A DNA stretch of 64,000 nt, from positions 188,439,194-188,503,193 of the forward strand of contig OZ038380.1 of NCBI GenBank assembly GCA_964036045.1. Direction: 5' to 3'. Positions 1 through 64,000 of this stretch are shown here, one piece after another. Below the pieces are notes generated by a model. That model did no database searches, was not told where the DNA came from, and worked only from the letters and a program-made list of their open reading frames with translations. How positions within the stretch are numbered: the stretch's first letter is position 1; every line of letters starts with the position of its first letter. The translations under genes were made by a program, and so were the position numbers. This DNA comes from Eutreptiella sp. 'Long Island Sound 2002' (Eukaryota; Euglenozoa; Euglenophyceae; Eutreptiales; Eutreptiaceae).

Positions 1-643
1 AACGCAAATCAGGAGCCAGTACGCACGACGAAAGGGTGGCAGAGGGATCACAACCGCATCTCTTCTATTTTCTGATCTAAACACATCCGATTCAACGGAC
101 CATCTCCTCCTCCAACACTAGACCTGGCGGGCTGACAAGTGAAACATCTGAGGCCCCGGTCAGATCCGGAAGGGAAACTCTGCACTGCACTGTGTGTGCC
201 AATCCCAGGAGCCTCGTCTGACCGCCATGCCACTGTGATGAGGTACCCCCCCAGGCTCAAACTGAACGTAAGGTGGTGCCGCTGCAGAGATCCCAAGCTG
301 CCCAGATGCTTCACATTTCGACTAACCCCGCACCTTGCCTGCTGCAAAGGATGGTGAACTCAGTCTGGTCGCACATGACACCTTTGCTGAAGCGCTTGCA
401 GGTGGTTATGGTCAGGAAAAACGGTTACATGGGGTCAGCTTGGTGGACCAGAGGGTGTGTTAGGACAAGGGGGAGGGATGCGTGTCACAAAGGCCAGGTA
501 AGTATGCAGGGTAAGAGGGGGGGGGGGGGGGCTCAAACTCAAGGAAATCCAGATTTTGTGCTGTCCGACATGAAACCAAATACCTCACCACCAGGGCACT
601 GCGAAGGCAACCCAAGCAGCGTATGTCAGCGTATGTCGGAGTA

Positions 644-1039
644 CCCCCCCCCCCTTGCGCAAACACGGGCCAGGTTCTGGTTCCAGGACCAAAAGTGCGG
701 AAACACGGGGTCCCCGTGTTTGGACAAGCCCGTGTTAGCGCGCGGCACGTACTGCGGAACACAAGTTGCAGGCATAGCCCAACCAATCGTTCATGACAAT
801 GAAAGAGTGTCCAACAGACCAGCATACACCCCAGAGTACAAGAGCACATGGAATTATAGCTGTAGTAACACTTTGTCACCCATATTGACCCTTCCTGCAT
901 CCTGCACAAAGCTATAAACCACGTTCTCTATTGGATCAGAACCACAAAAACGACGGTTCAAAAAAAAAGGACCAAAAGTGCGGAAACACGGGGTCTCCGT
1001 GTTTGGACAAGCCCGTGTTAGCGCAAGGGGGGGGGGGGG
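644..1039. mobile_element. MITE-like element ending in C-run/G-run inverted termini
   Basis: The left end is an 11-base C run followed by TTGCGC; the right end is GCGCAA followed by a 13-base G run, so the ends are inverted repeats (with GGGC/GCCC just inside). A 56-base segment is present twice in direct orientation inside, at 686-741 and 969-1024, with a single substitution. The same plan (C run plus TTG, about 400 bases, duplicated internal segment) occurs at 52519-52917. No clear target duplication was found here. No coding content. Confidence 0.5.
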
Positions 1040-1828
1040 AACCTCGACCCTTTGCACCATTTCCCCTTCATCACATGTCCCGCATATCTGACGTCCACCG
1101 AACCCAAGTGGGGGATGCAATTCCAAATGGCCATTGGCCCATTACCTGACCACCAGTGCCTTGCAAATCCGAGCATACTCACCTCCGGTCGCCGGGTTAA
1201 TACGTGACTGGGGTGGCGCGGTCGGGCCCCTGAGAGGAGGGTAGGTATTCGGGGGATGGGGGGGACCAGGGATCCGCAGTGGCACTTTGGGTGGCAATCA
1301 TCTGGTGTCCGCGTCCTCCAGTGTTCCCTCTCTTGCCTCTTGGGGCATGAAGCAGGAACACCCCAACGCAACACGAAGTGCGTTCAAACCCTCCACCTGC
1401 CCATGTCCCACGCCCCAAGGGTTGGGCACCTGTTCAAGAGAAGCCCCGGTGCCAAGGGACGGCCATTCATCGCCCAGTTCCAGGCTCCCCTCAATCCCCT
1501 GGCTTTCTCTGAGTTTTTCCTCTTTTGTCCTCCTTGCTTGACTAGCCCATCTTCTTCCCGCTTTCTACCCGGCATCCCCCGTGCTTTGGAGGGACTGGCC
1601 GGTGGCATAAAGCCACTCCGGTCCAACGGCACCCGGGCCTTCGTTGGGCGCGGCACATTGCGTTGTTGCGGACGAATGGGGCAGCACCGGGTCACGGTTA
1701 TGAAAGGGTAAAGGCACAGGTCAGGTCAGGTAAAGCAGCGCCGGTGACCCACATTCACGTGGACACACACAAGCAACAGGCAGGGCACTGGGCAAGGCGG
1801 CTGGAATGCGCTAGGTCAAAACAAAGGC
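1040..1828. other. no gene recognised
   Basis: Reading frames on both strands are open over a few hundred bases but are proline/glycine/arginine rich and have no recognisable motif or splice-supported exon. Ends at a hAT-like insertion. Confidence 0.4.
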
Positions 1829-2144
1829 CAGGGGGTGCCGTAATGAAAAAAAAAAACTCGGAGTGTCCAATACGCCCTACGATGGCGGCCGGTGGGTAAC
1901 CGATGGCGGTTGGTGGGTAACCGATGGCCATTGGTGTGTAACCGATGGCGGTTGGTGGGTAACCGATGGCGGTTGGTGTGTGGCCGATGGCGGTTGGTGG
2001 GTAACCGATGGTGGTTGGTGTGTAACCGATGGCGGTTGGTGTGTAACCGATGGCGGTTGGTGGGTAGCCACCAAACATCAGAGAGTGGATGCCATAGCAA
2101 AAAAAAAAGCGGGGGGAAGGTGAGCGTCCCTATGGCACCCCCTG
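1829..2144. mobile_element. hAT-like non-autonomous element carrying a minisatellite
   Basis: The ends are inverted repeats CAGGGGGTGCCGTA (left) and TATGGCACCCCCTG (right, one mismatch when reversed). The element is flanked by a perfect 8-bp direct repeat ACAAAGGC at 1821-1828 and 2145-2152. An 8-bp target duplication with CAGGG termini is the hAT superfamily signature. The interior is A runs and nine 21-bp minisatellite units; there is no transposase. Confidence 0.8.
1880..2068. repeat. 21-bp minisatellite, nine units
   Basis: Nine units of a 21-base sequence beginning CGATGGCGGTTGGTGGGTAA, with a few substitutions between units. Because 21 is a multiple of three, several frames on both strands stay open and give repetitive proteins; these are artefacts. 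It lies wholly inside the hAT-like element at 1829-2144. Confidence 0.95.
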
Positions 2145-2392
2145 ACAAAGGCACGTCCAAACGCGGCACTGGGCGCCTTTTTGCAATGAGGGACAGATGA
2201 TGGTCAGCAACTCCAGACTGCGTCCTCGGGACTGTCCCTTGGTGCAGCGCCTGTGGAGTACAGGCAATGTTCCTGCCCTGCGTTCTTGAACCGGGTCAGA
2301 GATCACCCTGCACATCACACCCTCAATAGACACCCGTGCGCGCACCCACACACTCACTCAGGCAGCAGTCAATACAGCCTGAGTGCTCTTTT

Positions 2393-2417
2393 CACACACA
2401 CACACACACACACACAC
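2393..2417. repeat. (CA)n microsatellite, tail of the adjacent ribozyme-like element
   Basis: Uninterrupted CA repeat. On the minus strand it is the TG tail directly downstream of the hammerhead-like copy at 2420-2513. Confidence 0.9.
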
Positions 2418-2419
2418 GT

Positions 2420-2513
2420 TGGGAACCGCAAGAACAAGAACAAAAACACAAGAAAAGCGGTTGGAGTAAACTCCTCAGGAGCTGCAGAGCAGCCCTAGAC
2501 GTCTTTCGGTCTG
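2420..2513 (-). ncRNA. hammerhead-like ribozyme, family 1, copy 1
   Basis: Minus-strand order: GAAA (2507-2504), palindrome GACGTC, U-A (2497-2496, expected cleavage after 2496), stem I GGGCTGC-TCT-GCAGCTC (seven pairs, one G-U), then CTGAGGA (2478-2472) and G. These match the hammerhead core boxes and leave no extra base between them. Further downstream AACCGC and GCGGTT can pair around a U-rich loop, followed by a TG tail. Stem II (AGACC against GTTTA) is weak. Near-identical copies lie at 19650-19741 and 43268-43357. Confidence 0.5.
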
Positions 2514-2519
2514 TTGAAG

Positions 2520-4892
2520 TGGGACGGAGTGCAAGACGGTGCTGGTGTGCAGAAGTGCAGAACCACTCGCTCCTGCCCTCCAGACCCAACTAATTCTTGG
2601 AGGAGCCCGAGTTTACTACCCTACCAATGTTCTGCGACATAATTCAGTGTTGGTGCCACCACCCAACCGCACACGCACAAAGAAAGGCCGTCAGTACCTC
2701 AGCGAAAGACGCAAACACACACACGCACATGCACACACCCCACTGTGAAGAGAAAATTGGCTCCATTTCCCAATGTTTCTGTATTTTGTTGCCCTTGAGT
2801 ACCATTGATTCCGTGCTGAAGGGGGGCTTGACAGATGGCCCACCTGCCATTGCGGAGGCGCTGGCAACCGGGACAAGGCGTCGCTGGTTGGGACGATCGT
2901 TGCGCCACTGCTTCGGTGTTGACACAAGGTGTGTCCCGTGTTAGCCGGCGCGCACTGCCTGCCCCCTGCGCACACCACGGGCACCCGTATACAACCCCCC
3001 GTCACCGACCTGTCAACGCGTGTCTACGCACAAGTTGAGCTGTGGGACGGTCCCGTGCTACTGGCAGAAGAAGGATTTCGGGGGTGGGAAGGCGGGGGGC
3101 TGCGGGCCAGTGCCCTGCAGCAGACCACACCTTCGAGGGGCCACGGGGGCTGGGACATGGTACCGAGTGAAGGACCGAGCTGTTAGAGGCCCATCGGACG
3201 CGGCCCCACGATGTTCTGTGTGTGGGCGTCTTCTGTGAGCATGTGTCGAACTTAGGGGTCCCTGTAGCCCGAGGGAGGGGGAGGCTCGGGGAGACGCAGC
3301 CCCACCCGATGTCCGGCCCCCAGCATCGCACTGCTCGGCCCCGTCCCTGCCTCCCCATAGACGGACCCCGGCCCTCGGCATGCCCCTCCCGAGTGATCGC
3401 AGGCCGCGGTGTATGCGTCCCCCCTCTCCGTGGCAGGGGTCTGTGTCCTCAGGCCGCGTACCGGATCCCACGTGGGCGTCTTCATTCGGCACTGGGGGCT
3501 CGTGGCCATCGAAATACCAAGACGCAACCCAGTGCAATGGGGTCGCAGTGGGCGGATGGGGGCTGTGGCTGCTTGTGTCTTGAGTCGGCCCCGCCATACG
3601 CCCGGGCCTCAGATCCGCACGCAATCGTCCCGCAGCCCCCTCCCCGTACCCTCCCCCCAGCCCCCCTCAAACCCCATCCCATGGCTTCACATCCCCCACA
3701 ATGTCCTGCACCCACACCAGACGGCCTCACAGGCGCACACCCTCCCCAGCACCAGACACCCTCCGGGCTACAGCGATCTGCAACCTGCTGAGTACTTCCG
3801 TCCGTGCGTCAGTCGCCTCCCCTGCCCCCTCCCCCCTCCCCTGATGAGGCCAGGCTCCAACTTTGGCCACCAATTTGTTCTTCCGGGCACACGTCCAACA
3901 GAGATGGTCCTGATGCACCGATGGCCCCACAACTCATGGTAACGGCTGGTTTGATGTGACTGGATCGAATTTCACGGCGTATTGCAGGTCAGTGTTGCCC
4001 CCACAGAGAAGTACATCGGTGTTGCACGTATTATTGGTACTGCGCTGGGGTGTAATCCAGGAGTTGCGCCAGCAGATTGCTCTGGCTGAGAGCCGTGATG
4101 GAGCAGGACACCAGCAGCTGCAAGTCAGGGATCAGTGTTATGCAGGCCACCAACTGCCAAAGGGATCTGCGTAGAAGATCACAGGTGGTGCAGAGTGACG
4201 CGTGCAGGAAGCGACACACAGCGGAAAGGGCAAACATTCATGTACAAACAATGACTTGCAGCACATGGCTGACCACCTCAATGTGTGCTGCAAAGCAGCC
4301 TTGCAAACAGCAACGAACCTAATGTTGACATCACGACCAGCACAAATGCTGCAAAAGGCGCATGGACACACGCAGATACCTTTGGCATCAACAGCACGCA
4401 CGATGCACGAGCATGGTTTCACGTACAGAAGAAGAAATGCGGGCTCCGGAATGTGAAGTTCATAGCAGGCTATGAACAGACAACAGTAGCAAACAAATAA
4501 TGCAGGTGATGAAACTCTTGCTCATCGCTTTAACTTCTCCGTGTCCTCAGTGTGAATATCCTTGTTGTGCTCGTGTCAGCAATAAGAAAACGCGCCACGC
4601 ATCAGGTGCCTTTTCGTAGGCTAAGACACATAGCCATTGGTGAGTGCCACACACACTATGGCAGACACACAGCAATTACCGTCAGTATGATCAGTTCAAG
4701 GCAAGACATGTCAATAGCATAGGCATAGGCGCCATTCTAAGACAGTAGACACTGTGCAGTTTTCTGTGGTTACTAAGATGCTGGGCAGGTTTGAGCACTT
4801 CAAAATCAATAGTGCACAGCTGCTAGCCAAGACCCACAGTAACCACGGTGAGCACACCCTAGCAAGCCATGCAACTGTCCGGCTGTCTTGAA
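2520..4892. other. no confident gene; possible minus-strand exons at 3850-4180
   Basis: Mostly GC-rich sequence without a supported gene. On the minus strand at about 3850-4180 two short protein-like stretches are seen in different frames: one contains DVLLCGGNTDLQYAVKFDP (about 3955-4015), which faintly recalls a galactose/glyoxal-oxidase blade, and one contains LLQLLDYTP-like sequence near 4045-4180. No consistent splicing joins them, so no gene is called. Confidence 0.2.
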
Positions 4893-5034
4893 CTTGTTGA
4901 TGTAGCCCCAAGAAGTACAGGCACTAAGAAGGTCAAAAACACTGTGAGCACCACCAGGAGCCACTTGTTGATGTAGCCCCAAGAAGTACAGGCACTAAGA
5001 AGGTCAAAAACACTGTGAGCACCACCAGGAGCCA
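4893..5034. repeat. perfect 71-bp tandem duplication
   Basis: The 71 bases at 4893-4963 are repeated exactly at 4964-5034, beginning CTTGTTGATGTAGCCCC and ending CACCAGGAGCCA. No protein feature is evident across it. Confidence 0.95.
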
Positions 5035-7098
5035 ATTCAAAAAGCGAGCGTGGTTCGTTTGCTAGGGTAGGCCTACCGCTTCCCCACCGTCTTGTGGTTA
5101 GTCATCTTTGGATTACAGGATACCCTTGTTGGGTGTCACCACCCAAGCAAACACATAAACCACCGGTACCCATTGAGGCAAGACAGGCATGCACCGAAAA
5201 ACAGTTTGGACGGCGGTCCAAAGGGGGCTAACTGTCACATCCTCACCAGACACTGCTGGGAGGTAGCCGTGTCAAGAAAGATGGGGAAATTGTGGTTCTA
5301 GTGGGGCTCATAGCTTGATGGTCCCAAGGGAGGCGGGTAGGATGTTTGAAATTTTTGCATCACCGTGCCATATGACGTGCTGTTTATGTGTCACGGCTGC
5401 ACTGGAAAGGGGCGACTGAAATGGGGGGCTGAAAAGGTAGGCTGCCGTCGCCTTGCACGAATGTGAATGCAAGTTTCAAATTTGTGTGACGTTGACCACC
5501 GCTAAGCATGAATGGCCACTAAGCATGGCAAATTGCACCCATACTCTAAAATTATGTGACCAAGAGCCATAGGATTCCAACCAACATGTGAGACCTATTA
5601 TGGCACCAGTGAAAAATGCATATGAGGTATCAGGGTATCACGAGATGAGAAGACTAGAGGGGAGCACAAAACTTTGACACAGTCCTAGTTAAGGGAGAAA
5701 ACGCAGCATGGACCGATGCCAGTTTGCTTTCCATAAAGCATCAATTCCAACACCGAGGTGGAGTAGTGAAGGCACAAATCGGCACGAATCGGGGCAAAGC
5801 TATTTCGCTTGCGTGCACATGTACAGATCTTCCACACTCCATAGTTCAAGATTGCAGACTCAACACGAAGGGGCAAAGGGTGCAGGAAGGGTAGACCGTA
5901 AGTCACCATGCACGTACAGCATCACCGGAAGAAGCACATCGTCAGGCAAGGAAGACCTATGCTCTAGTGGAAGACTGAATGGATCACACTGCGAAAACTT
6001 GTGGTAATTGGCCAAGCCCAAGAACACGAAAGAGTGGTATCCGCCCAACTCCAGCAGCTGCGCAGTCACATCGTCACGTGCAAGGGCCTATGCAAAAGGC
6101 GGCCGGACCTGAACACCCCTGACGACTCTGCCTCACTGTAGGTGCCGTCAGATGCAATCGATGGCTGTGGTGTGCGCAGGGCTTTGTACACACCACGAAC
6201 GATGCGGCATTACGGCACCACGAACCATCGCAATTCAAAGAGGCTTCACACTCCGCGGCCTCCGTGCAACGGCCGTACACTACACTTCGCGCCCTTTTGC
6301 AACAGAGAACATGCCCCGTCTCGTTTCTACAACAGATTGGGCGACAACGGGCGTCGTGGACCACAGGAGCGGGGCCTGCACTGCGCCCCGCTCCCGTAGC
6401 AGTCCGGCCGTGACGTGAAAACAGGCGGTGTTGGGGGGGGACCAACAAAGCCCCACAGCGGCAGAGCAGCGGCCCAGTCCGAAACGGGGGCTGCGTGCCA
6501 TACTGGAATATGCGTCTGCTGGTGTCGGCGGCTGCCAGATACAACCCCACTCAACCCCCAGGAGGGGGGGTCCATCTGGTCGTTTGGGAGGATACCGAGT
6601 AGTACACCTGGTGTCCAGTGACCTGCGTGTGGGTTGACGTTGGGGGTCTGCGGGGGGACTGGGAGGGGGGGGGGGGGGTAAGGTATGCCTTGAAGGCAAA
6701 ACAAAGGTGGAGCGGAGACGGGAGACGGGGAGGACGTGTGTGCGGATGGCCAGGGACAGCAATGCCCGTACCACCGCTGCCAATGGCTGCAGTCCGCCCC
6801 CCCGGCCAGCGCTGACACGCGTCACCTCCCGTCCTCCGTACACCATGACATTCGGAGGAGGCTCACCAAAACACTTGGTGTCAGGCTAGGGGCCTGCCCA
6901 CCCCTTTCGATCGGTGAGTGTGTGGTGCGGGGGGGGGGGGGGTGCTCCGCCAGTGATATCCGTGAACTCTCTGACAGTCTGGACAGCATTGGTTTCCTCT
7001 TGGCTGGTCACTGTCCCTGTACACCCAATACTATCGCAGGGGCGTGGTGTCACAATTGGCCTGTACTCTCAGAATTGCGCCCATGGGTTTGACCAGCA

Positions 7099-7152
<54 letters not shown>

Positions 7153-8330
7153 CAAGGTATCAATTCCAATCATGCCCAAACTGCAAGGTCCAACATTCCT
7201 ACATCCTACCACTAGTGCAAATCATCAGTTCTGTGTTCGGCCCTGCAGGGGGGCAATTGTGTGTGTGTGTGTGTGTGTGTGTGACAGGACGGTTATGTCC
7301 TGATCCATGTCTCCTTTCCCTATCTATGTCAGCTCAGGACCATGCCCCTGCTGGGTCTCCCCTACCCTGGGCCAGATTGGAGGCAGTGGGAGCCCGGGAT
7401 CCGCGGAGGGTGTTCATACACCCGCATCCACGTGGGGAGTGGCCCAATGCAGGCCACAGCAAGCAGGTAAACAGCGACCTGAGGGGCACCACCTGGTCCA
7501 TGTTTCCCGCTCCAGTCAGTAATGACGGTAATATGAATTAGGAGCGGGTTGACACATCTTGAATTTCTCCCCTCCTCTATCCAGTGGCAGTCGGTAGGGG
7601 TTGGAGAGAAGTATTGACCTGTGACCTCAGAGATTGTGCCAGGGAGACTGTTAGCCTTTTACCTCACCCCCTGGCCATGATCTTCCACAAACACAATGGT
7701 TCGCCTTGCACTCCCTGTCACCGTCATCGCAGAAAGGCGCCCAGCCTACATGACTGTTTGCATGTCCTTCATGTTTGCTGTTCTGTGTTTGGCCTAACTA
7801 GAAATGCAGACACCCAGTGCACATCCTTGCCTGTGATTCTTGGCTCCACACCATGTCATTGGGCCTTTGCAGCATGTGTGTGTGTGTGTGTGTGTGTGTC
7901 CATATGTGCCTGTGGATGCTTTCTGAATGTCTGCTTTTTCGAAGAGTGCCCATTTGTCTGCCTGGCACAATAGTGTTCACAGTGTGAAGAGACACCCGTG
8001 AATCGATCTGTTGCTGATGCCGCAATCTGTTTGTTGTGTGCGCGACCAATCACCCCATGTGTATGTGTATGCTTGTGTGTGGACATACAGCTGTCCCCTC
8101 CACAGGGTGTTGGGGCGTGCATGCAGGCGAGCACTCATGCATACGCCTTTGCCCTTCCTGCTCCCCTCTTCGTGTCCTGCCATGTCCATGCCCAGATGCC
8201 CTTTTCATGTGCGCCTTTCCCCTTGCCCACCCGCACCCCCTCCCCCTCTGCCGCTGTCCACTCCTTGCTTGCAGGGCAAACGTGTGACGTTCAGTGCCTC
8301 AGTGGAATCAACCAGGGGGGCGGGGCATAC
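5035..8330. other. no confident gene; microsatellites and one protein-like minus frame
   Basis: Relatively AT-richer to about 6.0 kb, then GC-rich. A minus-strand stretch at about 5690-6070 reads as protein in two overlapping frames (for example LGGYHSFVFLGLANYHKF and LCLHYSTSVLELM), but neither frame is complete and no family is assigned. GT repeats lie at 7102-7151, 7259-7283 and 7875-7899. Confidence 0.25.
7102..7151. repeat. (GT)25 microsatellite
   Basis: Fifty uninterrupted bases of GT. A shorter GT tract follows at 7259-7283. Confidence 0.95.
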
Positions 8331-9055
8331 CATGGGGGGCAGTGGCTCGTCCTCGGCAGCGGTGTACGCAGACCCCACTGCGGCGTCACGGGCCGTGACC
8401 CACCCGTCCCGCAGCATCGCGTAGATCTCCAGAGTGGCGACCTGTGATGCACCCCCACGGGGGTGGAGCAGGGTCTGCCAACACGGTCGCAGCAGGTGCG
8501 CCCTCGGTCCGACTCTATCCACGCACAATGGCACGCCCAAGCACACGACCAAACTCCCCTTCCTCCCCCCAAAATACACACGCCACCCGAAGAACAGCGC
8601 GGCACAGAGCCATAGGGGAGGGGCGTCAGACCTACTTGACTCCGCGAGAGGGTCCCCGCACCACCACCCCTCCATTGCTGAGGCGGACACACGTGCACGC
8701 CACACGTCCCTCACAGCCACGGGGCCCACAAGGGCCTACCCACCGGCAGCGGCGCCATAAGTCGAGGCCGTGTACCAGGACGATGGCTCGGACAAGAGCG
8801 TGGCTTAGACAAGGCCCTGCATTTGGTCTCGGATGCAGCCACGCATGTGGCTCCGGCTGCGGCCGTCACGACGTTCAGTGCCCGAGGGAAGGGCAATGCC
8901 CTCCACATGCCCTCCCCCGGACGCGGGGCACCCAAGCAGAGCCATACCCGAGCGGCGACAGTATCCCGTTTGGCGTGCGGGATCCAGCCGGGGGCCTCCG
9001 GGCTGCGTGACCACCCAACGGCCTGGGCCAGGAGGTCCGGAATGGCGTCTGCGCC
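8331..9055 (-). CDS. unidentified protein, two consecutive exons (partial gene)
   Basis: Two minus-strand exons are supported by splice borders and phase. Exon 9055-8948 (36 codons) follows an acceptor ending TTGACAG and ends at CGG|GTATGG; it contains DLLAQAVGWSRSPEAPGW and KRDTVAAR. Exon 8441-8331 (37 codons) follows CATCACAG and ends ATG|GTATGC; it contains ATLEIYAMLRDGWVTARDAA. Both are phase 0 at each end, so they join in frame. The joined peptide looks helical and well-mixed in composition. I do not recognise the family. No 5' or 3' end was found; it lies downstream of the TPR gene's stop on the same strand, so it is a separate gene or an alternative 3' part of it. Confidence 0.45.
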
Positions 9056-9524
9056 CTGTCAACGGGACAAGCGTGTGCAAGGCCCCCACCCTGCGGATGC
9101 ATTAGCCTGACCAAGCCCTAATGCCACAAGCGAGCAAACAATTGCTCAATGCTTGCGCGGTACCAGGCATTGTACATCATTAAAGCATTGTTGGCGGGCT
9201 GTCAAAGTTCCATTCTTTCTTCCAATGAATAACACAATGACATGAACCCGGCCTTTATACGCACCATCATGGCCCCCAACTTCAAAATCGAAGAAATCAC
9301 CTCGGGTACAAGAAGGACCATACCCAACCCAAATGATTGGCTACATAACCCCTGCCATCTCGGGGGTCGCCAATAGAAGGGGACAAATTCAGAAGGGGCT
9401 ACTATCACCCCTGCGTTCTTGGGGGCAGATAGTTTGGTGAGGGGGGGGGGGGGGGGCAAAAACAGGCCCGGGTGGGTAATGGCCAAAAAAAAGATGCCCA
9501 GCGCGCGAATACTGCCCCACTGTC

Positions 9525-9594
9525 GGTTACAGATGCCCTTGAGGCTGGGCGCCCTGGAGGGGGAGGGGGGGTTCCCCCTTCCAATGCATCCCTG
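9525..9594. mobile_element. truncated copy of the 11091-type hAT-like element
   Basis: About 70 bases match the right end of the element at 11091-11306, including GGCTGGGCGCCCTGGAGG and the terminus CCAATGCATCCCTG. The left end is missing. Confidence 0.6.
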
Positions 9595-9766
9595 GGACCC
9601 CCCTCCACCCCTGAACCCGCCCCTCGCCCGTGGGGCTGCAGCGGTCGGGCACTGTGCCGCATGCCGTGTGTCCAAGCATCACATCCCCCAAAAGGAGGGG
9701 GGGGGGGCACAGGTGTAGGCCACGGGGAGTCCGTGTGAGTGTGTGTGGGGTGTGGAGGGGGGGTGC

Positions 9767-12700
9767 CTATGTGCCGCATGCACCGCAAGCCCCTTCAGCG
9801 CCCATGTCCCCACGGCAAGCGCTCATTGCTTTTGTGTTCAAGGCGATGCTCCAGCCCAGCCCCTGCGAAGGTCCGTGCTGGGGCACCGGGCCTCCTGGTG
9901 CTGCTGGGGTTGCGGCTGAATCCCCCCCCCGCCCTCCCCCGCGCCCCTGGGCGGGCCTTGATGCGGGGGATGCGCCCCCCACACGCAGAAGGCACACCTT
10001 CGGCTGCAGCATGATCGCCACCACGAGGGAGGCCCATTCGGACTGGCGCCAGCGCGTGCGGAGGGACGTGGTCTGCAGCGGGTCCATGAATGCATGCGGG
10101 AGGGGGAGGGGGGGGGGTACAGGGAATACAAGGGCAGGGGAGGGGGGTGACCTGCGCAATGTGACACCACAGGTTTGGCACAGAATTCTGAAAGTTAAAC
10201 GGGGGGGGGGGGGTGGCACAAGGCCTCGGTATCAGGTTGTTTGCCTTTGCCGGCGCCCATTGGCCTCTCACCACTGCTCATTCTGACCCTCTGTGGGTCC
10301 AAACCTGTTTTGGTCGTGTCAACGGAGCCCCTGGATGACTTGTCCTGTCTGACTACTCCGGGGCCAGCAGTCCCAGAGACGGGCTGCTGCCCGTGCCGTT
10401 GACCAGGTGCATCCAGAAAAGGAGGGGGGGGGTTACCCCTTTGGGACGTAAATGCTTTGGTTGTGTTGTTGGGGACCGGAAGGTGCGAACAAAAGTGTCC
10501 CCTCATTCGACGGTCATGCCACACAAATTCTTGTCCCTCCATCATGGGGCCGTCTTGGTAGGAACTCGGGTCATCTTGGGGGGCGTTTTCACACAGCGCG
10601 CACACAGCGCGGGCACAGCGCCAATTATTACGGTGATTATCCAGGTAACAACCCTGAAAACCACCCACCTGCGGAATCATGCACAATCAATTCAAAACTC
10701 AAAAATTCAAACATCTGATGCTTGCCATGGGTCCCAGGAACCTGAATTCTGCCCCTATAGCCCCGTGCAGTGCAGCAGCCATTCAATGACGTCCTTTCAA
10801 TCTTCTGAACTTACTGAACTCCCGGTGGTAGAGAACAGCCAACTTTTCGCACAGCGCACGGTACGCCCCCTTGGTAGGAATTTGAGTCCCCATGTACAGC
10901 CCATGCTTCAGATGGCTGCCGAAAAATGGGGGGGATGTGCGAAGCCCTCATGGCATGCCTCCCCGTAGATCCGCCCTCCTCCCCTGGACAGGGGGTGCAG
11001 GGGGGAGGGTGTGCAAGGTACGCCGGCGAGAGGGCTCACGCCGCTGGCAGCATTGTGTGCCATGGCCCCGGGACTCAGAAGGGGTGCCGCCAGGGATGCA
11101 TTAGAAGGGAAGGTGCCCCACAGACGGCCCCAGAAGCGGTTAGACAGGCGGTTGGAGGAGGTTGCCAAAGCGGTTGGGGGCGGTTACTGTCGGTTACAAA
11201 TGCCATTGAGCCTGGCACTTGCCATCGGGGAGACAGTGGCTGGGCGTAGGCTGGGCGCCCTGGAGGGGGGGGGAGGGTTACCCCCCCCCCTTCCAATGCA
11301 TCCCTGGGTGCCGCCCCCGGTAAGTGCGCCCACGGGGGACCCTTAACACATGTGACAGCGGAAGGCGGCGGGCGCACAACAGTCATTGACCGACCCGTTG
11401 GCGACTCCATCGGCGGCGGCGGCCCCGGACGTCCCTTCGACGCCCACAACACGTCACAGAGACCGCCGCCCCTGCGGGAGGGCCCGGCGCACGTCCCGTG
11501 CCCGCACCCTCGCCCTCACGGGGGGCGTGCCAGTGCAGGGCCTGGCACAGGGCCCACCGAGGCCCGGGGGGTGGCACAGTGCTGCGGGGGAAGGGGGGGG
11601 CCGAGGGGAGGCTGAACCCCCCCGCAAATCCCGCCCCCCCATCCGGGCGCCACCGGCCTGCGCCTGCCCCCACTGTCCATCGGACGCCATTCATAACGGA
11701 CCCCCCTCCCCCCGGGCCCGTGTGCCCCCCCCCCCAAACACACACTGGGAGCAGCACACACAGTGCACCGCCAAAGCCTCGGCCCTCCACACCCCCGGAG
11801 GCACCCGTCCACACAACACAGGGGACAGGGGGCAACCAGCCTGCCCTCAGGGCACATGGGGCTATGGCCTCTCTGCCCCCCCCCCCCCCCCCTGGGTCCA
11901 CGTCCTGCCCCCCCCCCATCCCCCACTGACAGAGGCCCAGGGGCACAGAGGCCCAGGGTCGGGTCAGGGGCGGGCACCTTGGACAGTTGGATGGCCACGG
12001 CCCTCTGACTGCTGGGGTCCGCCTGCTTCAGGATCTCAAAGTCGTGGAGCGCCAAGTCGTAGTTCTGCAGCGCCTGGTGCGCACAGCCCCGGCGGTACAG
12101 TGCCTGAAGAGGGGGCGGGGGGGGGGGGCGGGCACCATCCCAACGGCCCGTGGCCCGGGGGCCGCACACCCCATGCCCCGGTGGCGGCCAGCTCAAGCCC
12201 TGAAGAGGGCTGTCCTTCCGCAAGGGGCCACAGGACCGGACCACCGAGCGGCAGTGCGTCCACAGCACCGGGCCCGTCCCCCACGGCAGTGGCCCGGTCA
12301 CTGACGACAGTCGCTAAGTCACGGCGGTGGGCAACAACCGGCGGCGGTTGGGGGGCTACCCGACAAACCGTAGCCAGAAAACGGGACGCGTGGGTGACTT
12401 GGCGGTGGGCCAGCAGCTGCCGGCGTGGGGCGCAGTGCTGAGGGGAGGGGGCTGTCTCGTAACCCAAAATACCCCGTGGATTGAGGACCGCCCGTTGATT
12501 GGGCACTGCAGCATCCGCACGTGGCGGGGTGGTGGGGTGGCGGATGGTACGGCCAGACACCAGGAATGCGGCCACATCGGCGGCTCTCGACGGTCGCATG
12601 TGCGTGTGTGACGCAGAGCCTCGCCCTATTGCTCCATTGCCTTCAGCAAGGCACCTCCAAGGGCACAGGGGGCCAGAGGGGAGCATCCTACGCACCGCAT

Positions 12701-15700
12701 TTGTAAGGCGCCAAGGCTCGCAGTACACACTTGCGAGCTCTGATCGTTGTGACTGACTGTATTGTGCAGTTTGGGGGGGGCAATGGACACCACCGGGTGG
12801 GCCCCGGTGGTGCCGCATGGCCCCCCACGGGTTTACATGTGCTATTTGTTACCAAATGATGACCCAAGCCAGGCTTAAGGGGCCCTAGAGGTTGCTAGTG
12901 GTCGCTGAAAAAAGTCGATTGCTCACCTAACTCATGCCGGCCTGAAAACGGCAAGTCGTCACTGGTGGGGCCCCATAAGGGAGGGGGTTGGCACGAGGCC
13001 ATGGTGTTGGTTTGTTTGCCTTTGGCAGCGCCGATTGGCCTCTCACCACTGCTAATTTTTACCCTCTGTGGGTCCGAACGTGTTTTGGTTGTGTCGACGG
13101 AGCCCCCGGATGACGTGTCCTGTGCTGAGCTGGGATTGGTGTCGTTTGCAGGATCTGAATGTTTCCATACACTATGATGATGAGGATTGCACTGCCGGGC
13201 GGTTGCCAAGGCAGACCTCATTCCTGATGTCATCTCCACGGGACACCCGCGATACACGGACTTCAGGGTCCGTACTGCAGCACGCCATATGTCCTACCCG
13301 TCCTATTACGCCGTTGCACGGCATCACGTCGCTGTTGCATTCGAGGGATGATGCCCTTAGGCACTGCGTGCGGGGCACATTATGGAATCTCCAGTGCAAT
13401 GCCCCGGACATGAGAATGCACCAGCACGGACCTCGTAGAAAGGGGGGGCATATGTTCCAGTGCCACCATCACCACGACGAACACTTCTGGGGGGGGGGGG
13501 TCACGGCCTCAAACACATGTCTTGGGGCTGAAGGGGCGGTGAAAGCTCTCCTCGTTGACAGCGAGTGTCCCGGTTTTCATGCCCCCCCCCCCCCAGGGCG
13601 TTGCTTGAGCGGAGGGGGGAGGGGGGGAGGGGTCTCCCCCGCTGCCGAAATGAAGTTAAGGCAACGCCATGCCACCCCCCAGCCCCCTATTGCAATGCGC
13701 TCTGTGCCGTGCTGCTGTGCCACACGGGGCGTATCACGTGTTATGGGCTGTTGCTTTGTGCTGTTTGAATAACAAATGGACTTTTGTGTGCCGGCTACCG
13801 TGTGTCACGCTCCGGGGCAGGGGGGGGGGGGGGCGACGAGGCACCCCCGGCCAGGGCCGAAAGGTTGTGGCGGAAGGTGTTTGGTTTTGGGCGCAGGACT
13901 GTGCGGCGGCAGCTGCACCCGCACATCCCCCTGGCGAAGTCCCCCCCAGCGAGACATGCCATGCCACAGACCGAGGCCGGGGGTCCCACTGGTCGTGGAT
14001 CGTGTGACACGTCCGCCGATCGATGTCCAGAGGTTGGCCCCTGCACAGCCCTTCCCCACAGACGTACGAGGCCGGCGGGGGTGGACCGCTGCCAACGGGC
14101 AGTCGCGCGTGCTGCCCATGTGTTGTGGGGGTTCCCGCCGGCGTCAGTGCAACGGCGGGCCCCGGGTGCACGACCAAACCCGCAGTCCCGCTGCGGAGTC
14201 GCTGACGGCGGCTTTGCCCGGGCACTTTCATCCGTCGCGACTTGAGCCGCAGGTCCTGTGGGTTGGGGGTGGGGGGGATGCCCCGCCGGATGCAGAGGGC
14301 CATTGGTGTCATGTGTGGGTTTTGGGGGGGCGGTCCTCTGGTCTCACCGCACCACTTCCCCAGCGCCCCCACAAGGGGCCCCTCCCCGTGCCCTGCGGCG
14401 GCCCCGTCCCCCGCCCGATTCCGTACGAAGGGGGAGCGCCAGGCAGGACCGGAGTGCCAGACCACTTCATCGGGCGCTGCCTCCGGCCGAGATCAAGTGT
14501 GACATGGCCGTGCCCGATCCCTGTTCCCCTGTTCACTGGGCCTGGGCCTCGGCGCCGACGGGGCGGCCGCCCTCCGGACCGTGGCCCCCCCCCCGCAGCC
14601 CCACGACGGCGGAGATAGCGGGGCAGTGGTCTGGGGCGGGGGCACACGGCGAGGCCCTCCCGCACCCCCAACGGACCCCTCGGACCTTGAAATGGCGCGG
14701 GTACTCCTGCAGCACCGCGTCGCAGTCGGCCACCGCCTCTGTGTACCGGCCCATCTCCAGGTACACGGCCGCCCGGTTGCAGGTCGGGATGTGTTGAAGA
14801 CGCGGGGGGGAGAGCCCAATGGCCGCGTCGTAGTGCCGCAGCGCTCCCTGCACAAGGGCCGGGGGGCAGACCAGGGATGCATCAGAAAGGGGTGGGCATT
14901 TGCCTTTTCAAGTCCTGGACGCTAGTGCGATTGAGGGGATCAGGGGGTTAGCGGGTGAGAGCTCATCTATATACAGCTGTATACAGATATATAAGGCCCT
15001 TACCCCCCCCCGCCCCCCCCCAGCGTATCGCGGCGCGACGGAAGGACCTGGGCCTTCATCCTATGTGGGATCCTCTGAGGAGCGACCCTGCCCAGATCTC
15101 GGGCTGTGCGCTCCCCCATTCGCGCCCGCAGATGCAGGTGCGGCTGTGGGGGGTTGGGCGCCCCCCCCTCCCGATGACTGCACTTGCCGAGTGAAGCCCA
15201 GGCTCAAGAGCCCCCCACCGCGGGGCGGCAGACGGGCTGCCGCGTCCCTGCGCTGCGAGGGGCGCCCCATTAGAAAGGTGTGGGGGGGGGGGGGGAGCTA
15301 TGTACATATATGCGCCTATAGTTTGTAGACACTGTGCACCACAAGTAGACGCGGCCTGCGAATTGTAGACACTGTCGCCATGTTTTAGACGCGAACAGAC
15401 AATTTGGGAAGGGGGCGGAAGGCGTTTTGCCGTGCACAAGGGAATGTATACGCGTACACGTACAGCCCTCGGGGGTGTAAGGGGGGTCTGAAAGGGGGGC
15501 GGGGGGTTGGCTGGGGGCTCCCTCCTCCTCGGGTCCCCCTATGGTCCACGCCAAAAGCGGGCCAAAATTTTTTTAGCTTAAATCCTCTTGGTGCCGAAGG
15601 CGTGGAAGCAAAATTTTAGCTGTCAGCCTCAAACATTGGAAGGGGAGGAGGGTGGGGGGGGGGGGGGCCTCCTCCTACGGCTGTTCTAATACATCACTGG

Positions 15701-18700
15701 GGCAGACTGCCCCAGTGCAGGCTGCCCACCTGGTTGTTGTTGTGTTGAACCCGCCCCCTTCAACCCCATCCCCATGAATGGGCAACCCACCCCTTCCCCC
15801 CCAGCCCACGAGTGGAGGACTCCCTCCTCAAAAGGCGCACATGAGGGTGTTCCCCCTTCCCCCCCCCCTGCCTGGGCGTGAATGAGCACGGGTGCTGGGG
15901 AGGGGCTGGGTACCGGTTTGGGGTACGGGGTATTTGGGGCCGCAGCAGCACGGGGCAGCAAGAGGGTGATGGGCCACAGGGAGACAGCCGCATAGGAGGG
16001 GAGTGCACGGCTGTGAGCGAATGAGACGTCCCTGCAGTGCCGGGCAGAGCAGGCGTGTAGAGGCGGCAGCGGGGCCTGGGGCACGACGGCAGGAGGGGGG
16101 GGCGAGGGATGCCCTGGGCTATGCCCTGGGCTATACAGGGACGCACAAGGCGATGGACTACGGCAAGGGCAAGGATCGAGTTTAACGGGGGGTGGGGGGG
16201 CTGCCATCAAGGCTGAGGGAGTATGCGGAGTGCATCTTCCTCCGGAGGAATTGCACTCATCAAAAAGACAAAGAGCCCAAGCGGCAGCACTGCGGCACTG
16301 CAGGGTCCACCGCCGGAGGCGTAAAATCCCGCAACTTTTGCAAAAATTTCCAAAAATCGGAAATCGTCACAACCGCAACATTTCGCCCATTTCAGAACTT
16401 GCGAACGCCCCCCCCCCCCTCTCCACAGCCCTGCGCTCACTCCCTCAGCCCCGCTCCTTCTACTTCCACCACCGCCCACTGCATGCCTCCACGACCCACA
16501 GCCCTGCCCCTACTCTCCGCACAACACCCGCCCCAATCCTCCACAAGTCTCGCTCCTCCTCCGCAGCCCCCATCCCGCTCCCCTGGGCCCGCCCCCCCTC
16601 CGATGCTGTGCCACGAGCAGCCCATCCCACACTCTGTCCAGTGGCATCCCCCCGCACCACCGCAGCCGCCGGACACAAAGCGCACGCACACCTCCCAGTC
16701 CTTGTCCTTGAAACAGGCGTTGCCGTGCCGGCGCTCCACTTCGGCGTCGGGGTGCATGCAGCCCACGCTGCTGCTGCTGGAACTGTGGAGGGGCCGCGGG
16801 CAGAGGGCCCCGCTGCGCACCGGCATGGGCACACGGCGCTGCCACGACACCCCAGTGCCCCCAAACCGTCACCCCCCCCCCTCATCCCCCTTTACACACA
16901 CACCCCGGGCCCCGTGCACCCCCAGAGACGAGGGCCGGAAGAACCCGCCCCCCAAACGCCAAACCCACCCCCCGACCCCCGGCCTGTGCCCTTTCCACTC
17001 CGGCTGGTCACTGCTATTTCTTGGCGCCCTCGGGATGCACACTGCAGGTTGCACGCAGAACCCCCCCCCCCCTGCAGCCCTTGTCCGGTGCACACATGTT
17101 GGCACATGGCATCCGTACGATGGAAAGAGATGTCTGGCACGAGGGGGGGTTTCCAAATGGGTCCACATCCATCGTCTCCTCCTCCAAATGCCTCCTCTCT
17201 GGGTATCGGACGGGGTGCCAGGGACGGGCGCGCGTCCGTCCCTGGCAGACCGCGCGCACCGGCCGCAGCCGTACGTATGCGCGCGTCCCCGCGAATGCGC
17301 GGAGGCACACGTGTGCGCGTGCACGTGCATTGTCTTTGTACATCGCCCGACCGGATCATGAGTGGCATCTGAGCCGACGCCCGTAGGCAACTGTCCGTGC
17401 ATCGTCCGCCGAATCGGCGGGCGGTCGGTGGTTCATCGCCGGCGGCGGTCGGGCCACCGCAGGCGGGCGGCGGATACGCACCCGCCTCGAGGGCCGGGGC
17501 CACAACACCGCGGGTCCCGAGGGGCGGCCCCACCGCATTCCAATCCGCTGCGAGGGAGGCCTGCGAGGCCCTGCGAGGGCCCCGGCCCTGGGCAACACCC
17601 ACGTGGGCGGGGCAGAGGGGCACGGGAGGCAGGCACCTGGGGTCATTGCCAGAGAGGGCGCTTGGCGGAGGGGGCAGTACGGGACTGCAGGGGCCTTCAC
17701 CAATGCACGGAGGCACCTGCGTGGGAAGGGGGAGGGGGCGGCAGGGCGTGGGGGAGGCCGGGGTGTTCCATACAGGCGGGGGGGGGTTTTGGCATGACGC
17801 CATGGTGTGATGATCTCGTCTGCAGCTGGCGGCGCCTACTGGCCGATCGCCATTCGCTGCCCTTCCCTTGGACCCTTTCCCTCCATAGGCGGTGGTGCCC
17901 ATCGGCTTCTCACCACCCTTTGCCCTTCCTCTTCCTCCATGCCCTAACCTTCCCTCTCCCCTTCCCTTTCCCTTCCCTTGGCCTTTCCCTCCGTAGGCCG
18001 CAGGCGGCGGGGGGGGGGGGGCAGGACTGGAAGCTTGTGGTCCATTAATGCTTGCGCTGGGCAATTTGAATTTCGCTCAAGCGAGACTTTTGTGCAGCCA
18101 CCAAAACACTACAAAAGTTTTTTTTGCAACTTCTTTTGTAAATTCTTTTTTTTTGTGTTGGAACAAAATCATTTACGGGTTGTTTTTTTTTTTTGCGCTT
18201 TCTGTGCAATTTATTTTCTGGGGGGCTCTTTGCAGGGCCAGGCCCATCTTACAATTCCATGGCCCCTGTACGCACGCTGTTACTTCCGAGAGGTTGCTGG
18301 ATGCATGCTGCCAATGCCTCGTGGTCCCTATGGACGCTGTGAACGCCTGGTGGTCCTGGATGCTCTTACCTCTCGGCGGTCCGCGGATGCACGTTCTTGT
18401 ACGGAAGGCTCCAATATGGGACTCCAAAGGGGACCCATAGACCCGGGGGAACAATTCTGGTACGACGGGTACAGCAACACGATCCAGCCCCTTTTCTTGG
18501 AAAGATGGGGCGCGGTGGGATGTCGTGTGGTGCTGCCCCAATGCCCAGGGCGGTCCTTAACGGGAAAAAAAAAAGTGTTCCGGAACCAGTTTTCCCAAAA
18601 AAGCCCGCGGGCACTCCATGTGCTCAACCATGGTTGGTGGCGGTTGGCGGTTGGCGGTTGGCGGTTGGTGGCGGTTGGTGGTTGGCAGTTGGCAACTGGC

Positions 18701-21456
18701 GGTTGGTGGCGGTTGGTGGTGGTTGGCGGCGGTTGGTGGTTGGTGATTGGTGGTTGGTGGCGGTTGGCAGTGGTTGGCAGTTGGCGGTTGGTCGCCGCTG
18801 GCGGTTGGCGGCGGTTGGTGGCTGGCGGTTGGTGGCGGTTGGCGGTTGATGGGAGTTGGTGGTTGGCGGTTGGTGGTCCCTTGGGGCGGTCCTTAAGGGC
18901 GGTCCTTAGCAAAAAAAAAAAAATCTGGTCCCTTAAGGACCGCCCTGCCAATGCCCAAGCGTAGGGGACCGGCCGCGGGGCGGTGCGGTTCCACCCGCGG
19001 GCCCTTGAGCACCAGGCAGGACAGCGGGGGGGGCGGACGACCTGGCCGGGCAGCATCTTGTCCAGGATAGCGCGGCAGTCATGCCGCGTCCGGGGGACGT
19101 GGCACTCCCCCTCGGTGGGCTCAAACGGGACCCAGCGGAAGCGGCCACACGGTTCGTCGGAGAGGCCCAGAACACCTGCACGCACAGAGGGCAGCACGGT
19201 GAGGGCTCTCCCTTGCCTCACCGGTGGCCTGGGCACACGTGTGTCATCACCAGCGGGCGGGCGGTCCGCCGGAAGAGGGGGTGCACCTGAAGGGGCTGTT
19301 GCGTGTGGGTTGGGGGGGGGGGGGGGCTGGGAAGTGAGTGTACAGGAAATGTGTCCTTCGGTAAATGTGATGTTTTCCCACTGAATTTTGGTGAAGTAGG
19401 GGGGGGGGGGTGAAGGGGGGGGGGGGGGGTGGCCCCCCAAAACAGTCTAATTCGGGCCGGGGGGCACACCGTCACAACGGGCATCTGCCTCTTTGAAAAG
19501 CACCGTTGGTTGTCTGGAAGACAACGACCCAACCGCTCATGTGCCCTATGAAGCGGCCTTTGCAGGGTCTGTGCGCCCCGCAAGCTCTCAACCCCATGCC
19601 AGGGCTTGTAGACCAGTACGGACACACACGCACACAACACACACACACAATGAGAACCGCAAACACAAGAACAGAGCAAGAAAAGCGGTGAAAGAAAACT
19701 CCTCAGGGACAGCAGAGCTGCCCTAGACGTCTTTCGGTCTGTCAGAAAACGCGGCAATGTGCTGCACTGGATATCAGTTCAGATCTGGCTCCCTGACCTG
19801 CCCTGAGAATCGTGCAGCGTTAATGACAGACCACAAAATTCACCTACGGAGGAGGTCGTGTTGTCTCGTCTACACACACACACACATACACACGTTGGGT
19901 GCATCCTGCCCCATGAACCCGCAGATGCGGAGGCCCTGCTGCATGCGCCATGCCCCGCACCCCGCAGCTGCCCCACGTACCTGAATCTTCGCACGCGGTC
20001 AGGCGGAACGCAGTGAGGCTCAGCACGTCCGGATGCTTGCGTTCGGTGAACTCCAAAAACGCTTCCCCCTGCGGAGGGGTGGTGGGCACGGTCACGGGCA
20101 CCCGCGCGGGCGGGAGCACGGGGGATCAAACGCTTTGGTGTGTCCGTTCGTGCGGCAGCATTGTTCTTGAGATGAGGCAGGGACACCCCCCCCCCGGCCC
20201 TGTGGCCCTTTGGCAGAGGAGGCCTCCACATGTGTCGACTCCGGTGGGCCCTACGTCGCACGTGCCGGGGTCCTGGGGGAGGTCCCCTCTTGTCTCCGTC
20301 GCCGCGGTCCTGTTTGGCAGTGTCGCCACAGCCCCGCCCCCCCCGCCCACCCATCCCCATCCCCCGGTCCCCAGAATGTGTTTCACTTCGCAAACGGGGA
20401 CCTCTGTACAATAGTCAGCCCAGTTATTACGCACACAGAGAACACAGTGGTCTCATGTTGTGGTCTGTTTTTTGGGGGGGTCTGGCTGGGACCCCCCTCC
20501 TCCCAGGGTCCCCCTATGGTCTCCGCCAAAGGCGGGCCAAAATCTTTTAAGCTCAAATCCTCTTGGCGCTGAAGCAAAATCTTGGCTGACAGCCTACATA
20601 TGGAGGAGGGGGGCCGTGGGGCATTGGGGTGCTGACTGCCCGGAGGGAGGCGGTGCTCGGTCAACCACAACTACCTCCTTGTGGACTGTCCGGGAGGGCA
20701 CTGGCTGACACGCTATGAAGAATGGATCTCCGAGTCACCACTGCACTCCAGCCAAGGAGACGCTTTTTAGGCGGCCCACCAACACCAATACCAACACCAA
20801 CACCAAGACCAACACCAATACCAACACAAGCACAAACACAAACACAAACACAAACACAAACACCAATACCAATACCAACGCAAACACAAACACAAACACA
20901 AACACAAATACCAACACAAACATAAACACAAACACAAACACAAACACCAATACCAATACCAACGCAAACACAAACACAAACACAAATACCAATACCAACA
21001 CAAACATAAACACAAACACAAACACAAACACCAATACCAATACCTACACCAACACCAACACCAACACCAATACCAATACCAACAGCCACAGCAACATCAA
21101 CAATGCGCGCCTAGGTGCCGGGGTCGCGGGCGAAGGACCAAAGTAAGTGCGACAGACAGCGCAGCAGAGGAAGGGGGGCAGCACCATGAAACACAAAGAG
21201 ACGGGGCTCTTGGACTCAGCAACGACGCAGTGGTTTGAGGTAATGAATGCGGTGATCATGTCGCCGTTGCTGAAGACAGGGGCGATGCACCGGCAGTCAT
21301 TCCGTCTGCCCCTGGCGCACCCCATTCCCCAGCAGGAGATCAGGACGCTGCTGGGCGTAGCAGTGCCTCCAAAACGGGCGGAGGGGGCAATACTCCCACA
21401 GGTACGCAAACAGATGGCCGGACGGACAGAGCGACAGACAGAGTGACAGACAGAGT

Positions 21457-21491
<35 letters not shown>

Positions 21492-21542
21492 CGACTGACT
21501 GACTGACTGACTGACTGACTGACTGACTGGACTGCCAGAGAG

Positions 21543-21598
<56 letters not shown>

Positions 21599-23900
21599 AG
21601 AGAGGGAGGGAGATGGAGTGGAGAACGGGTTATGATGGGGTGCAGACGGGATGGAGGGGGTGGAGATGCAGGGGAGATACGGTTAACATGAGGCGGTGAT
21701 GGGGTGGAGCTGGGGCCCTTTGGCTCATTGGGTCGCCCCGTCTCACAAAACACAGGTCCAGTGGGAACACGGCATCGGCACCTGTCGGCCCCTGCCTCCG
21801 GACGGTCGCGTGGGCCATGCAGCGCCTCGTCTGCGGTCGAGATGGCCTGCCGTGCCCCCGCCGCCACGGTCTGCGGCATCAATGCCACCCTCGTTGCATC
21901 GTATTCATCGTGGCAGTCCGACAGGGCACAGCCTGAGGGACAGTACAGCGCCGTGGGGCAGTCCCTCACCTCCCCCCCCCCCACAGTGTGCCCGCACCCC
22001 CGGGGCCTTCCCACATAAACGCGCACGAGACCCCCCCACACAACCACGCGACGGGGCCTCGATAACAAAGGGCACGTCGCACGCGCACGCCTGCCCCGCG
22101 TCGCCCAGACAGTCGCGCCGCGCGCACCCCCAAATTCACAAAAGGCACGCCTCCGGAACAGGGCACATATCCCACGGCGGGGGGGGGGGGGCAGTCCCAC
22201 GACTGCAGAGTGGCCCCCCCTCCGCCCATGAGATGGACGGGGGGGGGGGGGGGCGTTGGGGGTACCCGTGCCCCTGGACGGAGCACGCTGCGGGTTTGGT
22301 TTGCGGGTGCGGGTTTTGAGTTGCGCTGAGATGTGGGGCCAGCGTCGAGCGCTGCTGTCATTCCGCATGGGACGCCCACGGCACCCCCTTTGTCTTCTGT
22401 GCGCCCACAAATGGGCCTATAAACCCGGGGATTCGGGGGGGACAGGACACCCCTCGGGCCCGGGTGATCTCCGCCCCATGCCCCACTGCCAGTGCCAGAG
22501 GCCCTCCTCCTTCCCCACAACCCCCACACCACCGCAAGAGCCAAGTACTTGGGCTTCATCGGGGACTGTGCGCACAGCGGGAGAGCGGGGGTGCCAGGGT
22601 GTGGGGTGTGGGGGCGTAACCAGGGGATGGTGATCGAAAGAGCCCCCTTTGGGGGGCCGACTGTCAGTGCCGCCCCAACCGCTGCTGTCCGCCCCCCCAA
22701 CATCGCCCTCCAACTGTTCTTCAACCACCCGCACGGCCACTGAAGCCGCTCTCCAACCGCTGGTAACCACCATCCAGCCGCCAGTAACCCCCTTCAGGCC
22801 CCCGGAAGGCAATGCAATGAACGCCCCCCCTGTGTGACATTCCGTCTGGTTGTTGTTCCTTTACGGGGCCCTGGACCATCACCCGTTCTTCCCTTCGCAT
22901 GTTGCGTCTGGTTGCTGCTTTCTGTCAGCCGCTGCGGCCGGTGCTCTTGCTGGTGTCGTTTCCGCGTTCGTGGAGCCCAGTAGTTGGTGTGTTGGGGCTG
23001 TGCTGAATGTGGCATGGTGTGCCGTTTGCGCGTCAGCAGCACCCAATAGTTAGCGTATTGAGGATGTGCTGGTTGTTGCTGGGGTCGTTTGACTGTTTTT
23101 GCTGTCCACGCGCCTCTGTCCACAGGCCGTCCATAGCCTGCCTCGCTGTGTTTCTGTGTGCGTGAGGCCCAGGTGCCCTGTTCCTCCACGCGTTGTCCCG
23201 GCCGTCCACCATATGTCCTTTTCCCCCTCACGGCTGGTCTGCCCCTGATGGGCTCCCGCTCCTGTTGCGCCAACAGCCCATCTGGGCTGCGGGGGACACC
23301 CCCCACCTGATGCCGGTTGAGCAGGGGTTGCCCTGGCACCCGGCAGCGACGGGGCTGGCTGGCCAGGCCATCCCCTTTGTTGTCGCTGCCTCCCATGCGC
23401 ACGCTCTGCCATCCGCTCCATTCTGGTTCCCTGTTCCCGCTGTTCTAGTTGCCTCTCCTACCTCGCTGTGCCCCTCCTCCTTGTCTGCTGTGCTCGCCCT
23501 TGTCCCTCCCCAGGGCCTGCGCGTGTAGGGGAGCGTTGTGAGAGCCCCCCCCCCCCCCCCCCCCCCGACGTGGAGGGGCCGGTTCGCGAAGGAGGCAGCA
23601 GGCGGAGGATGGAGCCAGACAAGGAGGCAGAGCGGAACGAAGGGCGGGGGGGGGGGTGAGGGGGGAGCTGCGCATGCGGGGGGAAGGGAGGCTGAAGTGC
23701 CCTCCCAGACCTGACGGGTGGATGTTCCAGTGCACGGCATCGCGGGTGCGGGCCACGAGGTTTTGGACGGCGATCTGCGTCAACGCCTGCATGTCCGTCT
23801 GCCACGCCTGCAGGTGGGTGTTGAGCACCACCGAGAACCCCGAGGGCAGCTTGGCAAGGTCCATGATGATGCACACCCCCAGACCATGGGCACAGCCCTC
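9767..23900 (-). CDS. multi-exon TPR-domain protein
   Basis: Minus-strand exons with GT-AG borders: 23900-23711, 21932-21782, 21350-21185, 20068-19981, 19175-19042, (gap), 16782-16692, 14847-14686, 12103-11978, 10072-9998 and 9862-9767 (stop). The first five join in frame by phase, as do 16782/14847/12103 and 10072/9862. At least one exon is missing between 19042 and 16782. The three middle exons encode three TPR motifs: PDAEVERRHGNACFKDKDWE, then CNRAAVYLEMGRYTEAVADC, then ALYRRGCAHQALQNYDLAL. TPRs bind protein partners. The N-terminal half (for example GLGVCIIMDLAKLPSGFSVV, DCHDEYDATRVALMP, KHPDVLSLTAFRL) is not assigned; it faintly recalls the bacterial DUF1444/YtpQ layout. Introns hold a hAT-like element, a hammerhead-like copy and several repeats. 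Exons further 5' (25225-25120, 28130-27978, 29410-29267) may belong to it. Confidence 0.6.
10201..10421 (+). repeat. dispersed repeat R2, copy 1
   Basis: Shares TTTGCC...CCTCTGTGGGTCC...GACTTGTCCTG...GTTGACCAGGTGCATCCA with copies at 12979-13135, 23930-24150 and (reversed) 40207-40450. A diverged fragment lies at 17788-17860. It sits in an intron of the TPR gene. No target duplication could be read. Confidence 0.75.
11091..11306 (+). mobile_element. hAT-like non-autonomous element, second family
   Basis: Ends CAGGGATGCATTAGAAGGG and CCCTTCCAATGCATCCCTG are imperfect inverted repeats. It is flanked by a perfect 8-bp direct repeat GGTGCCGC at 11083-11090 and 11307-11314. The interior has no coding capacity. 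A reversed copy is at 28236-28457. It lies between TPR-gene exons 11978 and 10072. Confidence 0.8.
11527..11890 (+). repeat. R6 repeat, inverted partner of 51396-51757
   Basis: About 360 bases here match, in reverse complement, those at 51396-51757, starting at CGTGCCAGTGCAGGG and running to the C run after GGCCTCTCTG. Short indels sit at the C/G runs. The two copies are about 40 kb apart. Confidence 0.8.
12104..14685. other. intron of the TPR gene
   Basis: Contains repeat R2 copy 2 (12979-13135) and several G runs. No additional exon with phase-consistent borders was found. Confidence 0.4.
12979..13135 (+). repeat. dispersed repeat R2, copy 2
   Basis: Matches copy 1 across GGCACGAGGCCATGGTGTTGG, CCTCTGTGGGTCC and GGATGACGTGTCCTG, then diverges, so the 3' part is missing. 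Confidence 0.75.
15490..15655 (+). repeat. dispersed repeat R4, copy 1
   Basis: Core GGGCCAAAATTT...TTAAATCCTCTTGG...CAAAATTTTAGCTG...CAGCCTCAAACATTGG, shared with 20465-20613 and 25545-25645. CCAAAATTT/AAATTTTGG form a small internal inverted repeat, and CCTCCTCC/GGAGGAGG bracket it. Lies in a TPR-gene intron. Confidence 0.75.
18110..18225. other. T-rich tract
   Basis: A run of T-rich sequence with several homopolymers of 8-13 T, unlike the GC-rich surroundings. No gene. Confidence 0.5.
18546..18947. mobile_element. hAT-like non-autonomous element carrying a GGTTGG minisatellite
   Basis: Perfect 15-base inverted ends CAGGGCGGTCCTTAA and TTAAGGACCGCCCTG. Flanked by a perfect 8-bp duplication CCAATGCC at 18538-18545 and 18948-18955. 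The interior is A runs plus the minisatellite at 18631-18877, the same plan as the unrelated-terminus element at 1829-2144. It lies between exons 19042 and 16782 of the TPR gene. Confidence 0.85.
18631..18877. repeat. GGTTGG/GGCGGTTGG minisatellite
   Basis: About 250 bases of irregular GGCGGTTGGTGGTTGG units. Four or more closely spaced GG/GGG steps make G-quadruplex folding possible on the plus strand. Entirely inside a hAT-like element. Confidence 0.9.
19650..19741 (-). ncRNA. hammerhead-like ribozyme, family 1, copy 2
   Basis: Minus-strand order: GAAA (19735-19732), GACGTC, U-A (19725-19724), stem I GGGCAGC-TCT-GCTGTCC, CTGAGGA (19706-19700). Stem I keeps seven pairs although bases differ from copy 1: an inner T-A pair has become A-T and the G-U pair has moved, which is compensatory change. 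It lies in the intron between exons 19981 and 19175, in the sense direction of that gene, and is followed on the minus strand by a TG-rich tail. Confidence 0.5.
20465..20613 (+). repeat. dispersed repeat R4, copy 2
   Basis: Shares GGTCCCCCTATGGTC, GGGCCAAAATCTTTTAAGCT and AAATCCTCTTGGCGCTGAAG with copy 1 at 15490-15655, in the same orientation. Confidence 0.75.
20777..21086. repeat. hexanucleotide satellite, AACACM type
   Basis: About 310 bases of AACACC/AATACC/AACACA units with a six-base period. On the plus strand it keeps an Asn-Thr dipeptide frame open, on the minus strand Val-Phe; both are artefacts. It lies in an intron of the minus-strand gene. Confidence 0.95.
21421..21616. repeat. 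compound microsatellite (GACA)n-(CTGA)n-(GA)n-(GGGA)n
   Basis: Four simple repeats follow each other without a break. Purine-rich on the plus strand in the second half. Confidence 0.95.
22830..23210 (+). repeat. dispersed repeat R5, copy 1
   Basis: Shares GACATTCCGTC, TTTACGGGGCCCTGGAC, CACCCGTTCTTCCCTTCGC and GTGCGTGAGGCCCA with 49755-50070. Inside are imperfect tandem units with GTGTTGGGGCTGTGC-like sequence. Both strands remain open for 100 codons or more, but composition is repetitive. Confidence 0.75.
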
Positions 23901-23929
23901 CTGCAGATGCCGGCAGAAGAGGGAGGGGG

Positions 23930-24150
23930 GGAGGTTGGCACGAGGCCACGGTGTTAGTTTGTTTGCCTTTGGCGGGGCCTATTGGCCCCTCGCCCTTGCA
24001 CATTCTGACCCTCTGTGGGTCCGTGGATGACTTGTCCTGTTTGACTACTCCGGGGGTCGGCCGTCCCGGAGACGGGCTGTTGCCCGTGCCGTTGACCAGG
24101 TGCATCCACATGCACACTCCGAGTCCATGCGGGGGTTTGCCGACTCCAGC
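23930..24150 (+). repeat. dispersed repeat R2, copy 3
   Basis: Best-preserved copy, running from GGTTGGCACGAGGCCACGG to GGGGTTTGCCGACTCC. It lies just upstream (on the minus strand) of the exon at 23900-23711. Confidence 0.8.
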
Positions 24151-24342
24151 ACTGACTTGCGCCCGCTGGTGTGTGCATCCGCAGGATCATTTCCCTGACA
24201 GGGGCTTCTAACAACCACAATGATTCTTTCCTTTTTGTCCTTCCCTGAGCCTCCTTCTGCGCTCTGCACCAATTTCGGAAGGCGGGGGGGGGGGGGGCAC
24301 TGCTAAAGGGGAAACGATGGGGCTGGCCTGGGCCACAGATTC

Positions 24343-24693
24343 TCAGGTTTGGGGATGGCGTTGTTTACGATGAAGTTGTTGACGACCGAACACATGGCCA
24401 CGCCCGAGGGGGGGGGGGGATGGAATGGAAATCCAAGACCCCGGGCCCGCGCCTACATCCCCCTGTTCGCAGTGCCCAAGGAAGAGGGATGCAGCACGTC
24501 GCAGACCAGCACCCGACCTCTGGTGCAGTTGTTGAGGCGATTCGGGGTGGGATCCCATGCGACAGACAAACGCCCCAGTCCTGAGTTCGATGGTGATGGT
24601 ATGACGTGCACCCTGCAACCCCTTGACAGGCACCGGCATCAACTCGTGAACAACTGCATGCGCGGTCAGAGCGTCTAAGACGAACAAGGTCAC
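24343..24693 (-). CDS. protein-like frame, probable exon, unidentified
   Basis: The frame reads LFVLDALTAHAVVHELMPV and KGLQGARHTITIELRTGAFV, which looks like real protein, unlike the shadow frames. There is no AG acceptor between the preceding in-frame stop and this stretch, so its 5' border is unclear, and the frame drifts into low-complexity sequence near 24450. It lies between other minus-strand exons (25225-25120 and 23900-23711). Confidence 0.3.
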   Translation of the reverse strand: MTLFVLDALTAHAVVHELMPVPVKGLQGARHTITIELRTGAFVCRMGSHPESPQQLHQRSGAGLRRAASLFLGHCEQGDVGAGPGSWISIPSPPPLGRGHVFGRQQLHRKQRHPQT

Positions 24694-25119
24694 GCCCGTG
24701 GCAGTTCACAATTGTTGATTGCATAAACAAGGGTTGAAGGGAAGGAAAGCATATCAAGGAGCATAGGCCTTGGGCTTGGAGGCGCTCGACTCCTGCCTGT
24801 GCTCCCCTGATGGGTCGCGAGGCAGGGCGCCGCCTGTGCCGGCAGGTTGAAAGGGATACGGTGGGTGTGTCCGCCAAACCCTGGTCTCGCTGTCGAAAAG
24901 CAAAAGGTTCGGGCGCCGCGCGACACACTGCAACCGGCCACGGGGCCACCTCCATTCTACCCGTCTGCATGGGCCGTCCCTCAGTGCCATTCAACTCCGC
25001 AGCGGGGGGGAAAGACGCGGCCGCATTCCCACGGCGCTGTGAAGACGGGCCCCCGGCGGCATGCCCTACACGCATCGGTGGTTTAGTTGTCCGCTCTTCG
25101 CGGCATGAGACGGCCATAC

Positions 25120-25225
25120 CCGGCCTGGCCCCCCGGGCTACAGCGTCCATGATTGCGCACAACTCCAAACCCTCGGGCCAGTCACCACATTCCGGGTCCC
25201 CCTTGATACCCCCCACAACGTTTTC
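25120..25225 (-). CDS. exon of an unidentified protein
   Basis: Acceptor CTGCTGAG precedes GAAAACGTT; donor is GGCCGG|GTATGG. The 35 codons read ENVVGGIKGDPECGDWPEGL and ELCAIMDAVARGARP, phase 0 in and phase 1 out. Probably an upstream exon of the minus-strand gene that continues at 23900, but the linking exon was not resolved. Confidence 0.4.
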
Positions 25226-25544
25226 CTCAGCAGTTCACGTTCACAGCCCACCCCCCCACATCAGTACCACCTCAGCACCGTCTGTATGCTCCCCCCCCCC
25301 ATCCATCGGACACGGCCTTCGGGGCTGGAGTGCCGTCCCGCGCCTTCAAAGACACCACCGCCGGGAAGGACCAGGACCGGCACTGCCACAGGCACTGAGG
25401 ACCCGGGCATCGGCTCGCAAACCCTCGTCTTGGCATTCGTCTCATCGTGTGCCCCCCTGCCCCCATTTCTCTGCTGCGACCAGCAGCGGAGGGCGCACGC
25501 ACGGCCACAGCCCCGAGGCACACGGCTGAGGGATGTCCAGGAAG

Positions 25545-25645
25545 GGGCCAAAAATTGTTAAACTTAAATCCTCTTGGCGCTGAAGGCGCCGCACCAAAAT
25601 TTTGGCAGACAGCCTCAAACATTGCAAGGGGAGGAAGGGTCCGAA
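25545..25645 (+). repeat. dispersed repeat R4, copy 3
   Basis: Shares CTTAAATCCTCTTGGCGCTG, CAAAATTTTGGCAGACAG and CCTCAAACATTGCAAGGGGA with copies 1 and 2. Confidence 0.75.
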
Positions 25646-25662
25646 GGGGGGGGGCGGGGGTT

Positions 25663-25734
<72 letters not shown>
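25663..25734. repeat. (GCAC)n-(CA)n microsatellite
   Basis: GCAC tetranucleotide units turn into a CA tract at about 25701. Confidence 0.95.
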
Positions 25735-25736
<2 letters not shown>

Positions 25737-25946
25737 CAGTTGTGAACTACAAACAGTGGGTGTACTTGTTGATATGATGCACTCTGGCAACTTCAGACCC
25801 TACAGCGCCTGCTGTAGCGCAACGTAGGGCATATGATACATACACACACAACGCACAGGACACAAGTAGCGACTGGTGCTCAGGGCTCACTGCAACCTGG
25901 GTTCAACCAAGTCATCCCTCTCCATCAGCGATGCAGATACACACAG

Positions 25947-25948
<2 letters not shown>

Positions 25949-26010
<62 letters not shown>
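25949..26010. repeat. (CA)n microsatellite, tail of ribozyme-like copy d1
   Basis: Uninterrupted CA repeat; on the minus strand it is the TG tail downstream of the hammerhead-like copy at 26079-26130. Confidence 0.95.
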
Positions 26011-26012
<2 letters not shown>

Positions 26013-26078
26013 CGTGACAGTGATCAAGAGAACCAAACCCACTGTTGATCGCAGACAGGCAGGCACTGATCAAAACGA

Positions 26079-26130
26079 CTCGTCAGGCCACAATTACAAA
26101 ATTGTCATGGAGGCTAGGCGCCTTTCTGAA
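26079..26130 (-). ncRNA. hammerhead-like ribozyme, family 2, copy d1
   Basis: Minus-strand order: GAAA (26126-26123), palindrome GGCGCC, U-A (26116-26115), a hairpin closed by GCC/GGC with an inner ACAAT/ATTGT helix, then CTGACGA (26086-26080) and G. This is the same box order as family 1 with a different stem III and stem I. The TG tail follows about 70 bases downstream. Stem II partners were not found. Copies d2 and d3 are at 43645-43708 and 44098-44160. Confidence 0.45.
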
Positions 26131-26354
26131 AGGTAATGGGACAGGGCACATTGTTCCTCATCCACTGTTCCCATGGAGTCACTGCAGTGTTCCCAGTCGT
26201 CATTACCTTTAGGTCTGAGGAGGGGAGGACATTGTGTACCTTGCAGCATCACTCACATGCCCCTGGATTGACTGTCATGGGAGGGGAAGGAGGCATACAG
26301 GGGAGATAGGGGAGGTCATGCAGGCCAGATCATGGACCACGCGTAACCGCGCGA

Positions 26355-27144
26355 TCACACACACACATGTCCCGGTTGTTTCACCGAGACCCAATGATCG
26401 TGGAGGGGGGCGTAGTCGTGGCTCCAGTCTCCTGTGATACCCACTTGCGCCAGGTGTTTCGGGAGCACCCATGTGGCGTATGCCCCTCCCGCCCACTGGC
26501 CATGGCATTTCACCCAGTGGAGCACTTTGTGGATAGCACAGCACCGTGGGAGGGGTAGAAGCTCGGATATGTGGTGCAAGAACCGCACTACGAACTGTGG
26601 CTGGTGGTCTGAGGCTGACAGGCCTCTGATGATCGCAGCGTGCATGGCACGTCTGAGGGCTCTGGGACTGTAGCCCGATTTAATCGATACTTGGCCCCAC
26701 GCTGTCACCGTCAAGAGCTGTGCCAGGGGGGTACGACACCATTGGCGGGAGTTACATAAAACGCCTGTGAGGACTGTCCGCACATACTGTTGGGAGGCGT
26801 GGGCTGGCGTCATTAGTGGGGGGCCCATTTTTAGTTCCCATGCACTTTCCAGCGAACTCGGATGTGCGTACGCCGTGGGTTCCCCATCAGTTGAACATAC
26901 CATGCAGAAACCCATAGCTGTCGTGGAGGATTGGAGACAGGATTGGGTACACGGTGTATCACATGGACACAGTACCCTGAGGTTCCAGCATCGCTGTAGG
27001 AGGTGGCATACGCGTTTAACTATTTTGATGGCTGAGGTGTCGGCAAAGGCTGTGGCCATAAGAATGTTGTCTCGAAATTGGCACAGTGTGAGTGCTCCCC
27101 AGGGGGTATCCCAGTATATATATATATATATAGTATATGTATAT

Positions 27145-27191
<47 letters not shown>

Positions 27192-27215
27192 GCGCGCGCG
27201 CGCGCACACACACAC
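26355..27215 (-). pseudogene. retroelement-like reading frame (reverse-transcriptase-like, degenerate)
   Basis: A long minus-strand frame with well-mixed composition. It contains CQFRDNILMATAF, followed by helix-like sequence (IKIVKRVCHLLQRCWNLRV) and GPPLMTPAHASQQYV. The FRDN could correspond to the YxDD catalytic motif of reverse transcriptases with a lost second aspartate, so it would be inactive; this is inference from motif position, not a family match. The upstream end dissolves into CA/TA repeats near 27115-27219 and no start or complete domain order is present. Confidence 0.35.
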
Positions 27216-27219
27216 ACAC
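27115..27219. repeat. compound (TA)n-(CA)n-(CG)n-(CA)n
   Basis: TA at 27115-27132, CA from about 27148, alternating CG at 27190-27204, then CA again. Alternating purine-pyrimidine over about 70 bases, a Z-DNA-prone sequence. Confidence 0.95.
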
Positions 27220-27977
27220 CACCCCAGGAGATGCTAAGTTGTTAAGCAAAACTGTGGGGCAGCACCCACGGGACAGAACCGCCAATGATACCACTGTGCC
27301 ACTGTGCGAGTGCCCTCAGGACGTGGCGTGTGCACGCAATGCCCCGTGGCAGTGGTCCACTCGGTGTGCGGCCGTGGTCCCTCCCAAGAGATGGCGGCGC
27401 ACGCCTCCTTCTGAACGGGGTCCCCTTCGAACAAGCGGCGGTGAGAGAGCCACCGTTCCAGAGGAACGGCCAGACCACTGAGGGCGCTGGACCGGGGCCG
27501 GGGTTGGGGATTGCCTGGCGCCGCGGGCACGCCCCCCCGAGGTCTCCTTACGAGGGCCGCAAGCAGGTCAACAAAGCGCTCCACACATGCACGTCCTGGT
27601 ATGCATGTGTAGCAATGTTCGGCAGTTCCACTGATATGATGGGTCCACGCGCAGATCAGCTTATGTACAGGTAGCACTTGTGTTTGCCTAGTTACCCTCC
27701 TCTGGCCGTGTTTTGTCGGCCAAAACCTCTAGCCTGCATGTCACTATACGGTGGGTTGAGGTCCACAGGCGGCTGGACAGGCTTGCAGTGTGCTGGCACT
27801 CAATCGGCCAACCTGTCTTAGCTTCCTACAGCGCTTAAGAGGGGGGGGGGGGACCCAAAAGTCCAAAACTTTGTGCACCAAAAACAGCCCAAAATATTAT
27901 TTCCTTTTGCAAATTTCATGTTTTCCCACCATGAAAGCCGGGTCCGCAGGAGAACTCTGACGCCCCCTGGCAGGCAC

Positions 27978-28130
27978 CTGGCCATCGAGGGTCACCGACG
28001 GGATCTTGCATCCGGTGGGCAGCACTTGGGACTTCCGATGGATCCACGACTCCGAGACAAGCAGCGGCATCAGCTTGTCCTTGTGACTCCCGAGGGACCC
28101 CGCTTTGCCGGGCCCAAAGAGGCTAATCTC
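27978..28130 (-). CDS. exon of an unidentified protein
   Basis: Strong acceptor CCCGTTTGCAG and donor GGCCAG|GTGCCT bracket 51 codons, phase 0 at both ends. It reads EISLFGPGKAGSLGSHKDKL, then MPLLVSESWIHRKSQVLPTG. Composition is clearly protein-like. Likely part of the same minus-strand gene as 29410-29267 and perhaps of the TPR gene; a small candidate exon at 28838-28788 (17 codons, phase 0) lies between. No family recognised. Confidence 0.45.
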
Positions 28131-28235
28131 CTGCAAACGGGCAGGGACACGAGGGGCCGAGGACCGGGCGAGGACAGAGCCCACCCCTCGCAGCCCCCCC
28201 AAGGGATGCACCGGAGGGGGCAGGAGGCGGGAGGG

Positions 28236-28457
28236 CAGGGGTGCATTGGAAGGGAGGGGACGTGCCCCCCCCCCCCCCCTCCCTCAAGGGCGCCCAGCCT
28301 ATGCCCAGCCACTGTCGCCCTGACGCCAAGTGCCAGTTTCAATGGCATTTGTAACCGACAGTCACCGCCCCCAACCGCTTTGGCAACCTCCTCCAACCGC
28401 CTGTCTAACCGCTTTTGGGGCCGCTTCTGAGGTCCCTTCCCTTCTAATGCATCCCTG
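28236..28457 (-). mobile_element. hAT-like non-autonomous element, second family, reversed copy
   Basis: Ends CAGGGGTGCATTGGAAGGG and CCCTTCTAATGCATCCCTG. Flanks CGGGAGGG (28228-28235) and CTGGAGGG (28458-28465) match at seven of eight bases. The interior is the reverse complement of the copy at 11091-11306. Confidence 0.75.
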
Positions 28458-29266
28458 CTGGAGGGGGGGATATAAAAGCGGTTGCTGAAGCGGTTGCTGA
28501 CAGTTTCGGGGGGGGTGGCTATGCAGGCCCAGGCAGTGTGCTGGTGGGTAGTTCCAGGCATACGCACCGGTCGGGATTTTTTGACGTAAATTGTTGCATT
28601 GCTCGTTCCAAGCCACTGGGGGGACGGCATTTTCAACGGGTGAGAGTGGGGCTGTTCAGCGGCTTTGCGTCCCATCGCCCACACCCATCATGCGTCACAC
28701 AATGTCTTGGCCAAGACCGGACCATTTGGAGGGGCCTGGGTATTGCCCCTGCACGGCGCCGTCCCAGGGATCGCAGGGCGCGCTCACCAACTGCAGGGCT
28801 GCAGCGACAGCGATGGATGCCGCACACGCAGGCCCCCTCTGCCGCTGGGGACCACGTGACAGGCGCCCGGAGGTGATGCCCGGCACCCCCTGCTCCATCC
28901 GCCCGCCCCGCCCCGCCCCGTATCAGTGGGCGCCATAGGCCACCAGCGCTGGTCTGCACGCGGAACGTCATCCGGGGTGCAGTACACCCCCAGCCCACGG
29001 GAGGCAGTGGTAGTGCAGGTCTGGACCCCGACCCCCGCGGCGTGAGGCAGCGGGTCCGGAAGGCGGGGGCCTCCCAAGGCCCGGCGTGGCCCCGCCACTG
29101 TGCCCCAGCCGCGCCTGCCTCCAGACGGCCTTCACCGCATTCTCAGTCCGATCCGGAAGGCTGGGTGCCCCCCCCGGCTGGGGGTCATGGTTGAATCCTC
29201 GGTTTCATTCATCGCACGCAGCGCACGGTGGGCAAGCAAACAAAGAAGGGAACAGGGCAGGCAAAC

Positions 29267-29410
29267 CTCTCCCTTCAGTATGTATTTCGTGAACACGTAC
29301 CCCAAAAACTTCCACTTGTCCTCGGCGTCCAGCCGACAATACTCAGCAAAGAGCGGCATCAACGGAACCTCCCGAGCTTCACCAACAATGTGCAAAGAGA
29401 GAATCCCTGC
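29267..29410 (-). CDS. exon of an unidentified protein
   Basis: Acceptor AACTTGCAG and donor GGAGAG|GTTTGC bracket 48 codons, phase 0 at both ends: AGILSLHIVGEAREVPLMPL, FAEYCRLDAEDKWKFLGYVF, TKYILKGE. The same frame stays open upstream to about 29550 (MDAFIEHLLYYSSTC), so the exon may be longer. Not recognised. It is the most upstream of the minus-strand exon series running down to 9767. Confidence 0.45.
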
Positions 29411-29950
29411 CTGCAAGTTGACGGGTTGTGGGCCTCGGGGTAATATGGCGGCAGGACTGCATGTTGATGAATAGTACAGGAGATGCTCTATGAAAGCATC
29501 CATGGGAACAAAACCTCTGTCAGAGGGAATGTTCGTATGCACAACACACATTTACAACAGCCTTGTCCAGTGACACTTCCTTCCACTGTCGCACGTACCT
29601 TCAAAACAGTGGTGCGTGCGGGCTTGCCTGCACTGCTCTGAGCAATCTGTAGCCGACAAAGGGGCACAGAAACAAGGGCCCATCTGTGCATGCGTGAAAT
29701 GGCATGATGTCTGGTAGCCTGCACTGAAGCCACCAAAGCACATCATCCGACAGAACACAACATCAAAACCCAAACAACAAGCACACGGGAGCTCATGCAT
29801 CAAGATGCCATGGTGGGAACTACCTGGAACTCAATCATGTCCTGGAGACCACCACCAAACTAGTGAGACCGATGCGGAGGACGTCCGGGACAACAGCAGG
29901 ACTGCGCTGTGCTGTGTCGCACGCTGTGTCACACGCGTGAGAGAGGGAAA

Positions 29951-30189
29951 CAGGCCATTGCTTAGTGATCCCGAGGGGGGGAGGGGGATTATTTGGGGCC
30001 CTCGCCAGCCCCGGCCGACTCACCCACCCACCCCCCCACCTATATCAGAAAAATTTTCCCCCGTCAAAAAATGAAATTTATCAAAGGGACCGGAAATTTG
30101 AGGCCGATTTTACATACAGAAACTTTTTTTGGCCTCTGACCCCCTCCCCTCCGGAGGGGCGGGTATTTTGCCCACAGAGCAATGGCCTG
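29951..30189. mobile_element. hAT-like element R1, diverged copy
   Basis: Ends CAGGCCATTGCTTAGTG and CAGAGCAATGGCCTG (imperfect inverted repeats). Perfect 8-bp duplication GAGGGAAA at 29943-29950 and 30190-30197. The interior shares AAATTTATCAAAGGGGCCGG-like and GGCCTCTGACCC segments with the other R1 copies. Confidence 0.8.
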
Positions 30190-33100
30190 GAGGGAAAAGG
30201 CATCATATTAGCTATTATCATATGAGCTTAGCCCATGGGCTGAGTGCCTTGCCCCACCTCTTCATGAGTTGCCATGACGACGGCTGGACGGACAAGGCTC
30301 CCCCTGCTCTGACAGCCCGGTTTCCTCGCATGTGGCTCGTCCGTGTCCCTCCACAGCCCCTTGTTGACAAACACGGTCGCCTGCCAGAGGCATGCTGGCC
30401 ACCATTGTGTGGTGCATGGGACAGACTTCCTGCACCCATCCCCTGGCCAGACCTGGTAACTCAACACAGTGTCGTATCCGCTGCCCAGCTGGTTGTGCCT
30501 CCCTTTCCTGCAACAGGGGGGAGATGGGGTGTAGCTGCTCAGGGTTCGGTGGTTGCAGAACCAACGGGACCTCATAGGGTTGCATCACCATGGAGTCATC
30601 TGTTTTTTGGCTCAGACCAAGATGAGCTGACGTAGCCTGCTCGCGTCACAGTACCCGAGGTAACCCCTCAGGATCAAGGTTCAGAGCTGTCGCATCACCA
30701 TGGAGTCATCCTCCATGCCCTCATAGCCTCGTGGTTGCGGTTGCAAAATTAACGGGACTGCATAGAGGCCCCCGGGGAGGGTCTTTTGTTTCCGCCTCTA
30801 AATGCTGTCCTCCAATCTCATCAAACGCAGATGCAAGGCACGTTGGTGCCATGGGGTGGTGGTCCAGTGTATCTCTCTCACTCCCCCCAGACGTTGCTGC
30901 CGGCGACCAGAGGCAGACATCGGCATCGCACTATGCCAACTTGAGGCGACTGTTGGAGACCACCATGAGGTCAGCAGTGGTTACGGTGGTCACCTTGGCC
31001 ATTGGAGAAGACGGGTCCAAAATAGCCTACTTCGTGCACACAGTGCGCACAGTGCATGCACAGCGCACAGTGTGCCCCCTTAACCACGAAAGAATGAAAA
31101 ACAAATTTTTACAGGGCTGTCTACGCCCCCCTAATTTTAACATCATTTATCCGTTTAATAGAAGTTGGGGAAGGAATTGAGAGCAGGAGAGGGGATGAAA
31201 GATGAATATGCAAAGATTGGGTCGCCCACAACGAAGAGGGGACCCGAATGCATCAACACAAGAGGGTGCAGACCACCAGGTGGAACTCATTGCATTTTCT
31301 TTGGGGACTAACCAGTGACGATTCAGGGGGGGCACCAATGTGTGATGCTGCATAACCCTGCTGTACAAAGGTGGATTCAAACAGTTTCCTATCCAGAGGG
31401 GTAGAATAGCCCTGCGCACTAGGGGAATAGCATTCCCATTGAGCGCTGAACCATTCTCTCAAGTCCTCCTGTGACATAAATGCCACGCCTGACCAGGCCC
31501 GAACTAGAACTTTTTTCCGGCAGTGGTGCCGCCTGCCACCCCCCTGTGTTGGTGCCAATACCCGCCACCATGAAGACACAGAAACGGGGTGCCAACACAG
31601 CGGCTTGATGGATCGTCATGACTGGCGAAAAGCCGATTGACCCCACCAACTGCCAGGCAATGCCCCCCCCTCCCCCTCTGGACCCCCTGCCCAACCCCCG
31701 CACCCCCCTCTGTTGGATTGGAACCATGGAAATACCACAGGGATTGAGATACGGTGGCATAGGCCAGCAGGGATGTTTGTGTTGGCGGCAGGAGCATCAG
31801 TGTTCCAAGCAAAGGTCATCTTGGGCCTTCACAGGGCATGTCGTATGGTGGTCACAATTTTTTTGTGTAGTCCTAGAAACTGTGTTGCACTTCCAAACCA
31901 GCCTTCTTCGGCAGTTTTTTATGATCGCGCGGCGTGATGGCACACCAAGCAACAGTTCTGAGCCCATTTGGTTTTGTGCAGTCAGCAATTTCACTGAGGT
32001 TTGCGGTCTAATGGTTCAATTTTGCTAATCCAGAAACGGAGTTTGGGTTCCCTTGCACCAGTGGTGATGGTGATGTCAGCAGCACACCGTTCGCACATCC
32101 CCATAGCAGTGCCGTGGTGACTATCATGTACCTTAGCGGCAGTGAGTCTCAGCAGGGGCCCGTGCTGCCCTGCTGCCAGCTGCCCCAATCCCCCATCAGT
32201 TCGACAACGCGCAGGGAGGAACAGGTTGCAAACCCACTGTCTTGCAAGGAAGCCGTTCAACATGAGCGAGCATGAAAGAAAACTTGAGGGGATGTTGAAT
32301 GGTCAGCAGATGTGCTATGTGAGGGTTGACACTTCAGATCACACGCGCTTGTCTGTGCCTGCAGTCCGAGGTGGTTGTTCTGAACGAGTGGTGCTGGCTG
32401 GTGACGGGCGCACAGACAGGTCACAGCCCAAGCTGGCTCCTTCCGGGTTTTCCTTCGAGAACCGCAGCATCAGACAGCGACAACCGACCGAGAGCCGTGC
32501 TTGGGCACAATCTGTGGCACGGCGAGCACCAGATGCAGCCGCGCCGGGTGCAGCAAAGAAGTAGAAATGACCGGAAATCCCACACAGAATGTTGTACACA
32601 GCTATCACCTGCAAATGCACTCCTCTTTGCGCAAATTCGTCACTGTAGGGGGTGCGCCCGTGGGATGTGGCATCCAATGGGCTGCGCATCCTGGCCAGAC
32701 CACTCGACGGAAAACGCCGTCTCAATTGTACAACAGCAATGCGAAGAGAGCATTTGCTCGCCCCGCCCGCAAACAGCGGGTGGTGCGGCAGAAGCACCTG
32801 TCACAAGCGCGGCCCATGGCAAATGGCTCACTCCCGGAAGGAAGTCTGTGTCAAAGCATCGGATATCACGAGGGTGTTTGCCCCCCCCGCCCCCCCTCGC
32901 CGTTTTGGAATAATGGTCTCTGTCTCTTTGGGGACAATATCACATTTAAGTCCTTGCCCAAACCGCGCAGTGCATGGTGATGGGGACTCCTCTCTCCTTC
33001 TGCCAACAGTGCTCTGCCACATCTTGCTGTCTCGTCATCCGACTGTCAGCCCCAGTGCCACCACCCGCCAAGCCAGGTGGACGTCTTGGAAGCGCTGCGC

Positions 33101-34417
33101 CTCCGCGTCCCATTTTGTGATGGGAAAGCCATTCATCTGTGCTGCTCATTCAATTCATCACAGTAGGCCCCGGAGACATGCCCGGTACACTGCTTCCATT
33201 TTCATCAGCGATGGCTGGTGCACTCGCAGGTGTTGGCCGCGTTGACGATCGGCTTCATTAATGATGCAGCAAGCGGCCACAGGCGCATGACTGCCTCCAC
33301 TTGCTGCAGGGGACCACACGTCCGCAACCCCAACTCCAGCCCCCAAAAGAGGCGTCACACAAGCCATATACAAACAGGAAACCTTTTTTTTTCGGGGGGG
33401 GGGGGGGCTCAGACCAATATGAGCTGACGTAGCCTGCTCACTGTATGGTACTCGAGAAAATCTCTTGGGATAAAGGTTCAGAGCCGTCCAGTTATACAGT
33501 GACCCCACAAAGGACGGTGGTAGCGGATGCGACATGTAGTGAGGGTGAGCTTGAGTCTGCCACCAGATTATGTAGTGGTAAACTACCACGCCCGTAGGCT
33601 TCCTGGTGTGCACAGGAGGCACCAAAGACTGCAGGCTGTAAAGAACAGCGGTAAAGGGTTGCAGAAAGACTGTTCCCTGTGGTTGAAACGAATATGCAAG
33701 CACCCACCCCCAGAGGAGACCTATGCCATAGACCACATACCCCTGTCTTGTTGTACCATGCATCTGCTACCGCTGAACATAGCATCTTCGGTGCCGTAGG
33801 GACACAAACAGCAACACTGTACACAACAACACCTCCTCAAATCAGTACTAGCAACAAGACGCCCCCTCCAAGCAGTACTGCACAGCACGGCCTGCCTCAG
33901 GCCAACAAATCACCCAAACACTGCGCTGCTGCAAAGATGTGCGCACCCCAAGGTCTGGCACTCTTCGTCACGCACGGCCTTCTACGGTCAATGCAATGGT
34001 CACATTCATCCATTCCACAGCGCCTCCGCCTCCTCCTCATTCGCTATTCTTCTCCCACGGCATCCCTCAAAGATCCCAACACCTTTCGCAGGCTCGACCC
34101 CTTTGCAGCGTATGCTAGAGCCTGTGGTGCTGCGCTCAATGGTGCTGAACGGGGAACGGACTCCGCCTCTGCTGCATGGGCGGGGCCACGCCATGCATGC
34201 TCCCACCAAGCTCCCCAACCTGGGGGCCAGTCGCGCCCCAACTGACAGCCAGGCCCAAACCACTTATCTAAAACAAGGCGACAAGGTCAGGAACCCCAGT
34301 AATTGTGTGGCCGCAAGGGTCAAGCCAGTGCTGGTGGTGTTTGGTCACTGACCACGACGCAGTTGCGCATGCATACTGCACCAACACCAGGATCATATGT
34401 TCATATCTTTTTTTTTT
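30190..34417. other. repeat-rich stretch without a confident gene
   Basis: Contains R8 copies (30604-30700, 33405-33665). Protein-like frames occur on the minus strand (31253-31579, 32339-32797, 33158-33763) and on the plus strand (32260-32564, starting MSEHERKLEGMLNG), but none has a recognised motif and several overlap on opposite strands. A retroelement origin is possible. Confidence 0.3.
33405..33665 (-). repeat. dispersed repeat R8, copy 2
   Basis: Shares GAGCTGACGTAGCCTGCTCA, CTGTATGGTACTCGAGA and GTGCACAGGAGGCAC with 34418-34705, and its end with 30604-30700. Read on the minus strand each copy ends in TTGGTCTGAG or a variant followed by an A-rich run, which suggests a retroposed 3' end. 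Minus frame of this copy is open; that of the 34.4 kb copy has stops. Confidence 0.75.
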
Positions 34418-34705
34418 GGACCAGACCAAAATGAGCTGCCGTGGTCTACTCACTGTATGGTACTCGAGATGACTTCTTGGGATCAAGGATCAGAGCTGTC
34501 CAGTGCTATGATGCTCCCACAGATGACTGTGGTAGCGGATCTGACACGTCGTGATGGCACCAGATTATGCAGTGGGAAACTGCCACGCCCATGGGCTTCC
34601 CGGTGTGCACAGGAGGCACTAAGGACTGGAGGCTGCAAAGAGCAGCGGGTTATAGAAGACTGTAGGCTGAAAAGAAAAGCGGGTTGCAGAACAACACCGA
34701 CATCA
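34418..34705 (-). repeat. dispersed repeat R8, copy 3
   Basis: About 290 bases matching copy 2, abutting the 3' end of the AC19 gene. A T run at 34410 lies at its outer end. Confidence 0.75.
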
Positions 34706-34708
34706 GGA

Positions 34709-35149
34709 TCACATGTCCATATCCCCCGACTTCTTCTCCGTGTCGTACTTGGTCAACGCCGTCTTGAACATCCCCAGCGTATGCTGCATCACAGTGCTGA
34801 GCTCATGGAGGCCCTCTTTCAGCACCTCGCAGGCCGGGGGCAGATCGGCATCCTCCTCCTCTGTACCCGCTTTGCCGGTGCGCAAATGCACTTTCATCTT
34901 GGGTTCGAGCGGATGGGGGATCGTGTACCCACAGAACGAGGTCTTCGGGTTGGACATGAGGACGTGCCGCAAAGAATTGCCAAGAGTGTGCCCCTCGTCA
35001 GACCACAAGAAGGTGGCAATCGACGGGTCTTTGCCCGGGTAGATCCGCAGTTTGACGTCTGGGGCGTCCCCTGGGCCCCGAACATCCGGTAGCCCATCAT
35101 CACGCATGGGCTTCTGCAGGTCTTTATCAACCCGGCGCTCGGCGGCCAT
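34709..35149 (-). CDS. DNA-directed RNA polymerases I and III subunit RPAC2 (AC19)
   Basis: An intronless frame of 146 codons. AC19/RPAC2 pairs with AC40/RPAC1 as the alpha-like heterodimer that nucleates assembly of RNA polymerases I and III in the nucleus. The family signature is clear: FLWSDEGHTLGNSLRHVLM (residues about 46-64), then NPKTSFCGYTIPHPLEPKM, then a C-terminal helix with VLKEGLHELSTVMQHTLGMF. Human and yeast relatives are about 130-145 residues, so the length fits a complete protein with a hydrophilic N-terminal extension. The start ATG at 35149 is the first in frame; stop at 34709-34711. It is flanked by repeat R8 at the 3' side and by an AT-richer stretch upstream with repeated AAATTTCGCG-like words. 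Identification is firm; the lack of introns contrasts with neighbouring genes. Confidence 0.93.
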   Translation of the reverse strand: MAAERRVDKDLQKPMRDDGLPDVRGPGDAPDVKLRIYPGKDPSIATFLWSDEGHTLGNSLRHVLMSNPKTSFCGYTIPHPLEPKMKVHLRTGKAGTEEEDADLPPACEVLKEGLHELSTVMQHTLGMFKTALTKYDTEKKSGDMDM

Positions 35150-37620
35150 TGCAGCGTTTCACAACTGACAAAAAAACGACACTCAGAAAGTGATGCACTC
35201 CAGGAACTCACTTCAAATGGGGGGGGGGGGGGGCTGAGAAATATCCGGGCACTGCAGAAAGGTGGCCTGCAGGATATCTGACGCTGCATACAGGGAGGGG
35301 GGGGGGGGGGGGATTTTGCGCCAAGCCAAATCCGCTGTGGCAAATTTCGCGGAGCCCCCTGGATTTTGTGTGGTACCCCCCGCCAGAGTGAACAATGTGT
35401 ACTGCTAGTGTGCGAGAAATTCGCGGAGAACCCTGAATTTCGCGTGGGAAATTTTGCGGTCAATTTGAAACGCGAAATTTCCCACACGAAAAGAAAATGC
35501 CACGATATCCCCTCCCGCCCTGTACGGGTCCCATGAGGGATTACCCGCGAAATGTGGCAGCTTTGACAGAGCAGATTGAGGAGAGGGGGATAGGTTGGAA
35601 CAATGGAACAGGTGGACGAGCCGGGTACCCCATTCTTGGAAAAATTTACCAGAGGAATTGATGGCAGATTTTCTGAACTGACCCAGTTTCCGTGTCACCT
35701 CTTTGCGGCGTTGTTTCTGCATGTATACCCCCACTGCCACAATGCCCCTGGGTCCCATGGAGATGCATTAAGGCGCGAACAGAGCTGAAGTGCCACGAGG
35801 TCCTCTTTGGGTCGGGGTTTCTGGTGGGCAGAGGCATAGTTTCTTACCTCCATTGTGTCCGACTGTTTGTCGATGGGTTAGTCGCTGGGGATTTTCTTCA
35901 TCCATCGGATAAAATGCGTGCGGAATTTGCGCATTGTTCGCCGGGTCCAATGGCGAATATTGGGGATTGTCGAGTGTTGTGGTTCCGCGGTAGGGAGGGC
36001 CACATTTTTGTACACGATTTCCCCCCGCATGATCACCCACTGACGGAAAAATATATAGTATGAGGTTGGGTTCAAAATATCCCACAGCAATCCCGGCACG
36101 AGAAAAGCGTCCAGGCGTCTTCCGCCGCTGGTATGGGTCGGCGATGTGTGGAGGGGGTGAATGCAGTGAATAGCGGGTCCGCCAAGGGGTATTGTTGAAG
36201 GGGTTGCTGCCGCGCGCGGCGGTGTGGGGGGAGAAGGCCGGATGGCATCGTTGAAATCTGCCCCCAGAAGGGCCGGGGTGGACAATGAAAGGAACTAGTC
36301 ATCAAACACAGTGCGCTCAGACATAGTGAAAGGGCCGTGCTGGTTGACCATTAAAAACCGGGGGGCAACATGCAAAGCAATCTCGTACTTGGTGCAGGCG
36401 GGGGAGTGGATGCAGGTCAAAAGTCTTGCATTTTGGCATTTTGGTCGAGAAAAAAGAATTGACAGTTTTGGGCTTGGAAGAATCAAACTATTCGTTGGGT
36501 TAGAATTAGAACCAAGCGTTGAGGTTGACGCATCATGATTGGGGCTTGAACGTCCTAAGGGGAATTTGACGATGAGCGTACTTCAAAGGCGTAGAGTTAA
36601 ATGGGGAAAGGCAGATTCTCACATTGCACACTCCAGACCCTGGATTTTGACCCATTTTGACCATGAAACAAAGGTTTCGGATTCTGACGCATCGCAAATA
36701 CTTTTTTAATCCCGAAATTTGGTCCACGCATCCAATGTCAGCAACTGCCACGCCCGATCGCCATGTCCAATGCTATGGATCTCAATTTCAAAAAATACAC
36801 TACGATCCTCTGAAGGTGCGAAAAATTGCCCTGGAAAGATCAACACTATGATCCACAATTTCCTACGTGCCAAGTTATATGGGACCTCAAGTGACAAAGA
36901 AATCATGCACAGTCCCACAAGAAAGCAAGGGGCACTACCCGTGTGGGCGATTCCCAAAAAGTCTATCATACGGATTTTGATGGTGCCACATTCCCATGGA
37001 GCACCAAGGGCTCCAAGTTACCCAATCGAGAGGGAGTGTGAGTTGAATGACTGCTCAAAGAAGGCACTGTTTTGGAAAGCCCGGAAGTATAACATGGCCC
37101 ACCTGCATGGTTGTAAACTATAACCAAGTGGTTGGGATTGGGAGTTCCCACGTTGAGGGCGAGTGGAAATGGCGAAGGATAGGGTTTTCCAGCCGTGAAA
37201 AATGGGTCGTTTTCGGAGCCATTTTTGTGAAGTGACTTATGAGTGGTGCTCAACCAAGGGGAAGAGGTTTTAGCAACCAACTCTATGATGCATGGGGGGC
37301 GCTGACCTCCTATTGCGAAGTCCAACACTGACCTAGACCCAAGCCTATAGGGGTAGCTTTGGGGAGGGGTTGGAAGTTGGGCATTTTGGCTGCAGGGGCA
37401 AAATATGCCAACTTATGATTTTTGCCCCTTTTATCCCATTGGGGTGGGACACAAGGTTGAAGTGTCACATGGAAGGGTGTCCAGAGGGTTCCACCCCTAT
37501 GGTATGGGTATGCCACCTAGTGCCTATCTGCGTGAGCACTAGGGCAAAACCGAAGAATGAAGGGGTCTTTTGAAGTATGGAAAATGGCGCTTTTTGAGTC
37601 TTTTTAGCAGCATATAATGG
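35150..37620. other. region upstream of RPAC2, no confident gene
   Basis: 35.2-35.5 kb holds G runs and several AAATTTCGCG/GAATTTCGCG words that could be promoter elements. 35.6-37.6 kb is AT-richer than the rest; frames on both strands (for example 35692-36063 plus, 36966-37328 minus) have natural-looking composition but no recognised motif. Confidence 0.35.
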
Positions 37621-37632
37621 GGTGCAATGGGG

Positions 37633-38085
37633 TTATATTGAGCCCGTGAGCCCATCTTCGTTACAGTGTCCACGTTGTCTGTCAAGACGAAGGGCAGGTT
37701 TGGCTGGTGACCCCAGTCGGGCAACGACATGAGAGTTGGTGTCGATGTCGGGACGCAATCTGGCACCTCGTTCAGAGCGTTGAGCTCCCGGATGATATGG
37801 GCGCGGAAGTAGCACCAACCCCCAGTGCGACAAGGTGTCCCAGTACGGATTGCTGCTTGGCATACACGCATGAGGAGCATACAGTGTTAGCGGCGCACAG
37901 GGGCCGGCTGTCTTGCCTCGCGGCAAGTGTTGTTGAGGGGAGCCACAAGCTCGGGTCACTAAAGTACTACCCCGACATGGCGTCCTTGTTGGCAATGTGC
38001 CATCGGGGGAGTACTCACACCGTATCTGACTGGCCAATTGTGCAAAGTACCGGTACAAGCTCTGCTGCTGAGCTACCATCCAACA
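37633..38085 (-). other. protein-like minus-strand stretch, unassigned
   Basis: Contains MVAQQQSLYRYFAQLASQIR followed by a good donor-like GTGAGTAC (about 38015), and further down LNALNEVPDCVPTSTPTLMS in another frame. Possible exons, not joined. Confidence 0.2.
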
Positions 38086-38837
38086 TCACAACCCGGAGGG
38101 GGGGGGGGGCTTCGGGTTTAGCTGCCAACCCAACCCCTCCCCCTTGCACAGTGCTGTCTGAGGTATGATCGACATGTCTGGTCGCACAGTGGGCGTTGCT
38201 TCAGTCTTCCATAGTGCACATGTCCTGTGCGCCTGACCGGCAACACACCCAAGCAGTCAGCCCATCCACTTGGCTGTAGACCGCGAGGCCGGTGTGCAAT
38301 GGCGGTGGGGATGGCAGACAATGGCCAGCAATGCTCTCCTGTTGACCCGTTTACCCTCTGGGCAAAGGAGAGCCAGCGGCCCCGCCCCCCCCCCCCAGGC
38401 AAAGCCTAGCAGCAGCATCCACCCGGGCGGTGGGCCCTCATCCACCAACACCATGTGACTGTTGTGACTGGCCTTCAGTCCGTGCTCTGCGCCCTTTTGG
38501 TGAACAACCCCAGGGGGGGGGGGGGGGGGCAGCACAGCACAACCGCTGAGGGGGGGCACATCCGAACAGACTGAAAATGAGCAACGCTGTCAACCGACAA
38601 CCGGCAGAGCCTGGGCAGGCCCATTCCTGCCTCCTGCAGTGCCACATGCCTGTCTGCCTTCATCCTCCGCCTGCTGCCTCCTTCCCGTGCCCACGTCCTG
38701 TCGATCATGGTCCCCTTCTCAGACCCCCACCTCCCCCCCCGCCTCGCCCTTATCCCGTACACAACGCGCCCCATGCAGCCCCCGTCCTTTACTGGGCCAC
38801 GCCCTCTGCCTGGGCGCTGTCCAGAGGGCCCCATCGC

Positions 38838-39200
38838 CAGGCTATTGCTTAGTGACCCCGGGGGGGGGGGGGGGTTGGTTTGGGCCTCGGCCAGGTCTCA
38901 GCCACCCACCCACCCACCCACCCAACCCTACCCCCCCCCTGGGGGGGGGGGGGTCTATGCCCTCCACCCACAGTCACATACAAGCACTTGAAAATCTGTG
39001 GAACAAAAGGGCAAAACTGACCAGCAAAAAATTGCCCCCACTGGGGTCGGAACCCAGAACCTTGAAAGTAGAGTCAAGCACCACAACCAACTTAACTAAC
39101 AGCCAGCCCAAAATGCTGAAATTTGCGGCTAACCCACCCACCCATCTCTACACCCACCCACCGGGGGGGGGGGGGATTTCGCCCACTAAGCAATAGCCTG
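38838..39200. mobile_element. hAT-like element R1 with an unusual, tRNA-like interior
   Basis: Ends CAGGCTATTGCTTAGTG and CACTAAGCAATAGCCTG are perfect 17-base inverted repeats. Flanks CCCATCGC (38830-38837) and CACATCGC (39201-39208) agree at seven of eight. The interior differs from the other copies: two G runs and a tRNA-like segment at 39037-39110. Confidence 0.8.
39037..39110 (-). pseudogene. tRNA-like sequence inside a hAT-like element
   Basis: On the minus strand CTGGG-TTCCGAC-CCCAG forms a perfect T-arm with seven-base loop, preceded by a CTTGA/TCAAG anticodon-like arm with an eight-base loop and by GTTAGTTAAGTTGGTT, which resembles an A box. The eight-base loop and the degenerate T-loop argue against a working tRNA. 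Confidence 0.45.
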
Positions 39201-40206
39201 CACATCGCCCGGGACCAGGCGGCATCCTTCCACGAGGCATCAGCCTCCACAGTCACGGAGGTCCCGGGCGGCACGATTCGTCTTCGACTTCGGAACGATG
39301 TGCGCGGGTCGAATGCCGTTCCGCACCACTTGCGCAGTCCGCGGGTCCGTGTGCCGGAGCCCCAGGCCACGCAATGCCCAGCCACCCGCTCGCAGTGCCC
39401 GGCAGAGCTCCGCACCCCCTCTGCCGGGGGGCGGCGCGGTGCGATGCGTCTCCCAGCGCGAGGGTACCCTGCCCGGACGGGCGCGCCGGAGGGGCATGGG
39501 AGTGCTGGACGGCCCTCCGATGGGGCTGCGCTGGGACAGTGCGCTGCTGGGCAACTCCGTGGGCGACGCAGCGGGTCTGGCCACCCGGTCCGTCCCGTTC
39601 GATGTGGCGATCATTCTGAGGAATGACATGTTATGATCCCCCCCCCCGTGTCCACCCCCCCATCCGCGCGGGTTAGGGGACTCCCTCCCCAAAAAGGTGA
39701 ACACGTACGTACACCCACCGGCAAACTCACTCGGCCTTAATGGCACCCCCCCCCTCCCCCGTGTCGACATTCGCCGCTGTTCGTCCAAGACACCCGGCGA
39801 ACACCCGAAACATCCGAAAAGAGTGCGCCCGCGAGACGCCGTGTTAGAGGCATGGCATCGGACAAACGCAAATGTCCGGTTTAACACAATCGATGGGTCC
39901 ACAGCATCAACGCACGACGCGTTGGGCCGCCTGGACGCCGGTCCCATGGGCGGCCGGTCCCCCCCGGAGCGGGTGGCATATCGACGGCGGCCGGTGGGGT
40001 ATCTCTGGGCCCTCCGCAGGCAACCCCCGACGGTCCATCCCCCCAACCGCCCGCCAGGGGGTCCACCGCTTCAGGCACGAGGGCCAGGGGCACAGCGCAC
40101 CTGCCGTCCGCAAGGCCCCCCTTCAGTCCACTCCCTCCACCAGTCCTCGTCTTGCACAGCCCCCCCCCCCCCCCCCCCCGCCGGCGTTCCTCCCCCCTCT
40201 CTCCGC

Positions 40207-40450
40207 TGGAGTCGGCAAACCCCACATGGACTCGGAGTGTACATCTGGATGCACCTGGTCAACGGCACAGGCAACAGCCCGTCTCCGGGACGGCCGGCCC
40301 AGGAGTAGTCAAACAGGACAAGTCATCCGGGGGCCCCATTGACACAACCACAACACGTTCGGACCCACAGAGGGTCGGGAAGTACAGTGGCGAGAGGGCA
40401 ATAGGCGCCGCCAAAGGCAAACAAACCAACACCATGGCGTCGTGCCACCC
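40207..40450 (-). repeat. dispersed repeat R2, copy 4 (reversed)
   Basis: Runs from GGAGTCGGCAAACCCC to CACCATGGCGTCGTGCCA, the reverse complement of the copy at 23930-24150. Confidence 0.8.
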
Positions 40451-40732
40451 CCCTCAATGCCCCCCCCCCCCCCTCTCTGGCCCGCCCTCACTAACTCCTT
40501 CTCACCCCCAGACACAATGGGCACAACTGCCTTCACAAAGGCGCGGTGCAGTGCATACACCCGCGCAAGCGATGGCCACAATTCATTCCCAAACCCAAAC
40601 CCAAAACCCAAACCGCTGCGGACATCCGGAAGTCCCCCACGGCACACGGCCTCAGCCTTGATGCCTCCCCCTCCCCAAGCGCCCCCAACGCTGCTGCTCG
40701 TCACAGAGCTTCCCCCATGGGCCCTGGGCGCT

Positions 40733-43537
40733 CTACGCGTCCGCCGCCGCCTCCGCCTCCCTCACAATCTCCCCCACCGCCCGCACGATGCGGTCCAACA
40801 AGTCCGGGTGCACGGCCGCCACGACCCCGCGATTGTTGAACAACTTGTACCCAGCGGAGAAGTCCAAGGCCCGGCCGGACTGGTCGCACACGGCCCCCCC
40901 CGCCTCCGACAGGATCAGGCTGCCGCTTGCCTGGTCCCAGATGTTCTCGCGGTAGTCGCCGCCCGTCAGGCCCCCGGGAAGACGCAGCAGGATCTGTGCA
41001 AAGGAAGGGCGTGGGGCGGGGGGCGGGGGGCGTGGGGCGTGGGGCGTGGGGCGTGGGGCGGGGGGGCGGGGGGCGATGGGCGGGGGGCGGGGGGGCGGGG
41101 GGCGATGGGCGATGGGCGGGGGGCGGGGGGCGGGGGGGCGGGGGGCGATGGGCGGGGGGCGGGGGGCGGGGGGTGGGGGGGGAGTGGGTGCAGCCCCTCG
41201 CCCCCCAGGGCTTCTGGTGTGTGTTTGACGTGGGGGGCGTGGGCCGCACGCACACGGGGGGCGGTGGTGCAGCGGATGGGGGTGTGCAAAGGTATGGTCC
41301 GGTGATGTGGGGGCGTGGGTGGGGCTCCGGCCAGAGGGACCCCCTTCCCCGCACACGCCCACGGGGCCGGGGCACCGCGGGGCACACGCGCTCCGCAGAC
41401 CCGCCGGTCTCTGAGGCGGTGGTGACGGAGGTCCGGAACACACCGGGTCCCGGGGGCAATGCCTTGGCTTTGGGGGGCGGGGGGGGGGGGGGGGCTGATG
41501 CACCGGGGCACTGGGGACGGGGGGGAGGGGGGGGGGGGGCACCCCCGGGGCATCACGACGCGTCGCGACCGGGACACGGACCGTCGCGTCGCGCCCCCCA
41601 AGAGCGACTGCGCCGACGTGTGGCACTCCGACGCCGGTTCGACACCCCGTTTGTCTTTGTGCTGCCGGCGCCCTTTGGCAGCACGGGTCATGTCACGCCC
41701 CACCCCCGGGCGCACGGCATTGGCGCCGGGGGGATCGCGTCCCGGACCCCCACCCCCCCTCCTCGTGTTTCAGGCACCCGGAGGAAATGGGCGGTACCCC
41801 GCGGGTGTTCCCCACGTGCCCAGGCCCATCCCTCTCGGCCCCTCCCTGTGCCCAGGGCATGACAGTGAGTCTGGGGAGGAGACTGGGCGGGAAGAAAATT
41901 GCTCTGCGGGGGGGAGGGGGGACACGGAAGCCCATTTTCCCAACCCCCCCCCTCTCCCTCCTTGACCGCCGTGACAGGAGGGGGGGGTTCAGGGCGGGGG
42001 CGCCCGACCTGCCGTGCCGGGGGGGTGCGGGGGTCAACCCAACATCTATGGCTCAAAATGATACCCACGTCGCGCTGATCATTTTGACTACTCAAATGTG
42101 GGGGGGGAAGTTATTGGTGGAAAAAACTTTTTCGGGCCAAATTTTTGTGTTCTTGTGCCTTTGGCGCCAACATCCGTTCTTACACAAAACAAAGGGCCCG
42201 ACACGGAACCCCATTTCTCCAACCCCCCCCCCCTCCTCCTTCGGCGGGCACCCATGTCACCCCCCCCCCCCCCCCCGCAGAGCAATTTTCAGGTTGCCCT
42301 GCCCCCCGGTTGTGTGCCGAGGGCGCACCACACGTACATCGAGGCCGGGCCTCCCAAGGGCAGACCTGCTGCTCGTGTCCCGCGTGTCAGAGCCGCGCGA
42401 GGCAGTGCCTACCGAGTTCGGGGCGCAACACGAGCGGACATTACCGAGTGGCACATGGGACGGGGCCGATCTCCAACGCAATGACCGGGCCTCTGCCGGA
42501 CACCCGCGGCACGTCTCGGGGGGTGTCGGCGGGCGCACACACCTGCGCATCCCCGCGGGCCATACAACAGTACTTCGCCTGGCTGTCCATGCGCAGGGGG
42601 CCTTGGGTGATGCCCAGCTTCTCCGCCACCTTCGCCGCGTCGGTGTGCGAGCTGTGGGCGGCCTCCACAGACTCGCAGAAGCGCACGTCCGCCCCCTCCG
42701 CAAAGACCTCCGGCAACTTCAGGCGGATCGGGGCACAACGGGGGAGCTGCTGGTACGCGGGGCTGTCGGGGGGGGGCATGGGGTAGGAGTACGCCCCTTG
42801 AGCCTTCGCGGCGTAGAAGAGGGCCCCGGGCGTTGTGGCATGCGAAGCGTCGGGGTACGAGTCTGGACAAGAATGGGCGGGAGGGTTTGTGAGGACGGGG
42901 GAGGGATGGGGTGGGGGGGGTGGGGGGTCGGTGGGGGAGCGCTAGTGCGGCGCGACCCCCTGTGGCAGGGCCTCTGGGCCCGGCACTCCCGTTAGGGGCA
43001 CAGGAAATGGCGTGCATGACCTGTGGATGGGCAGCAGTGGACAGTAGGGCCATTCTCGGGACCACCGCCTGTTCAGGCCGGCAGAAGACGGTCCTGGTGC
43101 AGTATCTGCGTCGGTCCATAGACCCCGAGACCTCCGCTGTTCAGTAAGTCCGTACAAAGGGCCTTGAAGTGACCATGGGGCATGGGGCATGGGGCGTGAG
43201 GCATGGCACGGAGGTCTGTTGGGGGTGGGGTGGGGTGGGGGGGCAGCGCACCTCATGGGCACACGTTGAGAACCGCGAAACAAAAACAAAGCAAGAAAAG
43301 CGGTTGGAGAAAAAACTCCTCAGGAGCTGCAGAGCGGCCCTAGACGTCTTTCGGTGTGCCAAAGAGTGCACAAACTATCGCAAACGTGATGCAGGCACAG
43401 CCCTTTATTAGACCTAGATGCATCCACGGAGGAGTCCGTGATTGTTCAAACCAACGCCATCCATATGCATGTCATGCTGTGCTGGGTGCCCCCAACGAGC
43501 CACACACACACACACAGCAAGAGCATTCAGTGGTCAG

Positions 43538-43591
<54 letters not shown>

Positions 43592-46324
43592 TTGAAGCGA
43601 GACGAACAGGCAGATAGACACAGCACTGCACTGGTCGCTAACAAATCTCGTCAGGCCGTAAGAAAGTAGAAGATGGTGTGGAAGAGCATGCGGCGAGGCG
43701 CCTTTCTGTAGTACAGCAGGTACACGGTCAGAAGGCACCAACGGGTGGGGCGGTCCACATGTCGTGTCCACCCCTGCAAGCAGGAAAACAAGGTCATGCC
43801 AAGGCCTGTGCCCCAGGAAGTCCCTTACCCCGCCCTGCCCCGTCCGTCCCCGCTCCGCTGTTCCCCTGTACCATCAGGACGATTCGGGAATTGGTAACCT
43901 GCAAGAACCACCCGTCACCGGGGGGACACACACACATTCTGCCCTTTGGCAGCTCTGTCGGCGCACCATGTCCAGCGCTCTCCAATCATCATTCCATACA
44001 ACCTCAAAAGCACACACACACACACACACACACAGACACGCACCCGATGGACGCGACAAACAGGCACTTGATCAAAGTAGTCCGAGTGTTCTTGGTCACG
44101 TCAGGCACGTGTCAAAGGAAATCACAAAAACAGGGAACAACACGCGCTAGGCGCCTTTCTACAGTGAAGGTAAACAAGGCCAGCAGCTCCTGCGTGCAGT
44201 CCTCGGGCAAGCCCTCGGTTGCCACGCACACACACACACGGGGGAGGGAGGGAGAGGGGGGGGGTCGTGCGATACATGTCATGAGGTTCTGGCTGGGCCC
44301 CCCGAGGAACCCCCACCCACCCACCCCCACTGATGACCCACCCTTCCGAGGAGGGGGCGACACTGGGGGTCGCTGATTGCGGCAACGTCGCATCCCTCCA
44401 GACCCCACTCTGCCGTGGGCCCTCCAAACAATGTGGGCTGTTTGCCAGGCGCACCACCGCCCCCTCACTGGGAGTCGCGGAGTCACTGACAGCAGCGCGG
44501 CACGGGGGCATACCCTCCGTTGGGGCCAAGTTCGGACATCCCTCCACGCCCACGACCACTTCCCCGTCCACCAGCAGCGCCAGGCAGATGGCGTACTGCT
44601 GCCCCCTCAGAAATCCCTTGGTGCCGTCCACGGGGTCCAGGGTCCAGTAGCGCTCCTTGTGCCCGCGGAAGTCCCCGTAGTCGATCCACTCGCACACCTC
44701 CTCCGGCGTGGCCTCCGGGTGCACCGCCCGCACCGCCTCCACCACCCGCTCCAGCAGCACCGCGTTCGTCTGGAGGTCGGCAGAGGTCTCTTCGGCGCAG
44801 ATGAGGTCCTCGTGGAACACTTCGCGGATGTGCCTGAGCCCAGACAAGAGGCGCGATCACCAGCACAGGCTAGCGGTCCGCAGGGGGCGGTCGTGCCCGC
44901 GACGTTCCAATGGCGGAGCCATTCCACTCGGCCGCGCGCGCACACACACATGAGCACACGTTGGGCGGGAAGGAAATTGCTCTGCGGGGGGGGCGGCGGC
45001 ACCAGGTCTTTGCTGAGTGATACGGGGGGGGGGGGGGTGTCAAATTGGCCCCCCGGGATTTTGGCTGACCCACCCACCCACCCACATCAGAAAATTTTTC
45101 CTCAGGAAAAAAATGAAATTTATCAAAGGGGCCCGAACTTGGAGGTCGATTTTAGGTACACAAACTTTTTTTGGCCTCTGACCCACCCACCCCCCCCCCC
45201 CGGTATTGTATCAACCAGCCACTAAGCAAAGGCCTGGGCGGCACGGAAACCCATTTGCCCAACCCGCCTCAATTCCTCTTCGTAGATGGGACAACGCCGA
45301 AGCTAAGCACGGCACAGAGAAACCAGGCAAGGGGGGGTCCGGCGCAATCAGTGTGCACTGTGTGTGTGTGGACAGAAATGTGGGTGTTGGATGTGACCAA
45401 AGCCAGTAACAGCTGTGGTTGGGCCAACACAAGCGGCACGACATGAATGCAGCGCAATGTAAAGTGCGTCGGGGGGTAGACCCATCCCACCAACCCGTCA
45501 TATTTGTTGTTGCCCAAAATCGTAGTGTGGGGGGGTCCCTTTCGCTTCCCCTGGACCCAAAACCGCGTCAGATCGTTGTCCTTTGCATGGCCTTTCAGTA
45601 ATTGCAGTGCCTGTTCGCGCAGTTCCTTGGCGGACGCTAGTTTTCCAATGAGGCGGAACTGTTTCTCATCAGACAGGTTTGGTAGTATGTCTTTGATCGC
45701 CCCCAGCCAGCAATGGGCAGCGAGCCGTTCTTACCTGCAGACAACCATGTCTTCTGTGTTCCAAGGCCCTGCAGAGGCCACCCCTGCCGGGGTCTCCATA
45801 TGGACAGCATATGGGCTGTGTGTGCGTGCGCGCGTGTGTGTATGGTACAACCACAAGGAGGACACCACCGACAACAAACACACCACAAAACAACAATTCT
45901 GCCGAGAGGCGTTCCACCATTCTGTGAGCTCTTCGGGACTTCATATGACCCCAGCTGCGGTTGCTTGGATGGGGTACGGATTGGCATGTGCCACGAGGGC
46001 CGCAGGATTGGCCTTCAGCACAGGGGGATGAGGGGCGGAGTGCACTGGAGTAGGAAGGCGGGCAGGCGGTCACCTCAGTACAATGGCCTGGACTGCAAAA
46101 TCAGCCACAGTCACGGGGGACAAATCGGCCTTCTGGATCTTGTTGGACGCGGAGGACACCGATGGGGCCACTAAACGTGAAGCGACGGCTGATAGTTGGA
46201 CTGCGTGGACGGCAGCGGCAAGCTCTCGGGCATAGGGCTGAGAGACAGGGAGAATGCACCGTTCTATTGGATGGGCCAACTCATTTCCCGGCCTAAAAGC
46301 ACCCACTGGGTCAAGCTTAGCCAT
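40733..46324 (-). CDS. 3'(2'),5'-bisphosphate nucleotidase, HAL2/SAL1 family
   Basis: Four exons on the minus strand, 46237-46074, 44833-44514, 42862-42543 and 40993-40733, all with GT-AG borders and matching phases (2, 1, 0). They give about 354 codons, close to full length for the family. The enzyme removes the 3' phosphate of PAP/PAPS in sulfur assimilation and is Mg2+-dependent and Li+/Na+-sensitive. Motifs in order: SPVTVADFAVQAIV (exon 1), AEE and WTLDPVDGTKGFLRG (exon 2, metal site), AKVAEKLGITQGPLRMDSQA (exon 3), IWDQASG (exon 4). Stop TAG at 40733-40735. The 5' end is uncertain: a good acceptor TCTCTCAG precedes codon PYARELAAAV, so a small upstream exon may exist, but the frame is also open to an ATG at 46324 or 46405. 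Introns 1-3 carry a hAT-like element, three hammerhead-like copies and a minisatellite. Confidence 0.9.
41000..41180. repeat. G-rich minisatellite (GGGGCGGGGGGCGATGG type)
   Basis: Irregular units of GGGGCG and GGGCGATGG, immediately upstream of the last exon of the HAL2-family gene, in its third intron. The gene's own strand is C-rich here. Confidence 0.9.
41893..42292. mobile_element. inverted-terminal-repeat element, intron 3 of the HAL2-family gene
   Basis: GAAAATTGCTCTGCGGGGGG at the left and its exact reverse complement at the right, just inside GGGC/GCCC, bracket about 400 bases without coding capacity. The ATTGCTCTG word resembles R1 ends. A left-end-only fragment is at 44961-44990. 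No target duplication was found. Confidence 0.5.
43268..43357 (-). ncRNA. hammerhead-like ribozyme, family 1, copy 3
   Basis: Minus-strand order: GAAA (43352-43349), GACGTC, U-A (43342-43341), stem I GGGCCGC-TCT-GCAGCTC (one A-C mismatch), CTGAGGA (43323-43317). AACCGC/GCGGTT pair further downstream as in copies 1 and 2. Lies in intron 2 of the HAL2-family gene in the sense direction. Confidence 0.5.
43542..43589. repeat. (CA)24 microsatellite, tail of copy d2
   Basis: Uninterrupted CA. On the minus strand it is the TG tail downstream of the hammerhead-like copy at 43645-43708. Confidence 0.95.
43645..43708 (-). ncRNA. hammerhead-like ribozyme, family 2, copy d2
   Basis: Minus-strand order: GAAA (43706-43703), GGCGCC, U-C (43696-43695), a hairpin closed by GCCG/CGGC, CTGACGA (43654-43648) and G. 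In intron 2 of the HAL2-family gene, sense direction, followed by a TG tail. Confidence 0.45.
44098..44160 (-). ncRNA. hammerhead-like ribozyme, family 2, copy d3 (degenerate core)
   Basis: Minus-strand order: GAAA (44159-44156), GGCGCC, U-A (44149-44148), stem I GCGCGTGT/ACACGTGC (eight pairs including one G-U), then CTGACGT (44104-44098), in which the last core A is changed to T. TG tail at 44011-44032. Intron 2 of the HAL2-family gene. Confidence 0.4.
45003..45236. mobile_element. hAT-like element R1
   Basis: Ends CAGGTCTTTGCTGAGTG and CACTAAGCAAAGGCCTG. Perfect 8-bp duplication GGCGGCAC at 44995-45002 and 45237-45244. Interior nearly identical to the copies at 53131 and 63055. It lies in intron 1 of the HAL2-family gene. 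Confidence 0.9.
45270..45730 (-). CDS. unidentified coding-like frame inside intron 1 of the HAL2-family gene
   Basis: A minus-strand frame of about 150 codons open from near 45730 to a stop at 45269. Its first 55 codons are strongly protein-like: GAIKDILPNLSDEKQFRLIG, then KLASAKELREQALQLLKGHA, then KDNDLTRFWVQGKRK. Just upstream, CTGCAG|GTAAGA (about 45735) is a good donor, preceded by an ATGGTTGTCTGCAG stretch. The HAL2 exons on either side join in frame without it, so it is not needed for that protein. It could be an alternative exon, a nested gene fragment or a retroposed piece. No family recognised. Confidence 0.35.
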
Positions 46325-49293
46325 CAATTCTGTAAACTGGAGGCGCCTGCAATACTGAAATCTGCCATGGCTGACAATGCTCTCTCTTGTAGATTGAGTG
46401 TGCATACTTCAGCCATACAAAGCCATCGTGAATACCCACTCTTCATGATTGATTATGTACACTTTGGCTTTTGAAACCACCATGTCGTCAGACCTTCACA
46501 GGTTGGCGATCATGCTTATCCACAAGTCAACTTGCACTATTTACTCCTTCGACCATCCTTGCTGCCCAAGACTCGCTTCCTGTTGAGTGGGGTTGGGTCA
46601 GCCAGGATCAGCCATGGTGACTGCACCAATTAAATTCCACCTTGACATTGCATCCTACTAATGCTAAGCAAGGAACAAAGGCGAAGCAGGTACTGATCCT
46701 TCTCAACATGACAGAATACATTCCTAATAACACAATCTGCGCCAAACTGGATGCAGCAACTGCACTAGAAGACAAAAAGAGCCATTGCAACATACTGCAC
46801 TCAGGCTCAGTCATGCCACGCTCTGGTACATAGTACCAACTACACAGACGTCGTAGTGTTGAGCTCGGGTGGTAAATTGGTCACTAAAACACAGGGTAGC
46901 CCACATCACACCCCATCATGGCAACGCTGCTGTAGCAACAAACTGTGCGACAGTACCTCTAAGCGGAATGTATTTACCCACAAGCATTACCATCAGCATT
47001 CACCCATCGTTCCTTGAGTTCCTTGAGTTAGACGACGAGGAAACTTTTGCGGAGTGCTGCAGCCTGCACCACCAGAACTCAGGGTGGCCTGCCACCCACT
47101 GCCGGTACAATCCCACACTTGGGGAAGGGAAAACCAATCCAACACGGGGCCAATACAGTATTACGTCCGGGTTTCCCACCAGGGGCCTGGATGTGATGTC
47201 CCTAATTCTATGTGCTCACCTTTGTCGATCACCTGAACTCATGGCCCGGACAGTGGCATTGCCATTTTGACGAAAGTGGTGGGGGGGGTTGGGTTGGGTT
47301 GGGTTGGGCTGGCGGCCTCATGCGGGAGCAGGCCCTCGGGTGTGGGCTTCCTTCCCTGCCCCACCACGAGGCTGAACTACCTGACTGTCCGGTTCCAAGG
47401 CCGAGCGGACTATCGACAGCCACCAGACCCCACCGAAGCGCAGGTGGGCGGAAGATACCGTCGTCCTGTGTGTCGGCGCGCGCGCGGGCAGGGGTGTGGG
47501 CGGGGGCTGGGCCTTGCGCGTGGGGGGCAAGTGTGGCCTGGTGCTCCAGGCCCAGTGGGGAGGCCATGGGAGCCTGACGCTGAGCCCACCGGGGAGTAGT
47601 GGGCCAGGGCCTCGCAACCTCCATGTCACAGGGACACGCTGCCCGCCCGTCCCACGACTGCGTACGCACGGGGACGGGTGTGCGCCAGGCACGACTGGGG
47701 GGGACCCGCGCTCCTTGACTGCCTGTAGGCACAGGTGGCGCCGCCGTAGTAGCTGGATCCCGCACTCCCACGGCCTGGGGCGCTGGTGGCAGGTGGAGGG
47801 GTCCCTGGGCGCGCTGAGCGCTTCCCTGCCCTGGGACCTGCCCGGGAAGGTTCCCGGGTGCAGCGCTGCTGCCCCGCTAGTCCTAGGGGCCCGTAGGGCA
47901 CACCACCGGACTGGCCCCTCCAAGGGAGTGGTGGGGGGGGGGGGGGGGATGCATCGTCGCGGCACAGAGGAGTGTCACACGCACAGCACACAGGCACAGC
48001 AGGATTCATGAAAGTGTGGCGGTGTGCGGTGTGCACAGGGCCCCGGACGCGCATCGGTGCCCCTTCTCGTGCGCGTCCCGGCCCCTGCCCCTGCGCACGT
48101 GCGCATGGCACACGAGGCCCCATTGGAGGCGGGGCAACTGGGCCATTGGGCTGAGGGCCCTGCGGCCTCCAATGCGTCATCGAAGCGTCGCGAACGCTGA
48201 GGCACTGCAGACCACCCTCACACACCTTTGATGAGCAACTCAGATCGTGCGCCAGCGTCTGCGACGGGTACGCGTACTTGGACACCTCTGAAAGACATGG
48301 CCCATGCATCAGCGATGGCGCACAGGTCGCGAGGCCCGCACTACACATGAGCAGACGCATGCACACCGCCACCCGATGAGCGGCTGAGCGGCGGAGGCGT
48401 CGAGTCAGGCCGTCGTGCAGATTTGTGTGGACTTGCACGGATGAGGCGCAGTGCACGTGACATGTCCGTGCGGCGTGGGTGTGCGCCCGCGGTGACTTGT
48501 ATTACGCCCTGCAACCAACGCCAGGGTACAAGGCGGTTCAGGAGCCCCCCTCCTGGCCGCCGCAGGAGTGATGGTGGCAGCACGTTGTGTTTCCTGCCGC
48601 GGAGGGGTCTGCAGGAGGGCAGAATCACCTCAGGCAGTGTCAGCAGCTCTGCCCCGGTGCTGTGGTGTGGCACTGCCCCAGTGGCACTCCACACACACCC
48701 TCCGAGTTTGTGCAGAGGAGAAGATGTGTGTGGCATCCCATGCGCCGGGGCTGTGTACCCTGCATCCAGTTCAAGCGCCCGTGCCCCGGCCGCCCGCTGC
48801 TGCACTGCACCGCACCGCACCGGCAACTCCTCTCGCATTTCATGATGATGTAGATGCCGAGGGCCTGGACCAGCAACACACGCAGCGGGAGGGCACGGCC
48901 TGTGAACCCACGGCCCCTGGCGGTACCACGGGCATCGGTGGCCCGTTTTGCGTCGCTCGGGCGCCTGGACTTCCAAAGGGTGGGGGAGCACGAGCCTCTG
49001 CTCTGCGTCAGGGGTCCTGCACGGGCCACAGCACCAGGCGTGGCTCCGTGCAAATGCTTCTGTGATGCTTTGTCGTCACGTCTGTGCCCTTGCGCACGAG
49101 GGAAACGTTTGCCCTGCGCACGTTCTACGGGCACACCTCGCACCCCCCGCCCCAACATATGTGCCCGCCCCATCAGCCCCCCCCCCCATCAGGTCTGAGC
49201 AGGGGCCCCTGCCCACCACCCTGCCCCACGGACCCCCAACCACGGACCCCCCCCCTCCCGGTGCGTGCTTGTGACCGCCCAAAGCGCAACCAC
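46325..49293. other. upstream of the HAL2-family gene, no confident gene
   Basis: 46.4-47.25 kb is AT-richer and probably contains the promoter; a plus frame at 46869-47270 (IHPSFLEFLELDDEETFAEC) and one at 46642-46833 look natural but unassigned. 47.3-49.3 kb is GC-rich; long minus frames (for example 48341-48991) are Arg/Pro/His rich and unsupported. Confidence 0.3.
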
Positions 49294-49380
49294 CTGCCTC
49301 ATCCGGTCATTATCCGGTGCGTTGGAGGTGCTGAGGCTCTGTGACCATCCCCCATCGGTCTCTGTGTCCCTTGGGTGCGC
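49294..49380 (-). CDS. candidate exon of an unidentified protein
   Basis: Acceptor CCCTCTTCAG and donor AGGCAG|GTGGTT bracket 29 codons: AHPRDTETDGGWSQSLSTSN, APDNDRMRQ. Phase 0 at both ends. Probably from the same gene as 51017-50882, but phases do not join directly. Confidence 0.35.
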
Positions 49381-49754
49381 CTGAAGAGGGGGTCCCTTGA
49401 ACAAGGCCCCCTCACCCAGAGTCTAATGGATGCCCGTGTCCGGCGAAGCTCTTGTGGACGTAGACACTTCCACCAGCACCATCAGACGCAACTCCACCCC
49501 AGGGCACACCATCGATCAACAGCACCGACTGCATCATCTCGTGACGGGATGCACATGCCCCCCCTCACCATTGGCACCACATCCATTCGGATGCTGTGCA
49601 GTACTTTGGAGTCGCAGTGAGCACGGTCACAGTCCATTTTGGTGAAAGGGGGGTCTAAAGGGATGGCGTCGCCCTTCAATGTGCCCTCGGCCCTGAGGCT
49701 CCAGATCTGTTGGGTCTGCGTTCCATCTCCCACAGCACTGTCCCCCTCGGGCCC

Positions 49755-50070
49755 CCTTTGTGACATTCCGTCGGGTTGCTGTTTCTTTACGGGGCCCTGG
49801 ACAGTCACCCGTTCTTCCCTTCGCCTGTTGCATCGGGTCGCTGTGTTCTGCGTGCTGCAGCCCATGTTCCTTGTGGTGTCGTTTCCGTATGAGCGAAGCC
49901 CAGTATTTGGCAAACTGGGGGTTGCGCTGGTTGTTGCGGGGGTCGTGTTACGGTTTTTGCTGCCCACTCCCCTCCACACTCGGGTCGTCCCCTGCATGCC
50001 TCGCCGCGTTTCCGTGTGCGTGAGGCCCAATTGCTCCACCCCTCCACGCGTTGTCCTGGTTGTCCCCCAC
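49755..50070 (+). repeat. dispersed repeat R5, copy 2
   Basis: Same orientation as 22830-23210. Downstream, 50100-50210 has further tandem GGGTGTCGTGCG-like units. Confidence 0.75.
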
Positions 50071-50623
50071 CTGCCTCCCCACGCTGCCATGTGCGTGGGC
50101 ACCTTCATGATTTCCGCGGGTGTCGTGCGCACCTCCGCGGGTGTCGTGCGTTCCTTTGTGGTTGACGCGGGTGGCGTGTGCACCTGTGCGGTGGCCTGGG
50201 TGGTTTGTGCCGCACAGTGGCCGCACCGTTGTCCTTGGTTCGCCCCACCCCAGTTTTGTCGAGGGTTCCTTCCCTATCCTCCACAATCCTGAGAACTGGG
50301 CAAACTGCGCTGCAGGGGTCCCTTGGGTCGGCCTCAGGGCGCGGCATCCCCTGCGCGCACAGTCACCATCTCACAAGTCCTGCCAGGCAAATGCCTCAGG
50401 AGCTCCAGTGGTGGGCCACTGGGTGCTGGCTCTCCTGGGTACCCACTGGCTCTCCTGGGCACGCAAGTAACTGCCGGAGGCCAAAACCGCCGGATATTGC
50501 GGTGGGCTCCGCGGCCGGAGACCCGCGTGGGTCTTGGTGTTTGCGTCGGTGTTGGAGATGGCGGCGCTCCCTGGGGAGCGAAGCCACGTGACACAGGCAG
50601 AGGGGGGGGGGGGGGGTCCTGGG

Positions 50624-50820
50624 CAGACTATTGCTCAAGGACCTCCAGGGGGAGGGGGGTGGTTCGGGGCTCTGGCCAGCCCCAGCCGACCCACCCCCAT
50701 ATCAGAAAGGATTTTGCTCGGGAAAAGAATGAAAATTTATCAAAGGGGCCGGACATTTGAGGCCGAATTTGGATTCACAAAATTTGTTTGGCCTCTGACC
50801 CCCCCCACCCAACCCCCACC
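50624..50820. mobile_element. hAT-like element R1, truncated
   Basis: Left end CAGACTATTGCTCAAGG and the conserved interior (ATATCAGAAAGGATTTTG, TTTATCAAAGGGGCCGG, GGCCTCTGACCC) are present; the right inverted end is missing. Confidence 0.6.
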
Positions 50821-50881
50821 CCAGGGGCTCCCAGTTCTGGCATGCAGACGGCCCGTCTGGGCCAGGGCCCCCCCCGCATAC

Positions 50882-51017
50882 CTCCGGCCATGCTGATGCC
50901 GGTCGTATCGGTGGGACTCAAGCGCTGGGCCTCCTCCGGTGGTGCGCTCCTCGCTGTCCAGTGAAGGACCGCTGCAGCGGCGGCCGCCAGGGCCCCCAGC
51001 AGTGATACCAGAGGGGG
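50882..51017 (-). CDS. candidate exon with a hydrophobic segment
   Basis: Acceptor TTGTGCTGTGCAG and donor GCCGGAG|GTATGC bracket 45 codons and one base. The peptide starts PPLVSLLGALAAAAAAVLHW, a stretch long enough for a membrane span or signal anchor, then TARSAPPEEAQRLSPTDTTG. Not recognised; the rest of the gene was not resolved. Confidence 0.4.
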
Positions 51018-51395
51018 CTGCACAGCACAACGAGGACGGTGTGAGGCAGGGCGTGCCCTTCACGTGCAATGCCTCAGGGGCGAACGCGAGGTGGGGGGCC
51101 ATGGCAGCACATCACGACGCGGACACGTGGGTGTGGGCAGTGCTGGACCCCAGGGCCACGGCTGAAGAAGGGGGGTCAATGGTGGGTCTGATCCACTGCA
51201 TACCCCCCCCCCCCCCCCGGCCAACGCACTTCCACAGCCACGGGGGATCCCGGAGGAGATGGGGGGGGAGCTCTACATTCCCCATTGGATCTGGCCTTTG
51301 GCTTGGCTACACATCAGTGGGAAGTAGCGCAGATGAAGGGGCATAGCTTAGGGGCTGTGCTGGCCCCTCTCATGTGCTGGGCAGGGCTTGGACAG

Positions 51396-51757
51396 GGGGG
51401 GGGGGGGCAGAGAGGCCATAGCCCCATGTGCCCTGAGGGCAGGCTGGTTGCCCCCTGTCCCCTGTGTTGTGTGGACGGGTGCCTCCGGGGGTGTAGAGGG
51501 CCGAGGCTTTGACGGTGCACTGTGTGTGCTGCTCCCCGTGTGTGTTTGGGGGGGGGGGGGGCACACGGGCCCGGGGGGAGGGGGGTCCGTTATGAATGGC
51601 GTCCGATGGACAGTGGGGGCAGGCGCAGGCCGGTGGCGCCCGGACAGGGGGGGGTTTGCGGGAGAGTTCAGCCTCCCCTCGCCCCCCCACCCTTCCCACG
51701 CAACACTGTGCCACCCCCCGGGCCTCGGTGGGCCCTGTGCCAAGTGCCGGCCCTGCA
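51396..51757 (-). repeat. R6 repeat, inverted partner of 11527-11890
   Basis: Reverse-complement match to 11527-11890 over its whole length, with differences mainly in C/G runs. Confidence 0.8.
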
Positions 51758-52160
51758 CTGGCACGCCCACGAACGCCTCCACATAAGTCGGGGTGGTCTG
51801 CACCTCTGGGCCCAACTCAGTGCTGCGCGTACCACTCCTCCGTCGAGCGTGGCCTGCCCGACTGTCCAGGCCGTGTTGCGACGCAGGGACACAGCACCGC
51901 GACGACATGCGCCCACCACCCGTGCAGCCCCCTGCCCTGCGGAAGTGCCGAGGACCGCTCCCACACCGGCGCGTCCACCGGACACCGACCCCCGACGCGG
52001 GTGCACCGCGTGGGCACTGCGTGGGCACAGCGGACATGGTTTGGGACCATCCACCCGATCTGCATCATCGCCATCCGGAACACAACCGGTGACGTTGCCC
52101 CTCCGCCCGCGTGGGCCTGCGGAATGGGGGGCGGGCTTGCAGCGCGCCCCCCCCCCCATC

Positions 52161-52500
52161 CCCGCAACAGCACACACACTGGGGGGGGGGGGGGTACCAT
52201 TTCTGGGGCATTGTGGAAAAGGCCCAAGACTGGGCTTCAAACAAACAAAGAAAAGGCAAAACGACGGCGTAGAAAGAAAGTAGAAGGAGCGGGAAAAAAC
52301 AAGAACCGGGCAAGCGTAGGCAATAGAAAAGCACAGTGATGCAGGGGTAACAACGCGTGTTAAGGGGCGGGACGGTTCACCCGCACCGACCCAGCGGAGA
52401 AGCAAAGCCAAAGCCAAAGCCCCCCAACAACACACACACTGGGGGGGGGGGGGGATTACCATTTCTGGGGCATTGTGGAAAAGGCCCAAGACTGGGCTTC
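52161..52500. repeat. direct repeat pair of about 75 bases
   Basis: Both at 52161-52234 and 52425-52500: ACACACACTGGGG, a G run, TACCATTTCTGGGGCATTG and GGCCCAAGACTGGGCTTC. About 190 bases of unrelated sequence separate them. Confidence 0.85.
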
Positions 52501-52518
52501 GGGCACGTGCCGACATTA

Positions 52519-52917
52519 CCCCCCCCCCCTTGTATAAGCTACGCCAAAGTCCCAAATTAATACGGTCCCTACGCCTACTGTAGCTTGGACACGGGCGTAG
52601 CTTGCGCGCGACACATACAGCTACCAACACCGGGCACCCAGGTTCAAAAAGAGAGGATTGCATGGTGAGCTGGTGCAAGAAAGGGGTATACAATGCACAA
52701 ACATCCCCAAAATCAGAGCTATGTGGGTTCAAGTGGGCAAACACCCACAACAAATGTGTCCATGACTCTATGTGACTCGCAAATCCGTCACCAAACCCAT
52801 GTCTTATGTGGCTGCACTACGTTTGGTACCGAATTAAAATTAGGTCCCAAATTAATACGGTCCCTACGCCTACTGTAGCTTGGACAAAGGCGTAGCTTAT
52901 ACAAGGGGGGGGGGGGG
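52519..52917. mobile_element. MITE-like element with C-run/G-run ends flanked by TA
   Basis: C run plus CCTTGTATAAGCTACGCC at the left; GGCGTAGCTTATACAAGG plus G run at the right: exact inverted repeats. TA lies directly outside both ends (52517-52518 and 52918-52919), as in elements that target TA. A 42-base segment occurs twice in direct orientation (52550-52591 and 52845-52886). No coding capacity. Confidence 0.75.
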
Positions 52918-53130
52918 TACAACCGATTGCACTGCGTACACCGCACTCCCATACTGAGAGCATGAGGATGTGCCCTGTGAGCTCAGATGGTGCATCCCTC
53001 ATCGCGGGCCTCTGCACTCTGTGCAGGGGCCGATCGTGTTTCCCCACAGCCTCTGTGCAGGGCCGATGACGGCCCCTCCACACGAGACCGCTGGTCTGGG
53101 GCCCTCCCATCACTGCCTCGGCGTCGGGTC

Positions 53131-53373
53131 CAGGCCTTTGCTTAGTGATACTCGGGGGGGGGGGGGTTGTCAAATTGGCCCCCCGGGATTTTGGCTGACC
53201 CACCCACCCACCCACCCACATCAGAAAATTGTTCCTCGGGAAAAAAATGAAATTTATCAAAGGGGCCCGAACTTGGAGGTCGATTTTAGGTACACAAACT
53301 TTTGTTTTGCCTCTGACCCACCCACCCCCCCCTCCCTCAGTATAGTATCAACCAGCCACTAAGCAAAGGCCTG
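53131..53373. mobile_element. hAT-like element R1
   Basis: Perfect 17-base inverted ends CAGGCCTTTGCTTAGTG / CACTAAGCAAAGGCCTG. Perfect 8-bp duplication GTCGGGTC at 53123-53130 and 53374-53381. Confidence 0.92.
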
Positions 53374-55442
53374 GTCGGGTCCCAAAGCCGCAGGGGCAGC
53401 GTAAGCCTCCCAAGCCTCTCCATCACACGACAGCTCCGGTTTCCTGCCCCCCCCCCCCCGTCTTATCCCAAGCCAATCTGAACTCACTGTTACCTCGGCA
53501 GCGAGGGATGCAGGGAAGCGCCATCGGTGAGCCTTCGGGCATGATACAAGTGACCGTCCCCCTGGAGGGAGGGGGGGGGGGGGGAGGGGGGTGGCTGGAC
53601 ATGGGGGGCGGGGGGGGGCGTCAGAGCATCGGGCTGTGCATCACCGTCAGGCGCGACTGCAGACCGGGGGGGGGGGGGCACACAGACCCCCACGGGCACG
53701 GTGCACACGGCGCGAGGGGCGGACACCTGCAGATGATACTGAGCAGCGTCTGCAGGGTCTGCCATGGGGTCGGCGAGGGGGGCCGATGCGGCGGCGGAAT
53801 GCGACTTGCGCTGGACCTGCATCCGACGTGAGGCAGGGATGAGGGCAGGGGCAGGGGGGGGGGGGGGTCTCGACCAGAGACGTTGTCCTGCCACTGCACA
53901 GAGGCCCGGTCACGCGCCGCGCTGGAGCTCCGTGCAGTGCCGTCCAGCCGCGCTCTGCAGGGCCTTGTGCCTCTGACTGCCGGAGCCCTGTGCCAGTGCC
54001 CCCGCCCCCCCAGATCAACGTCGGTGTGCCTCGGCCCCTTTCCCTTGCCACGCCGCAGCACCCCCCGGCACCTGCCGCGTGGTCTGTCACGTGGCGGTGG
54101 TGGTGGCGGAGGCAGCACAACGCACAGCGCATGCGGCACCGCAGGGGCTGTCGGCTCGTCAGGGGCCAAAGATGATGCGAAGTGCCCGTCGTAAAACAGA
54201 GCTGCTCAATGAGTAGTCGTCTCCAGTGTTGCGTGGGAGGGGGGGCACTGGCGACAACCACCCCTACTACCCCCAGCCCACAGACAGCCCCCTCACGTCC
54301 CAGGTAATTGGTAAGACTTAGTACCAGACGAGGTAAAACTTCGTGAAATGTGGTAAAATTTAGTAGAAATTAAAACTTGTGAACAACTTGTGAAACTAGT
54401 AAACATATTTTTAAAAAAAAATTTCAAGAAAAAATTTTCATTTTTGCTCAGTAAAAATATAAATTTTTTTTCATGTTATAATATACCCCCCACCCCCCAT
54501 TTTCACTAAGGAATTCGACACCTCGATGGTCGGTGGTACTTTTGTTTCAGGGCACAAAGCCCCCAGGTCGATCCCCGGCCACTTGTGTTCACATACCACC
54601 AGGCTGCGAGTGCACCCACCGTGTGATGGGGTGCTCTGCTGACAGACTGGGTGGCACTGGACCGTGGGCATTGTGTGACAGACACGGGAACAACACAATC
54701 CACTGCCATCGGGTGTGGTACGGAGGGGGAGGCAGGGCAACACCGTCTGATGGCCCAGCCCCTCCCCCCCACCCCCTCCCACTGGGCTGGGCCCGGGACC
54801 ACACAGCACAAAGGGTACACCGTACGCCCCCTGTCCCCAGCACGTGGACGGCACGACAGCACCACGTCCTGAAAGGTCTGCGGAGAGAAGAAGAACCCCA
54901 CGGCACAGCCCTATGCATCTCCTGGGACCCCCCAGGTGCAGGACCATGTGACATACACTGGGCCAGTGAGTTAATGGGGGGGGTGTTAATACATTGCCCT
55001 GTGTGCTGGCAAAACGGCCCTGGGATGCACGTTTGACAGTCCAGTGGACTGTCTTTCATATCGCCGCAGCTGCTTGGGGACAAGTCTTTTACGGTCGCCG
55101 ACTTGTGGAGGTGGGGGTTGGGGGGGTTGGGCGCTGGGGGGGCTGTTGAGGGGGGGGGGGGGTTCGGGGGCTGCAGGGGGGGGGGGGTTAGGCATCTCCA
55201 AACAATTGGGTATGTGGCCCAGGTAGCCAGACACACGCACCGGCCCTGACCAAAAGGACAGGGTAGCGTCGGCTTGGGTATTTCCAGGCAATGGGTACCG
55301 GAAATCTCAACGTGGGCAGTCCTGGGGCAGTCATGGGGAGAGATGCACAACAACTCTAAATACTTGTTGGTCCTATGTCCTCACCGTTTGGGGACCAAAA
55401 AAATATTCCAGACCGCTTCACAGCCTGAGTGAGACCAAGCCG
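53374..55442. other. no confident gene; AT-rich island
   Basis: 53.5-54.25 kb is GC-rich with many G runs; possible minus-strand exon words (TVTCIMPEGSPMALPC near 53500-53560) are unsupported. 54306-54487 is a strongly AT-rich island. 54.5-55.4 kb has no recognised gene. Confidence 0.3.
54306..54487. other. AT-rich island in GC-rich surroundings
   Basis: About 180 bases dominated by A and T, with GGTAAAA(C/T)TT words repeated in the first half and A/T homopolymers in the second, ending TTATAATATAC. The borders to GC-rich DNA are sharp. Confidence 0.8.
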
Positions 55443-55949
55443 CTATCTTTCAAAACCCGAGGGGGGGGGGGGGGGTGGCCCCTGGGGCTCCAGTGCCATT
55501 GAAGCGGTCCTCAAACACCCAATCTCCTGGCTCTGCACGGGCACCGGATCCCAACCCCCGGACACCACCCCTTCCCTCCACCAGGAAGGCGACACGGATG
55601 TCTGCCCCCATGCCCCGAAGGCACGTGCGGGTGTGAGCACAGCGCGTCCCGGAGCAGGCTGGACCTGCATGGGCACTTCGGGGGCCTTCGCCCCCAGCAG
55701 ACGTACGTGCGTGGCCCGCGCCAAGACGTGGGTCAGGGACGGGGGGGCGGTGGCCAGGTGCTGCGGCGGCGCGGCGGGCAACAGCGCGGCGGAGGTGAGG
55801 GACACGGCCACCACCAGCAAACAGGTCCCCACGAACGTGGGTCGAAGGCATCCGGACCTGGTGCTGGGCGCCGGCTGCCCCTGAAGACCAGCACGGTCCC
55901 CAGAGGCGGGGGCCACGCAGGGGCCCAGGCACTGAGACTCCGCCATCAA
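55443..55949 (-). CDS. long minus-strand frame with a hydrophobic segment, doubtful
   Basis: 168 codons starting near an ATG at 55946. A stretch FVGTCLLVVAVSLTSAALLP could be a membrane span or signal anchor. The remainder is Ala/Pro rich and ends in a poly-proline run from a G tract, so the true exon is probably shorter. Not recognised. Confidence 0.25.
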   Translation of the reverse strand: MMAESQCLGPCVAPASGDRAGLQGQPAPSTRSGCLRPTFVGTCLLVVAVSLTSAALLPAAPPQHLATAPPSLTHVLARATHVRLLGAKAPEVPMQVQPAPGRAVLTPARAFGAWGQTSVSPSWWREGVVSGGWDPVPVQSQEIGCLRTASMALEPQGPPPPPPSGFER

Positions 55950-58680
55950 CTACACCCACAAAAGGATTGAAAGGAGGGTATGGGGACAGGCCGGGGAGGG
56001 GTCCACAGCTGCGGCCGCCGGTGGGCCTTCGCACAGCTGAGACCGCCTCTCCCTCTCACTCAGCACACAGTCATGCTGCCCGTTCCAGTCCGCCAATCAC
56101 CGCCCTGTTCCTGCCTACCTTATTTGCTGTCCTGGCGCCCCTTGTGTCCGGGTGGGCTCTTGAGCGCGCACTCAGGTCAGATATCGGGAATTCAGGCTCA
56201 TATGTGCACAGGTGAGTGTGTCCCTCGATGGCCTTGGGCCCCGTCGCCCACAATCTACTTGACCTGGCCGCTGCACGTGCGCTCTACTGAGACCGCCTCC
56301 CTCTCACTCAGCGCCCAGTAGTGCTGTCCCTGTCCACCAATCACCGCCCTGTTGCTGCCGTACTTTGTGCATGGTGCATCCCACGACAGAGAGTGTGTGG
56401 CATGCCTTGCCACGCGCAATGTCCGGTTCCCGGGGCCACATCCAAGCGTGGAGTACGACAGCGGAGGCGTCCACTGGACCTTTCCGCTGAGGCAATGGTG
56501 GTGGTTGTGCTGGTCACATAGTTTGTAGCCTGTCGGGTTGGGGTCGAAAACAGTGCGATATGGTTCATGGTAGTTGGGGACACCGGTTCAAGCAGCCCGT
56601 AGCAAGCAATCCGGTTGCTTTGCTCGGCTCTGAGTGGTGGCGCAGCTGGAAGTTGAGACACTTGGTGGCACATCTACTGGCACACAGCCCCTGCTGGGCA
56701 AGGACAAGGCCTGGGCAAGGGCAAGGGCTGCAGGAAGGAGCACGGATGCCGGGGGCGGGATGGTCGCCGTGTCATGAGGGCAGTCTTCGGGTCCTTGTCA
56801 GAGGAGTGGGGCAATGTGATCGGGGGTATCCATTCTAACCCTCAACACCCCATCCATTGCACTGTTATGCCACGGATTAACCTGCCTGGCAGGCGTCTGC
56901 AAAGCGGATGGCCCACATGCTGGCTGGCCAATATAGGGGCCCCTTTGCAACAAAAACAAGGACAGCACCGATGCACCGGTCCGGGATGTGTTCACCAGCA
57001 GCGTACGGTATCTGTATCGTCAAGTTTATGACCCCTGCCCCGGTTTCAACGCACAGGGTCCTCTTCTGTTTCAGACATCAGTTTGGGTGGCTGCACTTCT
57101 TATCACGGGGCAAAACATCACTGGCACTATCTGATGAGCCCGTCATCAGGCGGGGTATGAGACACCTTTGAAAAGGAAAAGGCACCGAGTCTGAAGGTCG
57201 GAGGTCTATCGCGCCTTTGAGCAGAAACACCTCCAGGCTACAGCCACCAGAGGCCCATTTTGCAGGGCCCTTGGTGTCGACAGCGTGGGGGGGATATCAA
57301 GGAGGGCACTATCCTTTTGCGCTCTGGGGTGGCACGGCCGTGCCCTCTTGGTCCTCAGGTCAGCGCCAGTGCTACACCGCAACGTGTAAACACCGTGTGC
57401 AGCACGATGGGGCTAGAGACTGACATGCCCCGACACTTGACCCCCTTCGCGAACGCCTCCCGCTGCTGCAACGGCGACCTACGCCACACCGAAATGCCCT
57501 TCACGGACGTAACGACTCAAAATTGGACTGTGGTACTGGCTGATGCACGTCAATGACTGATGCCTGGGATGCTCGCGTCATGGGGTTACTAAGGGGGAAT
57601 CTTTGCACTGCGCGCGCACTGCGCGCTACTTTTAGACTATGTTCCCCCCGAAAATCAGACGTCAAAACCTACGCCAGGGGTCACCATGATGCACCACGCG
57701 ACAAAGCGTGGATTCAAAGATTGTCCCGGTTTCCTCAATAGCACCGGAAGGTTGGGGCCCAAAAGAGGGCGGAAATGCTACGTTACCCCTGCATTCTCGG
57801 GTGTCCCCAACAAAGGGGGACAAAATCAGAAGTCAAAACCTACGCTACGGGTCACCATGATGCCCCTAGGGGCCCCTAGTATCTCAAAGTATGGGTCTCT
57901 AGTACGGCCAGACGCCCAAATAGTTGCACTGCGCGCGCACTGCGCTTAAGGCTCCCCCTAACGAAGCAGGAGGACAGTGTGTGATGCCCTATCCGCGCCC
58001 GTGTGCACGCACGGGAAGGGTGATGCGGAGAATCGCAATGTGACGGGATTGACCATAGACCTCCTGGGTTGGGGAACACCCCGTGGGGTGCACCCATGTG
58101 CAGCCCACATCAGCCTGCACACGGTGGACCAGGTATTGTTCCCCCCCGTTCCTCCGTTCATGCTGCCACCCGGGATGGTACCCATTGGGCGAGGGGCCAA
58201 GACATACACAACGTGAGAAACAACACGGGCACAACAGTGACGGTCTCCATCAGTTGTGCCCGGTATTGTGGCATGCATGCGGAGGCATGTGCTCTTGGGA
58301 TTGGCCCGGTCACGGCACATCACGCACTGCAGCCAACTAGACACAACTCCCTTCCTCCGGCGTCCAGAGAATACCGAACTGTGCGCACCACGCTCACATC
58401 ACTTATGGTCTGGACATGAGACAAAAAAATGGACCTGACCAGCCACAAATCACCCACCCACTTATAGCATACCCCTTCTGAAGGACCCACCCACCTGCTC
58501 CAAAAACCCAAACACCTCCCTCCGTAGGGTGTCACGGCACTAAAAAAAGGGCCTGGGCTGAAACCTCACAATGTCAATCAATTGGCCCATTGGCATGTAG
58601 AAGAACGATTCCCCAGCCCCCTTCCCCGGACTGTCCGCTTCTTCAACATCTTGCGAATGCCCCATGTCAGGGGTGGACCT
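55950..58680. other. no confident gene
   Basis: Contains a pair of similar segments in direct orientation at about 57655-57690 and 57825-57865 (GTCAAAACCTACGC, GGGTCACCATGATGC) and two GCACTGCGCGCGCACTGCGC words (57607, 57928). Plus frames 56908-57171 and 57977-58216 look natural but are unassigned. Confidence 0.3.
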
Positions 58681-58880
58681 CCGTTGTTTCCGTTACTTGA
58701 GCCATTGGGCACCATTCCCCATGTGCTGCACGGGAAAAAATTGCACTGATCCACTCTTTGCAATCTGCCTCCCCAATGTGTGTTGCGCCCCCAGCTCCCT
58801 CCCTAACTTCCACACCCACTGCCCCATATCCTGAAGGCTCGGGGTGAGAAAAGCAGCAGCAACCTCCCACAAGAGAGTCC
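58680..58880 (-). CDS. candidate exon, frame ambiguous
   Basis: After an acceptor-like CACTTGATCAG two overlapping minus frames are both protein-like: one with LLWEVAAAFLTPSLQDMGQW and ELGAQHTLGRQIAKSGSVQF, the other with GGATHIGEADCKEWISAIFS. One is probably real; I cannot decide which. Unassigned. Confidence 0.25.
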
Positions 58881-59431
58881 TCACTGATCAAGTGAAGGGC
58901 CCAGCGGCACCCCCCCACCATCTCGGGGCTTCGTGGCGGCACACAGTAAAAGAAAGTGGCGATGCAGGTCCTCACAGTTCGGCCAACTCGTCACCAAGGA
59001 CAATCCCAAAACGCAGCACCCCACATCAAAACACACAGTTGTACGACTCCACGATAGCCAACCAGCCTTCATGGACCCCTGTCCCCCAAGGCAGCATAGC
59101 CAAACTCCAGCCCAATGGACAACCACAGCACCTCCTACCCAAAGCAGACCCAGGGGCCAAGGTAAAACCGAAGCACCGAAGCTCCTTGAGGGGACACAGC
59201 CGTGGGTAGAGGCAAGGGAGGCTCGCCATACACTGGCGACCCATTGAGCTGCCCTGCTGCAGGGGGGCAGTGCGAATGCCAAAGAGGCGCAGGACGACAG
59301 ACAGCAAAAGGGCCTGGAGGAGGAGACATGCAGTGCAAACCCCCTTCTCCAGGCCCGTGTGGAAAGCACACACACGCACACACTATTTGCGAGGCACGGC
59401 ACAACACACACACACACACGGAAATGCGGGG

Positions 59432-59484
59432 GGCCTACCCATACACATGGGTAGGCCCATGTGTATGGGCCTACCCATACACAT
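59432..59484. repeat. nested palindrome
   Basis: GGCCTACCCAT and ATGGGTAGGCC pair around ACAC (59432-59457); CCCATACACATGGG and CCCATGTGTATGGG pair around TAGG (59438-59469); the first word then recurs. Two alternative hairpins or a cruciform are possible. Confidence 0.85.
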
Positions 59485-60409
59485 GCTTCATACACCTCCA
59501 CAGTGCACACGTTCCGGTCACTACAAATGCACTGCAAAAGCATGGAAGACCTGGGGCTGCACTGCACACACCCATTTCATGACATATGTACAAAAGCAGG
59601 GCTTCAGTCATGGTTGCGGTCAGAAGTCTGTGAGTGCGTGGCATCATGGGTCACCACCTTTGGGGACCTGGGGCTGAGTCGAATCACAGGAACAGGCTGG
59701 GGCTTGGGGCAACGCGTCACAGGCACCGGCTGTACCATCACTTCCGACAAAGTGGGCGGCTGTCAAAGGTACGTCCGCAGGTCCACATCCTTGCGTCGAA
59801 AGGGGTACCAAGGCTGTGGCCAGTGGGAGGCATTGAGAAGGCAGGATGGCCCATGAGAGGGGCTGATGCACTGGCTCTTGTCCAGGCACCGCCCCGAGCC
59901 AAGAAATCCAGTGACATTTGTTGTTGTAACCTGTGGTGAGTTGTGACCAGGGGGAATGGGGGGTGGTTGTGTCAGTTAGGGGCAGATACAAGGCACTCGC
60001 CTCCGGTAGTGGTCGTCAGTCCCAACCGCTCGTCATAAACAATCATGTCTCCACTTGTTGGGGATGCATTCCGCCCCCCCTCCCCCGCCTGTTTGCCCCA
60101 TTCCCACCCCCAAAAAATGGCGACTTTTTGTTCCCTCACTTGTCACTGGCATTCCCGCCGATAGACGCCCCCAACCACCACTTCCGATTTGTGTTCCCGG
60201 GGGCCAATCTTGACCTGCTGCCACGCACTGTACGGCGCGTCCCTCCCAGGTAAAGCCGCTGAGCCCCCGCCCCCATAGAGCCCTCCCAAAAAGCCACCAC
60301 AGCGATGCAAAACAGAAGGGCTGGCACTGGTCAAATGGTTCGGACAAGACGGGTGCACATTGAAGAAGGGACTGCAAGAGCCACAGTAAGAGAGGGGGGA
60401 CCGCTCACA

Positions 60410-60990
60410 TGCGGCTGAGGCTTGGAGGGGCACCACCTTTGGTCGTTGGTTGAGGTGAAGGTCAGTACAACTTCGGGCAGGATCTGTCCTTTCCAGGGCC
60501 TACAGACCGCATGCGTCCCACCTTCTCCCAACCTGATGTATTCAATGGGCCCAGCAATTCCGGACGATGAACGCGAGGGGGCACGCCTCCGCGGCGGGGC
60601 AAAGGGATCCGCACACAGCACATCTGTACATCGCCCCCCAGTGCGTTGGGGTTGTCTTTGGATCCCGTGGAGTGCAATGCCGGCCTTGTGGGAGGGTAGA
60701 GAGAGGATCGGATGTGGGGTGTAGGTCAGAGGCAGGTCAGAGGGGATGGACCAGGGCATGGACAGGGCCGTTGCGGACCCTGTCCTGGTAGCAGTGCGAG
60801 GGGAGGCAAAGGGGCGCCCGGGGGTGGCAGGGCGGGCCGGGGGGCTGTGGCTTCCAAAAACACGGATGGTTCGCGGGTACTGACACAATACCAGTCGGAG
60901 GTATTCATGGAACTTGACATCCTTTGCCCTTGGCCCAAGTGAAGAAACCCAACGATTCAGCCGCCACCTGAGCCCCACACGCTTTTGCTT
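60410..60990 (-). CDS. candidate exons of an unidentified protein
   Basis: The best exon ends at a good donor CCGCAT|GTGAGC (about 60410) and reads GIAGPIEYIRLGEGGTHAVC, RPWKGQILPEVVLTFTSTND. A second stretch at about 60860-60980 reads RWVSSLGPRAKDVKFHEYLR, LVLCQYPRTIRVFG. They are on the minus strand, downstream of the stop at 61552, so they belong to another gene. Borders between them were not resolved. Confidence 0.35.
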
Positions 60991-61551
60991 CGGTCGGGCG
61001 GGATCTGATGCGGGCTGGACAGTGCTTCAGGGCATGCGTGCCATGTCCAAGGACCTTTCCAATCATCGTTTTCACCCTCTAAGGCCCGCACTCTCGGCCC
61101 TTGGGAGTGGCCGGAGGCCGTGGCTGTACTCCCGGCGTCCGTCGAGGGGACACTTCGAGCTTTGGGCCTTGGTGCAGATGCCATGTGCTCTGACATCTTG
61201 ACCGACCGGAATCTCGACGGTTGGACCCCGGCGGCAGTGGGATCGCCGAACCCTGGCACTAACCAATGGCTGTCAGTGGCCAAGTGGCCTATGGGCAGTA
61301 TTGCCCGCAGTTGGACTGGTCGATGGGAATGGGGTCACAAAGGCCCGGTAGACGAGCGCACAGGGGCAGCAGCAGCAGTAGGGGCAGGGGGTAGGGGGGC
61401 AGGGGCAGGGGTAGAGACATGGGCAGGGGCAGGGGAAAGGGGCAGGAGCAGGGCAGGGGCATGCCCCCCCCCCAGGCCCCCCATTGCCGCCGCCCCCTCT
61501 CGCAAACGTCAGGGCCCACGCCCCCTCACAGTCCGCGGCCGCCGATGTGTG

Positions 61552-63602
61552 TCAGGGGGACTGGACGGAGACGGACCGCAGCAGCTCCGTGGCCAGGCCG
61601 GTGATGTAGCCGCGGGGGACCACGCCCCCATCCGGGGGGGCCATCCCCACCCACTGCCAGGCCACGGCCTTCGTGGGGCGCATCAGCATCGTCGTGCGGA
61701 AGTACGTGCCGGGCTCCACGAGGGTCACGAGGGTGTAGACCGGCAGCCCGGCCACCGTGCCCTCGGCCTCGGTGGCCTCCTGCGGGCCCTGGGGGTGCAC
61801 CTGCACAGAGCAATGGGTGGGCGGGGCGGGGCTATCGGCGGGAGACGGGGGGCGCGGCGGCAGTGAGCCACCCACCGCCACGCGGCCCTCGCGCAGGAGC
61901 CCCATCAAAACCGGGTCGGGCACCGACGGTGAGTCGGTGGGTGGGGGCCGGTGGAGGGACGCGGCAGGCACAGCCTCGGGCCCCCGCTCCCTCTGGCGGC
62001 GCTGCGGACCGCCCCTCGCCATCGCAGCACGTCTGTGAGGCGTGGCCCCTGTACCCCCGTCAGCCCCCCCCCCAACGCCTCACTACCACACCTCCCTCCC
62101 CCACACACCCCCACACCCCCACAGCCCCAGAGGCTTACACCAGACTTGCCGCTTCCGTCCGTCAAGCCGGACGCCATCAGGCGGAGCTGGGCCCGACCGA
62201 GCCGTGCACTGGATGCAGCAGGTTCCTACCGAGTTCTGGTCGTGAGTTGGACAGGCATTACTGAGTGGCGCATTGTACAGGGCTGATTCCCAGTGAGACT
62301 CGGATTCCCTGCCAGACGCTACTGGCATGTCTGTGCCGCATGCCCCCATACAACACGCCCGGAGCACGTGCGACCGCATGCACCAACCTCCGCCCCCTCT
62401 TTGGAGCCCCCCCCCCCACGCACAACCCCGTTCCCCTCCGCCACCCCGGCACATGCCGCACAGACCCCCCCCCTCCCAATGAGAAGACTGTGGCATGCCA
62501 TGCGTCAGACCCACCTCCGATGCCTGACCTGCGGGTGGGGGGACATACCACACGCGACTTACGCCAAAAAAAGTGCAAGTGACCTAAACAAAACAAAATG
62601 AGCGACTTACGCCTCACACGGGGCGGGGGGGCGCTGAACGACTCGGCGCTTGGGCCAGTGACCGCCCGCCCAGAGGCCCGGTCTTGGGGACATTCCTGGG
62701 CCCCCATGGACGGCCCTGTGGGGGACGGGACCCCCGTGTGCCTGGAGGCCCCCCCCACCCCCGAACATGAGGCGGGACGGCACGCAGACATGGGGATGGA
62801 TGCGCCCAGCAGCACAGAGGAGGGCAGATCGGAGACACTAGGCCACGCGGTGACAGTTCTCACACAAGCGGCACTTGACTGGTGGATGCCCCGCCGCTGC
62901 ACTCGTGCCACGCCAGACCCGTCCGACCGTTCGTTACCCAGTGCCCCCGAGGGTTCGAACCGGGGACCTGTGGTTCGGGTGTCGGCTGCATGACGGCTGA
63001 GCTGCGGGACCTGCCTGCCAAAAGGGGGAGGACAATGGCCGGCATGTCCCGAGACAGGCCTTTGCTTAGTGATACCGGGGGGGGGGGGGTCAAATTGGCC
63101 CCCCGGGATTTTGGCTGACCCACCCACCCACCCACATCAGAAAATTTTTCCTCGGGAAAAAAATGAAATTTATCAAAGGGGCCCGAACTTGGAGGTCGAT
63201 TTTAGGTACACAAACTTTTTTTTGGCCTCTGACCCCCCCCCCCCGGTATAGTATCAACCAGCCACTAAGCAGAGGCCTGTCCCGAGACCCACCGACCAGC
63301 CGTGCCCATACCTGGCACCATTGTAGTTTGCACAGATCACGGTACGTGCTGAGGGGCATGTCCCAGGGCACGTCCTCCACACTCAGCAGCAACTGCATCC
63401 GCTGCGCCAGCCCTTCGTCTTCGGGCACAAAGCGCTGCACTCGGATGTACCCGCGCGTGGAGGACACCCGCTTCCACCGGCAGCCAATGGCAGGGAAACG
63501 GAACGTGATGCCGAGCCCCTCCAGCGTGCACGACTGCCCCACGTCCATGGGCCGCACGAGGGGCCCGGGCGGCGGAGACGTGCTATACGTCTCCCCATGA
63601 AC
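61552..63602 (-). CDS. unidentified protein, 3' part (three exons)
   Basis: Minus-strand exons 63602-63312 (97 codons), 62001-61876 (42 codons) and 61800-61552 (82 codons plus TGA stop), each phase 0 at both borders, with donors CCAG|GTATGG and GGCG|GTGGGT and acceptors GTCGTAG, GTCCGCAG and CTGTGCAG. Readable stretches: SCTLEGLGITFRFPAIGCRW, QRMQLLLSVEDVPWDMPLST, VYTLVTLVEPGTYFRTTMLM and RPTKAVAWQWVGMAPPDGG. The alternation of strands and turns suggests a beta-rich fold; I do not recognise the family. Other exons may exist between 62001 and 63312 and upstream of 63602. A hAT-like element sits 33 bases into the intron after the first exon listed. Confidence 0.5.
62943..63013 (-). pseudogene. 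tRNA-like sequence
   Basis: On the minus strand a perfect B-box-like GGTTCGAACC (62952-62961) lies downstream of an A-box-like CAGCTCAGCCG, with acceptor-like CCCGC near 63000. No anticodon stem of five pairs can be built, so it is a decayed tRNA or tRNA-derived sequence. It abuts the hAT-like element at 63055. Confidence 0.3.
63055..63279. mobile_element. hAT-like element R1
   Basis: Ends CAGGCCTTTGCTTAGTG and CACTAAGCAGAGGCCTG. Perfect 8-bp duplication TCCCGAGA at 63047-63054 and 63280-63287. Interior almost identical to copies at 45003 and 53131. Confidence 0.92.
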
Positions 63603-63859
63603 CTACGACCAGCAGAGGGCATCCAAGGGGCAACCGCAGGCTGCAGGCCCACAAAGAGACATGCTGCACTACACCAGGGCCCCAGACACGGAGGCTCATG
63701 ATGAGGGGGGCTGGGGGGGGCTGGAAAACAATGCAGGGGGTTGGGGGGGTTGAGCCATTCTACCGCGACATCGGAGGCCACTCCTGCACGCAGGCGCGGG
63801 CGCCACAGGCCGGGAAGAATATCTCTTACAACGCAGAGACTGACAACTGACAAAACTGA

Positions 63860-64000
63860 CAACAAGAAGGGAAAACCACAATTCAACGGCCATTGGGAGG
63901 AGTACTGGCCCATACAGATGGTACCAAGCTCTCTACTCTAAAACACACAGAAAAACAGGTGGAGCACAAGCTCCAGGACCTGCTGGACATGGGCATTCGG
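63860..64000 (+). pseudogene. possible start of a Ty3/Gypsy-type reverse transcriptase (cut by window end)
   Basis: After a stop at 63857-63859 the plus frame is open to the end and finishes VEHKLQDLLDMGIR. Ty3/Gypsy polymerases have the pattern V-x(3)-L-x-(D/E)LL-x-(M/K)GII(R/K)PS at the start of the reverse-transcriptase domain, so this looks like that segment. The evidence is about fifteen residues only. Confidence 0.35.

Follow-up and report, generated by a model that had tools for sequence, protein, structure and literature searches.

Repeats with hammerhead-like boxes, a splice-acceptor edge and (TG)n tails in a Eutreptiella genome: a putative 3' module of retroelements

Introduction

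Retroposed spliced-leader mRNAs keep the leader in their genomic copies. Among Penelope-like elements, a group with an N-terminal GIY-YIG domain (Naiad/Chlamys) is said to occur in green algae and to insert at (CA)n.

Natural hammerheads of type II, an active hammerhead whose stem II has one pair and a pseudoknot, and dimers made through a palindromic stem III are on record (PMC3088659); the block orders of hammerheads are named in PMC10085705. Hammerheads of Penelope-like elements are minimal type I variants, lacking helix III or tertiary contacts, which may act as dimers (PMC7761336), and one Penelope hammerhead cleaves only with protein (PMC11167929). In euglenids, a 28-nt spliced leader of Eutreptiella reads ACACUUUCUGAGUGUCUAUUUUUUUUCG (PMC3621762), and the E. 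gracilis leader has TATTTTTTTTCG at its conserved 3' end (PMC4778363). E. gracilis outrons end in CAG after a C-rich tract (PMC11170887).

Here we analyse a stretch of 64,000 nucleotides (the window) from Eutreptiella sp. 'Long Island Sound 2002' (assembly GCA_964036045.1, contig OZ038380.1, positions 188,439,194 to 188,503,193), together with further loci, designated by L numbers. The repeats described have the block order GSC in the naming of PMC10085705.

Results

Family 1 copies in the window

A sequence-only reading had placed three copies of a hammerhead-like repeat, here called family 1, on the minus strand at 2420-2513, 19650-19741 and 43268-43357, with GAAA, GACGTC, TA, a hairpin and CTGAGGA following one another without spare bases. 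Reading all three copies confirmed both their positions and the order of the boxes:

2393..2513, minus strand: family 1 copy 1; CAG acceptor 2513-2511, ACC, GAAA 2507-2504, GACGTC, TA 2497-2496, hairpin I 2495-2479, CTGAGGA 2478-2472, hairpin 2 (AACCGC/GCGGTT) 2462-2424, (TG)n tail to 2393.
19623..19741, minus strand: family 1 copy 2; CAG acceptor 19741-19739, GAAA 19735-19732, hairpin I GGGCAGC/GCTGTCC, CTGAGGA 19706-19700, hairpin 2 19689-19655, (TG)n tail.
43260..43358, minus strand: family 1 copy 3; acceptor now CAC, GAAA 43352-43349, hairpin I with one C-A mismatch, CTGAGGA 43323-43317, hairpin 2 43305-43271, end a short GTGTG.

The hairpin between TA and CTGAGGA measures 17 nt in these copies, which are 84-87% identical over 103-123 nt. 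A 19-nt probe, ACCGAAAGACGTCTAGGGC, had exactly 3 window matches at up to 3 mismatches, with 0.00 expected. The extent first assigned to the repeat proved too short, as fuller family 1 copies continue in both directions to (TG)n: upstream, similarity reaches a (TG)n whose end lies some 140-150 nt 5' of GAAA, and downstream it passes the second hairpin and then enters (TG)n. The window copies of both families run into (TG)n, copy 3 of family 1 keeping only GTGTG. This copy and two copies of family 2 (below) lie in sense orientation between two HAL2/SAL1-like coding stretches of one gene, of which the one at about 44832-44527 was scored and the one at approximately 42941-42444 was recognised by eye only.

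A second family with the same layout

The type II layout, scanned on both strands as GAAA, a palindrome or hairpin, UH, a hairpin and CUGANGA, was found at 4 sites of the window; 100 sequences of 128,000 bases simulated with a first-order Markov model held 3. For the type I and type III layouts the window had 0 sites and the 100 simulated sequences 4. Given the 3 simulated matches and the thousands of repeat families in the genome, one chance match is conceivable. From the fourth site, however, a second family was recognised, and since it has the same layout, we rejected a chance match of a single repeat. Family 2 reads GAAA-GGCGCC-T[AC]-hairpin-CTGACG and lies on the minus strand at 44159, 43706 and 26126; a decayed copy is found on the plus strand:

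44011..44161, minus strand: family 2 copy; TAG acceptor, GAAA 44159-44156, GGCGCC, TA, hairpin I GCGCGTGTT/GACACGTGC, CTGACGT 44104-44098 (last box base differs), (TG)n from 44034 down.
43499..44016, minus strand: family 2 copy, 93% identical to L090 3392-3901; GAAA 43706-43703, TC, hairpin I GCCG/CGGC, CTGACGA 43654-43648, (TG)n 43589-43538.
25939..26128, minus strand: family 2 copy; CAG acceptor, GAAA 26126-26123, GGCGCC, TA, hairpin I, CTGACGA 26086-26080, (TG)n from 26010 down.
7730..7899, plus strand: decayed family 2 copy; CAG followed by AAAGGCGCC, TA changed to CA, CTGANGA changed to CTAACTA, (TG)n 7875-7899.

A leader-like relic, TTTCTGAATGTCTGCTTTTTCG, occupies 7920-7941 (plus strand), just 3' of the last of these tails.

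Among GGCGCC sites met without requiring CUGANGA, at least four do not have it (window 7732; L022 at 75; L024 at 68; L092 at 3844), and nine keep CUGANG (window 44159, 43706 and 26126; L029; L044 twice; L024 at 462; L004; L032). Copies of the former kind were left out of the genome-wide family 2 pattern and of both helix II core sets used below.

Abundance in the genome

The assembly comprises 2.28 Gb, in contigs of up to 201 Mb. A genome-wide search with 74 nt of copy 1 yielded 1888 first-look candidates and, from these, 40 scored matches, and the family 2 pattern GAAAGGCGCCTAGC-N14-44-CCTGACGAG matched exactly at 335+347 = 682 places, against 0+0 for the reversed control. Twenty arbitrary stretches (200 kb, 56% GC, CpG at 0.69 of expectation) contained 12 loose matches to the 5' box, of which 0 were followed by CTGANGA; the window is thus rich in these elements. 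At one locus (L070, G000:C1:166773600-166774700), four units of family 2, nearly identical and each with its own (TG)n, stand in tandem at a spacing of 192-196 nt.

Outside this genome, a 16-mer had one match in a viral contig collection, with the rest of the module missing there. Longer patterns gave 0 matches in the viral collection and 0, then 1, in a genome contig collection; that single match, on an archaeal contig, was taken as chance, its stem I having only 3 outer pairs.

Like SINEs, the repeats are short and high-copy and end in a simple repeat. A- and B-box-like words were seen by eye at the family 1 5' end, and no tRNA match was found in 12 loci. Identity with a tRNA or another Rfam RNA was rejected for the sequences searched. 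A coding explanation (frames RKTSRAAL... or RKAP...) was likewise rejected by eye, as the changes between copies 1 and 2 alter amino acids yet keep pairs, and the frames differ between copies.

Helix I, helix III and the second hairpin

Stem I had been credited with seven pairs and with compensatory changes. Seven pairs are indeed present in copies 1 and 2 (GGGCTGC/GCAGCTC and GGGCAGC/GCTGTCC), but in copy 3 the fifth pair is replaced by a C-A mismatch. The compensatory changes hold more widely, as helix I covaries across many different hairpins. From 57 distinct family 2 cores we obtained 36 distinct hairpin end pairs, most of the loci having been picked by a pattern containing CTGACGAG, which limits this pairing test and that of helix II. 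At helix I positions 3-6, 87 of 144 cells were paired versus a shuffled mean of 59.9, and 0 of 5000 shuffles, which ignore relatedness among the hairpins, reached 87. Positions 3, 4, 5 and 6 taken singly were reached by 0, 46, 13 and 313 of 5000 shuffles. Slid partners paired in 26-50% of cases versus 64% in register. Position 3 is C-G, G-U or G-C, and position 4 is U-U (13 of 36), G-C, C-G or A-U. In an earlier test, 12 cores that included family 1 had given 60 of 72 pairs versus 38.7. In most family 2 copies helix I has 3 to 10 outer pairs; in L044 at 563 it has 1.

The boxes GAAA, UH and CUGANGA stand in a hammerhead-permitted order with no spare bases between them, and N7 differs between families, being G, C or T. 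That the loop-less palindromic stem III can pair only between two molecules, as had been proposed, also applies: GACGTC in family 1, like GGCGCC in family 2, is self-complementary and without a loop. Its pairing is preserved between the families by a change from A-U to G-C on both sides, which makes one change.

Family 1 clearly has the second hairpin (AACCGC/GCGGTT) ahead of its tail. In family 2, stems of 4-13 pairs were found in 22 of 27 loci by an automatic search that had no shuffled control, and we therefore do not count this hairpin as evidence. No pseudoknot partner for the UCU loop was seen by eye.

Helix II and the conservation of the core

Helix II had been recognised as the weak point of the hammerhead reading, and pairing tests in both families bear this out. 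In 27 family 2 cores, 40 of 135 pairs were possible versus 39.7 after shuffling, that is, chance. Position 11.1 is A in 38 of 43 family 2 cores and C in 5, of which 4 are leader-joined (see below). The 38 cores with A formed 41 of 190 pairs, below the shuffled 50.0, and the 5 with C formed 15 of 25 versus 13.9. Of 26 exact family 1 cores, 21 have a G-C pair and a mismatch followed by weak pairs (13 as pair-mismatch-pair-pair, 8 with one more pair). A helix II with G10.1-C11.1, of the kind that marks a hammerhead, was not found in these tests. A helix II made with the U tract of the leader was considered and rejected, as positions 10.2-10.5 are not purine-enriched (66, 32, 53 and 11%).

Comparison with the Rfam hammerhead models gave no match in the window at E ≤5, none for copies 1 and 2 at E ≤10, and none in 12 further loci at E ≤5.

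The boxes were expected to be conserved above their flanks. In 42 family 1 copies this was so relative to the outer flanks, but GAAA and UH do not rise above the adjoining bases and helices. Variants amounted to 6% for GAAA, 10% for U16.1, 19% for H17 and 1% for CUGANGA, versus 1-3% in the helices, 5-7% in the four bases 5' of GAAA, 31% in the outer 5' flank and 12% in the 3' flank; these copies were chosen by similarity to the query over the same stretch and mostly record decay after insertion, so that the figures decide little. Of the core bases, the one at the cleavage site, H17, varies most: it is A in 34 copies and differs in 8 (4 with C, 4 with G), whereas A15.1 and U16.1 vary in 4 each. 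A hammerhead does not cut at a G in H17.

A spliced leader at the 5' edge

Four features had been missed by the sequence-only reading: the acceptor at the 5' edge, the leader joined to it, (TG)n as tail and as target, and the connection with a GIY-YIG element. The unit starts at a splice acceptor, CAG followed by AAAGG or by ACCGAAAG (the junction words being CAG before AAAGGCGCC or ACCGAAAGACG). Where position 11.1 of family 2 is A (38 cores), the three bases that close with the first letter of GAAA are CAG in 34, TAG in 3 and AAG in 1, and the sequences upstream of the acceptor differ between families.

In five genomic copies, the leader or a close variant is joined exactly at the acceptor. 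TTTCTGAGTGTCTATTTTTTTTCG directly precedes AAAGGCGCC in L024 and L103, exact over 24 nt, and a close variant with small differences does so in L071 and L078; in L036, a family 1 copy, a leader variant directly precedes ACCGAAAG. L024 holds all 28 nt of the published leader. A leader variant also precedes TGAAAGGCGCC in L004 (the same place as L011), and in L107 a leader-like sequence lies a few bases further upstream. The joined sequence is, by its match, the euglenid spliced leader. From its junction at the acceptor in genomic copies we conclude that this CAG does accept the leader in trans, and that RNA spliced in this way was copied back into DNA. A putative third family (F3) with a real helix II was rejected, as its upstream sequence is the spliced leader, which makes it the spliced form of family 2. 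A fragment of the dinoflagellate leader gave 0 matches.

Leader-like sequences were also seen near coding sequences. An Rpb11 gene (Pfam RNA_pol_L_2) at window 35189-34712, minus strand, has one frame open from ATG to stop; a leader-like relic, TTTCTGAGTGTCGTTTTTTTG, lies at 35189-35169, 19 nt before the ATG at 35149. This copy looks like a retrogene from a trans-spliced mRNA. In L031 and L045, full copies of family 1 are preceded on their 5' side by two similar protein ends, EGYHPVWCHNAELLCQLAAAAT and EGYTPVWCHNADLLCQLAAASV, each followed by a stop (translated by eye), and in L031 a leader-like relic is joined to coding sequence.

(TG)n and a link to a retroelement

Counted at 4 or more units, (TG)n was present on the 3' side at 34 of the 39 loci of family 1 and at 17 of the 19 of family 2, versus 30 of 1800 random stretches, which may be gene-poorer. 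On the 5' side, family 1 has it at 30 of its 39 loci, versus 23 of 820 random stretches, and family 2 at 7 of its 19, versus 26 of 1100; here too the random stretches may be gene-poorer. In L091, for example, 52 nt of (TG)n follow the core. These counts fit (TG)n being both insertion target and tail.

L090, which covers 4.2 kb around a family 2 copy, has a GIY-YIG match (22.1 bits, E 1.9e-4, just under the Pfam cut-off of 22.6) about 2.7 kb upstream of the core. Between the two lies a frame of 406 codons that is RT-like by eye (ELDCKDQFN, IPMGGSFSAQSADLH). For this frame no RT match was returned: Pfam gave only DUF6197 at E 0.98, NCBIfam nothing at E ≤1, and solved structures weak hits to other proteins, the best being ribosomal protein eL39 at E 0.067. 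L093 has an RDD motif and is RT-like by eye. No GIY-YIG was found in the three other 4.2-kb loci (L091-L093), and no family 1 copy could be tied to an autonomous element. We infer that the L090-type element is Penelope-like.

Other repeats of the window

Window 11543-11888 and 51395-51742 are inverted copies, 95-98% complementary and about 40 kb apart; 11091-11277 and 28271-28457 are likewise inverted copies, at 90%. A further repeat family (D5, D8, D16) at 29949, 38836, 45001, 53129 and 63053 (plus strand) has TTTGCTTAGTGA-like words adjoining G runs, with CACTAAGCAAAGGCCTG at the other side of some copies.

Discussion

The module shares with type II (GSC) hammerheads the order and register of GAAA, UH, helix I and CUGANGA, a variable N7 and a palindromic helix III such as has been proposed to form dimers. 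It differs from them in lacking helix II (family 2) or in having one pair and a mismatch there (family 1), in its loop-less helix III and in having no Rfam match. With Penelope-like elements that carry hammerhead motifs (canonical PLEs, Terminons) it has in common a GIY-YIG domain (a weak match, at one locus), a hammerhead-like motif at the end, an incomplete ribozyme and a tandem array (L070). Their motifs, however, are of type I and lack helix III or tertiary contacts, whereas the present ones are of type II and lack helix II (PMC7761336).

As in the Naiad/Chlamys group, GIY-YIG lies upstream of the RT-like frame in L090. Like SINEs and retrozymes, the module is short, has hundreds to thousands of copies and carries a simple-repeat tail, and retrozymes also have hammerheads; unlike in them, several copies have a spliced-leader 5' end, and tail and target are both (TG)n. 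Like retroposed spliced-leader mRNAs, its genomic copies retain the leader at the 5' edge, but what accepted it was a short 3' module in place of a whole mRNA. A Euglena retroposon bearing a leader or a hammerhead was not found among the titles and abstract openings listed from a largely open-access literature.

We favour, at about even chances, the reading that the repeats are a retroelement 3' module which undergoes trans-splicing and whose fold, derived from a hammerhead, is probably not self-sufficient. For it speak the high copy number, the leader joined at the acceptor, the CAG edge of the family 2 cores, the (TG)n around the loci, the GIY-YIG match of L090, the covariation of helix I and the variable N7. 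They would form the 3'-terminal module of a retroelement superfamily in a euglenid-type genome, comprising at least one element with GIY-YIG and an RT-like frame, plus many short derivatives. The module would start at a trans-splice acceptor, with CAG immediately or 3 nt before the GAAA box, and continue with GAAA-palindrome-UA, a variable hairpin, CUGANGAG, a stretch able to form a second hairpin, and a (UG)n end. Its RNA would be given the spliced leader at the acceptor and then be reverse-copied into (TG)n microsatellites; several genomic copies retain the leader. The fold would keep the hammerhead boxes and helix I, along with a self-complementary helix III, without a proper helix II. Most likely it descends from a hammerhead, comparable to the structures known from the termini of Penelope-like elements, and it may now serve mainly in recognition or processing of the template RNA, being probably unable to cut by itself. 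Against this reading stand the GIY-YIG score just under the cut-off, the RT-like frame read by eye, the missing helix II of family 2, the GGCGCC sites without CUGANGA, family 1 not being tied to an autonomous element, the few leader-bearing copies met, and the fact that the N7 change from C to T could also be CpG decay. The mobile, leader-accepting unit is its firmer part; hammerhead ancestry, which rests on short boxes, is likely.

The hammerhead core as originally read is supported in its type II (GSC) box order, its register, its helix I and a palindrome that keeps pairing between the families, and not in its helix II; as helix II of family 2 is at or below chance, no Rfam hammerhead model matched and H17 varies, it is only partly supported. 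A functional type II hammerhead, forming a dimer through the palindromic helix III and cutting after UA with a minimal helix II, is in our opinion unlikely. The boxes in register without spare bases, the covariation of helix I and the palindrome preserved by a two-sided change between families speak for such a ribozyme, which has precedents in one-pair stem II and palindromic stem III dimers (PMC3088659) and in the perhaps dimeric and the protein-dependent Penelope-like forms (PMC7761336, PMC11167929). The level of helix II pairing in family 2 and the UCU loop, for which no pseudoknot partner was seen by eye, argue against it, as do the Rfam result and the family 1 copies that vary at A15.1, U16.1 or H17, 4 of them with G at the last. 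Cleavage confined to the trans-spliced RNA, in which the leader would complete the ribozyme, perhaps with a palindrome dimer or a protein of the element, seems to us very improbable. At the junction of CAG with AAAGGCGCC, the last G of the leader would then be G12 of GAAA and the leader C would be C11.1, which would supply the G10.1-C11.1 pair missing from unspliced family 2 RNA.

More serious, although we still hold it to be doubtful, is the possibility that the repeats carry an unrelated retroelement RNA fold, either for template recognition by the RT or as a splicing signal after the acceptor, and resemble a hammerhead by chance. The absence of helix II, family 1 GAAA and UH that are no more conserved than the adjoining bases and helices, the 3 chance matches to the relaxed layout in 100 simulated windows, and the position of the boxes where RT recognition or exonic splice signals could be all speak for it. 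It accounts poorly for a match common to families with different hairpins and two palindromes, for variation that falls at N7 and in helix I, and for boxes that abut a hairpin supported independently. The acceptor could also belong to a retroposed or domesticated cassette exon of about 115 nt, lying in sense in introns between a YAG acceptor and (GT)n as 5' splice site, but this we regard as scarcely probable. The CAG at the 5' edge of 34 of 38 family 2 cores would suit an exon, as would the GTGTG consensus of E. gracilis GT-AG 5' splice sites (PMC11170887) and copy 3, which lies in the sense direction within a gene, flanked by two coding stretches (the second recognised by eye). The (TG)n tails are far longer than a splice site needs (52 nt in L091), (TG)n also lies 5' of 30 of 39 family 1 loci, and the leader-joined copies show use of the acceptor in trans-splicing.

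The trans-spliced 3' module that we favour would link spliced-leader trans-splicing, retroelements inserting at (TG)n and hammerhead-like folds at retroelement ends, which are usually studied apart. The many hairpins between constant boxes would amount to a natural mutagenesis set on what incomplete hammerheads do. If the leader-joined module is indeed mobile by itself, it would represent a euglenid short-retroposon system with a spliced-leader 5' end.
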